Position numbers and translations under genes: made by a program. Source: Crocosphaera sp. UHCC 0190 (GTDB taxonomy: Bacteria > Cyanobacteriota > Cyanobacteriia > Cyanobacteriales > Microcystaceae). From it: a DNA stretch of 64,000 bases. Below are positions 1 through 64,000 of the stretch, piece by piece (within the stretch, counting starts at the first letter, position 1; each line of letters begins with the position of its first letter). The DNA is taken from the NCBI RefSeq assembly GCF_034932065.1, contig NZ_JAYGHP010000001.1:496001-560000 (forward strand). Direction: 5' to 3'. The notes beneath the pieces were generated by a model. The model was not told the origin of the DNA. It ran no database searches and saw only the letters and a program-made list of their open reading frames with translations.

Positions 1-2
1 CG

Positions 3-71
3 GGCATTTGTGCGGTGATGCAAGGCAATTTTATTAAAGGATGGCAAATCTTATCATCATTATTATCGTAA
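3..71 (+). CDS. Possible C-terminal tail of a gene entering from the left
   Basis: Frame 3 is open from the first base and encodes about 22 residues ending in ...GWQILSSLLS before a TAA. The next feature downstream is a palindromic repeat (82-98), which in this window usually sits just outside genes. That position makes a real gene end plausible. The tail is too short to recognise a family and could be chance. Confidence 0.3.
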   Translation, partial: GICAVMQGNFIKGWQILSSLLS

Positions 72-81
72 TAAATCGTAA

Positions 82-98
82 GGTGGGCATTGCCCACC
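82..98. repeat. Short palindrome GGTGGGCATTGCCCACC (copy 1)
   Basis: A 17-bp inverted repeat with a single central base. Related copies occur at 1581-1597, 12703-12720 and 53450-53473, all in or next to intergenic DNA. It could act as an mRNA-end hairpin, but no T-run follows on either strand, so it is not a canonical intrinsic terminator. Confidence 0.7.
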
Positions 99-122
99 CG
101 ACAATAAAATATAAATTTATAG

Positions 123-416
123 CTAAGATGGGGTTTCTCTGATGTCAAACCCTTGAAATAACTGGGGTTCTAGGGGTTCTACCGTTACATCTGTTACCTG
201 AGCATGACGAGGCCCCTGATGACACCATTGCACCATCTGTTCAATTACTGGTTTATCCCCTCCAAAAACCGCCTCTACCCGTCCATCAGCTAAATTTCTG
301 ACCCATCCCCTAATTCCCAGTTTTCTGGCCTCCTGTACCGTTCCATAGCGATATCCGACCCCTTGGACTTTGCCGTTAATTAAAATATGGACAAAAATTG
401 TGTCACTGTTGGTCAT
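123..416 (-). CDS. acyP: Acylphosphatase
   Basis: This 97-residue protein has the usual acylphosphatase length and hydrolyses carboxyl-phosphate bonds of acyl phosphates in the cytosol. Seen directly are the N-terminal signature GKVQGVGYRYG, whose Arg binds the phosphate, and GWVRNLADGRVEA, which holds the Asn that positions the catalytic water. Both catalytic residues are present, so the enzyme should be active. It lies 22 bp downstream of the stop of the cyclic-nucleotide-fold gene on the same strand and may be co-transcribed with it. Confidence 0.93.
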   Translation of the reverse strand: MTNSDTIFVHILINGKVQGVGYRYGTVQEARKLGIRGWVRNLADGRVEAVFGGDKPVIEQMVQWCHQGPRHAQVTDVTVEPLEPQLFQGFDIRETPS

Positions 417-438
417 TTTCCCTCAATTATCCCTGGTT

Positions 439-825
439 TTAAATATTTCCTAAACTATCCATAACCCGTTTTAAACGGCGATGACGATCTGAATAACTCC
501 GCATCACTTCTAAAGCAAACATCGGGGTTTGTTGAACTGCAAAAAGAAAATGTTCTCGATCTAAAAAAGCGAGTTTACAGTTAGTTTTTGCCACAGCAGT
601 AGATGCTCTTAAATAATCTTCATGAACCAGGGCCCCTTGTCCAAAGACATCCCCTTGTTGAATCACTTCAATAACTTTGCCATTAATGAACATTTCGACT
701 TCTCCTTCCACGATGCCATACATTACCTGACCTTTCTCTCCTTCCCGAAAGATGATGTCCCCGGCGGTTAAGGTTTGTTCAGGTTGAGATTCAAAAAGCT
801 TAACGGTTTCAACGGGATTTAACAC
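439..825 (-). CDS. Single-domain cyclic nucleotide-binding-fold protein
   Basis: The 128-residue protein is essentially one Crp-type cNMP-binding beta barrel with no helix-turn-helix, kinase or channel attached. The phosphate-binding cassette region reads DVFGQGALVHEDYLRAS. The cassette Arg is there, but the Glu of the usual FGE-AL motif is replaced by Gln, so cAMP or cGMP binding is doubtful. An FHA-adenylate cyclase is encoded about 11 kb away, but no functional link can be shown. It probably acts as a small cytosolic sensor or interaction module. Confidence 0.85.
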   Translation of the reverse strand: MLNPVETVKLFESQPEQTLTAGDIIFREGEKGQVMYGIVEGEVEMFINGKVIEVIQQGDVFGQGALVHEDYLRASTAVAKTNCKLAFLDREHFLFAVQQTPMFALEVMRSYSDRHRRLKRVMDSLGNI

Positions 826-909
826 GAGTTTAAGTCCTCAAAAAATAAAGGTTAAAAAATGATAGAAAATTGAATTAATCAATCTTGTTTGTTAATGATC
901 TTACCCTGA

Positions 910-1545
910 TTAGGTATTAGGTAAAGAACGTAAATAATCATTGAGATGAGAGCGATCGCCAATAAAATGAATCAGGGGGCCACTGATGGTTAATTCTACC
1001 AAACTCAGGGCCGCAACAGGCATCAAAAAACGATCACGATAATATTTAATATCAATACCAAGTAATCCACATAACATAATGCGAATTGTGGCTTTATGGG
1101 AGACAATTAAAATGTTACCCGTTTGATAAGTTTGTTCAATTTCTTCGATGACTTTGGAACTACGACGGGCAATCTCGATTCCCCTTTCCCCTCCTGGGGG
1201 AGCATTCCAAGCAGGATCAGTTAACCATTTCACATAGAGATCATGATATTGCTGATCAATGTCTGTGGGGTGCATTCCTTCCCACTTACCATAACCAATT
1301 TCTTGTAATCCTGGTCGTAGTTGCATCCGTAACCCGATCGCTTCACACAAAGGCTTAGCTGTTTGTCTAGTGCGATATAAAGGACTAACATAAATCGCTG
1401 TCCAGGGTAAGTTAGCGTAAGTATCAGCAAAGGCTTTAGCCATTTCATCCCCTTCAGGGGTTAATCCTGGATCATTTTCCAACTTACCACAGTATCCCCC
1501 AGTCTTACTGTAGGCGGTTTGTCCATGACGCAGAAAATAAAGCAT
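910..1545 (-). CDS. Histidine phosphatase superfamily protein (phosphoglycerate mutase-like)
   Basis: The start taken here is the Met of MLYFLRHGQTAYS, giving about 211 residues; a Met three codons upstream is also possible. The open frame continues upstream to 1599, but that extension translates the palindromic repeat at 1581-1597 and is not family-like. The RHG motif carries the catalytic phospho-accepting His. A second catalytic His lies in IVSHKATIRIML. Members hydrolyse phosphate monoesters or act on phosphosugars. The substrate cannot be read from the sequence. Confidence 0.88.
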   Translation of the reverse strand: MLYFLRHGQTAYSKTGGYCGKLENDPGLTPEGDEMAKAFADTYANLPWTAIYVSPLYRTRQTAKPLCEAIGLRMQLRPGLQEIGYGKWEGMHPTDIDQQYHDLYVKWLTDPAWNAPPGGERGIEIARRSSKVIEEIEQTYQTGNILIVSHKATIRIMLCGLLGIDIKYYRDRFLMPVAALSLVELTISGPLIHFIGDRSHLNDYLRSLPNT

Positions 1546-1580
1546 TAAACCCATAAGTACCTCAACAAAATTAATTGTAG

Positions 1581-1597
1581 GGTGGGCAGTGCCCACC
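1581..1597. repeat. Short palindrome GGTGGGCAGTGCCCACC (copy 2)
   Basis: Second copy of the repeat at 82-98, with a G at the centre. It overlaps the false N-terminal extension of the histidine phosphatase and explains the non-family residues VGTAHP in that extension. Confidence 0.7.
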
Positions 1598-1702
1598 AAA
1601 AGGCGAAAACTCTTATCAGGAAACCGTTATGGCCAGTACATCGGCCTACGGGTTTTATCCAATTAATTATGATCATCCACTTAGTTTGACTGTTTTTCCT
1701 GT

Positions 1703-1737
1703 CAAAAAAATAAGGACAGAGTTTAATTCTCTGTCCT
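1703..1737 (-). terminator. Intrinsic terminator of the atpD-atpC operon
   Basis: Read on the minus strand, a perfect 9-bp stem AGGACAGAG / CTCTGTCCT with a 7-nt loop is followed by TATTTTTTTG. It begins 27 bp past the atpC stop. This is the clearest rho-independent terminator geometry near the ATP synthase genes. Confidence 0.88.
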
Positions 1738-1763
1738 GAGCTTGAGAAACGTAGGTTAGAGAA

Positions 1764-2174
1764 TTAAACTAAACCACCAGACGCTTGAAGACGCGCTCTG
1801 GCACGTTTAAACGCGGTAGCCGCTTTAATTTGTTCCCGACGTTCTGTTCCCTTATTAGCTTCCTCTAAACGGGTCTGAGCCTCAGAAAATTCGGCTTTGG
1901 CTTCCTCTTTATCAATGGCTTCACCAACTTCAGCAGCACTAACCAACACCTTAATTTCGTCTTGTTCGACTTCAGCAAAGCCACCCATCACCACAAGACT
2001 TTTCCATTCTTTATCAGGACGAACCCGCATCACCCCAATATCCAGGGCAGTTAATAAGGGAGCATGGCCAGTTAAAATGCCCAATTGGCCAGAGGTGCTG
2101 GGTAAGATCGCTTCTTGGACATTGCCGTCCCAAACGGTCTTATCTGGGGTAATTACACGAACTGTTAATGCCAT
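1764..2174 (-). CDS. atpC: F1Fo ATP synthase epsilon subunit (AtpE in cyanobacterial naming)
   Basis: The 136-residue epsilon subunit belongs to the F1 central stalk and restrains ATP hydrolysis. The N-terminal beta sandwich begins [17 protein letters not shown] and includes the typical [17 protein letters not shown] segment. The C-terminal third, rich in Ala, Glu and Arg, forms the two-helix inhibitory domain. The gene follows the beta subunit on the same strand after 119 bp containing two palindromic repeats. Beta and epsilon forming an operon separate from the other F1Fo genes is the normal cyanobacterial arrangement. Confidence 0.97.
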
Positions 2175-2209
2175 ATTAGTTATTAATTATCAGTTATCAG
2201 TTATTCCTA

Positions 2210-2231
2210 GGGGCAAACGGCCGTTCGCCCC
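2210..2231. repeat. Palindromic repeat GGGGC-AACGG / CCGTT-GCCCC, imperfect copy
   Basis: An 11-bp arm inverted repeat with one mismatch in the atpD-atpC spacer, 16 bp from a perfect copy at 2248-2271. Both copies are preceded by TATTCCT, showing a tandem duplication of about 38 bp. Confidence 0.8.
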
Positions 2232-2247
2232 GACATCCTTTATTCCT

Positions 2248-2271
2248 AGGGGTCAACGGCCGTTGACCCCT
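2248..2271. repeat. Perfect palindrome AGGGGTCAACGG and its complement
   Basis: A 24-bp perfect palindrome in the spacer between atpD and atpC. A 28-bp extended version lies at 19244-19271 after the pseudopilin cluster. In the atp mRNA it would fold into a strong hairpin between the beta and epsilon coding regions. Confidence 0.85.
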
Positions 2272-2293
2272 ACATCAGCGATCGCTCAATCAA

Positions 2294-3766
<1,473 letters not shown>

Positions 3767-3816
3767 TTAGCGTATAATTTGGCTGAGAGAGAATCTGTAA
3801 TGTTATTTTTGCCACC

Positions 3817-4011
3817 CTATACATTATCACTTCTGGGCCATTGGGGGAATATGGCCGAAGTCGGAAGTCGGAAGTGATTTTTAAAATCCCAAGGAAGCTG
3901 GAAGCCACAACTATACCTTTTATAGAACTGAACATGACTAGAATTAGGAAAAATATCGGCAAGTCGAGAGACTAATTTACGGCTCAAATTTTGGTCAAAC
4001 AGTAGTTTCAA
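3817..4011 (-). pseudogene. Truncated DUF5615 (PIN-like) toxin
   Basis: The first 28 residues or so (MKLLFDQNLSRKLVSRLADI... to SSHVQ) match the N-terminus of DUF5615 PIN-like proteins, which are usually about 110 residues. The frame then runs into unrelated low-complexity sequence containing three near-tandem GAAGTCG units and stops at 64 residues. The rest of the nuclease fold is missing. The start overlaps the stop of the upstream DUF433 gene by 4 bp, the normal layout of such pairs. I infer an inactivated toxin. Confidence 0.7.
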
Positions 4012-4238
4012 GTACCACCTACCACAGCAATTAAATAACGTTCTCGGTTAGCAGCAACTTCTAAACACGCTTTAATATCTTCCTCTGTCAACTCTGGAAA
4101 ATCATCTAAAATTTCCTCATGAGACATCCCTGCTGCTAACCACCCCAATACGTCATATACGGTTATTCGCATTCCCCTGATGCAAGGCTTACCCCCCCGC
4201 TTCCCTGGTTCAATCGTAATAATATTTTGATAGCTCAT
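4008..4238 (-). CDS. DUF433 protein, probable antitoxin
   Basis: The 76-residue protein contains the DUF433 core ITIEPGKRGGKPCIRGMRIT, followed by the helical segment YDVLGWLAAGMSHEEILDDF and ELTEEDIKACL. DUF433 proteins are commonly encoded just upstream of DUF5615 PIN-like toxins, as here. Because the partner is truncated, this gene may be an orphan antitoxin retained after toxin loss. No clear Shine-Dalgarno sequence precedes the ATG. Confidence 0.85.
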   Translation of the reverse strand: MSYQNIITIEPGKRGGKPCIRGMRITVYDVLGWLAAGMSHEEILDDFPELTEEDIKACLEVAANRERYLIAVVGGT

Positions 4239-4441
4239 AACAAAATTTGGAGGTGTACTTTTTTCTAGTTTAGCTTACTTGGAACTAAAAAAAGGGGCGG
4301 TAATCATTGAAAATCTACCCCAATAATAAGATTGATAATTGATGTTTAATGGTGAATCCTTAACCTGCATTATTCATGAGAGAATCAAGAAAAAGCTTGA
4401 AATTTAGAGGACACCGCCTCAATCCAACCTACGCGATCGCA

Positions 4442-4657
4442 CTACAGATCTTTCGGTTGCAAACCTGTATTCTTGGCAATACGAGACAGCATCTTGGGGC
4501 CAATTTCCTCTCTATCATGAAACCCAAAAACGAAGTCTGGCCAATCAGGATGTGACAAAATACGATGAGATCCCTTTGTTTCTCGTTTAATCTTCCAACC
4601 AATTTTTAGTAAAGCTGCTAATACTTGCTTAGCTTTGGTTGATCTCCATTGACTCAT
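4442..4657 (-). CDS. hicA: HicA-family mRNA interferase toxin
   Basis: The 71-residue protein has the double-stranded-RNA-binding-like HicA fold, with the GSH motif in ETKGSHRILSHPD carrying the catalytic His. The C-terminus LSRIAKNTGLQPKDL is typical. Its start overlaps the hicB stop by 4 bp, so the pair is translationally coupled. HicA toxins cleave mRNA unless HicB binds them. The order hicB then hicA is the common alternative order. Confidence 0.88.
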   Translation of the reverse strand: MSQWRSTKAKQVLAALLKIGWKIKRETKGSHRILSHPDWPDFVFGFHDREEIGPKMLSRIAKNTGLQPKDL

Positions 4658-4863
4658 GCTGCCTCAAAAGATACGTTAATCAACTTTGATGAGGTCTTTT
4701 CATTTTGTTCTAGATGATCTGCTAAGACTCGTAATGCTAGTGCTTGGACTTTTGTAATTGCTTCTTCAACGGTTTGACCATAGACCAGAACACCTGGTAA
4801 ATCAATTACTTCAGCTATCCAGCGTCCGTCTTCTTCTTGTTCAACTTCAATCGTTAGGTTCAT
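4654..4863 (-). CDS. hicB: HicB-family antitoxin
   Basis: The 69-residue protein shows the HicB core: LTIEVEQEEDGRWIAEVIDL, then PGVLVYGQTVEEAITKVQAL. It is the degenerate RNase H-like fold that blocks HicA. There is no obvious C-terminal DNA-binding domain, so autoregulation is uncertain. It precedes hicA with a 4-bp overlap. Confidence 0.87.
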   Translation of the reverse strand: MNLTIEVEQEEDGRWIAEVIDLPGVLVYGQTVEEAITKVQALALRVLADHLEQNEKTSSKLINVSFEAA

Positions 4864-4967
4864 GATTATTAGCTTTAGTCCTTGAAATTAGATCATACCT
4901 CGATTATAAATGGCGATCGCATCTCACAATCAATACAAATATCGCACTAAGTTTTGAAACATGATTA

Positions 4968-5519
4968 TCACATCCAGGAAAAAAACCATTTAGCTGCTTT
5001 GCTAATTGTACGAATTGGACTAATTGGACTAGCTAGGCTATCAATTAAAATACCAGTCGTCTTTGACACAACATCAAGAGTAATTTCCCACCAAGCTTTT
5101 TTAGCTTTAGCTTTAGCACGTTTAGAAACAATTGAAGGCTCATTATTAGATTTTTTTTTATTAATAATTCTATCTACCATCACAGCTTGTTGTTCTTTAG
5201 GTAGATCATTAATCATAGCATCTACTAACTCCATCAGACCATACCGCTCGTTAGCAGACACGGGAAGAACTTTTGCCAAAGGTAGGTCAAAGAAAGCTGC
5301 AACACTTCTTCTTTTTTCTTCAATATTTTTTAGCTGATTTTCACTTGGTCTTTTATTTTGACTGTCCCATTCTCTAAATGGTTCAATTTTATCAATCTGA
5401 TTAATCACAATAAAAAATGGTTTTCCTCTTTTAACATAAGGTCTAACCATCTTCTTGTAAAATTTTTCATCTGAATAAAAAGCTCGATCATCACCTTTCA
5501 AGACCCAAAAGATTGGGTA
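4968..5519 (-). pseudogene. 5'-truncated GTPase (YfjP/dynamin-like superfamily), C-terminal part
   Basis: The frame encodes ...PIFWVLKGDDRAFYSDE, then INQIDKIEP (G4 motif, NKxD-like) and LPVSANERYGLMELVD (G5 region). These are the middle and end of a small GTPase of the 50S-binding/dynamin-like type. The P-loop, switch regions and G3 DxxG are absent. A stop codon sits a few codons upstream of PIFWVL, after which an unrelated inverted repeat begins (5543-5607). I read this as a gene cut at its 5' end, possibly by repeat insertion or deletion. A TTG at 5501 could in theory start a 177-residue product. Confidence 0.75.
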
Positions 5520-5542
5520 TCTATAATATCAATCGTATTGAT

Positions 5543-5607
5543 GGTGGGTTACGGTGGATAATCAATTAACAAATTAGTAATATATGTTATCGCCACCTAA
5601 CCCACCC
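5543..5607. repeat. Imperfect inverted repeat, MITE-like
   Basis: Arms GGTGGGTTACGGTGGATAA (5543-5561) and the complement of GGTGGGTTAGGTGGCGATAA (5588-5607) flank about 26 bp of AT-rich DNA. It lies exactly between the truncated GTPase and dacB. It could be a small non-autonomous element or a decayed hairpin repeat. Confidence 0.6.
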
Positions 5608-5628
5608 TACGCAAGTGATAATTGATTT

Positions 5629-6921
5629 TTAACTTTCGTTTGTGAGATTACGATTAGGATCGCCTAAAGTAACTTTTTCAGGGGTTTTTATGGGAGAAAT
5701 TACTGGCATTACTTGCCAATGTTTAGCTAATCTTTGTAACAATCGATCCTGTTCCACCCGAAACCGATCCACATTCGGGCCATGATTAATAATAGCAAAC
5801 CAAACTTGACCCCTTTCCTTGGTGGGGATCACACCAGCTAAGGCACTCACTTGGGCCAAAGTTCCCGTTTTCACCGCCACCCCATCAGGAATATTGCGCC
5901 ATTGTACTGTTCCTGTGGTGTCTCGTCCCGCCATGGGGAATAAATCAGCTACCGTTAAGGGATTATCTTTTAATTTTTCTTCGATCGCCATTAACATTCC
6001 TACAGCGGCCTTGGGAGAGATCCGATTTTCTACCCCTAACCCTGAGCCATTAATTAACTGCACTTCATTGGGTTCAATCTTAGCCCCTTTAGCGGCCATT
6101 TGGGACACCACAGCCGCACCACCGACAGATTGAGCTAACATCTCAGCCATCGCATTATTACTATACAGATTCATTTGTTTAAGAAGTTCAGCCAAGGTTA
6201 AAGATTGATGACGAAGTAGTAATTTAGCCGTTTCTGGAAGATTATCTTGTGTTTGTACCTTGCCTTTGATGGTAATTTGAGGACGAGGGGTTTTCGGGGG
6301 TAAAGCTTGATGTTGTTGTTTAATTAGGGGAGTCCAACGATTAGAATTAAACCCTAATTGTAATAATTCCCCGGAAATTTGAGGATCATCCTTAAAATTC
6401 ATATAAAAATTGTCTACGATAATTAAATTCCCTGTAACCTCCCGAATCCCTAATTGATTGAGTTTGTTACCCAAAGCGATCGCTTCTTCCCAAACAAACA
6501 AGGGATCACCACTGCCCTGAATAATTAAATCCCCGTTTAACACCCCATTGCTTAAGGTTCCCTTGCTATAAATCTTGGTTTCAAAACGATGTTTCGTTCC
6601 CCAAGTTTCCAACGCTGCTAAAGAAGTAGCAATTTTGGTCAAAGAAGCAGCAGAAAGAGGCATCTTAGCTTGATGATCCCCTAAATAGGCCCAATCTGAT
6701 TGAATCCAGATCCCTTGTTGCCCAGGGGAAAATCCCAGAGACGCTAATTCTTTGAGATAATCAGCCACAATAGACTCTACCAGAGGATCGCTTTGGGTAG
6801 GGACATCAAAGACTTTGGCCTCTTGCCAAGCCACCACAGGAACTGTTTTCAGAGAGGGTTGATTTTGTCCCAAAACATTGGCCAATAAACTGCCCAAGGC
6901 AAATCCGAGTAATTCTTGCAT
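5629..6921 (-). CDS. dacB: D-alanyl-D-alanine carboxypeptidase/endopeptidase, PBP4 (S13) family
   Basis: The 430-residue protein carries the three penicillin-binding motifs: SLTK in SAASLTKIATSLAALE, SNN in LYSNNAMAEML and KTG in VAVKTGTLAQVSAL. A hydrophobic N-terminus (MQELLGFALGSLLANVLG) suggests export. PBP4-type enzymes trim or cleave peptidoglycan cross-links in the periplasm. It is divergent from plsX with 163 bp between the starts. Confidence 0.93.
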   Translation of the reverse strand: MQELLGFALGSLLANVLGQNQPSLKTVPVVAWQEAKVFDVPTQSDPLVESIVADYLKELASLGFSPGQQGIWIQSDWAYLGDHQAKMPLSAASLTKIATSLAALETWGTKHRFETKIYSKGTLSNGVLNGDLIIQGSGDPLFVWEEAIALGNKLNQLGIREVTGNLIIVDNFYMNFKDDPQISGELLQLGFNSNRWTPLIKQQHQALPPKTPRPQITIKGKVQTQDNLPETAKLLLRHQSLTLAELLKQMNLYSNNAMAEMLAQSVGGAAVVSQMAAKGAKIEPNEVQLINGSGLGVENRISPKAAVGMLMAIEEKLKDNPLTVADLFPMAGRDTTGTVQWRNIPDGVAVKTGTLAQVSALAGVIPTKERGQVWFAIINHGPNVDRFRVEQDRLLQRLAKHWQVMPVISPIKTPEKVTLGDPNRNLTNES

Positions 6922-7084
6922 TCTAAAACCTCCTCACAATGCGATAATCTGAATTAACATTGACCTTTATGGATCATTTCTCTTTTAGCATTATTTGCTT
7001 AGCTAATTGGAGAATTCCGAATTCCCGATTCAGAATTTTTCAAGGCTTCTGTTAAAATTTTGAAGGCTTCTATCACTTGGACCA

Positions 7085-8131
7085 ATGGCAGCAAATCGCG
7101 CAAGAATTGCAGTAGACGCTATGGGGGGAGATCACGCCCCTGATGAAATCGTCGCCGGAGCGATCCGAGCGTCTGAAGAACTGGATGTGGAAATTTTGTT
7201 GGTCGGCGATCGCCAACAAATTGAAGCATCCCTCCAACATCACACCCAAGCTCCCAATCTCGAAATTGTCGATGCTGATGGGGCGATCGCCATGCACGAA
7301 GGAATAACTGAACTTCGGCGCAAACCCAAAGCCTCCATTAACGTCGCAATGGATTTAGTTAAACAAAACCGGGCTGATGCAGTTGTTTCTGCGGGTCACT
7401 CAGGGGCAGCTATGGGAGCCGCTACCTTGAGATTAGGTCGTCTCAAAGGAATTGACCGTCCGGCGATCGGTGCTGTTTTTCCTACCCTCTTGGCTGGTAA
7501 ATCCGTGATTATTTTGGATGTAGGGGCCAATGTAGATTGTCGCCCCAAATATTTAGAACAATTTGCCCTGATGGGGACAATTTACAGTAAATATGTCATG
7601 GGGGTTGATGATCCTAAAGTGGGATTACTCAACATTGGCGAGGAATCCAGCAAAGGCAATGATCTCGCTTTACAAACATATCAACTATTAGAAGCAAACA
7701 AAACTATTCCGTTTATCGGTAATGCCGAAGGTAGAGACGTTCTCTCAGGTCGATTTGATGTCATCGTTTGTGATGGCTTTGCCGGTAATGTCCTGCTCAA
7801 ATTTGCGGAAGCGGTTGGGGAAATCTTATTACAAATTATCCGGGAAGAATTGCCTCAAGGGTGGCGGGGTTTACTCGGAACGGCGATTCTCAAACCTAAC
7901 CTCAAAAAACTCAAACAGCGGGTCGATCATGCTGAACATGGGGGTGCGTTGTTATTTGGGGTAGCGGGGGTCTGTATTATTAGTCATGGTAGCTCTCAAG
8001 CTCCTTCGATTTTTAATGCCGTTCGCCTGGCGAAAGAAGCGATTGATAATCAGGTCTTAGATCGGATTCAGGCCTATGGAGAGGCTATCCAACCAGATAA
8101 TGTCAATCCTTCCGTAATGATCAATGAGTAA
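7085..8131 (+). CDS. plsX: Phosphate acyltransferase PlsX
   Basis: The 348-residue PlsX makes acyl-phosphate from acyl-ACP for membrane lipid synthesis. The N-terminal RIAVDAMGGDHAPDEIVAGA and the later HAEHGGALLFGVAGVCIISHG are highly characteristic. It is the first gene of a plsX-fabH-fabD group with spacings of 75 bp and 51 bp, the classical fatty acid initiation cluster. Confidence 0.97.
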   Translation: MAANRARIAVDAMGGDHAPDEIVAGAIRASEELDVEILLVGDRQQIEASLQHHTQAPNLEIVDADGAIAMHEGITELRRKPKASINVAMDLVKQNRADAVVSAGHSGAAMGAATLRLGRLKGIDRPAIGAVFPTLLAGKSVIILDVGANVDCRPKYLEQFALMGTIYSKYVMGVDDPKVGLLNIGEESSKGNDLALQTYQLLEANKTIPFIGNAEGRDVLSGRFDVIVCDGFAGNVLLKFAEAVGEILLQIIREELPQGWRGLLGTAILKPNLKKLKQRVDHAEHGGALLFGVAGVCIISHGSSQAPSIFNAVRLAKEAIDNQVLDRIQAYGEAIQPDNVNPSVMINE

Positions 8132-8206
8132 ATCAGACAGTTAGCCAAGGGAAGGGGAGGACTTCCTCCCCATAGATAACTGAGATTGAACAAGGAGAGA
8201 AAGGTC

Positions 8207-9208
8207 TTGAAAGGATTAGGGGCGGGAATGGCAATTATAGGCTGCGGTTCAGCTACGCCTAGCCAAGTGATGACTAACAAAGATTTGAGTCAGTTGGTGG
8301 ATACCTCTGATGAATGGATTCGCACCAGAACTGGAATCAGTAAGCGACATTTAGCCTCAGAAGATGTATCCTTGAGTGATTTATCGGCCCAAGCGGCAGC
8401 AGCAGCCATTAAGATGGCAGGGTTAACCCCCGCTGATATTGATTTAATTATTTTGGCGACTTCGACGGCTGATGATTTATTTGGCAGTGCGGCTAAAGTC
8501 CAGGAACTTTTAGAGGCTTCTCAGGCAGTGGCCTTTGATCTAACTGCTGCTTGTTCGGGTTTCGTCTTTGCCCTAGTAACGGCTGCCCAATTTATCCGCA
8601 CAGGCACTTATCAAAGAGTAGTGGTAATTGGGGCTGATATGCTGTCCCGTTGGGTTGATTGGTCAGATCGCAGTAGCTGCATCTTATTTGGTGATGGGGC
8701 AGGGGCAGTGGTTTGTCAAGGGATAGCTGATCATGACCACTTGTTGGGCTTTGAAATGCACAGTGATGGCAAACAACATGACTCCCTCAATTTGTCTTAT
8801 CAGGGAAAGGCTAAAACCTTAAAAGAGGGAATGGTCATCAGTCAAGGCAGTTATCAGCCCATTACTATGAATGGACGAGAAGTTTATCGTTTTGCTGTGG
8901 CCAAGGTGCCAGAAGTGATTGAAAAAGCCCTATTCAGAGCAGATTTAACTACCGATGACATCGATTGGTTAATTTTACATCAAGCTAATCAGCGAATTAT
9001 AGAGGCGGTAGCCAGTCGCTTAAAAATTCCGGCTGAAAAAGTTATTGCTAATTTAGATGAGTATGGCAATACCTCCGCCGCTTCGATTCCCATTGCTCTT
9101 GATGAAGCAGTAAGAGAGGGAAAAATTCAACCAGGGGATATTATTGCTAGTTCTGGTTTTGGCGCAGGGTTAACCTGGGGAGCCGCTATCTTCCGTTGGG
9201 GAAACTAA
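8207..9208 (+). CDS. fabH: 3-oxoacyl-ACP synthase III (KAS III)
   Basis: FabH condenses acetyl-CoA with malonyl-ACP to begin fatty acid synthesis. The triad is visible: Cys in DLTAACSGFVFAL, His in LILHQANQRIIEA and Asn in YGNTSAASIPIAL. I choose the TTG at 8207 (MKGLGAGMAIIGCGSATPS) because AAGGAGAG lies 7 bp upstream. A TTG at 8186 and an ATG at 8228 are alternatives. Confidence 0.95.
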   Translation: MKGLGAGMAIIGCGSATPSQVMTNKDLSQLVDTSDEWIRTRTGISKRHLASEDVSLSDLSAQAAAAAIKMAGLTPADIDLIILATSTADDLFGSAAKVQELLEASQAVAFDLTAACSGFVFALVTAAQFIRTGTYQRVVVIGADMLSRWVDWSDRSSCILFGDGAGAVVCQGIADHDHLLGFEMHSDGKQHDSLNLSYQGKAKTLKEGMVISQGSYQPITMNGREVYRFAVAKVPEVIEKALFRADLTTDDIDWLILHQANQRIIEAVASRLKIPAEKVIANLDEYGNTSAASIPIALDEAVREGKIQPGDIIASSGFGAGLTWGAAIFRWGN

Positions 9209-9259
9209 CAAGAATTCTTGAGCTTTGATAAACAATTAAACATTAGTTACTGATAATAA

Positions 9260-10132
9260 ATGAAAACAGCGTGGGTATTTCCAGGACAAGGATCACAAGC
9301 CGTCGGTATGGGGGTAGATTTAGCAACAACAGCCATCGGAAAAACTAAGTTTGAAAAAGCACAAGAGATTTTAGGCTGGTCTGTGATCGAACGGTGTCAA
9401 GGGGATGAAACAGAGTTATCTCGGACGATATACACTCAACCCTGTCTTTATGTGATTGAAAGTATTTTAGTGGATTTGTTAACCGAAAAGGGTCAATTAC
9501 CCGATTTAGTGGCGGGTCATAGTTTGGGAGAATATTCGGCTTTGTATGCTGCTAAAGTGTTTGATTTTGCTACAGGGTTACAGTTAGTAAAACGTCGCGC
9601 TGAGTTGATGAGTGAATCTGCTGGTGGAAAAATGGTAGCCTTGATGAAGTTTGATCGCTCACAATTGGAAAATGCGATCGCGAATATTCCTGATGTGGTT
9701 TTCGCTAATGATAACAGCGAGCAGCAGGTGGTGATTTCCGGTACTCCAGAAGCGGTTGATCAACTCTGTTCTCAAGTACAAGCAAAACGAGCGTTGCCTC
9801 TCAAGGTGTCGGGGGCTTTTCATTCTCCTTTGATGGCTACAGCAGCGGCACAGTTTCAAGAATTATTAGAAGCTGCTCACTTTATGGATGCTCAGGTTCC
9901 TATACTTTCTAATATTGACCCAACTCCTGCGACATCAGCAACCCTTTTAAAAGACCGTTTAATCAAGCAAATGACGGGTTCTGTGCGCTGGCGTGAGATT
10001 ATGTTATCTTTGTCCTCGGAAGGGGTAACACAAGCGACCGAAGTTGGGCCTGGTAAAGTTTTAGCCGGACTGATTAAGCGGGCTTGTCCTGACATTACCC
10101 TAAGTAATGTGGGGTGTATCGCTGATCTCTAA
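9260..10132 (+). CDS. fabD: Malonyl-CoA:ACP transacylase
   Basis: The 290-residue enzyme loads malonyl groups onto ACP. It begins AWVFPGQGSQAVGMG, has the nucleophile motif GHSLGEYSAL, and contains GAFHSPLM with the catalytic His and the C-terminal TEVGPGKVLAGL. Length and motifs are complete. It is the last gene of the plsX-fabH-fabD group. Confidence 0.97.
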   Translation: MKTAWVFPGQGSQAVGMGVDLATTAIGKTKFEKAQEILGWSVIERCQGDETELSRTIYTQPCLYVIESILVDLLTEKGQLPDLVAGHSLGEYSALYAAKVFDFATGLQLVKRRAELMSESAGGKMVALMKFDRSQLENAIANIPDVVFANDNSEQQVVISGTPEAVDQLCSQVQAKRALPLKVSGAFHSPLMATAAAQFQELLEAAHFMDAQVPILSNIDPTPATSATLLKDRLIKQMTGSVRWREIMLSLSSEGVTQATEVGPGKVLAGLIKRACPDITLSNVGCIADL

Positions 10133-10156
10133 TTTGTGATAGGATTAAGGGTATTA

Positions 10157-10228
10157 GGGCGATCAGCACAGGGGTAGCGCACTTCCTTCACAGGTCAGGG
10201 GTCACTGGTTCAAATCCAGTATCGCCCA
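10157..10228 (+). tRNA. tRNA-Val(CAC), structurally degenerate, possibly a pseudo-tRNA
   Basis: The 72-nt sequence folds with exact tRNA spacing: acceptor GGGCGAT/ATCGCCC, T arm ACTGG-TTCAAAT-CCAGT and anticodon CAC at 10189-10191. No CCA is encoded. Several features are abnormal: C instead of U at position 8, an A-C mismatch in the D stem (GCAC/GCGC), G at position 38, and two adjacent mismatches in the anticodon stem (CTTCC against GTCAG). Acceptor and T arms are perfect. Either this is a tolerated divergent tRNA or it is decaying, since tRNA-Val(UAC) can also read GUG. Confidence 0.75.
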
Positions 10229-10641
10229 TTAACTTAGCAGCTTTTCATCAAGCAAAACAGGTTTTAGCTTCCCGCCGAGAAGCCAGCAGCACATCGCCCA
10301 AGCGGTTGCTGTCGGGAGTATGTCACCTATAGTCTCTACATCAGCGTTAGGATTTGATGCCCAATATGTCCAATAGGCCACTCAAACCTTGAAAGGTACT
10401 GCTTTAATTTTTGTACCTGGATTGTCTTCAATGGTCACAATACTATCATAAATGACAACATCTGACTACATTTATGTAGAAAGTTGGCGATACTGAGATT
10501 TTGTCCTGAATTGACTAACCAGGGAGAATTCGCTAAGATTACAAATATGCCCCCCAGGGGGATATTTATTAAGAAGAAATTTTGCGATAAGTTAAGTAAA
10601 GTAAAGAAAGCACTCATAAATTCATTAAGGTTAACAAAACG
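10229..10641. other. Intergenic region after the tRNA, possible IS200/IS605-end relic
   Basis: About 410 bp without a convincing gene. Just after the tRNA lie two hairpin-forming stretches (GCTTC...GAAGC near 10268-10284 and CAGCA...TGCTG near 10285-10312), followed by GGGAGTATGTCAC. The reverse complement GTGACATACTCCC resembles ends of cyanobacterial IS200/IS605 elements, but no transposase is present. The rest is AT-rich leader before the DUF3120 gene. Confidence 0.35.
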
Positions 10642-11361
10642 TTGATTTCCTCTCCTTCCTCCGTATCCGCCAACTGTCTCACCGCCTCAGAGTCAGACTC
10701 TCTGAGTGGTATTTCCCTGACTCGTCAATCTTCTAGCTGGCTACTCTTCTTAGCCGCCGGGTTTTTAGTCTCTGTCCCCGTTTTTATTGAAGCCCCCCTA
10801 GTGCGTTTATTTCCTGAAATCAGCGTACTGATGACAGGAGGATGGTTATGGTTAAGCTTTTACCTGATGAAACAGCCTAAAACGCTAATCTGGGGAGATT
10901 TACTGTTTGGGTTTAGTTGGAGTTGGTTGGCGGGTTCTGTATATTGGGGATGGTTACGATGGGAACCCTTAATTCACCTGCCCGTCGAATCAATGGGAGT
11001 GCCGATCGCCTTGTGGTGTCTGTGGCGCGGTTGGGGTAAAGTTGGTAATTTCTTTTACTTAGGATCACTATTAGGAACGGCCATCACCGATATTTATTTT
11101 TATATCACGGGATTAATTCCCCATTGGCGACAACTGATGCAAGTCGAACCCACCTTAGCAACGCCTATTTTTCAAGCAGCCTTGGCTCAAGTACAAACCC
11201 CTTGGGGGCTAAGTTGGGCAGTAGTTTTAGTCAATGTACTTTTAGGGATGGGTTTATGGGCCATCCAGCAATCTGATCGACATTGGTGGGCATTTGCAGG
11301 GGCCGTATTGAGTACAATCTTAGTGGACAGTCTATTTTGGTTTGCTGCTGCTTTCGCCTAA
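10642..11361 (+). CDS. DUF3120 membrane protein
   Basis: A 239-residue integral membrane protein read from a TTG start. Several hydrophobic segments are visible (for example LLFLAAGFLVSVPVFIEAPL and VLVNVLLGMGLWAIQ), with conserved-looking PLVRLFPE and GDLLFGFSWSWLAGSVYWG. It matches the cyanobacterial DUF3120 family, whose function is not established. It is followed 57 bp later by the FHA-cyclase gene. Confidence 0.8.
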   Translation: MISSPSSVSANCLTASESDSLSGISLTRQSSSWLLFLAAGFLVSVPVFIEAPLVRLFPEISVLMTGGWLWLSFYLMKQPKTLIWGDLLFGFSWSWLAGSVYWGWLRWEPLIHLPVESMGVPIALWCLWRGWGKVGNFFYLGSLLGTAITDIYFYITGLIPHWRQLMQVEPTLATPIFQAALAQVQTPWGLSWAVVLVNVLLGMGLWAIQQSDRHWWAFAGAVLSTILVDSLFWFAAAFA

Positions 11362-11418
11362 GATCACAAAATATGATTAGTTCCTGATTGTTGTCATGTT
11401 GTCATCCCTGAGACACCT

Positions 11419-12408
11419 GTGGAAAATCTAGGAAAAACGCCCCATTTACTGTTGAATACCCCTAAAGGTCAACGCTATTTTCCTTTAGTGGGAAAGAATT
11501 ATTGGACAATTGGACGGGGAAAGGACAACGATTTCACTATTTCCGATCATTGTATTTCTCGTAATCATGCTATTCTACAATCCACAGAAACTGGGGAATT
11601 TTTGTTAATTGATTTAGGCAGTCGTAACGGAACTTTTGTTAACAGTCGTCGAGTGAGTATTCCTGTCACCCTTCACAATGGGGATGAAGTAACCTTTGGC
11701 AAAACCGAGGTTAAATTTTACTGTCCCATAAGCGATCGCCAGACTGACGACGACATGATAACAGAACCCTTGGATCGGGATACCATTGTTTTACATGAAC
11801 GTCGTCTTACCTCTGTGATGGTGGTGGATATGCGGAACTTTACCACCTTAACCAGACAATTAGATGAAGAGGTGTTATCCTCCTTAATTGGCAATTGGTT
11901 TCGTGAGGCAGGGGAAATTATTCGTTACTCAGGAAGTTGGGTAGATAAATATATTGGGGATGCGGTGATGGCTATTTGGTTTCATGGAGAAAATGAAGTC
12001 ACTAAAGCTGATATTATGCAAATTTTTCAGGCCGTTAGTGACCTTAATACTATGACCAAAAAGTTAAGTCAGCAATATCCCGTTCCCTTTGAATTAAACA
12101 TTGGGGCAGGGATTAATACAGGATATTCTATGGTGGGAAATACAGGCAGTGGGGATCATCCTGATTATACCGCGATTGGGGATACTGTTAATGCTGCATT
12201 TCGTCTTGAATCAGCCACCAAAGAATTAGGATTAGATGTTGCAGTTGGGGAACAAACTTACAAGTGTTTAACTGATTTAACACAAGCACAAAACCTATTT
12301 TATCAGTATACTGTCAGCCTTAAAGGATATGAAACACCTACAATTACCTATGGGATTAATTTTAAAGATTTACAGCAGTTTTTGCAAGCTAATATCATTC
12401 AAAGTTAA
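11419..12408 (+). CDS. cya1: FHA domain-class III adenylate cyclase (Cya1-type)
   Basis: The 329-residue soluble protein starts at a GTG. Residues about 25-95 form a forkhead-associated phosphothreonine-binding domain (WTIGRGKDNDFTI, SRNHAIL, GSRNGTFVN). Residues about 130-300 form a class III cyclase with metal-binding Asp residues in VVDMRNFTTL and DKYIGDAVMAIW, plus DYTAIGDTVNAAFRLE. The layout is that of Synechocystis Cya1 (slr1991), which makes cAMP for motility control. Adenylate rather than guanylate specificity is inferred from that similarity. Confidence 0.88.
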   Translation: MENLGKTPHLLLNTPKGQRYFPLVGKNYWTIGRGKDNDFTISDHCISRNHAILQSTETGEFLLIDLGSRNGTFVNSRRVSIPVTLHNGDEVTFGKTEVKFYCPISDRQTDDDMITEPLDRDTIVLHERRLTSVMVVDMRNFTTLTRQLDEEVLSSLIGNWFREAGEIIRYSGSWVDKYIGDAVMAIWFHGENEVTKADIMQIFQAVSDLNTMTKKLSQQYPVPFELNIGAGINTGYSMVGNTGSGDHPDYTAIGDTVNAAFRLESATKELGLDVAVGEQTYKCLTDLTQAQNLFYQYTVSLKGYETPTITYGINFKDLQQFLQANIIQS

Positions 12409-12579
12409 AAATTATGCCTGGGAAAAGTAAGCTAAAACGCAAAAGGCAAAAGGAAACTGGGATACATTTTTTTTATTTTATTTGACTAATACTCAGTTTG
12501 AATGCACAACAGCTTAGGCGGGCAATACTCATAAAATTCTAGATAATGACTGGAAATATATTAGGTTATTTTAATCCTA

Positions 12580-12680
12580 ATACCAAATCCGCTTTAAAAA
12601 GTAGAGTTATTAAAACCAACAAAACCCAGTAGAGACGTTGCCTGCAACGTCTCTACTATTTTGATAACCGGATTTGGTAT
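12580..12680. mobile_element. MITE-like element with 12-bp perfect terminal inverted repeats
   Basis: The ends are ATACCAAATCCG and its exact complement CGGATTTGGTAT, 101 bp apart. Inside is a perfect 14-bp-arm palindrome, AGTAGAGACGTTGC and its complement with a CT loop (12628-12657). There is no coding capacity. Size and terminal repeats fit a non-autonomous miniature element. A related core (AGAGACGTT) recurs at 33685-33710. Confidence 0.7.
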
Positions 12681-12702
12681 AAGTAACCACATAAAAACTG
12701 TA

Positions 12703-12720
12703 GGGTAGGCAATGCCCACC
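12703..12720. repeat. Short palindrome, GGGTAGGCAATGCCCACC (copy 3)
   Basis: Imperfect member of the GGTGGGCA-type palindrome family also found at 82, 1581 and 53450. One arm carries a GTAGGC variant. Confidence 0.6.
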
Positions 12721-13187
12721 GTTCAATTAATTTTGTTTAGGCACTTATCAGTCCACTACTTAGTTGTCAATTTTGTCTTTCCTTGCCTCTCTGTATATTT
12801 ACGGTTTTTTTTATAAAAAATCAGGTTCTAAAAGCAGAAAGCTAAGTAAATATACTAACAGCAAAAACAAAAATTAATGAGCTTAACAAAAAATTTACTT
12901 AATTATTTATTCTAGGTTCAAAAAATCCCATTTTTAAAGATTATATATATCGAGAAAATCCCTAGAATTACTGTTTTTATTTCTGATATAAATGGGAATA
13001 ATATAAGTGTGAGTCAGATCAATATGAGTCATATCACTCAATAACTAAACTTAGGTCACGGTTGTTTGTGACACACCATTCCATAATAAGCCCGTGATCT
13101 ATCTCAAAAGAGCTAGGTCTGTGTCTTGGTAGCTAATATCAAACTTGACCGTTTCAGGGACTTTATCGGAAATTTAGGCATAAACTT

Positions 13188-15020
13188 ATGAATATACGAT
13201 ACACTCAAACATTTATATATCTCTCTCGTCTTTCTCGCCGCAGTAATAAAGGATTTGCCTTGGGATTGGCTTTATGTTTAGCCGTCGTTATTGCAGCCAC
13301 AGCTACTGCTGTGCTACTCAATGGTAGCAGCAAAAAGGAAAAGGTTATGGCCCAACAAGCCACCGCCCAAGGAAAAAGTGCGGGTGAAGTTGCGATCGCC
13401 AGAATTCAGTTTCTGTTAGCTGAATATCCATTTTTGGCTCAGTATAATAATACTGACTGGTCAGATGTTGCCAATGAAACTACAAAAATTGGCAAAGAAT
13501 TTAAAGAAACGATGGAAACTTCTTGTGACAATACATCCCTAACTGAGCAGGAGAAAACCGATATCAAAGCAGAGATTGTTAGCTATGCTACTCCAGACTG
13601 GACAGATATAGATGAGTCTAATCCAAAACTAGGACAATTTAAACTAAAGGGATATACAGGAGCTACAGCCCCAGGTTTAGGAGAATTAGAAGTTCAGGCC
13701 AAAGCAAATCCTACTGATAATCAAGAGGGTGAAGAAAAGGCAAACTTCAAAGAATCTCCTAGTCAATTAGTTGTAAAAATCCCAGTGAGTAAAAATGAAA
13801 CTACAGTTGTTGATGATGATGATACTCCTGGACTCTGGACTCAGGAAGGAGATAATCTAAAAGGAGGTTCTTCAAACAAGAACTGGGCAGCCAATGTTTG
13901 GTTAAGTGATTGTGATTTAGTCAAAACGGAAAAGGATGCAGCGACTCAAACGGTTCTAGCACAAGTAACAGCGAAAACTTTCCTTGAGCTTGATGGAAGA
14001 ACCTACAAACCGCCTGTCATAAAAGATATCCGTTTTCCTTCCTTACCCGATTTTCCTACTTATCTTCCCGCTAATCAGGTAAATATCACCATTTCAGGCG
14101 GTAATGGTGGTGGTAATGGCAATGGTAATGGTAATAAAAAAGCCAGTAATCCTAACAGTAGTGTTTTCTCAACCATTACTCATGCAATGGATCGGTTGGT
14201 AGATAGAGCATTAAATAATATTTTTGGGGGAGTTGCTTTAGCGGCAAAAAATGGTAATAGCGGTAATGCCCCAAGTCCAACACCGACACCAACACCGACC
14301 CCAACACCGACACCAACACCGACCCCAACACCAACACCAACACCGACCCCAACCCCAACACCAACACCGACCCCAACCAGTGATGGTGCTGGTGTATGTG
14401 GTGATAACAGTGCTAATGCTGCTGATGGAAGCGTATTTCCCAGAAATGGAGATGTTGCTAAAGTAGTAACCGAAGGAGATAAAAGCGTTTGCGTTTATGA
14501 ATATATCCTTGCGGCAACACCCACTGGTGCGACCATCCAAACTGTTAGCACAGATGGCAAACGTCAGAAAGTTATTTTTTATCTTCCAGAAGGAGTCGAT
14601 TTTAACCTAAAAGGAAACGACGAAATACTCAAAGAGTGTAATGGTTTTGATGGTGATGCTGCTCTTTGTAAGCCGACAGATTTTCAAATATTTGCTAAAG
14701 GCCCTGGAGACTTTTGTTTAGGTGGTGCTTCGGTTATGGACGCTTTTGTCTTTGCACCAGAACGAGATGGAGGGGTTAATGGTGGACCAAAAGGAGCATT
14801 ACGAGGAACAATCTGGGTTAAAGGATGGAATACAGGCAGTTGTGGTTCTAATGGAAATCATGTCCATGTAACTCAAACCGGAAAATGGTCAGAACTGGGC
14901 GTAGGAGTTCCTGAAGGAATGCCAGAAGTCAGTATTGGTCAACCCTCCAGCGTTCAAACCTGTCAGTTTGAACCTGATGATAGTAAGAGTTGCATTCCTG
15001 AGCCTGAGCCTGAAATTTAA
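13188..15020 (+). CDS. Large HpsA-like pseudopilin with a Pro-Thr repeat linker
   Basis: The 610-residue protein has a prepilin-like N-terminus: a basic leader ending SRRSNKG, then the hydrophobic helix [20 protein letters not shown]. Position +5 is Leu, not the Glu usual in pilins. A (PT)n stretch of roughly 18 dipeptides lies near residues 365-400. The C-terminal part shares AFVFAPE...KG.IW...GSCGSN with the next gene, so the two are paralogs. It resembles the N-terminus of HpsA of the hormogonium polysaccharide system but is shorter. First gene of a five-gene pseudopilin cluster. Confidence 0.7.
14272..14380 (+). repeat. Hexanucleotide CCAACA/CCGACA-type repeats encoding (Pro-Thr)n
   Basis: About 109 bp of CC(A/G)AC(A/C) units inside the HpsA-like gene. 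The third-position mix of A and C shows that it has not been freshly homogenised. The reading frame is kept, giving a rigid Pro-Thr linker, and long antisense open frames here are artefacts of the repeat. Confidence 0.85.
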
Positions 15021-15094
15021 TTAAAATCCCGTTCTACCCCTGACTTAATGCCTAAGCAGGGGTGATCCTATTCCCGTGTTATTCATTCCCAAGT

Positions 15095-16492
15095 ATGCCC
15101 ATGAACCCTAAACTCAGACTAATTTTACTCCATCGCCCCAATAATCAAGGCTTTGCCCTGCCTTTTACCCTTTGTGTGGGAGTGGTGATGATGTTAGCAG
15201 GAACCATCATGCTCGTCAAATCCCAAGCCAACCGTAGCCATGTGCAAGCCCAACAAACCACCTCAGAAGGCATTAGTGCTGCTGAAGTCGGTGTCACCCG
15301 CATTACGACCCTCATGAACGATAACCGTTACATTGCCATGTATCCCGACTGTATTGGTAGAGATAGCGGGGGCAACTGTACCGATAGCGGTACCACCGAA
15401 AGTTGGGCCAATATCTCCAATATCCCCAAATTAACCGTCTGTGAAAGTGGAGAAGCGGCAGACGTTGAGGATGTTTCCCTCAAACAAGAATGGCAGCCCA
15501 TTGACCCCGATAACCCCCACCAAGGGGATTATCGATTACTCAAATATGAGTACCCTACCCCTGGAAAAGCCCCTAATGTGGGTAAATTAACCGTTGAAGG
15601 ACGAGTTCGCACCAGTAACGAAAACAAAGAAGCCACTAGCCAACTTGAAGTAGATGTTCCTGTTTCCCCTGGCCCCGTTGAAAATACCAATGTGCCTGGG
15701 GTTTGGTTAGCGGATGATCCCGATGCTACAGGAGGCAATGGTATAGAAGGTGATGTCTTACTCGGTAACTGTGATTCTCCCACCGACACCGTAAACGTCA
15801 AGGGAAGTGATCCCATTACCGGAGAACCTTACGAAGCTAAACATACTAATCTAGAATTTCCTGACCTTCCTGAGATTCCTGACACTGCCATTTATCTTGG
15901 GGTGATGGGAGAAAATAAAGACGGTTCTCTGACGGCTACATCTGGTGATATTACCTTACCCAGAGCCGGAGACACTTACACCACCAAAACCATTAATGGA
16001 CAAAGTGTACAGGTCTATGAATATAAGGTTGATCAAATTAACTTTAATTCTGGTTCCCACTCCTTAACCGTTACCCCAGGGAAACAAGTAAGCCTCTATC
16101 TACAAGGCAGCATGGTGGTGAAAAGTAATAGCAACATTATTCATAATTGTGATGATTCTGGGAATCCTATAAGTGGATGTAAACCCACAGACTTCAAAAT
16201 TTATGGTTATGGAGACAACACTAATACCATTTGTACCGCAGGGAATAAACGCATTGAAGCCTTTATTTTTGCCCCTGAATACACCGTTGGTACGGCTGGA
16301 ACCGGAGGAGGAGAAGGGGGTATAAAAGGGACAATTTGGGCTAATGAGTGGTCAAATGGCAAATCCTGCGGCTCCAATACCAGCAATACGGCCGTTGTGC
16401 AAACCGCCCGATGGGAAGATTTAGGGTTACAGCCCAAAAATACTCCCCCTGAATTATCCAGTACATCCACATGGCAACGTAACGAGAGGTAA
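15095..16492 (+). CDS. Second HpsA-like pseudopilin
   Basis: From the ATG at 15095 (MPMNPKLRL) the product is 465 residues; a GTG at 15062 is an alternative. The leader ends PNNQG and the helix begins FALPFTLCVGVVMMLAG, again without Glu at +5. The C-terminal segment KPTDFKIYGYG...AFIFAPE...KGTIWANEW parallels the preceding gene. I infer a pair of large exported pilin-like proteins, perhaps minor or tip components of a type II-secretion-like apparatus. Confidence 0.7.
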   Translation: MPMNPKLRLILLHRPNNQGFALPFTLCVGVVMMLAGTIMLVKSQANRSHVQAQQTTSEGISAAEVGVTRITTLMNDNRYIAMYPDCIGRDSGGNCTDSGTTESWANISNIPKLTVCESGEAADVEDVSLKQEWQPIDPDNPHQGDYRLLKYEYPTPGKAPNVGKLTVEGRVRTSNENKEATSQLEVDVPVSPGPVENTNVPGVWLADDPDATGGNGIEGDVLLGNCDSPTDTVNVKGSDPITGEPYEAKHTNLEFPDLPEIPDTAIYLGVMGENKDGSLTATSGDITLPRAGDTYTTKTINGQSVQVYEYKVDQINFNSGSHSLTVTPGKQVSLYLQGSMVVKSNSNIIHNCDDSGNPISGCKPTDFKIYGYGDNTNTICTAGNKRIEAFIFAPEYTVGTAGTGGGEGGIKGTIWANEWSNGKSCGSNTSNTAVVQTARWEDLGLQPKNTPPELSSTSTWQRNER

Positions 16493-16495
16493 GGT

Positions 16496-17287
16496 ATGAA
16501 TAAACTACTGTTTCATCTAATTATTCGTCAAGTCAAACCCCAAAAAAACCAAGGGTTTAGTCTCTTAGAAGTGTTGGTGGCCATTTTAGTGTCTTCGGCC
16601 TTTTTAATGGGAACCCTACAGGCCATGACCATTAACACTGTCATGCAAGTTAAAGCAGAACGACAAGCCCAGGCCGGTTTTTGGATTCAAGAAGATCTCG
16701 AAAAAGTACAAGCAGAAGCTAGTGAGATGACCTTTGATCTCACAAATCCCAACGAAAAAGGAAAATGTCGTATGTTGACTCCTAATGGCAGTTTTGGGGA
16801 CCAATTAATCAAGACGTTAAATACTGAGTTAGAGAACGACGATGAAGATGATGCAAGCAATCCTGATAGCTATTCCGTAAACGTGGCAAGTTTCAAACGA
16901 TACGATACGGATGATAAAGGAAATCATCAATTTGATGCTAATGGTAATGCCTCATTTGTGGCTGTAAAAGATTCTAAAAAAACTACCACTAACAAAGCGG
17001 CCACCATGCAAGTCGTTCGGAGTGGTGACACAGCCGACCTAGATGACCCCAATAATTTAGTCAGTAGACCCTATCGTTTGGTTCGCGTCACTACCCTTGA
17101 CAGTGCAACTAAATATAACGTTTTACAAATTTATTATCGAGTCGGAGAACCCTATGACCCCAATAATCCACAACACAAAGACGAAGATGGAGATCAATTG
17201 GCTGATGATGCCCGTGGTAGGACTTCCATTATCGCTGAAAACTATGCGGAGATTATCCCTGCAGCAGTTGCGAAATGCAACACATAA
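16496..17287 (+). CDS. Pseudopilin, HpsB/PilV-like
   Basis: The 263-residue protein has a textbook class III prepilin signal: KPQKNQG then FSLLEVLVAILVSSAFLMGT, with Glu at +5. GAGAGGTAAGGT precedes the ATG, and only 3 bp separate it from the upstream stop. It resembles PilV/GspI-type minor pilins and HpsB. Prepilin peptidase (PilD) should cleave after the Gly. Confidence 0.75.
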   Translation: MNKLLFHLIIRQVKPQKNQGFSLLEVLVAILVSSAFLMGTLQAMTINTVMQVKAERQAQAGFWIQEDLEKVQAEASEMTFDLTNPNEKGKCRMLTPNGSFGDQLIKTLNTELENDDEDDASNPDSYSVNVASFKRYDTDDKGNHQFDANGNASFVAVKDSKKTTTNKAATMQVVRSGDTADLDDPNNLVSRPYRLVRVTTLDSATKYNVLQIYYRVGEPYDPNNPQHKDEDGDQLADDARGRTSIIAENYAEIIPAAVAKCNT

Positions 17288-17792
17288 GACGAATCAAGGG
17301 ATGACTTTGATGGAAATTATGATCGTTGTTGTTATTACAGGGATTTTAGCAGTAGTCGGCGCACCTAGTCTCATGAGTATTCTACAAGGCGATCAAGTGC
17401 AACAAGGGTTAGACCAAGTTTATAGTGCATTACAAGATTCTCAAAAACAAGCGATTCGTCTGTCAAAACAATGCACTATTACCCTTAATAAAGATGCTGA
17501 TCCCCCAACGATTTCTAGTTCAGATACTGCTTGTTTAGTGTCTACAAATCGAGAATTACCTGACGGTGTTGTCATGAAAATAGGAACCAAGCTTGAGAGC
17601 GGTATCACCTTTTCTTTTAAAGGGACGACAACGGCATCAGGAACTATTGTTGTTGAACGCAAGAGCAGTAAAGCAACGGACGAAAAACAATGTCTCGTTA
17701 TTAGTAACGGTTTAGGAATTATGCGAAAAGGTGTTTATAAGGGGGATACTTCCTCATCAGTCACAGCAGACAATTGTCAAACATCAATATAA
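17244..17792 (+). CDS. Pseudopilin, GspH/FimT-like
   Basis: Starting at ATG 17244, the leader is MRRLSLQQLRNATHKTNQG and cleavage would give MTLMEIMIVVVITGILAVVG with Glu at +5, an ideal pilin N-terminus. The gene then overlaps the HpsB-like gene by 44 bp. A TTG at 17268 is the alternative. The mature protein is about 163 residues with AP-SLMSILQGDQVQQGLDQVYSAL, as in GspH/FimT minor pilins. Confidence 0.75.
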   Translation: MRRLSLQQLRNATHKTNQGMTLMEIMIVVVITGILAVVGAPSLMSILQGDQVQQGLDQVYSALQDSQKQAIRLSKQCTITLNKDADPPTISSSDTACLVSTNRELPDGVVMKIGTKLESGITFSFKGTTTASGTIVVERKSSKATDEKQCLVISNGLGIMRKGVYKGDTSSSVTADNCQTSI

Positions 17793-17810
17793 AATTATCC
17801 AAGGAAAATC

Positions 17811-19226
17811 ATGGTAAAAATTTATTTACAACTTTTACAAAAAAAACGTTCTTCTGCTGGTTGGACGTTAGCAGAATTATTGATTGCTGCTGCTTTAACC
17901 TTAGTGGTTGTTATGGCGGCAGGATGGGGTTTAGTGAACATTTTACGGGAAAGTAAAGTTGCCAATGCCACCTCAGAAATGCAATATGATCTGAACCGTG
18001 CCGCTGAATTTATCACTGAAGAAGTTCGCGGAGCATCGGTAATTGAAACCAGCTTAACGGATGATGATTTTAAAACCTATGCCCCTGATTTTAATCCCAC
18101 GGGTAAAACGCCAGTTCTGATGCTCAAAAATCCAGAATTGCCTCAACGGGTTGTTTATTATATTAAAGACGCTGATTCCACAATGCCTTGGCGTGGCCCG
18201 GCCGTTCTTTATCGTTGGGGGCCATCTTTTACAGACGATGGTACATACGATTCTGATACAAAATCAGACACCAGTAGCTGGCAGAATGAGGCCCTAGTTG
18301 ACATGATGTTAACAGCCTTAGATCCGGAGCAAAAACAATGTAGAAACTTACCCCCTGATGTGGAAAGTCCTAACACCTATATTGCCACTGATGGTCAAGG
18401 TAAACAATGGTATCGTCTCCCTCAAAAAGAAGCTGATGTGAAAGGATTTTTTGCCTGTGTCCGAGAAGATAAACAACTGGCCCAATTAAATATTTATGGG
18501 ACGACTGTATACACGAATAAAGACGGCAAGGCAAAGGGACAACTACAAACAGTTGCTTCTGGTAAAGAGAACTCTCGCTTTGATACCAGCTATGAAATCA
18601 CAACTCAAGCCTTTGCTCGCTCAGAAAAGGTCGGCAGTAATGGAGAAGATATTCCCAATTATTATGTTGAACCGAACACCAATATGATTAATCCAGAAGA
18701 ATATGGTAAGGCACAAATATCAGTATTAAGCTTGAATATTCCCTGTATGGATGGTTCTAATGCCGATCCGAATACAGTTACAACAATGGTCACTCAGCCT
18801 GATGTTACTAAAACAATTGGCAGTCCAGTCACAGGAACCAGTTCTAATACCCCTGGTGATTTTGAGGAGGACGAAGAACTAATGGTAGAGATCTCTGACG
18901 ATGGAATTTGTACATTTGCTAATACCATTCAGCTATCTGATACATCTTTCTCACAACCTCACGTTAAATATGCTTCCAACGATAGCAAATATCTACAGTT
19001 AGATAAAATTATTACTGATGCTACTGAACGAACAAAAATCGCAACAACCTTGAGTAGTAAGGGTTTATTGCAATCAGATGGCAACACTTTAAAGTTAGCG
19101 GATAACCAAATTGTTTATTTCTTTGAATTTGAGTTTAAAGAACTTGATCCTATTGCTAAAACATATGCTTCTCAAATTGATGCAGAGTACAATGATGCCG
19201 TGATTTTGGTGAATCTGTCTAAGTAA
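17811..19226 (+). CDS. Pseudopilin, HpsC/PilW-like
   Basis: The 471-residue protein begins MVKIYLQLLQKKRSSAG then WTLAELLIAAALTLVVVMAA with Glu at +5. The following EMQYDLNRAAEFITEEVRGA is the PilW/HpsC-type helix continuation. The remainder is a large Cys-containing extracellular domain without a recognised family. Last of the five pseudopilin genes, 18 bp after the previous stop. Confidence 0.75.
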   Translation: MVKIYLQLLQKKRSSAGWTLAELLIAAALTLVVVMAAGWGLVNILRESKVANATSEMQYDLNRAAEFITEEVRGASVIETSLTDDDFKTYAPDFNPTGKTPVLMLKNPELPQRVVYYIKDADSTMPWRGPAVLYRWGPSFTDDGTYDSDTKSDTSSWQNEALVDMMLTALDPEQKQCRNLPPDVESPNTYIATDGQGKQWYRLPQKEADVKGFFACVREDKQLAQLNIYGTTVYTNKDGKAKGQLQTVASGKENSRFDTSYEITTQAFARSEKVGSNGEDIPNYYVEPNTNMINPEEYGKAQISVLSLNIPCMDGSNADPNTVTTMVTQPDVTKTIGSPVTGTSSNTPGDFEEDEELMVEISDDGICTFANTIQLSDTSFSQPHVKYASNDSKYLQLDKIITDATERTKIATTLSSKGLLQSDGNTLKLADNQIVYFFEFEFKELDPIAKTYASQIDAEYNDAVILVNLSK

Positions 19227-19243
19227 TAAGCAGATGGGGACTG

Positions 19244-19271
19244 GTAGGGGTCAACGGCCGTTGACCCCTAC
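19244..19271. repeat. 28-bp perfect palindrome (GTAGGGGTCAACGG arm)
   Basis: Perfect inverted repeat with no loop bases, located 17 bp after the last pseudopilin stop. It is the same family as the atpD-atpC spacer copies. It may stabilise or end the pseudopilin transcript, though only a weak T-run follows. Confidence 0.85.
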
Positions 19272-19328
19272 AATTGTTTCTCTGGTCTGTAATGATTGAG
19301 TAGAAAACATTTTGTTGAATACTCAATC

Positions 19329-20441
19329 ATGAACTGGTGGCAAAAACTTCAAAATAATCCTTTAGCCCGTTTTGGGGCAATTTTACTCATAATTTTCTAC
19401 ATCGCAGTTATCGCAGCCGATTTTGTAGCTCCCTACGATCCCTACTCATCCCAAGCTGACGGTTCCTTACTACCCCCGACACAGATTCATTGGACAACGC
19501 CAACAGGTGAATTTATCGGCCCCCATGTTTATCCCACAACCCAAAGTCCTACCAATGTGGAAACGGGTAAACGCACCTTAAATGTTGACTTTGAGCAACC
19601 TTCTCCCCTTCGCTTTTGGCTAAAAGGGGATAGTTATCAACTTTTTCAAATTCGCCTCCCCTTACCTCCTTCTTTTCAAGAAGTGGAACTATTTAAAGGA
19701 ATTCCTGTTAATCGTCATCTTTTTGGCACCGTTGGCCCCGCTAAAATCAATTTATTGGGAACGGATGAACAAGGGCGAGATCAATTTAGTCGCCTCTTAT
19801 TTGGGGGCAGAATTAGCCTCTTTATTGGCTTAGTTGGCATTATTATCTCTTTCCCTCTGGGGATGATCGTTGGGGGCATTTCTGGCTATTTTGGCGGCTG
19901 GATTGATGCGGTTTTGATGCGTCTGGTGGAAGTTTTAATGACCATTCCTGGGATTTATCTCTTAGTTGCCCTGGCCGCTGTGCTTCCCCCTAGTTTAACC
20001 AGCGCACAGCGATTTTTATTAATTGTGTTGATTACTTCGTTTATTGGTTGGTCAGGACTTGCTAGGGTAATTCGGGGACAAGTTCTTTCTTTAAAGGAAC
20101 AGGACTTTGTACAAGCGGCCAAAGCGATGGGGGCTACTCCTTGGCGCATTATTGTCCGTCATGTTCTTCCCCAAACGGCAACTTATATCATTATTTCTGC
20201 TACTTTAGCCGTTCCTGGTTTTATTGTTGCTGAATCAGTCTTAAGTCTGATTGGGTTAGGTATTCAACAACCTGATCCCAGTTGGGGCAATTTACTCTCT
20301 GTTTCCACTAATGCCTCAATTTTGGTGCTGCAACCCTGGTTAATTTGGCCTCCTGCCCTATTAATCATCCTGACGGTGCTATCTTTCAATTTACTGGGAG
20401 ATGGCTTAAGGGATGCTCTTGATCCTCGTAGCTTGGAATAG
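19329..20441 (+). CDS. ABC transporter permease, DppC/OppC type
   Basis: The 370-residue inner-membrane permease starts at MNWWQKLQNNPLARFG; an upstream TTG at 19296 is less likely. A first membrane helix (ILLIIFYIAVIAADFVAPYD) is followed by a periplasmic insertion. The BPD_transp_1 domain contains GTDEQGRDQFSRLLFGGRIS and the EAA loop VQAAKAMGATPWRIIVRHVLP. It should import di- or oligopeptides with partners encoded elsewhere, since no adjacent subunit gene is visible. Confidence 0.9.
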   Translation: MNWWQKLQNNPLARFGAILLIIFYIAVIAADFVAPYDPYSSQADGSLLPPTQIHWTTPTGEFIGPHVYPTTQSPTNVETGKRTLNVDFEQPSPLRFWLKGDSYQLFQIRLPLPPSFQEVELFKGIPVNRHLFGTVGPAKINLLGTDEQGRDQFSRLLFGGRISLFIGLVGIIISFPLGMIVGGISGYFGGWIDAVLMRLVEVLMTIPGIYLLVALAAVLPPSLTSAQRFLLIVLITSFIGWSGLARVIRGQVLSLKEQDFVQAAKAMGATPWRIIVRHVLPQTATYIIISATLAVPGFIVAESVLSLIGLGIQQPDPSWGNLLSVSTNASILVLQPWLIWPPALLIILTVLSFNLLGDGLRDALDPRSLE

Positions 20442-20667
20442 AGGACTGTTTGTATATTTTTGTTACACTCTCCTTGTTGCTAATGATTCTCCCTTGACTT
20501 TTTAGGAAAAGTTACGCGAAACTTACAATAATTAGAGTCGTTTCTGCATTAAATGTTAATTTTTGTTAAAATTTGATTCAGATTGCTACAGTTGATCAAG
20601 ATTTGTATCTTGAGTTAGGCTGGCATCATAAACCCCAAACCCCCATAAACCCATTCTAGAATCAGCC

Positions 20668-20883
20668 ATGACCATGGAAACCCTAGAATTCATTATTTAT
20701 CCTGATGGCCGTGTTAAAGAAACGGTAACAGGCATAGTCGGAGCCTCTTGTCAAGAGGTAACAGCAGCGATCGAAGCACAATTAGGGCGAGTTATTTCTC
20801 AAGAAAAGACCTCCCAATATTACGATCAACCGGTGAATCAAGCAACAAAAGCCACAAATCAGGCGACTTTTAGTGATTGGTAA
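20668..20883 (+). CDS. DUF2997 protein
   Basis: A 71-residue cytosolic protein with the family start TLEFIIYPDGRVKETVTGI and the segment ASCQEVTAAIEAQLGRV. Function is unknown. It sits 53 bp upstream of ycf35 and the ferredoxin gene, an association seen in many cyanobacteria, and probably shares their transcript. Confidence 0.85.
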   Translation: MTMETLEFIIYPDGRVKETVTGIVGASCQEVTAAIEAQLGRVISQEKTSQYYDQPVNQATKATNQATFSDW

Positions 20884-20936
20884 CTATTTCTGCTCTCTTT
20901 TGTCAAACCCTCTTTAATTGTTGAGTTACAAAGCAA

Positions 20937-21323
20937 ATGTCACACTTTAGCAACATCAAAACCCAAATTCGTAATCTTACTTCCCTCAAAGCTGCTCTTG
21001 ATGGCCTGGGAATTGACTGGAAAGAAGGGCCTCATAGCGTTAGAGGTTATCAAGGCCAAACCAAAACCGCCGAGGTAGTGGTGGAACAAGAGAACAATTA
21101 TGATATTGGGTTTAGTTGGAATGGCAGCGAATACGAATTAGTCGCTGATTTACAATACTGGCAACAACCCTTATCCGTAGAAGGCTTTCTTAAGCAAGTG
21201 ACTCAAGGCTATGCTTATCATACCGTCATTAATGAATCAGCTAAGCAAGGGTTTCAATTGGCGCAACAACAAAAGAATGAAGATGGTTCAATTCGCTTAG
21301 TTGTTCAACGTTGGAGTACCTAA
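20937..21323 (+). CDS. ycf35: DUF1257 protein, Ycf35
   Basis: The 128-residue protein begins MSHFSNIKTQIRNLTSLKAAL and contains YDIGFSWNGSEYELVADLQYW, the Ycf35/DUF1257 pattern shared with red algal plastids. Its function is not known. The stop overlaps the ferredoxin start in TAATG, indicating translational coupling. Confidence 0.9.
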   Translation: MSHFSNIKTQIRNLTSLKAALDGLGIDWKEGPHSVRGYQGQTKTAEVVVEQENNYDIGFSWNGSEYELVADLQYWQQPLSVEGFLKQVTQGYAYHTVINESAKQGFQLAQQQKNEDGSIRLVVQRWST

Positions 21324-21745
21324 TGGCTGATTTTTCCCCTACCCCTGAACGCTCTGGTTTTGAACCGGAGTTAGGGGGCATTTTGCGAGATATCCCTGAA
21401 AGAACGGGATTTGAGCCGGAGTTAGGGGGTCAACTTCGGCAACAAGGGGTATATGTAGATGAAGTGACTTGTATTGGTTGTAAACACTGCGCCCATGTTG
21501 CCCCAAATACTTTTTATATTGAACCAGCTTATGGGCGATCGCGGGTTTACCATCAAGATGGGGACGAAGAAGACACCATCCAAGAGGCCATTGATACCTG
21601 TCCCGTTGATTGTATCCATTGGGTCGATTATACCGACTTAAAGCGGCGAGAAGAACTCAGGAAGAATCAGGAAATCAAGCCCTTGGGGTTTCCTCAAATT
21701 CATCGAGATCCTAAGAAAAAGAAAAGACAATTTAGAAAAGACTAA
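21323..21745 (+). CDS. Bacterial-type 4Fe-4S ferredoxin (Fed7-like)
   Basis: The 140-residue protein has a single cluster fold: CIGCKHCAHVAPNTF supplies three Cys and TCPVDCIHW the fourth, with one extra Cys. Before the fold, the motif ER(S/T)GFEPELGG occurs twice in tandem (about residues 7-17 and 21-31). In Synechocystis the homologous gene (sll0662) lies beside ycf35 and its product, Fed7, has a role in photooxidative stress. The lysine-rich C-terminus (KKKKRQFRKD) is also notable. Confidence 0.88.
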   Translation: MADFSPTPERSGFEPELGGILRDIPERTGFEPELGGQLRQQGVYVDEVTCIGCKHCAHVAPNTFYIEPAYGRSRVYHQDGDEEDTIQEAIDTCPVDCIHWVDYTDLKRREELRKNQEIKPLGFPQIHRDPKKKKRQFRKD

Positions 21746-21776
21746 TTGTTGAACGTTTTTCAGTTACCAAGAATGT

Positions 21777-21802
21777 AACGCCCTTAATTGCGGCGTTTTT
21801 TT
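21777..21802 (+). terminator. Intrinsic terminator after the ferredoxin gene
   Basis: Stem AACGCC/GGCGTT with a 9-nt loop, followed by TTTTTTT. It closes the DUF2997-ycf35-ferredoxin unit and lies just before the convergent 21806-22132 gene. Confidence 0.75.
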
Positions 21803-21805
21803 AAT

Positions 21806-22132
21806 CTAAAGGAAGAATACTTTCCACCCCATTAATTTTTTACCAAGGCGAAACACAATGGCATTGCCTAAGCCCAATTCTTTAACCCCTTCAATGAGCA
21901 ACTGTTCTTGTTCTCGGATAGAATCAAGTAAATGAGGACATTGCACAAAGTCTAGACAAACGACGGTAGAACAGTCCCACGGTTCCCTAAAGACTTGACA
22001 TTGGGATGGTAATAAATTAACGAGAGTGCGAAATCGCTGAATAGCTGCTTTTTCTAATTCAGCAGTTGTACATTCAAAGGGTAAATGTGGATTGTTCATA
22101 AAATCTTCATCATCTAGCAAGAAAGTTAACAT
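21806..22132 (-). CDS. Conserved hypothetical protein, 108 aa
   Basis: Not assigned to a known family. The sequence is globular, with three Cys, an acidic start (TFLLDDEDFMNNP) and a hydrophobic C-terminus (GLGNAIVFRLGKKLMGWKVFFL). It is convergent with the ferredoxin operon and separated from it by a terminator hairpin. Codon use looks normal for the window, which supports a real gene. Confidence 0.6.
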   Translation of the reverse strand: MLTFLLDDEDFMNNPHLPFECTTAELEKAAIQRFRTLVNLLPSQCQVFREPWDCSTVVCLDFVQCPHLLDSIREQEQLLIEGVKELGLGNAIVFRLGKKLMGWKVFFL

Positions 22133-22337
22133 AATCTTCAGGTGAGCTTAGCTGAAAACTATTGATTAGTAAGGGTTTGCTCATTCTTAGTAACGCCCAC
22201 TATTGTCCGTTTAATCATGATCCCTGACCTAGTTATTAAGGTAACACTAATGAGCCAAAATTATTGTAATTGTTTTAACTAAGTTTGCTATTTGTTAAGA
22301 TGTAATAATAATCTAAAAGTTTGTTAGAATACATTTC

Positions 22338-24575
22338 TTAGGTTTCTATTTCTTGATTTCCTAACAGGGGTTGTAATCCTTGTTTGGGTGTCCATTGAAT
22401 TGCACCATCTTGTTGTAGCCAATAGAGTTGAATTCTGCTATTTTGCAATTTTTGTCTGAGGGTGTCTGAAATAAAAGGGGTTGAAGCGATCAGTATTTTC
22501 GGGTTAATTTTTTCTAACCAGGTTATGGATAATCTTTTTCCTGACCATAATAAAACGTCAAGAGGTTGACTAAAATCTTGGGGGGTTAAATCGTAAGAGT
22601 TGTTACCACTGTTTAGCCATAACCAAGATTGACCAGATATCTCCCATTTTAGCGTAAAGGGTTTCGTGTTTAACAGGTAAATTTTAGTTGAGTCTAGCAT
22701 GATAGTTTCTGTACTAGATAGACGTTGCCCATTTTCTTGGGGTTTCCCTAAACTATAAAAAAAATGGTCAACTTTTAGATCGGGTTTAAGGGTTAACCAA
22801 GAGTTAATATCTTGAGAATTAGGAACAATTATACTTGTGATGTGATTAATTCCTTGTTGAGATAAAAAGGGTAAAAGTGTGTATTTAATGCTGTTTTCAT
22901 CCCCAAGATTAATCACGGTAATGTTACCACGCTCTTGAATAATTATAATTGGTTCATATCGGCTATTTAAAATTGTGATTTGCAATTGAGTGATGTTTTT
23001 ATAGATAATTGGAGTCACTATTAAAAGCACCATGAATAAGCTCAAAAACCCCCAGTTTTTTTGGCATTTTTTATTAAAACAAATTAATATTAATAATCCA
23101 TAAATTAATAACAGAATTTCTAGAGAAATTTTACCGACAGCTAAAGAACTTAAACTGAGCCGAGGAAAGAATTGTCCTAGGGTTAATAATAAATCGCTTG
23201 GCCAGGAAAGTAATTGAGCAATATATCCCCCAATATCAGGGGAAATAAAAGTAACAGCAGCACTAATCATTCCCCCAATAATGATTAATGTAATCAAAGG
23301 AGTTGTGACCAGATTACAGAGAACAGCAGAAAAACTAAAACTGTAGAATATAGACATAATTAGGGGAGATGTCCAAATTGATGCTGCAACAGGAACAGCG
23401 ATCATTGAGCCAATTTTTGGAGGTAAGAAATCTAATTTTTTTTGAATTGCAGGACTGGTAACAATTAAGCCAAATGTTGCCAAAAAGCTCAGTTGAAAAC
23501 TCAAATCCCAAATCCATAAAGGATTGATAATTAACAGGAGAAAACCTGCCAATCCTAAAGAACCAAGAGGATTTATTCTTCTGTCTAAAGTCTCCCCAAT
23601 TAGAATCATTATTCCCATAAAACTTGCCCTAAGAATTGATGGTTGTGCGCCAGTTAATCCCGTATAAAAACTTAGAATTATAATACCAATTATCAGTTTT
23701 TTACGAGGGGATAATGACTGAGTAAACCTTAAGACAAGTCCTAAGATTAATGCGACATGAAAGCCTGATGCAGCTAAAATATGAGCTAAGCCCGATTTAA
23801 TAAATAAATCCCGAATATCCGGGGGCAAATCGACCGCCCGCCTTCCTAAGAGCATAGAACTAATCATAAGTCCTTTGTTTGCTCCCAAAGAATTAGTGAA
23901 AGTCTTAATAATTCGCTGTCTTAATTTTGTCCATGACCAAAATGGTTCTGGCCCTTTAAAGATAATTTTTTCTCCTTTTAAACCAGAAAATGCTCCCTCT
24001 TTCGCCAAATAATTTTTAAAATCAAAAGAACCTGGATTTTTTGGCGATCGCGGTTTATATAAACTGCCCTCAATAATAATTGTTTGGCCAGGATAAATTA
24101 ACTGATTTTCAGCCAAAGGAATTGTGACATAAAGCTTACCTTCTACCAATTTAGAGGGAGTTTGTTGACGAATGATTTCAACTTTTTTGGCTTTAAACCA
24201 AAACTTATGACGCTGATTATTGGTCAGTCGTGGTTCAGATAAAACTTGACCTAATACCCTCACAATTTGAGGACGAAAATCTTCTTTAATTAGTTGACTA
24301 ATATCATTAGGATGAGGTTGAGGAATACGCCATTGCAAATAGAGCGAACCCCCAAGGGCAACGAGAGCAATAATAAGCCAAAATTGACCCCTAGGACATC
24401 TACGCCAGGGTTGTTTTAAGAGGAAAAAACTGCCGTAAGTCAAAAATCCGATGCTTAAAATAACCAGTCCCCATTGTAGCCAAGACGGATGAGGGTTAGG
24501 AAAACCAAACAATCCCGTTAATAATAAACCCCCAATATAAGCTAAGGTTAAAATAACCCAATGATGGCGACTCAT
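22338..24575 (-). CDS. comEC: ComEC/Rec2 family DNA uptake channel
   Basis: The 745-residue membrane protein has N-terminal helices, an OB-like region with GSLYKPRSPKNPGSFDFKNY, and the Competence domain (LLLGRRAVDLPPDIRDLFIKSGLAHILAASG within about residues 240-275) followed by many helices. It transports single-stranded DNA during natural transformation. The C-terminal beta-lactamase-like part (about 550-745) lacks the HxHxDH metal motif, so it is probably non-hydrolytic. It is divergent from the kinase-like gene at 24819. Confidence 0.92.
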   Translation of the reverse strand: MSRHHWVILTLAYIGGLLLTGLFGFPNPHPSWLQWGLVILSIGFLTYGSFFLLKQPWRRCPRGQFWLIIALVALGGSLYLQWRIPQPHPNDISQLIKEDFRPQIVRVLGQVLSEPRLTNNQRHKFWFKAKKVEIIRQQTPSKLVEGKLYVTIPLAENQLIYPGQTIIIEGSLYKPRSPKNPGSFDFKNYLAKEGAFSGLKGEKIIFKGPEPFWSWTKLRQRIIKTFTNSLGANKGLMISSMLLGRRAVDLPPDIRDLFIKSGLAHILAASGFHVALILGLVLRFTQSLSPRKKLIIGIIILSFYTGLTGAQPSILRASFMGIMILIGETLDRRINPLGSLGLAGFLLLIINPLWIWDLSFQLSFLATFGLIVTSPAIQKKLDFLPPKIGSMIAVPVAASIWTSPLIMSIFYSFSFSAVLCNLVTTPLITLIIIGGMISAAVTFISPDIGGYIAQLLSWPSDLLLTLGQFFPRLSLSSLAVGKISLEILLLIYGLLILICFNKKCQKNWGFLSLFMVLLIVTPIIYKNITQLQITILNSRYEPIIIIQERGNITVINLGDENSIKYTLLPFLSQQGINHITSIIVPNSQDINSWLTLKPDLKVDHFFYSLGKPQENGQRLSSTETIMLDSTKIYLLNTKPFTLKWEISGQSWLWLNSGNNSYDLTPQDFSQPLDVLLWSGKRLSITWLEKINPKILIASTPFISDTLRQKLQNSRIQLYWLQQDGAIQWTPKQGLQPLLGNQEIET

Positions 24576-24818
24576 TTAACCTTCCCCATAGTCCCTTGTG
24601 GTTGTTTTACCCATAAAACAAATTACCAAGTTATAACCAGATGATTTTTGCTGTTCCTCCCTAAGATAGACAGCTTTGTGTTTTCTAAGTTCTAATTTAT
24701 CAACATTAAACCGAAAGCTTCTCAATCCTAAAAATTGTTAACAAAATCCTTCAGATCTAAAATTACAGGAGAAGAGTGAGGTAATCTGAAAACATAAGAA
24801 AAGAGTGATCATAAAAGG

Positions 24819-26228
24819 ATGAATCTTCCCCTTACGCCAGAAATCTCCCTGTACCAATTAACCCAAACTCTGGGAACCTCACCCTCTGCTTTAACCATCA
24901 AAGCCAGTACCTTGAGAGAACGGGTTGATAGCTTAATTCAATTTTTACTCGATCAACAGATTCGGGCAACGGTTTGGGCAAAATTGCCCACTCATCCCCG
25001 TTGGTGGGCTACCCTAGAAGCATATCAACAAGAAGGCCTCGCCGAAGAAGTCTATCGCTGTACCATTAGTCGAGGAGGGGGAACCACTCCTTCCCGCCAG
25101 ACATCCCCAGAGCATTATTCCTCAAAAGATAGCATAACTCCAATTGTTCTAGAAGCGAGTTCCCAACTAAAAAGAGAGTATTTTTGTCTAATTCTCTCCC
25201 CTCAATTTTGTAGCCTGATTTTAGCCCAAGAACAAATCCCGTCGGGACAAGAACCCCCTTCAGGACTGTTAGAACCGTCTTTTCTCAAGCTAGTTTATAG
25301 TTTTGATCCCGTAGTCATTCAGCGAGTCCTAACGGGAATTAAACGAATGATTACGATTACAGATATTACACCGGTAGAACTTCTCACCGACTCGGTTTTA
25401 ACTTTTCCCTTACCATCAAGCGTTGATTCGGCCTTGTTAACCCAATTATTGCATCGACAATTACGAGAAAATCAATTGGCCCAAGAGTCGTCCCAACTCA
25501 GACAAGACACCCTCCCCAAACAACCAACGGCCGTTAGCTTTCTCAACTTAGGAGAAGACTTTCTTAAAACCCTCACCAGGGAACTAAGTATACCTCTAAC
25601 CAATATGAAAACGGCCTTGCGGTTGTTAGAGTCAAAACAACATAAACGAGAACTACGTCAACGCTATTTGGACTTATTGAAAGGAGAATGCGATCGCCAA
25701 AATATTCTGATTACAGGGTTACAAGAATTAATCCAACTCAACCAACCCCTTGACGAAACAGACCTCACTGTTAAACTAGAAGAGGTTGTTCCAGGGATTG
25801 TCAGCACCTATCAAGCGATCGCAGAAGAAAAGGGCATCATCTTAGGCTATACCATTCCCCCAGGGTTTCCCCATGTCACTTGTCCTGGAGTTTGGTTGCG
25901 GCGCATTTTACAAAACTTGATTCACAATAGCTTAAAATTTACCCCGGCTAACGGTAGGATTTCTGTACAAGCCGTTCTTAAACCGGAAGGGGTAGAATTA
26001 TCCGTGAGTGATACGGGTATTGGCATAGAAAACAGCGATCTGCCGAGGATTTTTGACAGTTTCTATCGGGGACGAAATACCCTTCCCAATACGACAGAAG
26101 GAATCGGACTGGGTTTAGCCATTGTTCGTCACTTAGTGGAGCAATCTGGAGGCAAAATTGAGGTGGCCTCTCAGGTTGGTAAGGGAACTATCTTTAGAAT
26201 ACTTTTTCCAGTTGAATTATCCTCCTAA
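24819..26228 (+). CDS. Histidine-kinase-like protein lacking the phospho-acceptor His
   Basis: The 469-residue soluble protein has an N-terminal sensor-like region (about 1-240; possibly DICT-type, uncertain). The dimerisation helix reads LTRELSIPLTNMKTALRLL, with Arg where HExxxP kinases have His (codon AGG near 25588). The ATPase domain is complete: N box NLIHNSLKFTP, G1 SDTGIGI, G2 GIGLGLAIV. It could bind ATP without autophosphorylating in the usual way. No response regulator is adjacent. Confidence 0.85.
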   Translation: MNLPLTPEISLYQLTQTLGTSPSALTIKASTLRERVDSLIQFLLDQQIRATVWAKLPTHPRWWATLEAYQQEGLAEEVYRCTISRGGGTTPSRQTSPEHYSSKDSITPIVLEASSQLKREYFCLILSPQFCSLILAQEQIPSGQEPPSGLLEPSFLKLVYSFDPVVIQRVLTGIKRMITITDITPVELLTDSVLTFPLPSSVDSALLTQLLHRQLRENQLAQESSQLRQDTLPKQPTAVSFLNLGEDFLKTLTRELSIPLTNMKTALRLLESKQHKRELRQRYLDLLKGECDRQNILITGLQELIQLNQPLDETDLTVKLEEVVPGIVSTYQAIAEEKGIILGYTIPPGFPHVTCPGVWLRRILQNLIHNSLKFTPANGRISVQAVLKPEGVELSVSDTGIGIENSDLPRIFDSFYRGRNTLPNTTEGIGLGLAIVRHLVEQSGGKIEVASQVGKGTIFRILFPVELSS

Positions 26229-26259
26229 AGTTATTAGGTAATATGCCCCAAACAAACCT

Positions 26260-27066
26260 ATGATGCACGGTTTTATTCCACCCCAACGCTTTTTTCCCTA
26301 TCTGACTTGGACTGAAATTCAGGGGATGAAAGACAAAGAAAATGTCGTCATTGTGCAACCCGTTGGGGCCATTGAACAACATGGCCCCCATTTGCCAATT
26401 GTTGTGGATTCTGCCATTAGTATGGGGGTTTTGGGAAAGGCCCTAGGGCAATTAGAACCGGAAATTCCGGCTTATGCCTTACCCTGCCTTTATTATGGCA
26501 AATCCAATGAGCATTGGCATTTTCCAGGAACCATTACCCTAAACGCGACAACCTTATTAGCTGTGATCATGGAAGTCGCTGCGAGTATTTATCGTTCGGG
26601 TTTTCGTAAACTGGTTTTAATGAATTCCCATGGGGGACAACCCCAAATTATGGAAATTGCGGCTAGGGACATTCATCAACAATATTCAGACTTTTGTGTA
26701 TTTCCCTTATTTACCTGGCGCGTTCCCCATATTGCCAAAGAATTACTGACACCACAAGAATTAGAATACGGCATTCACGCAGGGGACGCAGAAACCAGCA
26801 TCCTTCTTTCCCTATTACCCGATCATGTGAAGATGGAAAAGGCAGTGAAGGAATATCCCCAAGGGTTGCCAGAGAATAGTTTACTGAGTATGGAAGGAAA
26901 ATTACCTTTTGCTTGGTTAACCCAAGAATTAACCCAAAGTGGGGTGATGGGAGATGCAACAACGGCGACTCAAGAAAAAGGCGATCGCCTCTTAGCCTCT
27001 GTCGCTGAGGGTTGGGTACAAGTGATCAGGGATATCTACCAATTTCGTCAACCGACTTTTACTTAA
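26260..27066 (+). CDS. Creatininase family amidohydrolase
   Basis: The 268-residue protein carries the metal-binding signature of the family: PVGAIEQHGPHLPI, then KLVLMNSHGGQ and GIHAGDAETSILL. These enzymes hydrolyse cyclic or linear amides using two divalent metals. Creatinine itself is unlikely in a cyanobacterium, and related members act on formamidopyrimidines or peptides. The substrate cannot be told from the sequence. Confidence 0.88.
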   Translation: MMHGFIPPQRFFPYLTWTEIQGMKDKENVVIVQPVGAIEQHGPHLPIVVDSAISMGVLGKALGQLEPEIPAYALPCLYYGKSNEHWHFPGTITLNATTLLAVIMEVAASIYRSGFRKLVLMNSHGGQPQIMEIAARDIHQQYSDFCVFPLFTWRVPHIAKELLTPQELEYGIHAGDAETSILLSLLPDHVKMEKAVKEYPQGLPENSLLSMEGKLPFAWLTQELTQSGVMGDATTATQEKGDRLLASVAEGWVQVIRDIYQFRQPTFT

Positions 27067-27533
27067 TCAACCCCTGTAAAAATCAATCAAGGAATAAGCT
27101 AAGTAAAATTACCGTCCATTAATGAAATAAATGGCACAATTTTTCTGTAGATTTACGGAAGATTGACGAATATTACTGATAGGGATATTTTCTATTAATT
27201 CAACTAGAATTTCAAGAGAAATTTCTGTATTTTTACTTATATATAATTGTAGCAATTAAATAAATAATCCGTATTTTTAACGAGGTTTTTTGAACTATTT
27301 TTTCCACCAAAACATCTCTCTTTATCTAAACTTTAAAATAAAATAACTTATTGATTAATTTTTCGGTTAAGAGTTGCCATAAGCTATTAATATATGCCAA
27401 GCTTAAGGTAACGGAAGATACCCTGTAGGGGCTAATAAATCTAACATATTTTTCAGATTTATCATTTCCTTATATCAACCAGACTATTTCCTATATTTAG
27501 TATCTAGAAGTCAACCTTACTTAAAATACAAAA
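27067..27533. other. 467-bp AT-rich intergenic region
   Basis: No gene, tRNA or strong hairpin is seen. It is very AT-rich and lies upstream of the PEP-CTERM gene, so it presumably contains that gene's promoter. Confidence 0.6.
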
Positions 27534-28592
27534 ATGATTATGAGACCTCTTACCTTACTGCCAAAAACCTTAATGGGGGCTGCCTGTGCCTTCTCTATTT
27601 TAGGCTATGGACTCGATGCCAGTGCTGCCAATTTAGTCCCAGTAGATATTGAATTAGTCTTTGCCATAGATGCTTCTGATAGTATTTCGTCAGAAGATTA
27701 TAATCAACAAATTAATGCTCTCAATAATATTTTTACCAATCCGAATTTTTTTAATAAATTTGTTGATCCTTTGCCCACTAAAAGCTTAGCCGTTAGTGCT
27801 TATCAATTTGGTACAACTTCTGCAGGGACTAGCAATACTCCTGTGGTGACTAAAATTGTTGATTGGACATTGATCAACGAAGAGCATCCTTCATCAGCCG
27901 CGGACTTTGGGCAACAACTGGTAACAGGAAGTCAAACAAAAATTGGTAACTGGTCGCCAATCGGTAATGCAATCGATACGATAGTTAATGATTTACTAAC
28001 CAATAATTACAAGGGTCACAAAGTTATGAATCTGTCCAGTGATGGATTTAACTTTGGTAGTACCATTCAGCCGTTTTATGCTGCTAGTGATGCTTATGTG
28101 GAAGGTATAACCATTAATGTCCTTGCCATACCTGCCTCACAGTTGGATTATGGCCCATTGACTTCTAATGAGAGCTATAAGATTGCCACATTGAGAAAAA
28201 TTGTTGATCCTTATCCAAATGTTCCAGCTGACTTGAAACCGAAAAATTTTGATGGTAGTCCTGCCTTTGTGATGACAGACTATGCAGATGGACTGGTGTC
28301 CTTAGAGGTGGCATTCAGTTCAAAATTATTGAAAGAAACCGTTGGCAGTCTCACAGGTTCAGGTTCATCCACCGATTCAGGTTCATCCACCGATTCAGGT
28401 TCATCCACCGACTCAGGTTCATCCACCGACTCAGGTTCATCCACCGACTCAGGTTCATCCACCGACTCAGGTTCATCCACCGATTCAGGCATATTCACCG
28501 ATGATGCTGAATCAGTTCCCGAACCCAGTTCATTATTGGGGTTACTAGGGATTACTGTATTAGGTTTACTCGGTCAACGTAAACAACGATAA
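27534..28592 (+). CDS. Exported von Willebrand A-like (DUF1194) protein with PEP-CTERM sorting tail
   Basis: The 352-residue protein has a signal peptide (about residues 1-32, ending DASAAN). A VWA/DUF1194 domain follows, with the MIDAS-like motif FAIDASDSISSEDYN and later MNLSSDGFNFG. A Ser-Thr-Asp-Gly repeat linker (about 275-320) precedes the tail VPEPSSLLGLLGITVLGLLG plus basic residues, a PEP-CTERM signal. Such proteins are exported and processed by an exosortase, and are often linked to extracellular polysaccharide. Confidence 0.88.
   Translation: MIMRPLTLLPKTLMGAACAFSILGYGLDASAANLVPVDIELVFAIDASDSISSEDYNQQINALNNIFTNPNFFNKFVDPLPTKSLAVSAYQFGTTSAGTSNTPVVTKIVDWTLINEEHPSSAADFGQQLVTGSQTKIGNWSPIGNAIDTIVNDLLTNNYKGHKVMNLSSDGFNFGSTIQPFYAASDAYVEGITINVLAIPASQLDYGPLTSNESYKIATLRKIVDPYPNVPADLKPKNFDGSPAFVMTDYADGLVSLEVAFSSKLLKETVGSLTGSGSSTDSGSSTDSGSSTDSGSSTDSGSSTDSGSSTDSGSSTDSGIFTDDAESVPEPSSLLGLLGITVLGLLGQRKQR
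28360..28485 (+). repeat. Seven tandem 18-bp repeats encoding GSSTDS
   Basis: Units of TCAGGTTCATCCACCGAT or ...GAC repeat seven times and differ mainly in the last base. The near identity indicates recent slippage expansion, and the frame is preserved. Confidence 0.9.
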
Positions 28593-28655
28593 TCCTAGAC
28601 ATCATCAACCGGATTTTATATGTCGAACGAGGGACTAATATGCTGACTTCTTATC

Positions 28656-28690
28656 AACCCATAGGATTATTGTACCTATGGGTTACTTAT
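28656..28690 (+). terminator. Hairpin terminator after the PEP-CTERM gene
   Basis: Perfect 10-bp stem AACCCATAGG/CCTATGGGTT with a 9-nt loop, followed by ACTTATTTT. Placed between the PEP-CTERM gene and ycf54. Confidence 0.65.
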
Positions 28691-28731
28691 TTTGGTAAAA
28701 TTGCCTCTGGACAGAAAATAATCAAGAAGCA

Positions 28732-29061
28732 ATGACCACCCACTATTACGTTTTAGCCAGTCAACGCTTTCTCTTAGAAGAAGAACCCCTAGAAGAAGTG
28801 CTTCGAGAAAGAATACGAGACTATCAAGAAAAAAACAAAGAAATTGACTTTTGGTTAGTCAAGCAACCCGCTTTTATTGAGGCTCCAGAACTCACAGAAG
28901 TTAAAGCCAAATGTCCTCAACCGAGTGCGGCCATTATTTCTACCAATTCCCAGTTTATAACCTGGTTAAAATTGCGATTAGAATATGTTGCTCAAGGAGA
29001 ATTTGAGGCCCCTTCTGCCACCATACCCGAACCCTTAGCTTCTTTAGAACCAGTTTCCTAG
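28732..29061 (+). CDS. ycf54: Ycf54, Mg-protoporphyrin monomethyl ester cyclase accessory protein
   Basis: The 109-residue protein begins MTTHYYVLASQRFLLEEEPL and includes EIDFWLVKQPAFIEAPEL and TNSQFITWLKLRLEYV, the Ycf54/DUF2488 pattern. It assists the oxidative cyclase that forms the isocyclic E ring of chlorophyll by interacting with the AcsF/CycI subunit. The gene stands alone, with its own terminator downstream. Confidence 0.95.
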   Translation: MTTHYYVLASQRFLLEEEPLEEVLRERIRDYQEKNKEIDFWLVKQPAFIEAPELTEVKAKCPQPSAAIISTNSQFITWLKLRLEYVAQGEFEAPSATIPEPLASLEPVS

Positions 29062-29099
29062 TTGATACCACACCCTAAAGGGCGAGGTTAATTAGATAA

Positions 29100-29126
29100 A
29101 GCCTGCTTAGGCAGGCTATTTTCTTT
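29100..29126 (+). terminator. Intrinsic terminator after ycf54
   Basis: Stem AGCCTGC/GCAGGCT with a TTAG loop, followed by ATTTTCTTT. Positioned between ycf54 and the convergent rodZ-like gene. Confidence 0.85.
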
Positions 29127-29169
29127 GCTGTGTAGAGCCGCATAGTTTGACCTGTCGGCGTTGTTTGGC

Positions 29170-30261
29170 TTAACCATCTGGGGTAATTTCTTTCTCCTTA
29201 ACTTCACCCAAGGTTCCTAATAATTCGGCCGGTTTATTATTAATGGATAACTTAACTGCCCCCGCATTTCCTGCCCGAATGATGAGAGTTTCTTGCGCTT
29301 TCCAAGTTTGTTGTGCGCCTTTTTCTAAAATGCCCTCATATTCCGTTTTACCATCCACTTCTACCTTTAACCAAGAATCGTCTTCTAGTTGCACGGCGGC
29401 ACTCACGGGGCCGGTTGGGGCTACCCCAGGACTCACAGTCGGCTCTGGCGTTGGGGTAGCGGGGGCTTCTGGGGGCGTTTCAGAGGCAACGGAAGCGTTG
29501 TTACTGACAACCTCTGGTTGAGGGGTTTCAGGCTTTTCTATGGTGGGTGTAACCGATATTGGTGCTTCTGTTGGCGTTGCTAATAGGGGAGAGGGTTTTT
29601 CAGAAGAAATAAACTTTTCGGGGTTTGGGGCTGCAGTAGACTCAGTTATGGCTGGAGATTTTGATTGGGACTGGGTTGGGGAATTTTTGACTTGCTGCGT
29701 TGGATTATTTTTCGCTCTGGTTTCAGAAACAGGAGGGCGAGAAAATAAATAAAATAGTCCCCCAATAGCAACCCCTAAAAGGAGAAGATAGACCCAAATT
29801 AGTTTCAATTGTTTGGGTAAAGTCACCTGAGTTTTTTCCGTTGTTTCTTGAGAGAACTCAGGTAGGTTTCTGGGTTGAGAAGCCACCGTAACCGCCGATT
29901 TTTTGGGCTTATGAGTGGCTTTGGGGGGAGGTTCTTGGCCAAGACTATCTTCAATGAGAGGTGGGGCCACCAAATTAGGGGAAATTTCCGGTTTCTCCTC
30001 CCTTTGGGCCGCAATTTTGTGAGAGATGGCCTGACCATCTAATTGCACTGCCTCTCCATAACGGCGGATAAACCCTTGTACATAGATTAATTCGGGTAAC
30101 TGCTCAATGTTACCCCCTTCTAAGGCCTTTAACATCGGCAACCGAATAAAGGTCATAGAGGCTAATTGTTCCAGACTCAAAGCCTGTTTAAGACGTTGTT
30201 GGCGTAAATAATTACCAATTTCTTTAATTTGTTCTGCTTGGGTAACACTATATTTGCTCAT
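29170..30261 (-). CDS. rodZ: RodZ-like helix-turn-helix membrane protein (DUF4115)
   Basis: The 363-residue protein has an N-terminal HTH_25 domain (IGNYLRQQRLKQALSLEQLA to YVQGFIRRYGEAVQLD, about residues 10-75). One membrane helix follows near residue 155-172 (WVYLLLLGVAIGGLFYLF), then a long Pro/Ser/Thr-rich linker. The C-terminal DUF4115 domain contains EDDSWLKVEVDGKTEYEG. RodZ links MreB filaments to the elongation machinery, and the role here is inferred from this domain order. Confidence 0.87.
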   Translation of the reverse strand: MSKYSVTQAEQIKEIGNYLRQQRLKQALSLEQLASMTFIRLPMLKALEGGNIEQLPELIYVQGFIRRYGEAVQLDGQAISHKIAAQREEKPEISPNLVAPPLIEDSLGQEPPPKATHKPKKSAVTVASQPRNLPEFSQETTEKTQVTLPKQLKLIWVYLLLLGVAIGGLFYLFSRPPVSETRAKNNPTQQVKNSPTQSQSKSPAITESTAAPNPEKFISSEKPSPLLATPTEAPISVTPTIEKPETPQPEVVSNNASVASETPPEAPATPTPEPTVSPGVAPTGPVSAAVQLEDDSWLKVEVDGKTEYEGILEKGAQQTWKAQETLIIRAGNAGAVKLSINNKPAELLGTLGEVKEKEITPDG

Positions 30262-30326
30262 CGGTCTTTTATGATCAAGAAAGATTTTAAAAAAGAGACG
30301 CTAGAAAAGGGGCAGTAGATTCCGAA

Positions 30327-31211
30327 TTATTGTACGGTAACATTGGTAACAGTACCTTGTTCAAGATCAACAGTGCATTCGTAATTAACTTGACTCTGTT
30401 GAAACCCAGAGGTTAAAACCGCTGAACCTCTTACCCCTTCTTGGTTGTCAGAGATGTAAAAAGTATCAGCAGAGTCTCGAAATTCGATACGGCGGCCCGT
30501 TCCTAAATTGATGCCGATAATACCACCAATATTAATTTGATTGCTAGAGATACGCTGACGAATATTGTCTTGACACAAACGAATGATTTCTTGGGTATTT
30601 GCCCTTGGGCGATTGCTGTTGCTACTATCGGGACTATAGCTAATTTTGGTTACTTTTCCTTGTCGAATATCGACGTTACAATCAAACCGATAATTTTGAT
30701 TCGGTTGTCTTGACTGTTGAATGAGGGCAATACCGCGCACCCCTTCTTCCGTATTAGAAATGGAATAGGTTTCTGGATTTTGATTAAACTCTACTAACCC
30801 ATCTCTATCTCGTTTGACCACATTTCGCAATTCATCCTGACAGAGACGGATGCTAGATGTTCCGACATTTTCCTCAAAAGTGTAACTCGATTGACTAATT
30901 AAGCCATCGGTGACATTAATAGTACAGTTATAGCTCAAGGGTCGTTCATTGTTGCGGCCTTGTATCCTCGCCCGACCTCGAATTGATTGTTGTCCACCAG
31001 AAAGGGGCGATTTCTCTACAGAGTCAAAGGTCATATTCACCCTATCTCGGCCTTGGTTGTTAGCTAATTTAACTTTAATTGATGTTTGACAAAGATTAAC
31101 GATTAAATTATCGACAGTTTCTTGAGCTAGGGTAAGTTTTGGCGGATTAATTAAACTGAGCAGTAAGGTAGTTGTTAGACAAATACTACCCAACTTTTTA
31201 GACATAAACAT
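30327..31211 (-). CDS. Secreted protein with three tandem Cys-pair repeats, unknown function
   Basis: The 294-residue protein has a signal peptide (residues about 1-30, LTTTLLLSLINPPKLTLAQE). It contains three repeats of about 80-90 residues. Each starts near (V/I)xLCQ and ends with C-T/N-V...G.(V/I)(T/S), so two Cys per repeat could form a disulfide. The second and third repeats share SN/DN-EGVRG. I recognise no named family. It probably resides in the periplasm. Confidence 0.75.
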   Translation of the reverse strand: MFMSKKLGSICLTTTLLLSLINPPKLTLAQETVDNLIVNLCQTSIKVKLANNQGRDRVNMTFDSVEKSPLSGGQQSIRGRARIQGRNNERPLSYNCTINVTDGLISQSSYTFEENVGTSSIRLCQDELRNVVKRDRDGLVEFNQNPETYSISNTEEGVRGIALIQQSRQPNQNYRFDCNVDIRQGKVTKISYSPDSSNSNRPRANTQEIIRLCQDNIRQRISSNQINIGGIIGINLGTGRRIEFRDSADTFYISDNQEGVRGSAVLTSGFQQSQVNYECTVDLEQGTVTNVTVQ

Positions 31212-31252
31212 GGTTTGAATCTCCGATTGCTTATCTATTAAAAATTTTATCG

Positions 31253-31945
31253 TTAGGCTAAAACTTTTTCAACTCGCTCTAATTCTAAATCGGAAAAATA
31301 ATCAATCGCCCAATCAGAAATCCTCTGCATAAAATGATAAGGATAAGTATTGGCAATTCCCACCACTTGCATTCCTGCTTTTTTTGCGGCTGTAATGCCG
31401 ATAGGAGTATCTTCAATTACTAAACAATTTTCCGGTTTTAATTGCAAAGTATGATCAATTTGGTTGAGACGGTCAACCGCTAATAAATAACCATCGGGTT
31501 CCGGTTTACTGCTGGTAATTTCATCCCCCCCCACAATCACATCAAAATAACTAATTAGCTCAGCTTTGTTTAAAATAAATTCAACTTCAGAAACCAGGGA
31601 GCCAGTAACTAACCCAATTTTCAGATTTCGTTGTTTTATTAAAATTAAAAAATCATTTAATTCAGGATAAATAGGGAGTGAGCGCAGGTTATCAATTTCT
31701 TGACGATAGTATTTAGTTTTCGTTTCAATTAATTGATCTAAATATTCATCAGAAACGACCCGTCCCCGACGAGATAAAATGTCTTTTAGACAAGCGCGAT
31801 CACTTCTTCCTAAACACAATTCCTGATACTCTGAGACATCAGGACGTAAGTTTTCTCCTAATAAAAGTTCATTAATGAGATCTTGATGAATTGATTCATC
31901 ATTAATAATCACACCATTAAAGTCGAAGAGAACAGCCTTTAACAT
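31253..31945 (-). CDS. HAD family hydrolase, beta-phosphoglucomutase-like
   Basis: The 230-residue protein is a class IA haloacid dehalogenase-type phosphatase. Motif I is AVLFDFNGVIIND, with the nucleophile Asp present but the second acidic residue replaced by Asn. Motif II is VTGS and motif III/IV is CLVIEDTPIGITAAKKAGM. A helical cap follows motif I. The Asp-to-Asn change may lower phosphatase activity. The substrate is unknown. Confidence 0.88.
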   Translation of the reverse strand: MLKAVLFDFNGVIINDESIHQDLINELLLGENLRPDVSEYQELCLGRSDRACLKDILSRRGRVVSDEYLDQLIETKTKYYRQEIDNLRSLPIYPELNDFLILIKQRNLKIGLVTGSLVSEVEFILNKAELISYFDVIVGGDEITSSKPEPDGYLLAVDRLNQIDHTLQLKPENCLVIEDTPIGITAAKKAGMQVVGIANTYPYHFMQRISDWAIDYFSDLELERVEKVLA

Positions 31946-32033
31946 CTCATGTTCCTTGCTTAAAAAAACAATTATTCTCGACTATTATATAGCGTTGACA
32001 AACATCTTGGTTGTGACCGTTTAAAGGGCGATG

Positions 32034-32498
32034 TTACTCTTCAAGTTTTGAAGTTATAGCCAAGGGTTTTTCAAGAGTTGATGTGTTGTGAAATTCAACG
32101 TTTTTGCCATCTCCACAGGGAGCTAAAGTTTGAAGGAAAAATTCTTGTGTTTGGTTAAGTTCATTAGCCACTAACACCCTTGCTTGATGACCATGATGCA
32201 AGACTTGAGCGCGATCGCATTCTTCGTAAGCATAGATAATCAACAGATCCCCTGGTTGACATAATAAAGCAGCCCCGCCATTGGGACAAATTTCTCCTTT
32301 TCCCGTTTCTCCTGGAATCACATAGGTCGAAAAACGATGACCATTATTAAGGTTGATAATATCAACTTCCTCAAGAGGTAAAATACCGACGAGATCCAGC
32401 AAGATAGGATCAACGGTAATACTCCCTACATAATTAACATTTGCCTCGGTTACGCGCACCCGATGCAACTTAGCGTGCATTAACCTGATGATTCCCAT
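32034..32498 (-). CDS. panD: Aspartate 1-decarboxylase
   Basis: The 154-residue proenzyme makes beta-alanine for pantothenate and CoA. It self-cleaves before Ser to give a pyruvoyl cofactor, and the site is visible in [11 protein letters not shown] (Gly25-Ser26 in this numbering). [12 protein letters not shown] holds the conserved Lys, and [11 protein letters not shown] the Arg and Tyr of the active site. The C-terminal tail is a little longer than in E. coli. Confidence 0.95.
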
Positions 32499-33362
32499 AG
32501 TTTTTAGTTTGCGCTCATCTTCTTTCTATCCTATCGCTCTTACAGTCACAATTGTGGGGAACATTTTTGTCAAGGTTTCGAGAAATTTCGGTGAGGGATG
32601 TGACACTTTATGTTGTCGCACCCCGTCGGGTTTATTAGGGACTGGACAGGCTATTAATAGAGTAGCTCTGTTAGCCAGTCTATCAGACCTGTGTGATGAG
32701 TGTAATTAGGTGGTGTGAGATGTTTGAGAAATTTTTTGGAGCTTGTACAATTACCTTGGGGCTTTATCTGTGCTTACGATTAAGCAATGTGATTCCTGGG
32801 TCTTCTCAAGTTCTAATGTTCAAATTATCCCAACTTGAGCATTTTTCTTGGCCGGCACTTCAAGAGTCGGTAAAGTCTAATGAGCTTTCTAAATTGAGAT
32901 CTCGGACACCCCTTAGTCCGAAAGTTATCGCTTATTGATGGTTTCCGTCCCTCACCGCTTCTGGGAAGGGACTAAGCTATTGAATCATCTAAATTGTTAA
33001 TTGAGACTGAGGGGGAGTAGAGACAACGGGTTTGAGAGTTTGTACCAAAACTCCAAATAAGCGTTTTAAATGCACAATAGCTTAGCAACGGGCGCAGGTT
33101 TTACCTGATCAAATAAGGGGACAAGAATTCTCAAAACATCCCAATTTACTCCTCACCAGTCCCTTAACAATAAAATAAAGTAATGGTTATTGAGACTCCC
33201 AGGAAAATTACGGAAACCACGATCCTGATGAGTGAAATTTCCCTAAAATCCCTCAAGTAAATTTTCGAGATATTTTCTAAATTAAAATCAAGACTCTTCT
33301 TATTCCGTCTCAAGTTTGCTTGTCTTAATTGATCGATTTTCTTTTTTCTAGAGAACTAACCT
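32499..33362. other. 864-bp intergenic region between panD and a hypothetical gene
   Basis: It contains only weak coding candidates. One is an ATG frame at 32720-32938 (73 codons, hydrophobic start MFEKFFGACTITLGLYLCL) with no clear ribosome binding site or family; I would not call it without expression data. The block AAATGCACAATAGCTTA near 33070 echoes one near 12499. TTACTCCTCACC near 33148 resembles but does not match the Yfr1 sRNA core. Confidence 0.5.
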
Positions 33363-33671
33363 ATGATGACTTCTCAACCCCTAGAGGCTTTCTTTACTCA
33401 TATCCAGCTACAAGCAATTATTCATCAAGTAGAGGAAAGCATTGCCCTAGATTATGCTTGGCTAAACTTTCAGCGTAATAGTGGACAGATTTCTCGACAA
33501 GACTATTATGAACTTCTTTGGGAAATCACGGCTGACGCGACAACGACAGAAGATGGGTGGGAATATTACCTTACTTTTGCCGAATGGGTGACTTCTCTAA
33601 CCAATGAATATTATGTCAAATATTGGTTTGAATTGGAGACTTTTCTCGATATCATCGATTTAAAAGATTGA
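33363..33671 (+). CDS. Conserved hypothetical protein, 102 aa
   Basis: An acidic, aromatic-rich soluble protein (FTHIQLQAIIHQVEESIALD; DGWEYYLTFAEWVTSL). Family not recognised. Two Met codons begin the frame, so the start is 33363 or 33366. It lies alone, convergent with the fasciclin gene. Confidence 0.6.
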   Translation: MMTSQPLEAFFTHIQLQAIIHQVEESIALDYAWLNFQRNSGQISRQDYYELLWEITADATTTEDGWEYYLTFAEWVTSLTNEYYVKYWFELETFLDIIDLKD

Positions 33672-33684
33672 GTTAAAACTATGA

Positions 33685-33710
33685 TAGAGACGTTATCAAT
33701 AACGTCTCTA
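33685..33710. repeat. Palindrome TAGAGACGTTAT-CA-ATAACGTCTCTA
   Basis: A 12-bp perfect stem with a two-base loop in a convergent intergenic space. The AGAGACGTT core matches the palindrome inside the element at 12580-12680. The A-run lies on the wrong side for a plus-strand intrinsic terminator. Confidence 0.75.
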
Positions 33711-33740
33711 AAAAAAACCTTAATGAAGTAGAAATAAGGT

Positions 33741-34541
33741 TTAGTTATTGGGGGGTAAAATGACCTGATCAATCACATGAATTACGCCATTGCTGGTCAT
33801 AATATCAGGTTTAAGCACTGTCGCATCATTGGCTTTAACGGAGTCTCCTAACTCAATCCTAACCATACTACCTTCTACGGTTTTTACCTCTCCCGTTTTC
33901 AGATCTTTTGACATGACCATACCCGGTACGACATGATAGGTCAAAATCGCGGTTAATTTTGCCTTATTTTCGGGTTTGAGTAAGTCCTTAACGGTTTCTT
34001 CTCCTAGGGCAGCAAAGGCTTCATCCGTGGGTGCAAATATGGTAAATGGCCCTTCTCCTGATAAATTTTCCACTAACCCAGCGGCTTTTAGGGCTGCTAC
34101 TAAGGTTTCAAACTTCCCCGCAGCGATTGCTGTTTCCACGAGATTCATCTCAGCTTTGTTGGTTTCTTTCACCTCAGAAGATTCACTAGAAGTCTCGTCT
34201 TTATTCATTTCAGGATTTCCAGTTTCCGTCATCGCCGGAGATTCATTTGTTTCTGTGGTGACGGGGGCCTCACTAGAAGTCTCATTTCCAGTTTCCGTCG
34301 TGGTCGGAGACTCACTAGGTTTGAGTTTATTTACTTCTGTTTCTGTGGTGACGGAGGAATCAATAGAAGTCTCATTTTCATTCATTTGAGGCTGTTCTGT
34401 TTCCGTCATTGTCGGAGACTCGCTCGGTTTGACTTTATCTGCCATGGCGGGAGAAAAGGAACCAACAATTGCCATTGTCAATCCTAACAAGGCAGAAAGA
34501 CATTTAAGTCTGGAATTAATCAAAAAAGATGGTCTTAACAT
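33741..34541 (-). CDS. Secreted fasciclin-domain protein
   Basis: The 266-residue protein has a signal peptide (about 1-34, ending SPAMAD). A low-complexity Ser/Thr/Glu-rich region follows (about 35-130), with repeated TETE/TETGN and SESP units. One fasciclin domain (about 132-266) contains [36 protein letters not shown] and ILTYHVVPG, ending [14 protein letters not shown]. Fasciclin domains mediate adhesion, so a cell-surface or periplasmic adhesive role is inferred. Confidence 0.92.
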
Positions 34542-34749
34542 AGTTTTCCTTTCGTGAGTAAAGCATTAGGATAACTTTTCTATAAGATGATATATAAAAG
34601 TAAAAATCTCGACAAACCTTAAGCTGTTGTGAATTCAACAAATTTGAATATAGGGTTTTTCAGATGGATGAGATACACTGCATTAGGAGTAAAACCCTTA
34701 TATAATGGTTTTACTCCTGAATTATCCTATAGCTTCTCATAAAACCACG

Positions 34750-35649
34750 ATGAAAAAAAATGTAACTAATGACCATTCTCAACTCACATCAATTCCCCTT
34801 TGGTTAAAACGTCCGATTGGGAAAGCCAGTGAACTTTCTACCGTTCAAAAAATTATTAAACAACGGAATATTCATACTATTTGTGAAGAAGGCCGTTGTC
34901 CCAACCGAGGAGAATGTTACAGCAATAAAACCGCTACTTTTTTATTAATGGGGCCCATTTGCACCCGTTCTTGTGCCTTTTGCCAAGTGGATAAAGGTCA
35001 TGCACCCATGGCATTAGACCCTGATGAACCCCAAAAAGTCGCAGAATCGGTTAAATTATTAGGGTTACGCTATGTGGTCTTAACAGCAGTGGCCAGGGAT
35101 GATTTAGCTGATGGTGGGGCCCAATGGTTTGTTAAGGTTATGGAGGCCATTCGACAGCTAAATTCTGACACAAAAATTGAAGTGCTAACCTCTGATTTTT
35201 GGGGCGGGAAAGAAGGGAAACTTAGTCAAAAACAACGGGTTGAAACTGTCGTTAAAGCTCAACCAGCTTGTTATAATCATAATGTAGAAACGGTTCAACG
35301 TTTACAAGGACCAGTGAGACGGGGAGCTAAATATGAGCGATCACTTGATGTTCTAAAATGGGTTAAAGAACTTGAGCCAAAAATGCCAACAAAATCGGGT
35401 TTGATGTTAGGTCATGGAGAAACCGAGTCAGAAATTATAGAAACCTTAAAAGATTTAAGAAGGGTTGACTGCGATCGCCTCACTTTGGGACAATATATGC
35501 GTCCTTCTTTAGACCATCTTCCTGTGCAGAAATATTGGACTCCTGATGAGTTTGAACACTTAGGAGAAATCGCGCACTCCCTGGGATTTTCTCATGTTCG
35601 TTCTGGCCCCTTAGTTCGTAGTTCTTATCATGCAGGAGAGGAAGGATAA
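34750..35649 (+). CDS. lipA: Lipoyl synthase
   Basis: Radical SAM enzyme that inserts sulfur into octanoyl groups on lipoyl domains. The auxiliary cluster motif [12 protein letters not shown] and the radical SAM motif CTRSCAFC are both intact, as is the C-terminal [13 protein letters not shown] with the conserved Ser. I prefer the ATG at 34750 ([13 protein letters not shown]); an upstream frame start at 34705 adds 15 unlikely residues. 300 residues is normal length. rnhA follows after 35 bp. Confidence 0.95.
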
Positions 35650-35684
35650 GTAATCAATTTCTGAATTTTTGTTGATAATTTATC

Positions 35685-36164
35685 ATGACTAATTCTCTCA
35701 AAAAAGTTCTGATTTATACTGATGGTGCTTGTTCTGGCAACCCAGGAAAAGGCGGTTATGGGACACTTTTAATTTATAATGAACACCGCAAAGAGTTATC
35801 AGGAGGCTTTCGATTAACGACGAATAACCGCATGGAAATGATGGCAGCTATTATCGGATTAGAAGCCCTAACAATGGACTGTGCTGTTACTTTATATACT
35901 GATTCTCGTTATTTAGTGGATGCCATAACAAAAGGATGGGCAAAGAAATGGCAAGCAAATGGATGGAAACGTAATCAAAAAGAGTCAGCAAAAAATCCTG
36001 ATTTGTGGCAAAAATTATTGACTTTATGTAATCAACATGACGTTGAATTTGTGTGGGTTAAAGGCCATGCTGGACACCCCGAAAACGAATATTGCGATCG
36101 CTTAGCTGTACAAGCATCACAACAACAAGATTTACCTATTGATGAAGTCTATGAGAAACAATAA
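35685..36164 (+). CDS. rnhA: Ribonuclease HI
   Basis: The 159-residue enzyme cleaves RNA in RNA-DNA hybrids. Catalytic acidic residues are visible in [43 protein letters not shown] and [17 protein letters not shown]. Full length and motif set indicate an active enzyme. Same strand as lipA, 35 bp apart. Confidence 0.96.
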
Positions 36165-36233
36165 ATAATGTTGTATTTCTTATCGGTTCTTCAGGACATA
36201 TTATTCTAAATTAGATAAAACAAAATAAGATTA

Positions 36234-36254
36234 GGGTTTAACCGTGTTAAACCC
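36234..36254. repeat. Hairpin GGGTTTAAC-CGT-GTTAAACCC
   Basis: A 9-bp perfect inverted repeat between the convergent rnhA and chelatase genes. It is flanked by AGG/CCT-type extensions and resembles the other short palindromic repeats of the window in placement. Confidence 0.6.
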
Positions 36255-36270
36255 CTACAAATCATTATGA

Positions 36271-39200
36271 TTATTTTTCTATTGTAACCCCCTCCAATTC
36301 TTCCTCAGTTAAATCATATAAATTCCGCAATTTTTCCAAAGTTTCCTCATCAGTATCCCAGAAACCTCTGCCATTTGCTTCGATCATTCTTCCCACAATA
36401 TTACGAAAAGCTTCAGGGTTTGCTTTGCGTAATTTTTCCGCCATTTCCTGATCTAAAGCGTAAGTTTGTGCTGCTTGATCATATACCCAATTATCCTTAA
36501 AATCGGCTGTTCCTCCCCATCCTATCAATGCTGTCATGCGTTGGGAGACTTCATAGGCCCCCCCGGAACCCTGGTTAACCATTGCTTGGGCCCATTTTGG
36601 ATTTAATAGTTTGGTACGATATTCTAATCTTAATAAGTCTTCTAATTTTCGGGGATTAGTATCTTTAGAAAAGCTTTCCACAAAACTCGCGGTCACTTTT
36701 TTACCACTTTGTTTTTCTGCTGCTAATTTTAATCCTCCTGTATTACCATAATATTCTTGAATATCCGTTAAACCATATTCTACAGAATCAATTTCTTGGA
36801 CAATTCTTTCGCTAGTTTTTAATAGTTGATTAAGAATTTCTGGTCTTGCTTGTCCCTTATCTTTTCGTCCATAACTAAATACATTTCGTTTCTCCCAAGT
36901 ATTAGCTAATTCATCTCCAGATTCCCAGTTACCGTCAACCACTTGATCATTAACTAATGAGCCAAAATCTCCCGCAGGATTAGAAAATAAACGCGCTGAA
37001 GCATTTTCTACCCCTTGTTGTTTTAACTGTAAATAATGTTTACGAATAAAATTCTTTTCTGGGGGTTCATCTGCTGTTGCTGCACGTTGGAATAAGTCAT
37101 CTAATAATTCAATAATATTAACAAAAGTATCACGGAAAATACCTGATAAGTTAGCTAATACATCAATGCGGGGATGTTCTAATGTTTCTACTGATCTTAA
37201 TTCATAACGAACAACCCGTCCCGTCCCTTCTTTGATGGGTTCTGCCCCAACTAATTCTAATAAGATACCCAAGGATTCACCCTTGGTCTTAATAGCATCT
37301 AAACCCCACAATAAAACAGCAATAGTTTCAGGATAATTACCATGTTCGTCTAGATGTTGTTGAATGGTTTTCTTGGCGATTTCTCGGCCTCTTTCATAAG
37401 CAGCAGGAGAAGGCATCCTGTAAGGATCTAAGGCGTGTATATTTCGTCCTGTGGGTAACACTCCTGTTCCGTCTCTGAGCAAATCTCCCCCAGGTGCAGG
37501 AGGAATATATTCTCCATTTAATCCCCGTAGTAAATTAGTTAACTCATCGGGAGTTTGTTTGAGTAAATCTCTGATATAAATGGCTTGTTTAATTGTTTCT
37601 GATCGTCCATTAGCTGACTCTAAAATATATTGTAATTCCGGTAACTCAGAGGTAATTGCTTGTCTTTCTCTTTCCGTTAATTGTTCTCCAAAATAAGCTT
37701 CTAAATAGGAATCTAATTCTTCTTGATTTGGAACTTTTCCAAGGGTATGTAACCCCGAAGAAAATAATCGTTGCTCAACGATTTGTAAGTATTCATAAAC
37801 CTTGACAAAATAATCATTTAATGCGTTCTTACTAAACAATTTCGCATTTTCAACCGTGAAATCAATCCCTAATTTTCGCCCTTCTTCAAACTTACAATCA
37901 GCCGCTAAACCAGAATCAGCAATCTTCTGACAAATACCCTGTTTTAACAGATCATTTTTTTCAGGATCTTCTCTATATTCAGCAATTAATTCTCGCAGTG
38001 CCATCAATTCTTTATATAATCCTGCACGTCCGTAGGGCGGCACATTATGGGAAATTAAGACCCCATAACCTCGTCGTTTAGCTAGTATTGATTCTGATGG
38101 ATTATTAGCTGCATAAATGTACAAATTAGGGAGATCACCTAACAAAATATCTGACCAAGAATACCCCGTATTTCCTAATGGTGAACCCGGCAACCATTCC
38201 ACCGTCCCGTGCATCCCAAAATGTACCACAGCATCAGCACAAAAATCATTCTGCAACCACTTATAAAAAGCTGCATATTGAGGATGAGGAGTCAAATCTT
38301 TTTCAAACATTAATCGCATGGGATCACCAGAAATTCCTAACGGGGGTTGAACTCCGATCCAAACATTTCCTAACTGAATTCCCCCAATTTGAAACTCATC
38401 ACCATAGGTTTTAATACCCGTATCTTTTAAGGATTTCCACTGTTTTTCTATCCGGTTAGTTAGCAAATATCCTAACCATTCTTCTAACTTTCTAACATTA
38501 ACCGTTGCACCGCCATTATGTGCTATTTCTGAGTCCTTGTGCGAAATAATTGCTTCATCTGCTTCTTTGACTTTGTTGATTAATAGCTCTCCGTCTTCCG
38601 GCAATTCTCCAATACTATAACCCTGTTTTTCTAGCTCTTGTAATAACTTTAATAAACTACGAGGTACATTTAATAAAGCTGCGGTTCCCGTTGCCCCATA
38701 TCCAGGAGGAAATCCATATAAAATTACAGCGATTTTTCGATCTTTAGGTGCAGTTTGACGCAAATTAATCCAATTTTTAAGCCTTCCTGTTAACCGTTTA
38801 ACTCGTTCAGGAATCAAGTAAATATCATTACCGACTAATCCCCCTAAAGCAATAGTATCTATCGCCCCATCTAACTCAGGAAGTGCATATAAAACCACAC
38901 TTTGTAAACCCCCTATTCCTTGTCTTGTCCAAGAATAAATATCTTGAATTAACAAGGGTGCAGCGACCAAATAAGGGATATTTTTTGCGGTTAAAATTCG
39001 CTTAGCCACCTCTACCTGTCGCCCTGCTTCCATCGAACCTGCGGGGCCTCCCACTAAAGGAAAGCCTATGGTAGAGACAATTGCATCTACTTCAATGGCA
39101 TCTTTTGATAGAGAACGAATTTCTATATTGCCTAAGTTTCGTTGCTGGGTTTCGTAAGTCGTGGTTAACCAATCCCTGACAATAACATGACCTTCAACTC

Positions 39201-40008
39201 CGTTAATAAAAATAGGAACAGGGGTTAGTCCTTGGTCTTCAAAAAAATGAATTAATTGGGGAATATAGGGCTGTTTGGTAATAACGTGCTTACGGTATAA
39301 AAGAATTGCAACGAGAGGATTCTCTAAAGATTTTTGTTGTTTATACCAGTTTAAATAGTCGCGGGGAGAACTAAAATAACCGTCATATTCAGGATGGAGT
39401 AAACCCATATTTGGGGTTTCGATAGGTTCGGGAATTTCCCCTACTTGTAAACCTAAATATTTATCAGCTATTGTCCAACACATGGCGGCAAAATTTTCAG
39501 TACCACCCGCATTCCAATAACCATAAATAATTAACCAGTTGCGTAAATCTTGAACTTTTTTAGCAGGAATAAATTTGAGTAATTTAGGGCCAATTTTGAG
39601 AAAACTTAAATAACCTACTAATTTATCTTCTTCTTTCCCACTAGAAAATTTACTGAGAATAAATTGTATGGGTTTAGGCATTCCTTTGGGTTTATCCCCA
39701 ATCACAAATTTACCCAACTGAGTCAAACTAATTAATTCTAATGCTGACTCAAAAACTAAACGAATGGGGATATTTTTTGCCCTTTCTCTTAACCAAATAA
39801 CTTGATCATAATCAAAGATTAAACTAGCAAAAAAGACATCTGCATCTTTCAGGGCATTCTCAATAATTTCTGGCTCTTGAGAAAGAGAGCGATCGCTAAA
39901 TATCTGTATATCTAAGTCTTGACAGCGTGACTGTGCTAACTGTGCCGCTTGACGGTACAAGTCAATGTTAAATGATTCAAACCCAGTAATGACGACGATG
40001 CGTGGCAT
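36271..40008 (-). CDS. cobN: Cobalt/magnesium chelatase large subunit (CobN/ChlH family)
   Basis: The 1,245-residue protein is collinear with ChlH/BchH through most of its length (ASLIFDYDQVIWLRERAKNI; HFGMHGTVEWLPGSPLGN; GWGGTADFKDNWVYDQAAQT). It is shorter than typical ChlH (about 1,330 residues) and lacks its longer N-terminus. Synechocystis has a second such gene (slr1211, called CobN). The subunit binds the tetrapyrrole, and ATPase partners are not encoded nearby. Whether the metal is Co or Mg cannot be decided from this sequence. Confidence 0.85.
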   Translation of the reverse strand: MPRIVVITGFESFNIDLYRQAAQLAQSRCQDLDIQIFSDRSLSQEPEIIENALKDADVFFASLIFDYDQVIWLRERAKNIPIRLVFESALELISLTQLGKFVIGDKPKGMPKPIQFILSKFSSGKEEDKLVGYLSFLKIGPKLLKFIPAKKVQDLRNWLIIYGYWNAGGTENFAAMCWTIADKYLGLQVGEIPEPIETPNMGLLHPEYDGYFSSPRDYLNWYKQQKSLENPLVAILLYRKHVITKQPYIPQLIHFFEDQGLTPVPIFINGVEGHVIVRDWLTTTYETQQRNLGNIEIRSLSKDAIEVDAIVSTIGFPLVGGPAGSMEAGRQVEVAKRILTAKNIPYLVAAPLLIQDIYSWTRQGIGGLQSVVLYALPELDGAIDTIALGGLVGNDIYLIPERVKRLTGRLKNWINLRQTAPKDRKIAVILYGFPPGYGATGTAALLNVPRSLLKLLQELEKQGYSIGELPEDGELLINKVKEADEAIISHKDSEIAHNGGATVNVRKLEEWLGYLLTNRIEKQWKSLKDTGIKTYGDEFQIGGIQLGNVWIGVQPPLGISGDPMRLMFEKDLTPHPQYAAFYKWLQNDFCADAVVHFGMHGTVEWLPGSPLGNTGYSWSDILLGDLPNLYIYAANNPSESILAKRRGYGVLISHNVPPYGRAGLYKELMALRELIAEYREDPEKNDLLKQGICQKIADSGLAADCKFEEGRKLGIDFTVENAKLFSKNALNDYFVKVYEYLQIVEQRLFSSGLHTLGKVPNQEELDSYLEAYFGEQLTERERQAITSELPELQYILESANGRSETIKQAIYIRDLLKQTPDELTNLLRGLNGEYIPPAPGGDLLRDGTGVLPTGRNIHALDPYRMPSPAAYERGREIAKKTIQQHLDEHGNYPETIAVLLWGLDAIKTKGESLGILLELVGAEPIKEGTGRVVRYELRSVETLEHPRIDVLANLSGIFRDTFVNIIELLDDLFQRAATADEPPEKNFIRKHYLQLKQQGVENASARLFSNPAGDFGSLVNDQVVDGNWESGDELANTWEKRNVFSYGRKDKGQARPEILNQLLKTSERIVQEIDSVEYGLTDIQEYYGNTGGLKLAAEKQSGKKVTASFVESFSKDTNPRKLEDLLRLEYRTKLLNPKWAQAMVNQGSGGAYEVSQRMTALIGWGGTADFKDNWVYDQAAQTYALDQEMAEKLRKANPEAFRNIVGRMIEANGRGFWDTDEETLEKLRNLYDLTEEELEGVTIEK

Positions 40009-40074
40009 ATCCCTAACCTGTAAAGTTTTGTAACAGCCTTACTTATATTATAAAGGTTTTAACTGGTATTGTTT

Positions 40075-40668
40075 TTAATATCTCGATGTATCAGATATTA
40101 GGTATGTGCCTTCCTTTTCTAACCATTTTGCCATTGCCCACGCTTCTTGAAATCTAATACTTGCCATAGTCATGCCATAGTCTCTACACATCTGCTCAAA
40201 TTCTTCATAGGTAGTAGGTTGATGGGTAAACAATAACCACATCAATGCTGCTTCTGCTGTTAAATCGGTTAATCCACCTTTAGTGTGAGAGGGTCGTCGT
40301 ATAACATTACAGCGTCTACAGCGCAATGTCATATTTTCTAGCCGATCAGCATCGTCTCCTAACTGTTGTCTCGGTATTATATGATCAGCTTGAAGTTCAA
40401 GCCTAGTTCCGCAATCTAGACATCTGCCACTTTGTTCAAAATGCCATTGTCTGACAGCCTGCCAACATTGTCGTTTAGGAAAATGTTTTTGAAATGTTTT
40501 TTTACTAGCAATCGACGTACCGACTTGTGATGGGTTTAAGTGACCTAGCACTAGAGATGTTACTTCTTTGTAAGTTAATAAATTATTTGTGATAAGATCA
40601 TCAAGTAAATTGTGCCAATCATCCTCAGACCATGTTTGACTATCTATGGGATATTTACCAATTTCCAT
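40075..40668 (-). CDS. HNH endonuclease, probable restriction enzyme of an R-M locus
   Basis: The 197-residue protein has an HNH core: CLDCGTRLELQADHIIPR, then NMTLRCRRCN, with two CxxC pairs binding structural zinc around the beta-beta-alpha-metal site. The N-terminal half is specific and unrecognised, which fits a target-recognition role. It overlaps the upstream regulator by 14 bp and lies opposite a DNA methyltransferase. From this context I infer the R component of a type II-like system. Confidence 0.75.
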   Translation of the reverse strand: MEIGKYPIDSQTWSEDDWHNLLDDLITNNLLTYKEVTSLVLGHLNPSQVGTSIASKKTFQKHFPKRQCWQAVRQWHFEQSGRCLDCGTRLELQADHIIPRQQLGDDADRLENMTLRCRRCNVIRRPSHTKGGLTDLTAEAALMWLLFTHQPTTYEEFEQMCRDYGMTMASIRFQEAWAMAKWLEKEGTYLISDTSRY

Positions 40669-40939
40669 TTTGTTTTTTTAGCTCTTTCAAAATCTCAAGA
40701 ATGTCAATTTCTAAGACATGACAAATATCCAGCATTTCCATAATATCAAGTCTACGAATCCCCTTTTCATACTTAGAAACAAATGTCTGATCTTGTCCGA
40801 GTAACATCCCCAACTCAGCTTGGGATAACCCTCGCTTTTCTCGTATTTGTCTAAGCAATTCGAGCAATTGTATATACTCTCTTCGGAAGATGGTTTTTCT
40901 TTTTCCAGAAGGAGGTTGACTGTTGTTCGAGTGAGTCAT
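40655..40939 (-). CDS. XRE-family regulator, probable R-M controller (C) protein
   Basis: A 94-residue protein with a helix-turn-helix: LRQIREKRGLSQAELGMLLG, then DQTFVSKYEKGIRRLDIMEM. C proteins are small XRE regulators co-transcribed with the endonuclease gene, as here. An imperfect palindrome overlaps its start codon and a perfect one lies nearer the divergent methyltransferase gene, which suggests autoregulation. Confidence 0.82.
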   Translation of the reverse strand: MTHSNNSQPPSGKRKTIFRREYIQLLELLRQIREKRGLSQAELGMLLGQDQTFVSKYEKGIRRLDIMEMLDICHVLEIDILEILKELKKQNGNW

Positions 40940-40952
40940 GCGAATTTGGCAT
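40938..40952. promoter_or_regulatory. Candidate C-box 1, overlapping the regulator start codon
   Basis: ATGCGAATTTGGCAT is a palindrome with one mismatched pair and includes the complement of the regulator's start codon. It matches the arms of the perfect site at 40993-41011. Binding here would block the regulator's translation start or promoter. Confidence 0.6.
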
Positions 40953-40992
40953 TACACTTGTGTGTTAAACAAAGATTGACATAATTCAGAAA

Positions 40993-41011
40993 ATATGCGA
41001 AATTCGCATAT
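40993..41011. promoter_or_regulatory. Candidate C-box 2, perfect 19-bp palindrome
   Basis: ATATGCGAAATTCGCATAT is perfectly palindromic around a central A, 18 bp before the methyltransferase ATG at 41030. Together with the related site 41 bp away it fits a paired operator for the divergent R-M genes. Confidence 0.7.
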
Positions 41012-41029
41012 AAAGGATTTAAAGTTGAT

Positions 41030-43270
41030 ATGCAAATAGAACAAAGAGCGAATCAATTAATCGATAATTTTAGTAAAATGACTCTGACGGAGTGGCGACC
41101 TTCTGATGAGCTAGTAAAAAAATTGCATGAATATCTCAGTCTATTTTCTGATGAGAGAATTCAGCCAATAACCACGATCAATAATTCTCTATTATTTGTT
41201 ATCAATGAGAGACTTAATTTGAATAAAAAAATTTATCGTTTTTTGATAGATCGAGCCGCAGAAAAAGAAATTATTTTTAATTATCACCAAAAAATAGCAA
41301 TTGAGGATACTCTTAATCACCCTGATCTTAACTTTCTGAATTGGTATTTATGCGAAATTGGAGAGCATCAGAATTTAATTGATGTCTTAAAAGAAGTTGA
41401 AGATCAAAGAAATACAACTTTTCTGAATTTAGATAAATATCTTCAGCAAGACCCCAAAAAATTATTAGTAATTGAATCTATATTTTCCTCATATATTTAT
41501 CATTGTATTAATGAGGAGAAAGTACATAAAGCTCTTAATCAAGATTGTAAAACTAAATATTTTAAAAATTATTGGAGTCATTTAAAATATTTTCATGATT
41601 CACAAGTTTCTAGAGAACAAGGCTTAATAATTTTAGATATTGATAGTATTATTGAAAAAACAAACGATTATGAAGAAATACTAGATAAAGTTTTTTTACT
41701 AATTGTAGAAGCCTACAAGAATTTGACAAATCATTGTTATCTTGCTGTGATTTTAGAAAATGTTCATCCTAATAAGTGGCAATTAATTTCTGATTTGACA
41801 ATTTTTAGTGAAAAATTCTTAGAACATCCAATAGATCGTACTTACTTTAAATGGCATAAAGTTGCTGATCAAACTTTTAAATATATACAAAATCTAGCCG
41901 TTGATTCTTGTGATTTTCAACTGGGAAATGAAGGTTTTGTGTATAGAGATTGCTATCTTGTCTATCAAGATGAAAGGGAAAAGTGTATCTTGCTTTTTGA
42001 GAAAAATAAAAGAGATGAAAGATCCATTCCTTGTCCAAAATGTCGAAGTTTGCAAATTCAAGGTAATTCTTATCCTATTATTGGTGTTAGAAGTTGGGAA
42101 TGCAAAAACATATTTTGTGGTCATAAAAGTAAGTATAACAGAGGAAAACGATATTCTTTATCTTCAATTATTAGGCAACAAGCAATTTTAGATAATAACA
42201 ATATTATTAATAAAAAAATATTGAAACAGTGGAGGAGAGATATCGTAAAAATTTCTTCATTTGTTGAAGTTTATGAATTTTTAATTAGCTTTTATTCTCT
42301 TCATGGTGATACCGTATCAATTTATGGAAATTCATTAAATTCATCTAAAAATATTTTGGGAAGATCTATTAACTATTCTCAATTAGATCAATCTAAACAA
42401 GACTGTTATATTTGGAATGATAAATATAAATCAATGAATTTTTTAAAACGTTTTTTAGTTGACAAATCTTTAAAAAAAATCCCGTCACTTTATAATTTAT
42501 CTGGTATATCTGAGCTTTCTTTATATCAAGGAGATGCCTTTGAAATAGTCTCGCAGCTAGAAAGTAATTCTCTAGGTGGTGTTGTAACATCTCCACCTTA
42601 CTATAATGCTAAAAATTATTCACAATGGAGCAATATATATTGTTATTTATATGATATGTACAATATTTTCAAAGAAGTTTACCGATGTTTAAAGGACGGT
42701 TCTCCGCTTTTAATTAATATTTTTGACTATTTCGATAATGAAAAAGTGATTGTTTTTTCAGATATGGGAAAAAAAAGACTGATTTTAAGTAGTTACATAA
42801 GTTTTATTTGTCGATATATTGGCTTTAAGCATCTTGGTAATATCGCTTGGGATAAAGGAGAAATAGAAGGGAACAGAAACTTTAATCAAGGCAATTATTC
42901 ACCTTATTATCAAGCTCCACACAATTGTTGGGAGCATATTTTGATTTTTTCTAAAGAAAATCCTAATTTTAATATTCAGAAATTGCCAAAAATTATTAAA
43001 GAAAAACCAGTAACTAAGATGATCAAAGGGAAAAATGTTTATGGACATACTGCCCCCTTTCCTGAAAAAATTCCTGCTTTGCTTTTTCCGTTAATCGCAG
43101 ACCATGAAATTATACTTGATCCATTTGCTGGAAGCATGACGACTGGTATAACGGCTCTCAAACATGGTATACAGTCAATTAATATTGAATTGCATAAAAA
43201 TTACTGCGATTTAGCATTGAAGTTATTGAAAGAACAGCTTCACAATAATTTACAAGGAAGTTTATTTTAA
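41030..43270 (+). CDS. DNA methyltransferase of a restriction-modification locus, with large N-terminal extension
   Basis: The 746-residue protein has motif IV TSPPYYNAKNY near residue 519 and motif I LDPFAGSMTTG near 696, an order seen in beta-class amino-methyltransferases. SPPY favours N4-cytosine. Residues 1-330 match nothing I recognise. A zinc ribbon of four Cys (CPKC near 335 and CKNIFC near 360) follows. Strong AT bias relative to flanking genes suggests transfer. It would protect host DNA from the HNH enzyme encoded opposite. Confidence 0.85.
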   Translation: MQIEQRANQLIDNFSKMTLTEWRPSDELVKKLHEYLSLFSDERIQPITTINNSLLFVINERLNLNKKIYRFLIDRAAEKEIIFNYHQKIAIEDTLNHPDLNFLNWYLCEIGEHQNLIDVLKEVEDQRNTTFLNLDKYLQQDPKKLLVIESIFSSYIYHCINEEKVHKALNQDCKTKYFKNYWSHLKYFHDSQVSREQGLIILDIDSIIEKTNDYEEILDKVFLLIVEAYKNLTNHCYLAVILENVHPNKWQLISDLTIFSEKFLEHPIDRTYFKWHKVADQTFKYIQNLAVDSCDFQLGNEGFVYRDCYLVYQDEREKCILLFEKNKRDERSIPCPKCRSLQIQGNSYPIIGVRSWECKNIFCGHKSKYNRGKRYSLSSIIRQQAILDNNNIINKKILKQWRRDIVKISSFVEVYEFLISFYSLHGDTVSIYGNSLNSSKNILGRSINYSQLDQSKQDCYIWNDKYKSMNFLKRFLVDKSLKKIPSLYNLSGISELSLYQGDAFEIVSQLESNSLGGVVTSPPYYNAKNYSQWSNIYCYLYDMYNIFKEVYRCLKDGSPLLINIFDYFDNEKVIVFSDMGKKRLILSSYISFICRYIGFKHLGNIAWDKGEIEGNRNFNQGNYSPYYQAPHNCWEHILIFSKENPNFNIQKLPKIIKEKPVTKMIKGKNVYGHTAPFPEKIPALLFPLIADHEIILDPFAGSMTTGITALKHGIQSINIELHKNYCDLALKLLKEQLHNNLQGSLF

Positions 43271-43283
43271 AAGTCAACGATAC

Positions 43284-43439
43284 TTAATCAACAATATAAA
43301 ATTTAATATGTTTAAAATTAACGGTTTCAGCCACTTTAGGAATTTGATATAATTCTCTTAAATAACCCCACAAATTCGGATAGTCCCTAATATGACATTT
43401 ATTACATTTAAAATGACGCACATACACCAATAATTTAAC
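43284..43439 (-). pseudogene. Remnant of glutathionyl-hydroquinone reductase (GST omega-like)
   Basis: The minus strand encodes LLVYVRHFKCNKCHIRDYPN, continuing with LWGYLRELYQIPKVAETVNF and then HIK. This is the diagnostic C-terminal segment of GS-hydroquinone reductases (YqjG/ECM4). The frame has a stop immediately upstream, and after HIK it ends FYIVD, without the usual final residues. Only about 50 codons of a roughly 330-residue enzyme survive. It sits between the R-M locus and the glycosyltransferase genes. Confidence 0.8.
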
Positions 43440-43444
43440 TCATT

Positions 43445-44434
43445 CTAAGTTGTTTGTGAGCGAACTTTTTCAGTATAATCTTTTGAGCGAACTTGCCGAA
43501 ATACTTTTAAAATAAACTGACGAAGATTCAAGGGTATATAGGAAATAAGTAGTCCAAAATTGGTACGTTTAGAACTTCCTAAAACCAGTTTGGAAGCTTC
43601 TAAAAGTTTTCGTCCTTCTTTACTTTCTCCTTTTTCAATTAACCTTAATCCTAAATCTTGTTGAGTTTGTGCTAATTTAATAATTCTTTGTTTTTCTAAT
43701 TCCTGATCTGTAAATTGATAGCTTTCAATACAGAACAATTTAGCCTTTAAAAAGTGGAGATTTTGCCCTAAGCTGGTTTGTCCCCCATGAAAGCGATATT
43801 CCATTAAAAACTCTGGTAAAAAATAGCCAATTTTACCGATTAAAGCTAACCTAACTAATAAATCAAAATCCTCACATCCGTCTGCTTGAGGACGCATATA
43901 ATCCACTTCTTTTAAACAATTGTGACGAAATAAAGTTGATCCAACTTGTAAACTTTGATGATAAAAAGTTTGCCAATCTAAATCTTGAATAATCCCTTGT
44001 TTTATTTTATCTTTACCCCATCTCGTAACATTTTCTTTAGTTGCTGACTCTATCCGTTGATGATTTTTATTAATAATCCAATGACTGGTACAAACAAAAT
44101 CAACCCTAGGATTTTCATCTAAAATTGTTACTGTTTTCTCTAAAAATTCAGGGGTTAAAGCATCATCATCATCAAATTTAATAAAATATTCCCCTTGAGA
44201 CGCTTCAAAACCCGATCGCATATTACGACTTCTCCCGATGTTTTTGGGATGACGAATATAGCGAATTCTATCATCGTTAAACCCCTCAACAACTTGGGAG
44301 GTATCATCAGGAGAACCGTCATCGCAGATAATTAGTTCAAAATCTTTATAGGTTTGATTAAGAACACTATTAACGGCATAAATCAGGAAATGGGAACGAT
44401 TATAAGTAGGAATACAAACAGTAACTTTAGGCAT
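43445..44434 (-). CDS. Family 2 glycosyltransferase
   Basis: The 329-residue GT-A enzyme begins PKVTVCIPTYNRSHFLIYAV and has the nucleotide-binding ICDDGSPDDT and the metal-binding acidic cluster KFDDDDALTPEF. The C-terminal part contains no membrane helix. It probably adds a sugar to a surface polysaccharide or glycan. It lies 6 bp after the Npun_R2821-type gene and is likely in the same operon. Confidence 0.92.
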   Translation of the reverse strand: MPKVTVCIPTYNRSHFLIYAVNSVLNQTYKDFELIICDDGSPDDTSQVVEGFNDDRIRYIRHPKNIGRSRNMRSGFEASQGEYFIKFDDDDALTPEFLEKTVTILDENPRVDFVCTSHWIINKNHQRIESATKENVTRWGKDKIKQGIIQDLDWQTFYHQSLQVGSTLFRHNCLKEVDYMRPQADGCEDFDLLVRLALIGKIGYFLPEFLMEYRFHGGQTSLGQNLHFLKAKLFCIESYQFTDQELEKQRIIKLAQTQQDLGLRLIEKGESKEGRKLLEASKLVLGSSKRTNFGLLISYIPLNLRQFILKVFRQVRSKDYTEKVRSQTT

Positions 44435-44440
44435 AGTTTT

Positions 44441-45460
44441 CTAAGAAATAGTGCGTTTAATTTTTCCAACAATGCCTTGGAATTTTCGCGTCGCTTTTGT
44501 CAATGAATTTGCCGGAACTAATTGAGTTGGTTTTTGTTCAGGATTTTTCAAGAAACGATAATGTAAAAAGATATCTTGATAGCAAATATTCACATCTTCT
44601 CCTTGACATAAACGGACGAAATCAGCAGAAGAATAATTCATATAATGAATACGATGAATAGGTTTTAATCCCTGTTCATTATAAAGCACATTATCGATGT
44701 TCACAAAAGGATCTCTATCGGCACAATTTCCGGTTCTTTCCTGTCCGTTGGGACTTTGAGTAAAGTTATAGATTGGACGTTCACAGCGTAAGGTTAGATA
44801 ATTAAAGAGGAAAACATCATCCCACCACCCAATACGATTAATCCATTCGACTTCTCTTTGATTAATTAATTTATTTTCTAATTCTGCCAATTCTTGAGGA
44901 GAAAATAACCCTTTTTTGCCGCCAAAAAAACTGGCATCATGAATTTTTGGTCTAACCTCAGTATCGGTATAAAAACCACTTTTTTCAATCAGTGGAATAT
45001 TTAAAGCTGCTGTTTCTGTCGGTTTACGATGTTCCCAGTCATTAAAGACAAAATCATAGTCATTTAACTTCTCAAAAACATCATCTACAGGTTTCATGGC
45101 TAAGTTGTCTGCTTCATAAAAAACAAAGTGATCAAACTCTCCATCAAAAGCTACAAATTTCCTTTGTAAATGTCCTTTATACCAACGGGGACGGGTTGCC
45201 TTACTTTCTTGATTTCTAGGGTGGGCAGCCCAAACTTTATCGGCAAATTCTTCCCACCTATTAATAGATTCTTGATTATCAAATAAGGTAAGATTGGGAC
45301 GATTTTTTATTTCTGATTTAACTTTTTCTAAGCGATTATCATAGGGAATAATACAAATAGGAAGCTCTTGATTAACATTGATCTCAATGCTATTCAATAA
45401 AGCAATTAATTGATCATAAACAACATCATTGGCTAGGATATAAAATCCTTTTGTTTCCAT
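44441..45460 (-). CDS. Npun_R2821/Npun_R2823-type protein, glycosyltransferase-like
   Basis: The protein starts METKGFYILANDVVYDQLIA at the second Met, because AAGGAG lies 8 bases upstream of it; the first Met (45487) adds nine residues. The pattern NDVVYDQLIALLNSIEIN and VFYEADNLAMKPVDDVFEKL suggests a GT-A-like fold with an acidic motif, as in the cyanobacterial Npun_R2821 group. Function is not established. It is directly followed by the family 2 glycosyltransferase gene. Confidence 0.8.
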   Translation of the reverse strand: METKGFYILANDVVYDQLIALLNSIEINVNQELPICIIPYDNRLEKVKSEIKNRPNLTLFDNQESINRWEEFADKVWAAHPRNQESKATRPRWYKGHLQRKFVAFDGEFDHFVFYEADNLAMKPVDDVFEKLNDYDFVFNDWEHRKPTETAALNIPLIEKSGFYTDTEVRPKIHDASFFGGKKGLFSPQELAELENKLINQREVEWINRIGWWDDVFLFNYLTLRCERPIYNFTQSPNGQERTGNCADRDPFVNIDNVLYNEQGLKPIHRIHYMNYSSADFVRLCQGEDVNICYQDIFLHYRFLKNPEQKPTQLVPANSLTKATRKFQGIVGKIKRTIS

Positions 45461-45504
45461 TGCTTTTTTCTCCTTCAACCCTTTCATTAAATTTAAGTTT
45501 CTGC

Positions 45505-45687
45505 TTACATTTTCGCCAATAATAATTGACTTATTTGATATAACTCAAAGCTAATAAATAGGGAAAGGATAACAGTAACAAGCTTATTTAACCAAGAAAC
45601 ATCGCCTTTTCCTAATAAAGAAGCCACAAATTTAGCGACAACAACTCCTAAAGCCATGAAAATTAAAACTTTACCCAATATGATCAT
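45505..45687 (-). CDS. Small two-helix membrane protein, 60 aa
   Basis: Two hydrophobic segments (LIFMALGVVVAKFVASLL and LVTVILSLFISFELYQIS) are joined by a short polar loop GKGDVSWLNK. AAGGAAAAAAA precedes the ATG. It sits 44 bp before the Npun_R2821-type gene on the same strand, so it may belong to the glycosyltransferase operon. No family recognised. Confidence 0.6.
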   Translation of the reverse strand: MIILGKVLIFMALGVVVAKFVASLLGKGDVSWLNKLVTVILSLFISFELYQISQLLLAKM

Positions 45688-45822
45688 TTTTTTTCCTTAA
45701 AATGTAACTGATGATTGCTGGTTAATTTAGTGCTGAGATTAAGCTATAAACTCATCCTCTGTCAAGTCTTTCAGATTACAGGAACTTGCTCCTCAGGTTT
45801 CCCCTTTTCTGCCAGAATGAAT

Positions 45823-45854
45823 TAGTCGGGACATGATTGATTATGCCCCGACTA
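45823..45854 (-). terminator. Hairpin just after the sulfite reductase gene
   Basis: Inverted repeat TAGTCGGG/CCCGACTA with inner CAT/ATG pairing, placed within 11-42 bp of the sir stop. No T-run follows on the minus strand, so it may stabilise the mRNA end rather than terminate by itself. Confidence 0.5.
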
Positions 45855-45864
45855 TTGGTTTTAC

Positions 45865-47790
45865 CTAATCTGACTGTTTTTGTCCAAAATAAGCTTCTAA
45901 AGCCTCTTGTACAATCTGATTCATGGGCTGGTTTGCTTCTGTCGAGGCTTCCTTAAGGCGGGTAAACATTTCATCAGGAATACTTACTCGATGCTGATTT
46001 TTCCGAATCCTACGGGGTTTTTTCTTTGTTTCTGGGGTATAACTATCGGCAAAGACCCGCAAAGCGTCAAATCCTACCCGACCGCAAAATTGACCAAAAC
46101 TTTCGGACTCAATCTTCTCTTGCTTAAAATACATCAACAAGGGTTCTAAAAAGCTTTCGATCTCCCGATCAGGCAGTTTTTCGACGTAGGGCTGTGCTAA
46201 CTGGGTTTGATTGGGATCACCCCCTAACCAAATTTGATACATCCCTGGCGCACTGCCGACAAAGCCTAACTCTGCCATGTAGGGGCGGGCGCAACCGTTG
46301 GGACATCCGGTCATTCTGATGACGATTTCTTCGGATTCTAGTCCCAATTGATTTAATAAGCCCCGAATTCGCTCAATAATCCCTGGTAAAGCCCGTTCTG
46401 ATTCGGCGATCGCTAGGCCACAGGTGGGCAAAGCGGGACAGGCCATGGAATAACGGGTTAAGGGGTCGATTTTTTGGGGATCACTGACAATCCCACAACC
46501 CGTCAAAATGCTGTTAATGGCGGCTTTGTGGTTCGGCTCAATTTCATACAGAATAATGTTATGATTCGCCGTCAGACGCATGGGGAGGCTGTACTGTTGG
46601 GTGATTTTCTGAAGGGCGGTTTTTAGTTGTAAGCTTCCCTCATCTTTGACCCGGCCATTTTCAACGGAAATGCCTAAAAATAGCTTACCGTCCCCTTGAT
46701 CATGCCATCCTAAATAGTCTTGATATTGCCACTCAGGCAGGGGTTTAAAGGGGTCTAAGGGCTTGCCAAAATAGTCTTCTACCTGAGATCGGAATTTATC
46801 GAGTCCCCAGTCTTCTATGAGGTATTTCATGCGAGCGTGACGGCGTTGGGTGCGATCGCCGTAGTCCCTTTGGGTGGCCACAATGGCTTTCATGAAATCA
46901 TAAACATCTTCTTTGGCCACATAGCCCAAGGGATCGGCTAATCTAGGGAAGGTTTCTTCTTTGTTGTGGGTGCGTCCCATGCCTCCCCCGGCAAAGATGT
47001 TAAACCCTTGTAGTTCCCCTGCTTCATCCGTCATCACCACTAAACTGACATCATGGGTATAGAGGTCAATGGAGTTATCCCCTGGTACGGTGACGCTACA
47101 TTTGAATTTACGGGGCATATAATGCTCTCCGTAGATGGGTTCTTGTGTATCTTTAAAAGTGGTGCCTGTGCCGTTTTTTTGCCGCGCTGCGGTCACTTCT
47201 GGAGCTTCTTCTGCGCTAATAATTTTTTCCCCATCGAGCCAAATTTCGTAGTAAGCTTCGGTTTGGGGTCGCAGTAAATCGGCTATTTTATCGGCATATT
47301 CCCAAGCGTATTGGTATTCTGGGCGATTTTTATAGGGGGCTGGCGGAGCCATCACATTCCGGTTAAGATCACCACAGGCTCCCATGGTTGATCCCATGCC
47401 CTTGACAATGGCGGCGATCGCTGATTTTAAGTTTTTCTTGACAATACCATGAATCTGAAAGCCCTGACGGGTAGTGACTCTGAGAGTATGATTACCATAC
47501 TCATCGCTGAGACTATCTAGGGTTGAATAGAGTTGCGCGGGAATAAACCCTCCTGGGTTACGGGTACGCAACATAAATTGATAGTCTTTTTCTTGTCCTT
47601 TTACGCGATTATCTCGGTTATCCTGTTGATAAGAGCCATGAAACTTGAGGATTTGAACGGCATCTTCTGTAAAATGGGTGCTATCTTCTAAAAGCTGGGT
47701 TGCTAGCGGCTCTCTTAAAAAGTTGCTGCTTTCCTTAATTCCTTCTAGCTTGGAAACTTTGCGGGTTGGTGAAACGGGAGTTTTGACCAT
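45865..47790 (-). CDS. sir: Ferredoxin-sulfite reductase with ribbon-helix-helix-like tail
   Basis: The enzyme reduces sulfite to sulfide using ferredoxin, with siroheme and a 4Fe-4S cluster. Cluster ligands are visible in [10 protein letters not shown] and [12 protein letters not shown]. Start taken at [11 protein letters not shown]; the frame opens five codons earlier. The last 45 residues ([16 protein letters not shown], then [16 protein letters not shown]) look like a CopG/Arc ribbon-helix-helix module appended to the catalytic part. It is divergent from the FHA-ABC gene. Confidence 0.95.
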
Positions 47791-47948
47791 TGCAATAAAA
47801 TTCAATGCGGGATAAATAAATTTAGATTTTCTCGCTAATCACTCAGTCAGATTTTGAGTGATAGTTTCTATCTTAGCTTTTTTAAGTTTACCTAATCCTT
47901 TAAAAAATGTGACAGTATCTTCTTTGAGATTGACTTTTAATTCTATCT

Positions 47949-50345
47949 ATGAATACCTCTTTAGGCTCTCGGACAGTTTTAACTCATAATCCTACAATTA
48001 CTATTAGTAATCAAGGTAAAGTTTTGGGCCCGTTTGACTTGATTCGTCTGGTTCATCGTTTAGGTAGAGATCCGGATCAAGTTGATTTAATCGTACCAGA
48101 TCTTGATCCTTGGCGGGTTATTGGGAGTTGTCAAGCTTCTTTCTGTCAAGAAGGGAATGAGTACCGAATTTTTGATGGAAACCAAGTTAAAGCCAGCACG
48201 AATCGTCTCTTTTTTAATAATACCCTAATTACCCCACAGACAGGACTGTTACTGCAAGATGGTATGGACATCACCATCGGACAAAATCCCGCCAATTATA
48301 TTGTTATTACTTATTCTAATCCTACGGTTTCCCAAAGTATTAAACTCCCTCAAAAAAATGTAATTTCTCTCAAAAATCAGTCCGTTGAGTTAGGCAGAGA
48401 TCCCGCCGCTAATTTACAATTAGATGCGCCTACTGTGTCCCGTCGCCATGCCATTATTGATAGCAATGCTCAAGGACAATACATTTTAACAGATTGTAGT
48501 ACCAATGGGGTGTTTGTCAATGAGCAAAAAGTGACAGGAAAAGCCCTACTTCCTCCAGGGGCAAGGATTCGTATTGGCCCTTATACTTTGATTTTACAAG
48601 GTGATAATTTAATTGTCGCAGATCGGGGGAATAATATTCGGCTTGATGCCAAAAATCTGCAACGAATTGTTAAAGGAAAAGAAGGACAAGATATTCAGTT
48701 ATTACAGGATATTTCCTTTCCCATTGAACCGGGCCAATTTGTGGCATTAGTGGGGGGAAGTGGGGCCGGAAAATCAACTTTACTTCGTACATTATTAGGC
48801 ATTGAACCGATACAAAATGGAGTGGTTGAATTAAATGGCGAGGATCTACGAAAAAACTTTAATATTTATCGAACTTTGATTGGTTATGTCCCTCAATATG
48901 ATATTGTACATCAAAATTTAACCGTTCAAGAAGTTTTATATTATGGAGCGAAATTACGCTTACCTCTTGATGTTGATATCACTCAAGAAGTGGAAAAAAC
49001 CTTAAAACAAATTGACTTAGTTGAGCGTCAAAATACCCTAGTAAAAGCCTTAAGTGGAGGTCAACTAAAGCGGGTAAGTATTGGGGTAGAATTACTCGCT
49101 GATCCAAAACTTTTCTTTTTGGATGAACCCACATCAGGACTTGATCCAGGGTTAGATAAAAAGATGATGAAACTATTAAGCAATTTAGCAGATGAAGGGA
49201 GAACAATTATTTTAGTTACCCATACAACCCTAAATATTAATTTGTGTGATCGCTTAGCTTTTCTCGGTAAAGGAGGTTATCTTTGTTACTTTGGACCTCC
49301 CCAAGAAGCTACCCAATTTTTTAATCTCAAAAATCAAGATTTTTCTGATATTTATATTCATCTTGAAGAGCAAAATACGGTTATCCAAGAATCCCAAAGA
49401 TTTAACAATAATAACAATCATTTTTATCAAACTTATATTAGCAATTATCTCCCCGACGTTCAAGCTTCAAGTATCAGTAATTCTCCCCCGAAAAAAGTTA
49501 GGCGATCGCTCTGGCAACAATTATCAATTTTGTCCCAACGTTATGTTAAATTACTATCAAGAGATCCCCTTAATTTAGTCTTATCTTTAGTAATTGCCCC
49601 TTTAGGAATTATTTTCATGAGACTCGCTTTAGCGGAAAAAATTCCCTTTATTTCTACAGATGATAATGATCCAGTTTTAGCCACATTATCCTTAAAAGTT
49701 CTCTTTGTTTTTACCTGTGCAGCAATTTGGGTAGGGTTAGGCAGTTCTTTACAAGAAATTATCAAAGAAGCAAAAATCTATCAACGGGAACGATTAGTTA
49801 ATTTAGGAATCTGGGCCTATTTAGGCTCAAAAGCAACTATTTTAGGTGGCTTAGCAATTCTCCAAAGTTTATTGATCTCCCTAACAATATTAATCTTTTT
49901 TAAATCTCCAGACAATCAAGTTTTTAACTGGCTTTCTGGATTAGAAATGACAGTTTTTTTAACTCTATTTGCAACGATTAGTTTAGGTATAATGGTTTCC
50001 TCTCTAGTTAAAAATGTTACCCAAGCAAACACCTTTTTACCCCTGATACTCCTACCTCAAATTATTTTCTCAGGCGTTTTATTTAAAATGACAGGAATCG
50101 GTAAAATTTTCTCCTGGTTAATGATTAGTCGTTGGTCAGTTGGTGCCTTAGGAAGTTTAGTAAACATTGAAGCAATGATCCCTAAAATTTCTATGATTAG
50201 TCAAACTTCTGTTCCTGATATCCCGGTAGAGGTTTATGAAGCAAACTTGAAAAATTTATTACTTAATTGGGGACTATTATTATTACATAGTTTAATTTAT
50301 TGGGGCGTTACTTATATTATTCAGAAACGTAAAGATATTTTATGA
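47949..50345 (+). CDS. FHA-ABC-2 half-transporter (ABCG-like)
   Basis: The 798-residue protein has an FHA-like region (about 1-110) and a clear FHA domain (about 145-210, VELGRDPAANLQLDAPTVSRR). The ATPase domain has Walker A GGSGAGKST near 268, signature LSGGQLKRVSIG near 369 and Walker B LFFLDEPTSGLD. The last 250 residues form an ABC-2 membrane domain with about six helices. The nucleotide-binding-first order resembles ABCG exporters. The substrate is unknown. FHA domains suggest regulation by Ser/Thr phosphorylation. Confidence 0.92.
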   Translation: MNTSLGSRTVLTHNPTITISNQGKVLGPFDLIRLVHRLGRDPDQVDLIVPDLDPWRVIGSCQASFCQEGNEYRIFDGNQVKASTNRLFFNNTLITPQTGLLLQDGMDITIGQNPANYIVITYSNPTVSQSIKLPQKNVISLKNQSVELGRDPAANLQLDAPTVSRRHAIIDSNAQGQYILTDCSTNGVFVNEQKVTGKALLPPGARIRIGPYTLILQGDNLIVADRGNNIRLDAKNLQRIVKGKEGQDIQLLQDISFPIEPGQFVALVGGSGAGKSTLLRTLLGIEPIQNGVVELNGEDLRKNFNIYRTLIGYVPQYDIVHQNLTVQEVLYYGAKLRLPLDVDITQEVEKTLKQIDLVERQNTLVKALSGGQLKRVSIGVELLADPKLFFLDEPTSGLDPGLDKKMMKLLSNLADEGRTIILVTHTTLNINLCDRLAFLGKGGYLCYFGPPQEATQFFNLKNQDFSDIYIHLEEQNTVIQESQRFNNNNNHFYQTYISNYLPDVQASSISNSPPKKVRRSLWQQLSILSQRYVKLLSRDPLNLVLSLVIAPLGIIFMRLALAEKIPFISTDDNDPVLATLSLKVLFVFTCAAIWVGLGSSLQEIIKEAKIYQRERLVNLGIWAYLGSKATILGGLAILQSLLISLTILIFFKSPDNQVFNWLSGLEMTVFLTLFATISLGIMVSSLVKNVTQANTFLPLILLPQIIFSGVLFKMTGIGKIFSWLMISRWSVGALGSLVNIEAMIPKISMISQTSVPDIPVEVYEANLKNLLLNWGLLLLHSLIYWGVTYIIQKRKDIL

Positions 50346-50424
50346 AAAAGAAGAATTAAATGTCAAAAATATTCCCTAAAATGCTACACTATAAGAAGAT
50401 AATTATTAGGATTAACATAAAGAT

Positions 50425-51525
50425 ATGGGTAACAGCTTTGGCCATCTATTTCGTATTACCACCTTTGGGGAATCTCATGGGGGAGGAGTGGGTGTTGTTA
50501 TTGATGGTTGTCCCCCCCGTTTAGAAATATCAGAAGCAGACATTCAAATAGACTTAGATCGCCGTCGTCCTGGACAAAGTAAGATTACCACACCCCGTCG
50601 AGAAACGGACACCTGTGAGATTATTTCTGGTGTCTTTGAAGGGAAAACCTTGGGAACTCCGATCGCAGTTTTAGTCCGCAATAAAGACGCGAGATCGCAA
50701 GATTATGATGAAATGGCCGTTAAATTTCGTCCTTCCCATGCAGACGCAACCTATGAGGCCAAATATGGCATCAGAAACTGGCAAGGAGGGGGGCGATCTT
50801 CTGCGAGAGAAACCATTGGTAGAGTTGCCGCAGGGGCAATTGCAAAAAAAATTCTTAAACAAGTCGCTAATGTTGAAATTATTGGCTATGTAAAACGCAT
50901 CAAAGACATCGAAGGAATCATTGATCCTAATGTTGTTACCCTAGAACAAGTTGAAAGTAATATTGTTAGATGTCCTGATTCAGAAACTGCCGAAAAAATG
51001 ATTGATTTTATTGATAAGATTCGACGGGATAAGGACTCGATTGGCGGTATAGTTGAATGTGTGGCCCGCAATGTTCCGAGAGGACTGGGTGAACCTGTTT
51101 TTGATAAATTAGAGGCAGATTTAGCCAAAGCAGTGATGTCTTTACCTGCTAGTAAAGGGTTTGAAATTGGCTCAGGGTTTGACGGAACACTATTAACTGG
51201 AAGTGAACATAACGACGAATTTTATATTGATGATAACGGAGAAATTCGCACTACAACGAATCGATCTGGAGGCATTCAAGGGGGTATTAGCAACGGAGAA
51301 AATATCATTATTCGTGTTGCTTTTAAACCCACGGCAACCATTGGCAAAGAACAAAAAACTGTAACTTCTGATAAAGAAGAAACTACTTTAGCGGCAAAAG
51401 GAAGACATGATCCCTGTGTTTTACCTAGAGCAGTTCCGATGGTAGAAGCAATGATTGCCTTAGTTTTATGTGATCACTTATTACGTTTGCAGGGACAATG
51501 TGGAGTTTTAGGTGTTAATGATTAA
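50425..51525 (+). CDS. aroC: Chorismate synthase
   Basis: The 366-residue enzyme forms chorismate from EPSP using reduced FMN. It starts [20 protein letters not shown] and has [18 protein letters not shown] and [17 protein letters not shown], all family signatures. Full length. The next gene overlaps its end by 8 bp. Confidence 0.97.
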
Positions 51526-52303
51526 TGATACCAATCAAACCACTTATCAATCCAGTCATATTGTTAATTATTATGCACAATTAAGCCAACTACAACCTGC
51601 TGAAGCAACCATTTTAAACCTTCTTAAAGGGCAATTATCCAGTATGAAAATGCTAGATATTGGAGTAGGAGGAGGACGAACAACAAAATACTTTGCTAGG
51701 TTGGTTAAGCAATATATTGGGATTGATTATTCTGCTGAAATGATTGCCGCTTGTCAGCAGAGGTTTTCTAATGATTCCTCAATTTTATTAGAAGTAGGAG
51801 ATGCTAGGGATCTCAGTCGATTTAATGATAATTACTTCGACTTTATTTTATTTAGTTTTAATGGCATTGATTATATATCCCATACTGAGAGATTGCAAGT
51901 GTTTCAAGAAATTAGTAGGGTAGGGAAAACTAGGGGCTATTTCTTATTTTCTACCCATAATCTTCAAGGAATTGAACGAGAATTTAATTGGCGAAAACGC
52001 CTTAATATAAATCCTATAAGCACCTATGTTAATCTAGTTATGTTTGGGTTTCTACGTTTTTTTAATTCTTCTCTGACTTATCAACAATTACAGAATTCTC
52101 CCTATGCTATTATTCGGGATGAATCCCATAATTTTCGGCTAAAAACTTATTATATTAGACCAATAGAACAAATTAAACAACTGCAAACAGTCTTTAGTGA
52201 CATCAAAGTTTATTCTTGGAAAACTGGTCAAGAAATTATGAATCAACAGGATCTCGATTCTAATATTGATATGTGGCTTTATTATTTATGTTTGATTAAG
52301 TAA
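51518..52303 (+). CDS. Class I SAM-dependent methyltransferase
   Basis: The protein starts at ATG 51518 ([20 protein letters not shown]). Motif [17 protein letters not shown] and the post-I acidic residue in [18 protein letters not shown] identify the SAM-binding Rossmann fold. The substrate cannot be read. It overlaps aroC, suggesting co-transcription, but no functional link to aromatic synthesis is evident. Confidence 0.88.
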
Positions 52304-52400
52304 TTAGAAGAAATTTAAGAAAACTTTGGGAACAAGGCAATAATAAGAAGATAGTTTAACCAGAAAATTTGCTCATGCCTTGTCCCTACAAAAAATTAGA

Positions 52401-52841
52401 CTATATCTTTTTTAAAATAATCTCCTGTTTAATTTTAATATTGAGAGCATCCATTACTTCTAAAATTCGATAAAAACTAGCACTCTCATAAAAAGTAGCT
52501 TCATAACGCTGAATTTGCTGCGGTTTAAGGTCTAAAGATTCTGCTAACTGTTCTTGGGTTAGTCCTTTAGCAATTCTCGCTTTAATCAGTGCTTCGGGTA
52601 ATTTACTGAATTCATCTAAAAACAATTGTTGAATTTTTCCGCTTTTTAATGCTTCATATTCTTGTACCTCCTCTTGTAATTCTTCCAGGGTACTCTCGAA
52701 GTTATTAAGATATAATTCATAACGCAATTTTTCATTTTCATCATTATCAGAAAATGAACGACTTTTTAATTCGGCTGTTTTTAGCTCGAATTCCCTAATT
52801 CTTTTTTTTGTAATACCATATTGGCGTTCATTGCAAATCAT
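52401..52841 (-). CDS. XRE helix-turn-helix protein, probable antitoxin
   Basis: The 146-residue protein has a coiled-coil-like N-terminal half (about 1-70, KKRIREFELKTAELKSRSF) and a C-terminal HTH: LIKARIAKGLTQEQLAESL, then LKPQQIQRYEA. The arrangement resembles HigA/antitoxin-type regulators. It follows the nucleotidyltransferase-like gene after 42 bp on the same strand. Confidence 0.75.
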   Translation of the reverse strand: MICNERQYGITKKRIREFELKTAELKSRSFSDNDENEKLRYELYLNNFESTLEELQEEVQEYEALKSGKIQQLFLDEFSKLPEALIKARIAKGLTQEQLAESLDLKPQQIQRYEATFYESASFYRILEVMDALNIKIKQEIILKKI

Positions 52842-52883
52842 AGAAGTACATAGCTTTTAGCCTTACGAGTATATATTTTTGGG

Positions 52884-53321
52884 CTAGAGATTAAACTGAA
52901 TTATTCCTTTTTTGTTACCATTCCTATCTTTTTGAAAAAATTCTAGATAAGTCTGACCCAATTCATCAGCTATCATACTAGCTGGAAAAAGTTCACCACC
53001 ATACTTACTTTTTTGAGCAGCGCGGTTAACTCTATTTCCCCATAAAATGGGTTCTAAACTGTTTAAAAGTACCAGGTTAACGTCTTCCTCATCCCAACAG
53101 ATATCAAAATCTTGTGGCCATCTTTTACTAGTTGCAAAACTGCCACCGATATAAATTTTACGACAGCCAGCATTTTTTAAAGGTTCACAAGCCATTTTTA
53201 TTCCTGCGATAAGCTTTTGACGACGTTTACCAAAGCCTAAAATATCTTCAACTTCTTGCCAGGTAGCAAGATGAATTCCGGCGGGTAAATTGCCGTTTTT
53301 CTCAAATTTTGGAATAGACAT
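52884..53321 (-). CDS. DUF6932-like nucleotidyltransferase-fold protein, possible toxin
   Basis: The 145-residue protein contains IYIGGSFATSKRWPQDFDIC, which resembles the GS...D-x-D catalytic core of minimal nucleotidyltransferases (MNT/AbiEii type). Paired with the XRE gene downstream, it may form a toxin-antitoxin or abortive infection pair. The family match is from pattern memory. Activity is untested. Confidence 0.65.
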   Translation of the reverse strand: MSIPKFEKNGNLPAGIHLATWQEVEDILGFGKRRQKLIAGIKMACEPLKNAGCRKIYIGGSFATSKRWPQDFDICWDEEDVNLVLLNSLEPILWGNRVNRAAQKSKYGGELFPASMIADELGQTYLEFFQKDRNGNKKGIIQFNL

Positions 53322-53449
53322 TCAAATTTACACATAGGACTAAGGGTAAAAACTAATAGTTTTGTACTGAAAAAATAACTTAAATTCCATTTTAACACAA
53401 CTTTTTTGTTGTATCACTAGCATAGTTAAGTAGATTGTTATAAATAAAG

Positions 53450-53473
53450 GTAGGGTGGGCATTGCCCACCTAC
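53450..53473. repeat. Palindrome GTAGGGTGGGCA / TGCCCACCTAC (copy 4)
   Basis: The longest copy of the GGTGGGCA-type repeat, located upstream of the DUF6932-like gene and downstream of the deacetylase-glycosidase gene. Confidence 0.75.
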
Positions 53474-53544
53474 AGATTTTGTTCTATGATTTTTAGTAAA
53501 TTAATGGAAAATTAATCTCTAAAATTTGCTTAATTTCTATCTAC

Positions 53545-55392
53545 TTATTTCTTAGTTTCTAAAAGTGCAGATAAGGCGGGAAATAACACCACCACATGAG
53601 GAACAGGACGGGGAGTATATTCTACCACAGATTGTCCTTCAAAGGCCAAAGATGTACTCGCACCAGAATCTAACATAATGGCATCTCGAAACCCTAATTT
53701 CTGTAAAATTTGCCCTAATTGTATCGAATCAACGGGATCTTTTGACACACCAATCATCGGTTGTCCTGATTGATGTATGCCCCAAAAAGCGCGATGTCTG
53801 GGAACATAAAAATCAAATAAATTGCCAAAACTTTCATAAGATTGTGCCTGAGAATCTCTCACTAACCAAGCAGCCCCAACAAAGGCATCTGTGATTAATT
53901 CCCCGTCATGAGATTCCCCTTGAACCTCTTTCCAAGTGTTATGAATTTCCGCATCAAATGGCACAAATTTAACCCATTTATCAGTGATTAAAACTAATGG
54001 TCTACCATTCAATCTTGGGTTTTCACTGGCATTCCCAGGAACAAATTCTCCCCCTTGACTCATTACAGGGCCAATCATTACATTGGAATCAAGATATTTT
54101 AATGAGAAAAACGCCCCATCAACTGCTGCGATCGCCTCTGTTCCTGCCATGATTTCTGGTACTTGATAACGGCTATCTGCGTGAATAGTCCCAGGTTTTC
54201 CGCCATTAATAACCATTAAATTAATGCCATCAATGGTATGATCTCGCTTACTAATTTCCATGGTAAAATCAAATCCCCCATCTTCTTTTGGCCCAGGATA
54301 ACCACCCCAAGCTTCTTGAGCAATGACGGTTAATTGTGATTGGCCAAACCGTCCAATGCTTAATAAATCAGGAGATTGGCCCGCAAAAATTTCTTGATTA
54401 TCATCCATAGACAAAGCCATTTTATAACCTGCGGCCATTGTCCATTGTTTTACCCTAGCATCATACTTTCCTTCAGGATAAGTAAAATATTTAATGGGGA
54501 TGCCTAATTTTTGCTCAAACGTCTCTTTAGAGGTGATGATTTCCTTAAATAATTCATCATCTGATAATTCTCGTAAATCTCTGGGATGAGTAACCGTATG
54601 AGAAGCAATGGTTACTAAGGGGTCGGCCGCCATTTCTTTTAATTGCTCCCAGGTTAAACTAGAGCGGGCAGTTTTTCCATCCATCTTAGTAACGTAAACC
54701 GAAAAAACCGCCGAATAACCGTATTTTTTGAGCAACGGATAAACATATTTATAATGTCCCCCATAGCCATCATCAAAGCTTAATAAAATAGGTTTATCGG
54801 GTAAAGGAACGCCTTTTTGTAAATGGTCTAATAATAAATCAATACTAATTGGGGTTAGTCCCTGTTCTTGAATATATTTAAAATGGGCTTCTAATTCTTC
54901 GGGGGTAACATCAAAAAAGACTTCCTTCCGAGGCAAAATATCGTGATACATGAAAATGGGAACTTTGGCCCCTCTCGCAGTCGGATGAATATTCGGAAAG
55001 GGTGTCTCAACGGTATTACTGGCAGTTGAAGCTATTTTCCACAACTCAGGAAAGGTGACGGGTGAAACAATTATTTTCTGTGTGGTTGCCCCATTTTCTA
55101 GAGGAATAACCCCGTTTAAACAGTTTTCTAGAGCTAAGGAAGGGGTTTGACCAGTATTGATCATATTTTTGACCCCTAGTCCCAAACTGCTCGCCTCAGA
55201 AGCTAATTCAACATCGGGAGACTGACATTTTATAGAACGTTTGACCTCAGTTGTCTCTAAGGTCTGGTATTCGGTGGAATTATCGCCATAAACAGATTGG
55301 ACGGTAATCAGACCATAAACGGCCATAAGCACACCACTACCACAGCATAATGCTGATTTGAAATGAAGCCATTGTGAAGACGAGGAAAACAT
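53545..55392 (-). CDS. Polysaccharide deacetylase-phosphodiester glycosidase fusion
   Basis: The 615-residue exported protein has an N-terminal hydrophobic segment (about 15-35). A NodB-type deacetylase domain (about 145-340) carries PIFMYHDIL, LSFDDGYGGHY and SHTVTHPRD. A phosphodiester glycosidase/NAGPA domain (about 370-610) carries NLMVINGGKPGTI, AAVDGAFFS and IMLDSGASTSLAF. Both domains act on acetylated or phosphodiester-linked glycans, so it may remodel cell-wall or extracellular polysaccharide. Both catalytic motif sets appear intact. Confidence 0.88.
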   Translation of the reverse strand: MFSSSSQWLHFKSALCCGSGVLMAVYGLITVQSVYGDNSTEYQTLETTEVKRSIKCQSPDVELASEASSLGLGVKNMINTGQTPSLALENCLNGVIPLENGATTQKIIVSPVTFPELWKIASTASNTVETPFPNIHPTARGAKVPIFMYHDILPRKEVFFDVTPEELEAHFKYIQEQGLTPISIDLLLDHLQKGVPLPDKPILLSFDDGYGGHYKYVYPLLKKYGYSAVFSVYVTKMDGKTARSSLTWEQLKEMAADPLVTIASHTVTHPRDLRELSDDELFKEIITSKETFEQKLGIPIKYFTYPEGKYDARVKQWTMAAGYKMALSMDDNQEIFAGQSPDLLSIGRFGQSQLTVIAQEAWGGYPGPKEDGGFDFTMEISKRDHTIDGINLMVINGGKPGTIHADSRYQVPEIMAGTEAIAAVDGAFFSLKYLDSNVMIGPVMSQGGEFVPGNASENPRLNGRPLVLITDKWVKFVPFDAEIHNTWKEVQGESHDGELITDAFVGAAWLVRDSQAQSYESFGNLFDFYVPRHRAFWGIHQSGQPMIGVSKDPVDSIQLGQILQKLGFRDAIMLDSGASTSLAFEGQSVVEYTPRPVPHVVVLFPALSALLETKK

Positions 55393-55816
55393 AAGCGTTG
55401 TCTGAAAGATAAGAATGAGGGAGTTAAGTAAATTGTTAAAAATTCCTAGACAATTTTAGGACTTTCAAAAATTTTTGCTATATTAGTCTTCTTCGTGAGT
55501 CTAAATGACAATATACTAAAATTCTTAATAAAATTCCTCCTGACGAATAGTTGGAGAACAATCTTTATGTAAACCATGTCAAGTTTACACTACATTGAAA
55601 AAGTTCACAAAAATTAACATTTTGTCCGAGTAGGTTGACCAAATGTAGCATTCTTGCCTTTTGTTCATATCATGTAACAGACTTTTATCAAGTTTTTTAA
55701 TAAACTTTTAAGATTTTGTGACAATCGGCTCTGGACAAACGAATTGGACATATTGTAAAAGAAGAACAAGCGCGATTGATTTTATAGAAAGATCGTTCTT
55801 CTGTACTAATTGGGAG
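55393..55816. other. 424-bp divergent intergenic region
   Basis: Very AT-rich and without a credible gene. It must contain promoters for the deacetylase fusion (minus) and the small membrane protein (plus). No clear operator or repeat was found. Confidence 0.55.
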
Positions 55817-56110
55817 ATGACCACTGTGTCTAATTTATTTCGTTCCCTATTCCTAAGCGTGTTACTGAGCTTTGTTACCCCTGTACTTTTACTAGGAGGT
55901 GTCTTAGGGACACTGCTAGCGGTTAGTTACGTTCCAGGTATTGCTTTGGTGGGCCAAATTGGAGAGGATCAAATTTTGTCCTTTCTTTCAGTCTTTGGTG
56001 ATGGATACCCCGTTCAAGGAGTGTTAACCATTGGCATAACTTGTGGTATGGTTGGCGGCCTCTTTGATGTCTTTAACTTCTGTCTCTATCAAGATGTCCG
56101 TGGCCAATAG
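55817..56110 (+). CDS. Small membrane protein, 97 aa
   Basis: Start chosen at ATG 55817 (MTTVSNLFRSLFLSVLLSFV), preceded by GGGAG. The frame opens earlier (55718) but that part is not hydrophobic or protein-like. Two to three hydrophobic segments are visible (LFLSVLLSFVTPVLLLGGVL; VLTIGITCGMVGGLFDVF). No family recognised. It is convergent with rpiA. Confidence 0.7.
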   Translation: MTTVSNLFRSLFLSVLLSFVTPVLLLGGVLGTLLAVSYVPGIALVGQIGEDQILSFLSVFGDGYPVQGVLTIGITCGMVGGLFDVFNFCLYQDVRGQ

Positions 56111-56156
56111 GTTTCAGGTTGAACAAGGAATCAGTCATTGGAACTTCTGACCAGAC

Positions 56157-56184
56157 AAAAAAGAGGACAAGGAAAAAATTGTCC
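56157..56184 (-). terminator. Intrinsic terminator of rpiA
   Basis: On the minus strand GGACAA-TTTTTTCC-TTGTCC is followed by TCTTTTTTG, a compact stem with a T-run, 29 bp after the rpiA stop. Confidence 0.75.
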
Positions 56185-56212
56185 CCTCAGCTAAATTATT
56201 GACGAGAGATTG

Positions 56213-56920
56213 TTACAGTTCCCGTACAACTGGCTTATTATCAATAATTTCTCCCACTAAGACGACATCGGCAACTCCCACAAATAAGCCATTTTCCAGA
56301 ACCCCAGGAATATTGTTAATGGTTTGTTCTAGACTAGCAGGATCATCAATACTGTCAAACTTCACATCAATGACAAGATTACCTTGATCCGTCACAACGG
56401 GGCCCGCTTTTCTCACCCCCATGCGTAACTCTGGTTTACCCCCCAGTTGTGCTAATTTTCGCATCACAGGCACAACCGCTTTGGGAATGACTTCTACGGG
56501 TAACAAAAAGGTTGACCCTAGCTTATCCACCAGTTTATTAGCATCTACAACCACAATAAACTGCTCAGCCAAGCTATCAACAATTTTCTCTTGAGTATGG
56601 GCCGCCCCACCCCCCTTAATTAAGTTTTTTTGGGGATCAACTTCATCGGCCCCATCAATAGCAATATCAATACGATCCACCACATCTAAAGTGCTTAAGG
56701 GAATATTATATTTTCGAGCTAATACTTCGGCCTGAAACGAGGTGGTAACACCCACAATATTCTTGAGTTCCCCTGATTGTAGACGCTCACCAATATATTG
56801 AATAGCATAGGCAGTAGTGGAGCCTGTGCCTAAGCCGACAACTGAATTAGACTTAACGCGATCGGCGGCAGCTTTTCCTACCTCTTGTTTCATAATCACA
56901 ACTGGATCTGACATTCCCAT
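56213..56920 (-). CDS. rpiA: Ribose-5-phosphate isomerase A
   Basis: The 235-residue enzyme interconverts ribulose-5-phosphate and ribose-5-phosphate in the Calvin and pentose phosphate cycles. [39 protein letters not shown] and [12 protein letters not shown] are family signatures and hold the active-site Asp, Glu and Lys residues. Full length. Separate transcription is suggested by its own terminator. Confidence 0.97.
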
Positions 56921-57042
56921 GCTCCTTAATAATCAACGATTTGGTGAAATTTCACTTTCCAGAAATAAGAATAGGGGATGAGTCAGCCTTTGATCAACTA
57001 TCTCTGGCTAAATAATCCATCCCTTATCTTTTTTTCCATCCC

Positions 57043-57522
57043 TTAGTTATTAGAAGCCGCTGTCAGCATTTCTTTCAGCTTTGTTAACTCATCCGCCCAA
57101 CGGGGATCGGGTTGAAAGCCTTCGTTGCTAGAACTTTGATGGGCTTTTTGACTGCGATCGCCGCGTTTTTTGCCGCCGCTACCGCCACCTTTTTTGGCCG
57201 CTGCTGGTTTAGGGGTGGGAGCAGGTGCGGTGCTGGTTGTTGGGGTAGATTCTTCATCTTCTTTCCCTTTGGCACGAGGTAAGGCTTTTTCTATTTTTAG
57301 GGGACTCTCCATAAAAGGCTGATCATTGTATTTTGCAATAAAATCATCAGCCATTTCATCAGTGGCCACGGTGACAAAAGCAAATCCCCGACATTTGCCC
57401 GTTTTGCGATCTTTGATCACTTTGATCGACATGATTTCCCCCGCATCTACAAATAAATCTTGTAGAGCTTGGCGTTCGATGTTTTCTTTGGGTAAGTTAC
57501 CAACATATAGACGAATGGGCAT
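57043..57522 (-). CDS. RRM-type RNA-binding protein (cyanobacterial Rbp)
   Basis: The ATG at 57522 (MPIRLYVGNLPKENIERQAL) is chosen because GGAGG lies just upstream; the open frame to 57606 is spurious. A single RRM shows RNP2 LYVGNL and RNP1 GKCRGFAFV. The C-terminal half is Ala/Pro then Gly/Lys-rich (AAAKKGGGSGGKKRG) and ends with PRWADELTKLKEML. Cyanobacterial Rbp proteins are often cold-induced and bind mRNA. The long C-terminal tail differs from the shortest Gly-rich Rbps. Confidence 0.92.
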   Translation of the reverse strand: MPIRLYVGNLPKENIERQALQDLFVDAGEIMSIKVIKDRKTGKCRGFAFVTVATDEMADDFIAKYNDQPFMESPLKIEKALPRAKGKEDEESTPTTSTAPAPTPKPAAAKKGGGSGGKKRGDRSQKAHQSSSNEGFQPDPRWADELTKLKEMLTAASNN

Positions 57523-58116
57523 TAGATATACCTCCGGTAATTGAGTTGAAAAAAACTTGGTTAACCCGCCAGCAGCAAGCCATGAGTGATTGAGTTTGCT
57601 TTGCACTAGGCAAATAACCGCCCAAGGACATCATTGCTTGATCACAGATATTTGTTTTAGCAATATTGGCTGCTGCTGTCAAAATTGACTTTCCCTTAAC
57701 GATGCTAGTGGCGTGAGTGTAATCATTGAGACTCGGCTTTTTCCAGTTCTGCCGATTGAGATGGATTGAACTGATACTGCCCTCTTAGATTATTACAGAT
57801 TGTATAGACGATTCGTCAAATAATTATGAGGATTTTTTAATGCTTTCCCTGTATACCCCCTAACTTTTGTTCACTTTGAGCAACTTTTTCGCAAAAGACT
57901 TGCTAAAAATGATGTTATATGCTTATTCATCTCATGGATCTGGGTAATCTAAATAGTAGTGGAGAACCTTACCGGAAAGGGATTTGTTAGAATTGATTAT
58001 ACATAAGGTAGACATTCTGTCAAATCTTTGTTACATTACTTGATATTCAGAAACAATAGAGAAGTTAAGCCCCTCTAGAGCATCTGAAACCCTTTGTATT
58101 TCTTGAAGGAGTCATT
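57523..58116. other. 594-bp divergent region upstream of the rbp and nblA genes
   Basis: No coding signal was accepted here. It must contain the rbp leader, which is probably long as in other cold-responsive RNA-binding protein genes, and the nblA promoter. I looked for a GTA-N8-TAC NtcA site and found no convincing match. Confidence 0.55.
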
Positions 58117-58281
58117 ATGGAACCGAAATCTCGTGATCTAAGCTTAGAACAACAATTTGAAATGAAACGCATGAGTGATGCTGCCATCAACATGAGTCGG
58201 GAACAAGCCATTGAACTTTTGCTTCAGGCTTCACGACTCCTGATGATTAAAACCAACGTTGTTCGTAAGTTAGCCAAATAG
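58117..58281 (+). CDS. nblA: NblA phycobilisome degradation protein, copy 1
   Basis: A 54-residue protein, MEPKSRDLSLEQQFEMKRM..., with the NblA core LEQQFEMKRM and NMSREQAIELLLQASRLLM. AAGGAG lies 6 bp upstream of the ATG. NblA binds phycobiliproteins and a Clp chaperone to direct phycobilisome breakdown under nutrient starvation. It is followed after 53 bp by a second, divergent copy. Confidence 0.93.
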   Translation: MEPKSRDLSLEQQFEMKRMSDAAINMSREQAIELLLQASRLLMIKTNVVRKLAK

Positions 58282-58334
58282 GGCTATTCCTGAGTTAAAT
58301 ATCACCACCTATCATTACAGTTACGGAGGTCATC

Positions 58335-58511
58335 ATGGACGCAACAGTCTTTGAATTATCGTTAGAACAACAGTTTGAACTGCAATGTTTACAACAAGAG
58401 TTCCAAAATCTCGAACGGGAACAAGTCATCAACTATTTACTCGATACCATGCAGCAAATCATGGCCCGAGATAATCTTATCAGAGATTTGATGAAAAATT
58501 CCTTATTCTAA
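58335..58511 (+). CDS. nblA: NblA phycobilisome degradation protein, copy 2
   Basis: A 58-residue protein, MDATVFELSLEQQFELQCLQ..., with LEREQVINYLLDTMQQIM. GGAGG is placed 5 bp before the ATG. It shares SLEQQFE and the helix pattern with copy 1 but differs at most other positions, so the pair is an old duplication, as in the nblA1-nblA2 pair of other cyanobacteria. The two products may form a heterodimer. Confidence 0.93.
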   Translation: MDATVFELSLEQQFELQCLQQEFQNLEREQVINYLLDTMQQIMARDNLIRDLMKNSLF

Positions 58512-58627
58512 TTTCTGGGGATTAGACGCTCTCCATCTCGTGCCAAGCTTCTAGACATTTTAGGCGCCAAGGAAGAGGGGCAAAGGGGTGTCGGGGGGTC
58601 AACCCATTGACTAAGTCTTCTCATGAT

Positions 58628-58954
58628 TTAATTTTTTCTCTGCCAAACGCGAAACATGAACCCTAAACTAACCAAAACGTAGCCTGATGTCAATAAACCA
58701 TTGAAATAGAGTAATCTTAAGGTTAAGGTTTCCGATGCCTGTAATGAGGCAAACCATAACAAACTATAGGCGATCGCCCAAACCAAAGTTAGTCGAATAG
58801 AGGCACGACTAGCGGATAATTCTTGACGACTTCCCTGATGACGAGATACAGTCCAGATTGCAGGTATCCAACCGACTACAGGGATGAGACAGATTATTTG
58901 TTGTAGTTTTTGTAGCTTTTGTTCTTGAAATGGGTCATGCTCGACATCGTTCAT
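58628..58954 (-). CDS. Hypothetical membrane protein, about 108 aa
   Basis: Start taken at MNDVEHDPFQEQKLQKL; the open frame begins 13 codons earlier. Three hydrophobic segments (ICLIPVVGWIPAIWTV; LVWAIAYSLLWFASL; LLTSGYVLVSLGFMFRVW) follow a short acidic N-terminus. No family is assigned. It is divergent from mobA with 72 bp between the starts. Confidence 0.7.
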   Translation of the reverse strand: MNDVEHDPFQEQKLQKLQQIICLIPVVGWIPAIWTVSRHQGSRQELSASRASIRLTLVWAIAYSLLWFASLQASETLTLRLLYFNGLLTSGYVLVSLGFMFRVWQRKN

Positions 58955-59026
58955 AGGTTTAACGAGATTAATTCCCCAACAGAAGTGTAACAAGGGAAAT
59001 CATCGCCCCGAACATTTTTATCAAAT

Positions 59027-59644
59027 ATGGAAACATTTCTTAATCTTAGCCTGAGTGCCATTATCTTAGCTGGGGGGAAAAGTTCTCGTATGGGACAAGA
59101 TAAAGCACTGCTTGAGGTTGGGGGCGTTCCCTTGCTGCAACGGACTGCAACACTGATTCAAGCCTATGCTGAGCCTATTTATATTATTACCCCTTGGAGC
59201 GATCGTTATCAATCTATCGTGCCTCGATCTTCTCATCTGTTGCAAGAAACCTTGTTATCAGGAGACACCCAAGGGCCTTTAGTGGGGTTTGCTCAAGCAT
59301 TGACATACATTAGAACCGAATGGGTGTTATTGTTGGCCTGTGATTTGCCCAATTTAAACCCTTCTGAGATAGAACAATGGTTAACCTGTTTAGTAAGGGT
59401 TTCAGAAACAGCGATCGCCTGTTTACCCCGTCATGCTAAAGGGTGGGAACCCCTATCTGGTTTTTATCGCCGTTGTTGTTTAAAGGACTTAGAAACCTTT
59501 ATTGACTCAGGAGGGCGATCATTTCAAAGATGGTTAAAAAATCAGTTAGTTGAAGAACTTCCTGTTAGTGATTCTAATAGTTTATTTAATTGCAACACTC
59601 CGGCTGATTTATTAAAAATAGATAACAAAATAAATAATTATTAA
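59027..59644 (+). CDS. mobA: Molybdenum cofactor guanylyltransferase
   Basis: The 205-residue enzyme transfers GMP to molybdopterin. It shows the nucleotide-binding signature AIILAGGKSSRMGQDKALL, the metal-binding ACDLPNL and the later CLPRHAKGWEPL. Full length. Its last bases overlap the convergent gene at 59641 by 4 bp. Confidence 0.92.
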   Translation: METFLNLSLSAIILAGGKSSRMGQDKALLEVGGVPLLQRTATLIQAYAEPIYIITPWSDRYQSIVPRSSHLLQETLLSGDTQGPLVGFAQALTYIRTEWVLLLACDLPNLNPSEIEQWLTCLVRVSETAIACLPRHAKGWEPLSGFYRRCCLKDLETFIDSGGRSFQRWLKNQLVEELPVSDSNSLFNCNTPADLLKIDNKINNY

Positions 59645-59964
59645 TAATAAACTGAACCATCAGGACGTTTGTAGAACTGATAAGATGGCTTAATACTAAA
59701 TAAGGTCGGTAAACCATTAGCATCAATACAGATACAAAGTGTCCCATCTTTTTGCACATTATAAACTTGCACAAAAAAGCTGATTTCTAGATGATCAGCA
59801 ATTGTGATTATAATATTGTTTTCTTCACTATTTAATAGTTCTTGATAAGATTTTTGCTCATATTTTTCCCCGATTTTATTGACTTCTTCTTGTAGAATTT
59901 GATAATTTCGACGCAGTGTTTGTCGTTGTTTTCCCTTTAATGGTAATAACTCAATTAGTTTCAT
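59641..59964 (-). CDS. Hypothetical protein, 107 aa
   Basis: Basic N-terminal helix (KGKQRQTLRRNYQILQEEVN), then a beta-rich part ending KPSYQFYKRPDGSVYY. Not assigned to a family. It is AT-rich compared with mobA and ends 4 bp inside mobA in the opposite direction. Confidence 0.6.
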   Translation of the reverse strand: MKLIELLPLKGKQRQTLRRNYQILQEEVNKIGEKYEQKSYQELLNSEENNIIITIADHLEISFFVQVYNVQKDGTLCICIDANGLPTLFSIKPSYQFYKRPDGSVYY

Positions 59965-60126
59965 TTTATTGTTTTAATGTAAAAAATAAGAGTTGATCTA
60001 AGGGCAACTGATCAGCAGATAAATCAGAAATACTTTGTTGTGTATGACCAATTTTAATCGAATGAAAAAAATAGTACAATAATTTATACTATAAAGAGTT
60101 GTAACGTTTGAAATCTTAAGGGAATT

Positions 60127-60441
60127 ATGACAGGCCAGGAATTACACGAACTTTTGTACAGTAAATGGGGAAGATCCTATGATATTCAACTACGACGAGT
60201 CAAGGGGAAAATTTTCTGTCAAGTCATGTGGAAATATCTAGAACAAGCATCTTTTCCCTTATCTGAACAAGAATACTTTGAACATCTCAATGCGATCGCT
60301 AATTATTTAACTGCTTGGGGAAGTTTAGAACAAATCAAAGCTTATTTAGAAACTACGAATGAGCGTCCCCGTTTAGGAAAAGCGGTTAGTATTCCTCTTG
60401 ACTTGGGAGAAAAAAGCTCTGAATGGATTTTAGATGATTAA
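60127..60441 (+). CDS. DUF3067 protein
   Basis: A 104-residue protein with the family pattern TGQELHELLYSKWGRSYDIQ and QEYFEHLNAIANYLTAWGS. DUF3067 is shared by cyanobacteria and plant chloroplasts. Its role is not known. It is convergent with tatC, 5 bp apart. Confidence 0.85.
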   Translation: MTGQELHELLYSKWGRSYDIQLRRVKGKIFCQVMWKYLEQASFPLSEQEYFEHLNAIANYLTAWGSLEQIKAYLETTNERPRLGKAVSIPLDLGEKSSEWILDD

Positions 60442-60446
60442 TAATA

Positions 60447-61235
60447 TTATTTACCGCTTAATTTTACCATACCAACGCCCCCAAAATATAATCCTAATAC
60501 CGCCCCTGCTAATAAAGATTGAGTCAAGGGATCGGTTGATGGGGTTAAAACCGCTCCTAAAATAACTGCTCCTAAAACAACGATACGCCACCCCTTTAAC
60601 ATCTGTTCTGATGAGACAATGCCTAAATTTCCTAAGATTAATTGAACCACCGGAATTTGAAAGGCAATTCCCGTACTAAACATTAATAATAAAACAAATT
60701 CAAAATAACTATCAATCGACCAAGCTTGTTCAACAACATCAGCCCCATAAGTAATAAAAAAGTTTAACGCGGCTGGAATTAATGCCCAATAAGAAAAGCC
60801 AATTCCCGCAAAAAACAGGACACTTGAGCCTAAAACAACAGGGCCTAATAACCCACGTTCACGACGAGTTAACCCTGGTAAAACAAACTGAATAACTTGA
60901 TAAAGAATGAAAGGACTAGCGATTAATAACCCACTATAACCTGCGACTTTGATCGAAACAAAAAAGAATTCCCCAGGGGCAAGTTGTAAAAATTTGACCC
61001 CTTGGGCGGGGACTTGTAACCATTTTACTAAAGGTTTGACGACAATAAAACAACCGATCATTCCTATGACAACCGCAATTAAACCATAAAAAATCCGCAT
61101 TCGTAGTTCGTCGAGATGATCAAATAGAGACATCTCTAGTTCATCAGGAATTTCATCAAGAAAGGGTTCCTTGTCTTCTTGAGCGTGGGTTTCTGTCTTA
61201 GTTGTTGTCATAGGATTTGCGATCGCGTTTACCAT
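60447..61235 (-). CDS. tatC: Sec-independent protein translocase TatC
   Basis: The six-helix core receptor of the twin-arginine export system. The family N-terminus [20 protein letters not shown] and the segment [20 protein letters not shown] are clear. Start is uncertain: Met at 61235 (MVNAIANPM) or 61211 (MTTTKTETH), with the frame open to 61259. The adjacent psaL-like gene lies upstream on the same strand, so they may share a transcript. Confidence 0.95.
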
Positions 61236-61268
61236 TGACCATTGTAGGAAATTTCCCACCTGTTTTCT

Positions 61269-61739
61269 CTAACCCACAATCTTTGGTAATAGGTCAATTA
61301 AAGGAGTTTGGCCGAGAAAATAGGCAAAAAGTGCGCCACCACAGCCGCCAATCAAAAAACCATTGGCAAATTCACTCCAACCAATTTCAGTTCCCCAGTC
61401 TTCAGGGGGTTTCGGTGTCGTCAAAGTAGCGATCGGTTGACCAACCCCCACAGCGGCGTAAAGAGAGAGGGCAATAGTTAAAATACAGACAAGACCAATT
61501 GCTGCCAATAAACCAGCCGTATTACCATATTCTGTATGACGTAGGGGGCCTAACCAAGCAAAGGGGCCATAGAGAAAATAACCATGAGCCATACCAATTT
61601 CTAAACCACGACGGTTAGGGGATAAACCCTGACGATAGGCCGGGAGATTTCTAATATAAGCCAGAGACAACCCTGAAGCATTAACAGGGGTGGCTAGGTT
61701 GCCAACTTGAGGATCACCCCCATGTCCAATTATATCCAT
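61269..61739 (-). CDS. PsaL-like photosystem I subunit XI, second copy
   Basis: The 156-residue protein matches PsaL: GDPQVGNLATPVNASGLSLA, YIRNLPAYRQGLSPNRRGLE, IGMAHGYFLYGPFAWLGPLR and two C-terminal helices ending GGCGGALFAYFL. It is only partly similar to the canonical copy at 61965 and lies divergent to it, 225 bp apart. PsaL forms the trimer contact of photosystem I. A paralog could alter oligomer state or be condition-specific, such as a light-quality variant; that is inference. Confidence 0.88.
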   Translation of the reverse strand: MDIIGHGGDPQVGNLATPVNASGLSLAYIRNLPAYRQGLSPNRRGLEIGMAHGYFLYGPFAWLGPLRHTEYGNTAGLLAAIGLVCILTIALSLYAAVGVGQPIATLTTPKPPEDWGTEIGWSEFANGFLIGGCGGALFAYFLGQTPLIDLLPKIVG

Positions 61740-61964
61740 CGTAATAAATATCTTGATTGTGACGAGTGCTTACCAATTCTTAACTCTACCTCTTTTGTTG
61801 GGACAATTAGGGGCAAAATGTAAAGAATCTTTACTTAGATACAAATATTCATAAATTTTTTTAACGTTAAGGCTAAATTTAACATTGGCTTGCGCCTTCT
61901 TCCCTAAAATGTAATCTTACAAGTCAAGCATCCTATTCACAAAAATCAGGAGGACTCAAGAAAA

Positions 61965-62456
61965 ATGGCAGAAACTGGATACACCCAGATGGTCAAGGCA
62001 TACAATGATGACCCTTTTACTGGTCATTTATCAACCCCCATTTCTGACTCTGGCTTTACAAGAGCATTCATTTATAATCTTCCCATCTATCGCAAAGGAC
62101 TCTCCCCCCTAGGGCGTGGTTTAGAAGTGGGACTTGCTCACGGTTATTTCTTGGTTGGGCCCGAAGTTGTTTTTGGGACTAATCGTGATTTTGCTGCCGA
62201 TCCCTATCTTGCTGCATTATTAACCGCTATTGCGATCGTGATCATCGGTACCATTGGACTCAATGCTCATGGTTTAGTCTCTCTCAAGAGTGCCACTGAA
62301 TGCGCTCCCGAAACCGATGCCATGCAAACCTCTGAAGGTTGGAATCTATTTGCCAGCGGATTTTTCCTTGGTGGTACAGGCAGTGCCTTTATGGCCTATT
62401 TCTTGCTTGACAAGTTTTCTACCATTGATGCGATTTTCCGTGGCTTAGTTAACTAA
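61965..62456 (+). CDS. psaL: Photosystem I subunit XI (PsaL)
   Basis: A 163-residue PsaL with MAETGYTQMVKAYNDDPFTG, SDSGFTRAFIYNLPIYRKGL, GLEVGLAHGYFLVGP and GGTGSAFMAYFLLDKF. It is in the usual psaL-psaI order and has a well-placed AGGAGG-like site (CAGGAGGACTC) before the ATG. It is the thylakoid subunit that mediates trimer formation. Confidence 0.96.
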   Translation: MAETGYTQMVKAYNDDPFTGHLSTPISDSGFTRAFIYNLPIYRKGLSPLGRGLEVGLAHGYFLVGPEVVFGTNRDFAADPYLAALLTAIAIVIIGTIGLNAHGLVSLKSATECAPETDAMQTSEGWNLFASGFFLGGTGSAFMAYFLLDKFSTIDAIFRGLVN

Positions 62457-62552
62457 AATACCTGGAAACTGGCTAATTCGGTTGTCGTTGTTTCAAATTT
62501 TTGAAAAAGTTCTTGACCAAATTCAAAAGAAAACTCACAGGAGAATAATCAC

Positions 62553-62669
62553 ATGACTGGTGCTTATGCAGCGTCTTACTTACCTTGGATTTTAATTCCC
62601 ACCATCACCTGGCTGATGCCACTTGTTGTCATGGGGCTTTTGTTTATCTACATTGAACAGGATGCTTAA
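62553..62669 (+). CDS. psaI: Photosystem I subunit VIII (PsaI)
   Basis: A 38-residue single-helix protein: [20 protein letters not shown] and then [24 protein letters not shown] lies 9 bp before the ATG. PsaI stabilises PsaL in photosystem I, and its position just after psaL is diagnostic. Confidence 0.95.
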
Positions 62670-62734
62670 CTCGACAAAACATGGAGAATTAGGAATTTTT
62701 TATTCTTTAACATAATTTTCTCCATCTCTTAGAT

Positions 62735-62770
62735 GGCTTCACTTAAGATTTTAAGTGGAGCCTTATTTTT
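62735..62770 (+). terminator. Intrinsic terminator of psaL-psaI
   Basis: A 12-bp stem (GGCTTCACTTAA and its complement with one G-T pair), a 4-nt loop, then TTATTTTTT. Located 66 bp after the psaI stop. Confidence 0.9.
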
Positions 62771-62888
62771 TAAATCTTAACAACTCGTTAAAAATACAAT
62801 GATAGATTCTTTTAATACAGTTTTTTTTGAAGAATTGTGTTACAAGAATAAGGTAAGACTCGGCGATAAATTTGAGGAAATAAGAAAA

Positions 62889-63131
62889 ATGTGTTTAGCG
62901 GTTCCTGGAAAAGTCGTGAGTATTAGTGGGGATGAACCTTTGCTAAAAAAGGGGAAAGTTAGTTTTGGGGGCGTAATTAAAGAAGTGAGTTTAGCTTATG
63001 TTCCTGATGTGAAAATTGGGGATTATGTGATTGTTCATGTGGGCTTTGCTTTAAGTATTTTAGATGAAGAAGCAGCGGAACAAAGTTTGGCAGAATTTAG
63101 AGAAATGGAAGCTATCTTAAGTCAATCCTAA
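62889..63131 (+). CDS. hypC: Hydrogenase maturation chaperone HypC
   Basis: The 80-residue chaperone starts at ATG 62889 with the obligatory MCLAVPGKV motif, whose Cys2 carries the iron during assembly of the NiFe(CN)2CO centre. GDYVIVHVGFAL and the acidic helical tail are typical. The frame opens 30 codons earlier, but that part is not family-like. Its presence implies a NiFe hydrogenase elsewhere in the genome. Confidence 0.93.
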   Translation: MCLAVPGKVVSISGDEPLLKKGKVSFGGVIKEVSLAYVPDVKIGDYVIVHVGFALSILDEEAAEQSLAEFREMEAILSQS

Positions 63132-63162
63132 TAAATAAATTGATTTAAGTGGAAACTGTAAT

Positions 63163-64000
63163 ATGTTAGTCCGTTTTCTTCGTTTTTTGCTGTTGCTCTG
63201 TCTCGGTTTAACCCTGACCCTTTATTCCGCTTATTTTCCTCCCTATTCTCCAGTAATAGCATCTTCTATTCAGGTTGAAGAAGAACAGGCAAAAGAATGG
63301 TATCAACGGGGACAAATCACTCAAGCTATTGATATTTGGCAAAAAAATGCGAAAAACTATGCACAACAAGGGGAAATAGTCAGTCAGGCACGAATTCTCG
63401 GTTATCTCGCTTTAGCTTATGCTCAACTAGGAGAGTGGCAAAAGGCAGAAACCGCTATTAACCAGAGTTTAGAACTATTACAGACCAAAAAAGCAGAAAT
63501 AGAGGCTATACCTGTTTTAGCCGAAGCCTTAAACATTCAGGGAACATTATTCTTGGGTAGGGGAGATGGTTTATCCGCTTTATCGAGTTGGGAAGAAGCT
63601 ACCAAAACCTATGAGAAAATCAAGGACAATGTGGGCATTTTACGCACCAAAATTAACCAAGGAAGAGCATTACAAGCATTAGGGCTATATCCCAGGGCTT
63701 GCCGTTATTTGTTGGATACCTTAGCTGATAGCCCCCTTAATTGTGAGGATCTCACCTCCAACAGTTTAACTCCCTTGCTTCCTAAAACCTTGACTCCCCT
63801 AGAACAAGCGGGATGGCTCAGTTTAGCTCAAACATTGCGTCAAGAGGGTAATTTAGATGGTTCTCAGACCATTTTAGAATACATATTAACCCAGTTACCA
63901 AGTGAAGAGACAAAAACTTCTATTTTGTTTAGTTTAGGTAAAATTTTGGAAGTCGATAAGGATATTCAAGGAGCGCAAGAAAATTATCAACAGGCGATCG
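63163..64000 (+). CDS. TPR-repeat protein with signal peptide, 3' end outside the window
   Basis: An open frame from ATG 63163 to the window edge (about 279 codons). The start MLVRFLRFLLLLCLGLTLTL is a signal peptide. Repeated tetratricopeptide-like units follow (AKEWYQRGQITQAIDIWQK; LGYLALAYAQLGEWQKAETA; and later LGKILEVDKDIQGAQENYQQ). Cyanobacterial proteins of this layout often continue into a CHAT protease domain, but that part is not in view. Confidence 0.8.
   Translation, partial: MLVRFLRFLLLLCLGLTLTLYSAYFPPYSPVIASSIQVEEEQAKEWYQRGQITQAIDIWQKNAKNYAQQGEIVSQARILGYLALAYAQLGEWQKAETAINQSLELLQTKKAEIEAIPVLAEALNIQGTLFLGRGDGLSALSSWEEATKTYEKIKDNVGILRTKINQGRALQALGLYPRACRYLLDTLADSPLNCEDLTSNSLTPLLPKTLTPLEQAGWLSLAQTLRQEGNLDGSQTILEYILTQLPSEETKTSILFSLGKILEVDKDIQGAQENYQQAI

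What the first reader, a model, noticed from the sequence alone, without database searches (positions are those of the whole stretch)
40075..43270. C-protein-controlled restriction-modification locus with paired palindromic operators
An XRE regulator and an HNH endonuclease overlap on one strand and face a DNA methyltransferase. The 90-bp divergent spacer holds a perfect 19-bp palindrome (40993-41011) and a one-mismatch version covering the regulator start codon (40938-40952), with identical ATGCGAA arms. Regulators of this kind delay endonuclease expression after entry into a new host. One box overlapping the start codon suggests direct autorepression.
Basis: partly seen in the sequence, partly recalled or inferred. 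Interest (0 to 1): 0.72.

Follow-up and report, generated by a model that had tools for sequence, protein, structure and literature searches.

The report
Two-operator switch for cyanobacterial restriction locus
A cyanobacterium carries a small DNA-cutting defence system whose own regulator appears to sit on two matching DNA sites, one placed to block the gene that protects the cell's DNA and one placed to block the regulator itself; it is an uncommon wiring of a well-known kind of switch.

Summary
An XRE regulator gene (40655-40939, -) overlaps an HNH nuclease gene (40075-40668, -) and diverges from a 746-aa DNA methyltransferase gene (41030-43270, +). Both palindromes exist, and at up to one mismatch they are the only two such sites in the 4.43-Mb genome. 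Three further intact loci in the same phylum (MTase 59-68% identical) keep both boxes at near-fixed spacing (57, 57, 57, 56 bp), while most other spacer columns vary. The second box covers the regulator's predicted start site and part of its start codon. Best reading: a restriction-modification system whose regulator represses the methyltransferase, thereby freeing the weak overlapping regulator-nuclease promoter, then represses itself. This resembles Kpn2I, EcoRV and Esp1396I control, but with two separate single operators and no tandem C-box found. A viral-contig relative has methyltransferase and nuclease without this regulator or its operators, so those two look like the core pair. Binding, transcription, cleavage and methylation are untested; the target sequence is unknown.

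The parts
40655..40939 (-). XRE/Cro-C1 family regulator, 94 aa
   Evidence: ORF; PF01381 HTH_3 E=1.8e-12; PADLOC Control_protein E=1.9e-7, just behind RmrA E=1.4e-7; PDB C.BclI E=4e-7 and C.AhdI E=6e-6, ranked after 3f6w, 2ef8 and 3eus. Residues 48-53 and 55-58 of the HTH invariant in 4 of 4 loci
40075..40668 (-). HNH nuclease, 197 aa, presumed restriction endonuclease; its start overlaps the XRE end by 14 bp
   Evidence: PF01844 HNH E=1.3e-7; D95, H96, N112 and C83/C86/C117/C120 invariant in 5 of 5 aligned homologues, one of them from a viral contig
41030..43270 (+). beta-order amino-methyltransferase (TSPPY then DPFAGS), 746 aa, with a ~480-aa N-terminal extension
   Evidence: PF01555 residues 518-730, E=6.2e-23; PADLOC MTase_II PDLC03236 E=4.5e-92, best stretch residues 318-729
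42032..42118 (+). putative zinc ribbon in the MTase extension (CPKC...ECKNIFC, residues 335-363)
   Evidence: Cysteines 335, 338, 358 and 363 invariant in 5 of 5 MTases; zinc binding is inference
40993..41011 (.). operator box 1, perfect palindrome, over the predicted MTase -10
40938..40952 (.). operator box 2, 6 of 7 symmetric, over the predicted XRE transcription start and part of its start codon
40976..40981 (+). predicted MTase promoter -35, TTGACA
   Evidence: invariant in 4 of 4 loci, always 19 bases before the box 1 core; an exact TTGACA arises in 64 of 2000 shuffles of one spacer; no transcript data
40996..41004 (+). predicted MTase promoter extended -10, TGCGAAATT, inside box 1
   Evidence: highest-scoring + strand promoter near box 1 in 4 of 4 loci, 17-bp spacer; in L067 another candidate ties. 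The score alone is not striking: 81 of 1278 stretches of 101 bp on the + strand and 274 of 2000 spacer shuffles reach 10. The generic scan did not list it because its -10 hexamer matches 3 of 6
40951..40956 (-). candidate -10 of the XRE-HNH promoter (TGTAAT), 11 nt before the XRE start codon; no clear -35
   Evidence: sequence; TATAAT, TACAAT and CTCAAT at the corresponding place in the three other loci; inferred

Best explanation
This is a type II-like restriction-modification locus with a dedicated XRE controller. The methyltransferase is driven by the better promoter (TTGACA, 17 bp, TGnGAAAWT) and is made first in a naive host. The XRE-HNH operon has a poorer promoter whose -35 region would overlap the methyltransferase -35, and a nearly leaderless transcript. 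As XRE accumulates, its dimer fills the more symmetric box 1. This blocks the methyltransferase -10 and, by ending competition for RNA polymerase, indirectly raises XRE-HNH transcription. At higher concentration it fills the less symmetric box 2 over the operon's start site and represses itself. Shown: gene order, boxes, their conservation and near-fixed spacing, and the placement of promoter-like sequences. Inferred: binding, order of affinity, repression, promoter use and competition, timing, cleavage and methylation.
For: Genes and domains. Operators unique in the genome at up to 1 mismatch. Four loci with both boxes at 57, 57, 57, 56 bp spacing; invariant columns box 1 13 of 15, box 2 11 of 15, -35 6 of 6, other spacer 9 of 36, downstream 4 of 40. 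Distance from TTGACA to box 1 identical in 4 of 4 and the -10 inside box 1 in 4 of 4. In 4 of 4 loci box 2 lies on the XRE start codon. The HTH segment G48-F53, S55-E58 is invariant in 4 of 4 regulators, as expected if they read the same site. In the 7.5 kb held of the viral relative, which has no XRE of this kind, there is no operator (best match 3 mismatches, inside its MTase gene), and the decayed locus L034, which shows no XRE ORF, has no match at up to 3 mismatches. Precedent for each step: Kpn2I (PMC6237814), Esp1396I (passages), PvuII leaderless transcript (passages).
Against: No transcript, binding or enzyme data. The MTase -10 hexamer matches only 3-4 of 6 and relies on the TG extension; a promoter score as high as the window's is reached in 274 of 2000 shuffles of the spacer, and the generic scan finds no excess of promoters over shuffles in the region (22 against mean 19.7), so promoter placement rests on the conservation across four loci. 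In L067 a second + strand candidate starting in box 2 ties with it. The XRE promoter has no clear -35, and its -10 is poor in L067 (CTCAAT). In L067 box 1 is no more symmetric than box 2 (5 of 7 each), so the affinity order is not obvious there. The E. coli sigma-70 consensus was used for cyanobacteria. HNH and MTase target sites are unknown, so their sharing one site is assumed.
Confidence: 0.67

Rival explanations
1. Canonical C-protein action: XRE bound at box 1 directly activates the XRE-HNH promoter by touching RNA polymerase, besides repressing the methyltransferase.
For: The candidate XRE promoter has a fair -10 in three of four loci and a poor -35, as activator-dependent promoters do; box spacing is nearly fixed; C.BclI and C.AhdI are among the sequence matches.
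Against: By my own count box 1 is centred about 57-58 bp upstream of the predicted start, not at the usual -41.5 or -61.5 (rule recalled), and no second site lies adjacent to either box (no further match with up to 3 mismatches in any of the four loci).
Confidence: 0.2
2. XRE is a plain autorepressor and MTase repressor that sets enzyme levels only, with no positive step and no role in establishment timing.
For: Both boxes are at repressing positions relative to the predicted promoters.
Against: The overlapping -35 regions make some coupling likely; Kpn2I shows such coupling in experiment.
Confidence: 0.25
3. XRE and HNH are an independent toxin-antitoxin-like or mobile pair that happens to lie beside an orphan methyltransferase.
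For: The HTH also matches antitoxin models such as HipB, below their cut-offs, and HipB structures weakly.
Against: All three genes recur in 4 of 4 intact loci found, with different flanking genes; the viral contig keeps HNH and MTase without this XRE; box 1 sits on the MTase side.
Confidence: 0.06
4. The locus is inactive, a decaying remnant.
For: L034 shows the same system decaying in a Crocosphaera genome.
Against: In the window all three frames are open and the catalytic and cysteine motifs are kept.
Confidence: 0.1

Closest known systems
Kpn2I restriction-modification system (C.Kpn2I), PMC6237814
   Same: Controller represses a strong divergent methyltransferase promoter, which raises transcription from the overlapping controller promoters; the controller limits itself through a site at the start of its gene. 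The paper also reports related XRE proteins with a motif at the beginning of, or immediately upstream of, their reading frames, the placement that box 2 has here (abstract, introduction, promoter mapping and discussion read).
   Different: In Kpn2I one C-box inside the C gene does both jobs (likely blocks the -35 of M, roadblock in C), and R is a separate gene with its own C-independent promoter. Here there are two separated boxes, box 1 lies on the predicted MTase -10, box 2 at the controller start, and the nuclease gene overlaps the controller gene. The Kpn2I motif sequence is in a figure that I could not see, so a relation of the motifs is untested.
Esp1396I (C.Esp1396I)
   Same: One operator for the methyltransferase gene and others for the controller-nuclease operon (passages of PMC4041747).
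   Different: Esp1396I has OL and OR side by side at the C/R promoter and convergent genes; here one site per promoter and divergent genes; different operator sequence (Esp1396I operator sequence recalled).
EcoRV control as summarised in the introduction of PMC6237814
   Same: High-affinity site overlaps the strong met promoter, low-affinity site represses the c-res operon.
   Different: There the two sites form one C-box; here the box centres are 57 bp apart.
PADLOC MTase_II PDLC03236
   Same: Residues 318-729 of the MTase, including the cysteine-rich stretch, match (E=4.5e-92).
   Different: The best stretch starts at profile position 453 of 912, so the first ~300 residues and the first half of the profile are not matched.

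Membership tests
Type II restriction-modification system | Amino-methyltransferase catalytic motifs intact | tested here: met
   PF01555 above cut-off in the window protein; TSPPY and DPFAGS/DPFSGS/DPYAGS in 5 of 5
Type II restriction-modification system | Adjacent separate nuclease with intact active-site motif | tested here: met
   HNH D95, H96, N112 invariant in 5 of 5; activity not tested
Type II restriction-modification system | Nuclease and methyltransferase travel together | tested here: met
   4 of 4 intact cyanobacterial loci and 1 viral contig; both decayed in L034
Type II restriction-modification system | Both act on the same DNA site, modification protects | not testable with these tools
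   No methylome, no assay, no characterised close relative found; M.BstXI is of the type I-like gamma kind (passages of PMC4335341 and PMC3874165)
C-protein (controller of R-M) | Small XRE-type HTH protein encoded just before and overlapping or abutting the nuclease gene | tested here: met
   overlaps of 14, 29 and 23 bp and one gap of 1 bp in the four loci (from the coordinates)
C-protein (controller of R-M) | Best match to C-protein profiles rather than other XRE proteins | tested here: inconclusive
   Control_protein E=1.9e-7 against RmrA E=1.4e-7; in L032 RmrA is also first, in L033 Control_protein is first; C.BclI ranks fourth in PDB
C-protein (controller of R-M) | Tandem C-box: two adjacent dimer sites upstream of the C gene | tested here: not met
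   Only two sites in the genome at up to 1 mismatch, 57 bp apart; no further site with up to 3 mismatches in the four loci
C-protein (controller of R-M) | GACT..AGTC type C-box motif (recalled; one of several known motif groups) | tested here: not met
   10 matches with up to 1 mismatch in the window, none in 39-44 kb, below the shuffle mean of 14.9; the other published motif groups were not compared (paper not held)
C-protein (controller of R-M) | Activates its own promoter | not testable with these tools
   needs transcription assays
Kpn2I-like control | Controller site overlaps the divergent methyltransferase promoter | tested here: inconclusive
   box 1 lies on the predicted extended -10 in 4 of 4, but the promoter itself is unproven
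Kpn2I-like control | Single C-box inside the controller gene, separate nuclease gene with own promoter | tested here: not met
   two boxes, nuclease gene overlaps controller gene

The most novel reading that the evidence does not exclude
A controller that works by repression alone: two separated single-dimer operators on back-to-back competing promoters, in which the nuclease is switched on only indirectly by shutting off the methyltransferase. It controls an enzyme pair for which I found no characterised relative, an HNH nuclease plus a methyltransferase with a ~480-aa extension bearing a zinc-ribbon-like stretch, which is also found on a viral contig without this controller.
Probability: 0.4. 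Interest if true: 0.48.

Novelty: new variant of a known kind. Interest (0 to 1): 0.36.

Why it matters
If true, the locus shows that the timing switch of restriction-modification systems can be built from two simple repressor sites on competing promoters, without a tandem C-box and without direct activation, which isolates one half of the usual circuit for testing. It also gives a clean regulator-operator pair, unique in its genome, and points to a nuclease-methyltransferase pair with unknown target sequence.

Tried and rejected
Tandem C-box and GACT..AGTC motif: looked for, not found. Assigning BstXI specificity because a Staphylococcus plasmid carries a 40%-identical methyltransferase domain next to a 'BstXI family' nuclease: rejected, since M.BstXI itself is a gamma-type, type I-like enzyme with a specificity subunit (passages) and the two nucleases show no significant similarity (best E=12).

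Structure prediction of the methyltransferase (mean pLDDT 48.0) and nuclease (54.2) from five-row alignments was too poor; no fold search was made. tblastn with the nuclease found nothing in plasmids (the second with the viral homologue) or phages at E up to 1e-5. The methyltransferase gave 28 plasmid records and the viral homologue 19 phage records, none covering 80% of the query; in the rows listed (20 and 15) only the C-terminal half matches. A first viral-contig scan with the nuclease found no relative. Looking for an empty insertion site: the two flanking genes lie far apart in the relatives that have both on one contig in the lists (for example G012, G008), so no empty site could be defined.

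The chance argument from the window alone was weak and was replaced by whole-genome and cross-species evidence. The Fisher value printed (2e-9) treats columns as independent, with anchors and one gap chosen after seeing the data; I do not rest on it.

Paper searches listed no title that I recognise as being about this system; most listed papers were not opened, and REBASE could not be searched.
Full report
What is there. The window lies at C1:496001-560000 of a 4.43-Mb genome; the named relatives of the locus are cyanobacteria. On the minus strand an XRE-type regulator (40655-40939, 94 aa) overlaps by 14 bp an HNH nuclease gene (40075-40668, 197 aa). A 746-aa methyltransferase gene starts 90 bp away on the other strand (41030-43270). 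Pfam: HTH_3 E=1.8e-12; HNH E=1.3e-7; N6_N4_Mtase E=6.2e-23 on residues 518-730 only. The methyltransferase has the beta order (TSPPY before DPFAGS) and a ~480-aa N-terminal extension with a cysteine-rich CPKC...ECKNIFC stretch. The best stretch of PADLOC profile PDLC03236 covers residues 318-729 (E=4.5e-92) but not the first ~300 residues.

The palindromes. 40993-41011 is a perfect 19-base odd palindrome, the only one with arms of 9 or more in the window; two longer even palindromes in the window belong to a 43-copy repeat. 40938-40952 has 6 of 7 symmetric pairs and overlaps two bases of the XRE start codon. A shuffle control on the window alone is unimpressive (12 of 100 shuffles reach the count at 2 mismatches). 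In the whole genome, however, ATGCGAAWTTCGCAT with up to 1 mismatch occurs at these two places and nowhere else.

Other copies. A scan of contigs of 84,980 species with six exact peptides of the methyltransferase gave three loci: L032 Crocosphaera (68% identical), L033 Nostoc (59%) and L034 Crocosphaera. The scan is not exhaustive: it did not bring in the copy described next. Nuclease searches gave full-length matches in 2 of 386 phylum genomes (36 more had weak HNH-domain matches only) and in 3 of 388 order genomes plus one partial match, counting the window's own. Contig lengths and coordinates show that G033 and G045 are the L032 and L034 records. The additional one, G359, was fetched as L067 and carries all three genes (methyltransferase 59% identical). 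So four intact loci were found in all. Their flanking genes differ: chlH and a glycosyltransferase in the window, ndhC-K-J in L032, a AAA-type protein in L033, and rsgA plus toxin-antitoxin-like genes in L067 (names by inspection). This fits horizontal movement. L034 is decayed: no XRE ORF in the list, the nuclease match ends at position 97 just after the DH motif, and the methyltransferase is in two pieces with a large internal deletion. It lies beside an ndhC-like ORF as L032 does.

A viral contig (L066, IMG/VR; the only relative found, none) has a 777-aa methyltransferase (40% identical, with the extension) convergent with a longer HNH protein (55% identical). In the 7.5 kb held it has no XRE of this kind (another XRE-like gene lies at 3841-4218) and no operator: the best match has 3 mismatches and lies inside its methyltransferase gene. 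So nuclease and methyltransferase look like the core pair, and the controller with its operators was seen only in the cyanobacterial loci.

Footprint. Oriented the same way, all four spacers hold box 2 on the XRE start codon and box 1 near the methyltransferase, 57, 57, 57 and 56 bp apart. Invariant columns: box 1 13 of 15, box 2 11 of 15, the TTGACA 6 of 6, the rest between the boxes 9 of 36, downstream of box 1 4 of 40 (L067 needed one gap, placed for best agreement). Four loci are few. The regulators share an invariant G48-F53, S55-E58 segment of the HTH in 4 of 4, as expected of proteins reading the same site. In the other loci the boxes are less perfect: symmetric pairs are 5-6 of 7 in L032, 5 and 7 in L033, and 5 and 5 in L067 (box 2, box 1).

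Promoters. In 4 of 4 loci the best-scoring promoter toward the methyltransferase near box 1 is TTGACA-17 bp-GAAATT or GAAAAT preceded by TG, at the same place relative to box 1, with the -10 inside box 1; in L067 another candidate, starting in box 2, ties. The score by itself is not remarkable: 81 of 1278 stretches of 101 bp in the window and 274 of 2000 shuffles of the spacer reach 10, although an exact TTGACA comes up in only 64 of 2000. The generic scan did not list it, since the bare -10 matches 3 of 6, and found no excess of promoters in the region (22 against 19.7 in shuffles). The case rests on the identical placement in four diverged loci. Toward XRE the candidates are weaker and less consistent: TGTAAT, TATAAT, TACAAT and CTCAAT 11 nt before the start codon, with no clear -35. 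The -35 region would overlap that of the methyltransferase. Box 2 would then cover the start site, and the transcript would be nearly leaderless. These are sequence inferences with an E. coli-type consensus; no transcript data exist.

How it most likely works. The better methyltransferase promoter fires first. XRE builds up, closes it at box 1, thereby frees its own competing promoter, and at higher level closes that at box 2. Each step has an experimental precedent. In Kpn2I the controller represses the strong methyltransferase promoter, which raises the overlapping divergent controller promoters, while a site in the controller gene limits its own synthesis (PMC6237814: abstract, introduction, promoter mapping and discussion read). 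EcoRV and Esp1396I have a methyltransferase-side site plus a self-repressing site (passages of PMC4041747). In PvuII the controller-dependent transcript is leaderless and the genes overlap, although overlap was found not to couple translation there (passages of PMC2997769); I therefore do not invoke coupling. A review describes repression of the methyltransferase promoter with relief of a competing divergent promoter as one reported case (passages of PMC12707154).

Membership. It meets the gene-level marks of a type II restriction-modification system, but shared target and protection were not testable. For the C-protein family, gene order and HTH type are met, the tandem C-box and GACT..AGTC motif are not met, profile evidence is mixed, and activation is untestable. 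I therefore say that it works like a C-protein system of the Kpn2I/EcoRV sort and do not file the regulator as a canonical C-protein. The survey that defined ten C-box motif groups (cited in PMC6237814) was not held, and the Kpn2I-like motif is shown only in a figure, so a match to a known motif group is not excluded.

Verdict. It is a modest variant of a known kind of switch. No solved structure or annotated plasmid or phage record matched the nuclease well or the methyltransferase over its full length; REBASE could not be searched, so a named relative there is possible.

Noticed in passing
window 2247-2272 and 19244-19271: Two near-identical perfect palindromes (TAGGGGTCAACGGCCGTTGACCCCTA core); the 22-base core occurs 43 times in the genome and 0 times in the reversed control: an interspersed palindromic repeat.
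   Followed up: partly
window, centred at 90, 1589 and 53462: GGTGGGCANTGCCCACC palindromes, 90 copies in the genome, 0 in the reversed control.
   Followed up: partly
L034 4690-6115: Decayed copy of the same system in Crocosphaera MO_192.B18: no regulator ORF, nuclease truncated, methyltransferase with internal deletion; a group II intron-like reverse transcriptase lies at 1836-3569 (by inspection).
   Followed up: partly
L066 236-4937: Viral contig with methyltransferase and HNH nuclease convergent, without this controller; next to it another XRE-like gene and a metalloprotease-like gene (HExxH), as in prophage regulators (by inspection).
   Followed up: partly
L032 8738-10276: A second, different DNA methyltransferase-like gene (NPPY, by inspection) about 1.5 kb from the restriction locus in Crocosphaera MO_188.B44.
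   Followed up: no
window 43454-43494: Two 14-base repeats TTGTGAGCGAACTT / TTTTGAGCGAACTT, 27 bp start to start, at the 3' end of the glycosyltransferase ORF.
   Followed up: no
L033 4938-4983: The first ATG of the Nostoc methyltransferase ORF lies inside box 1; the GTG at 4983 aligns with the starts of the others and is the likelier start.
   Followed up: partly
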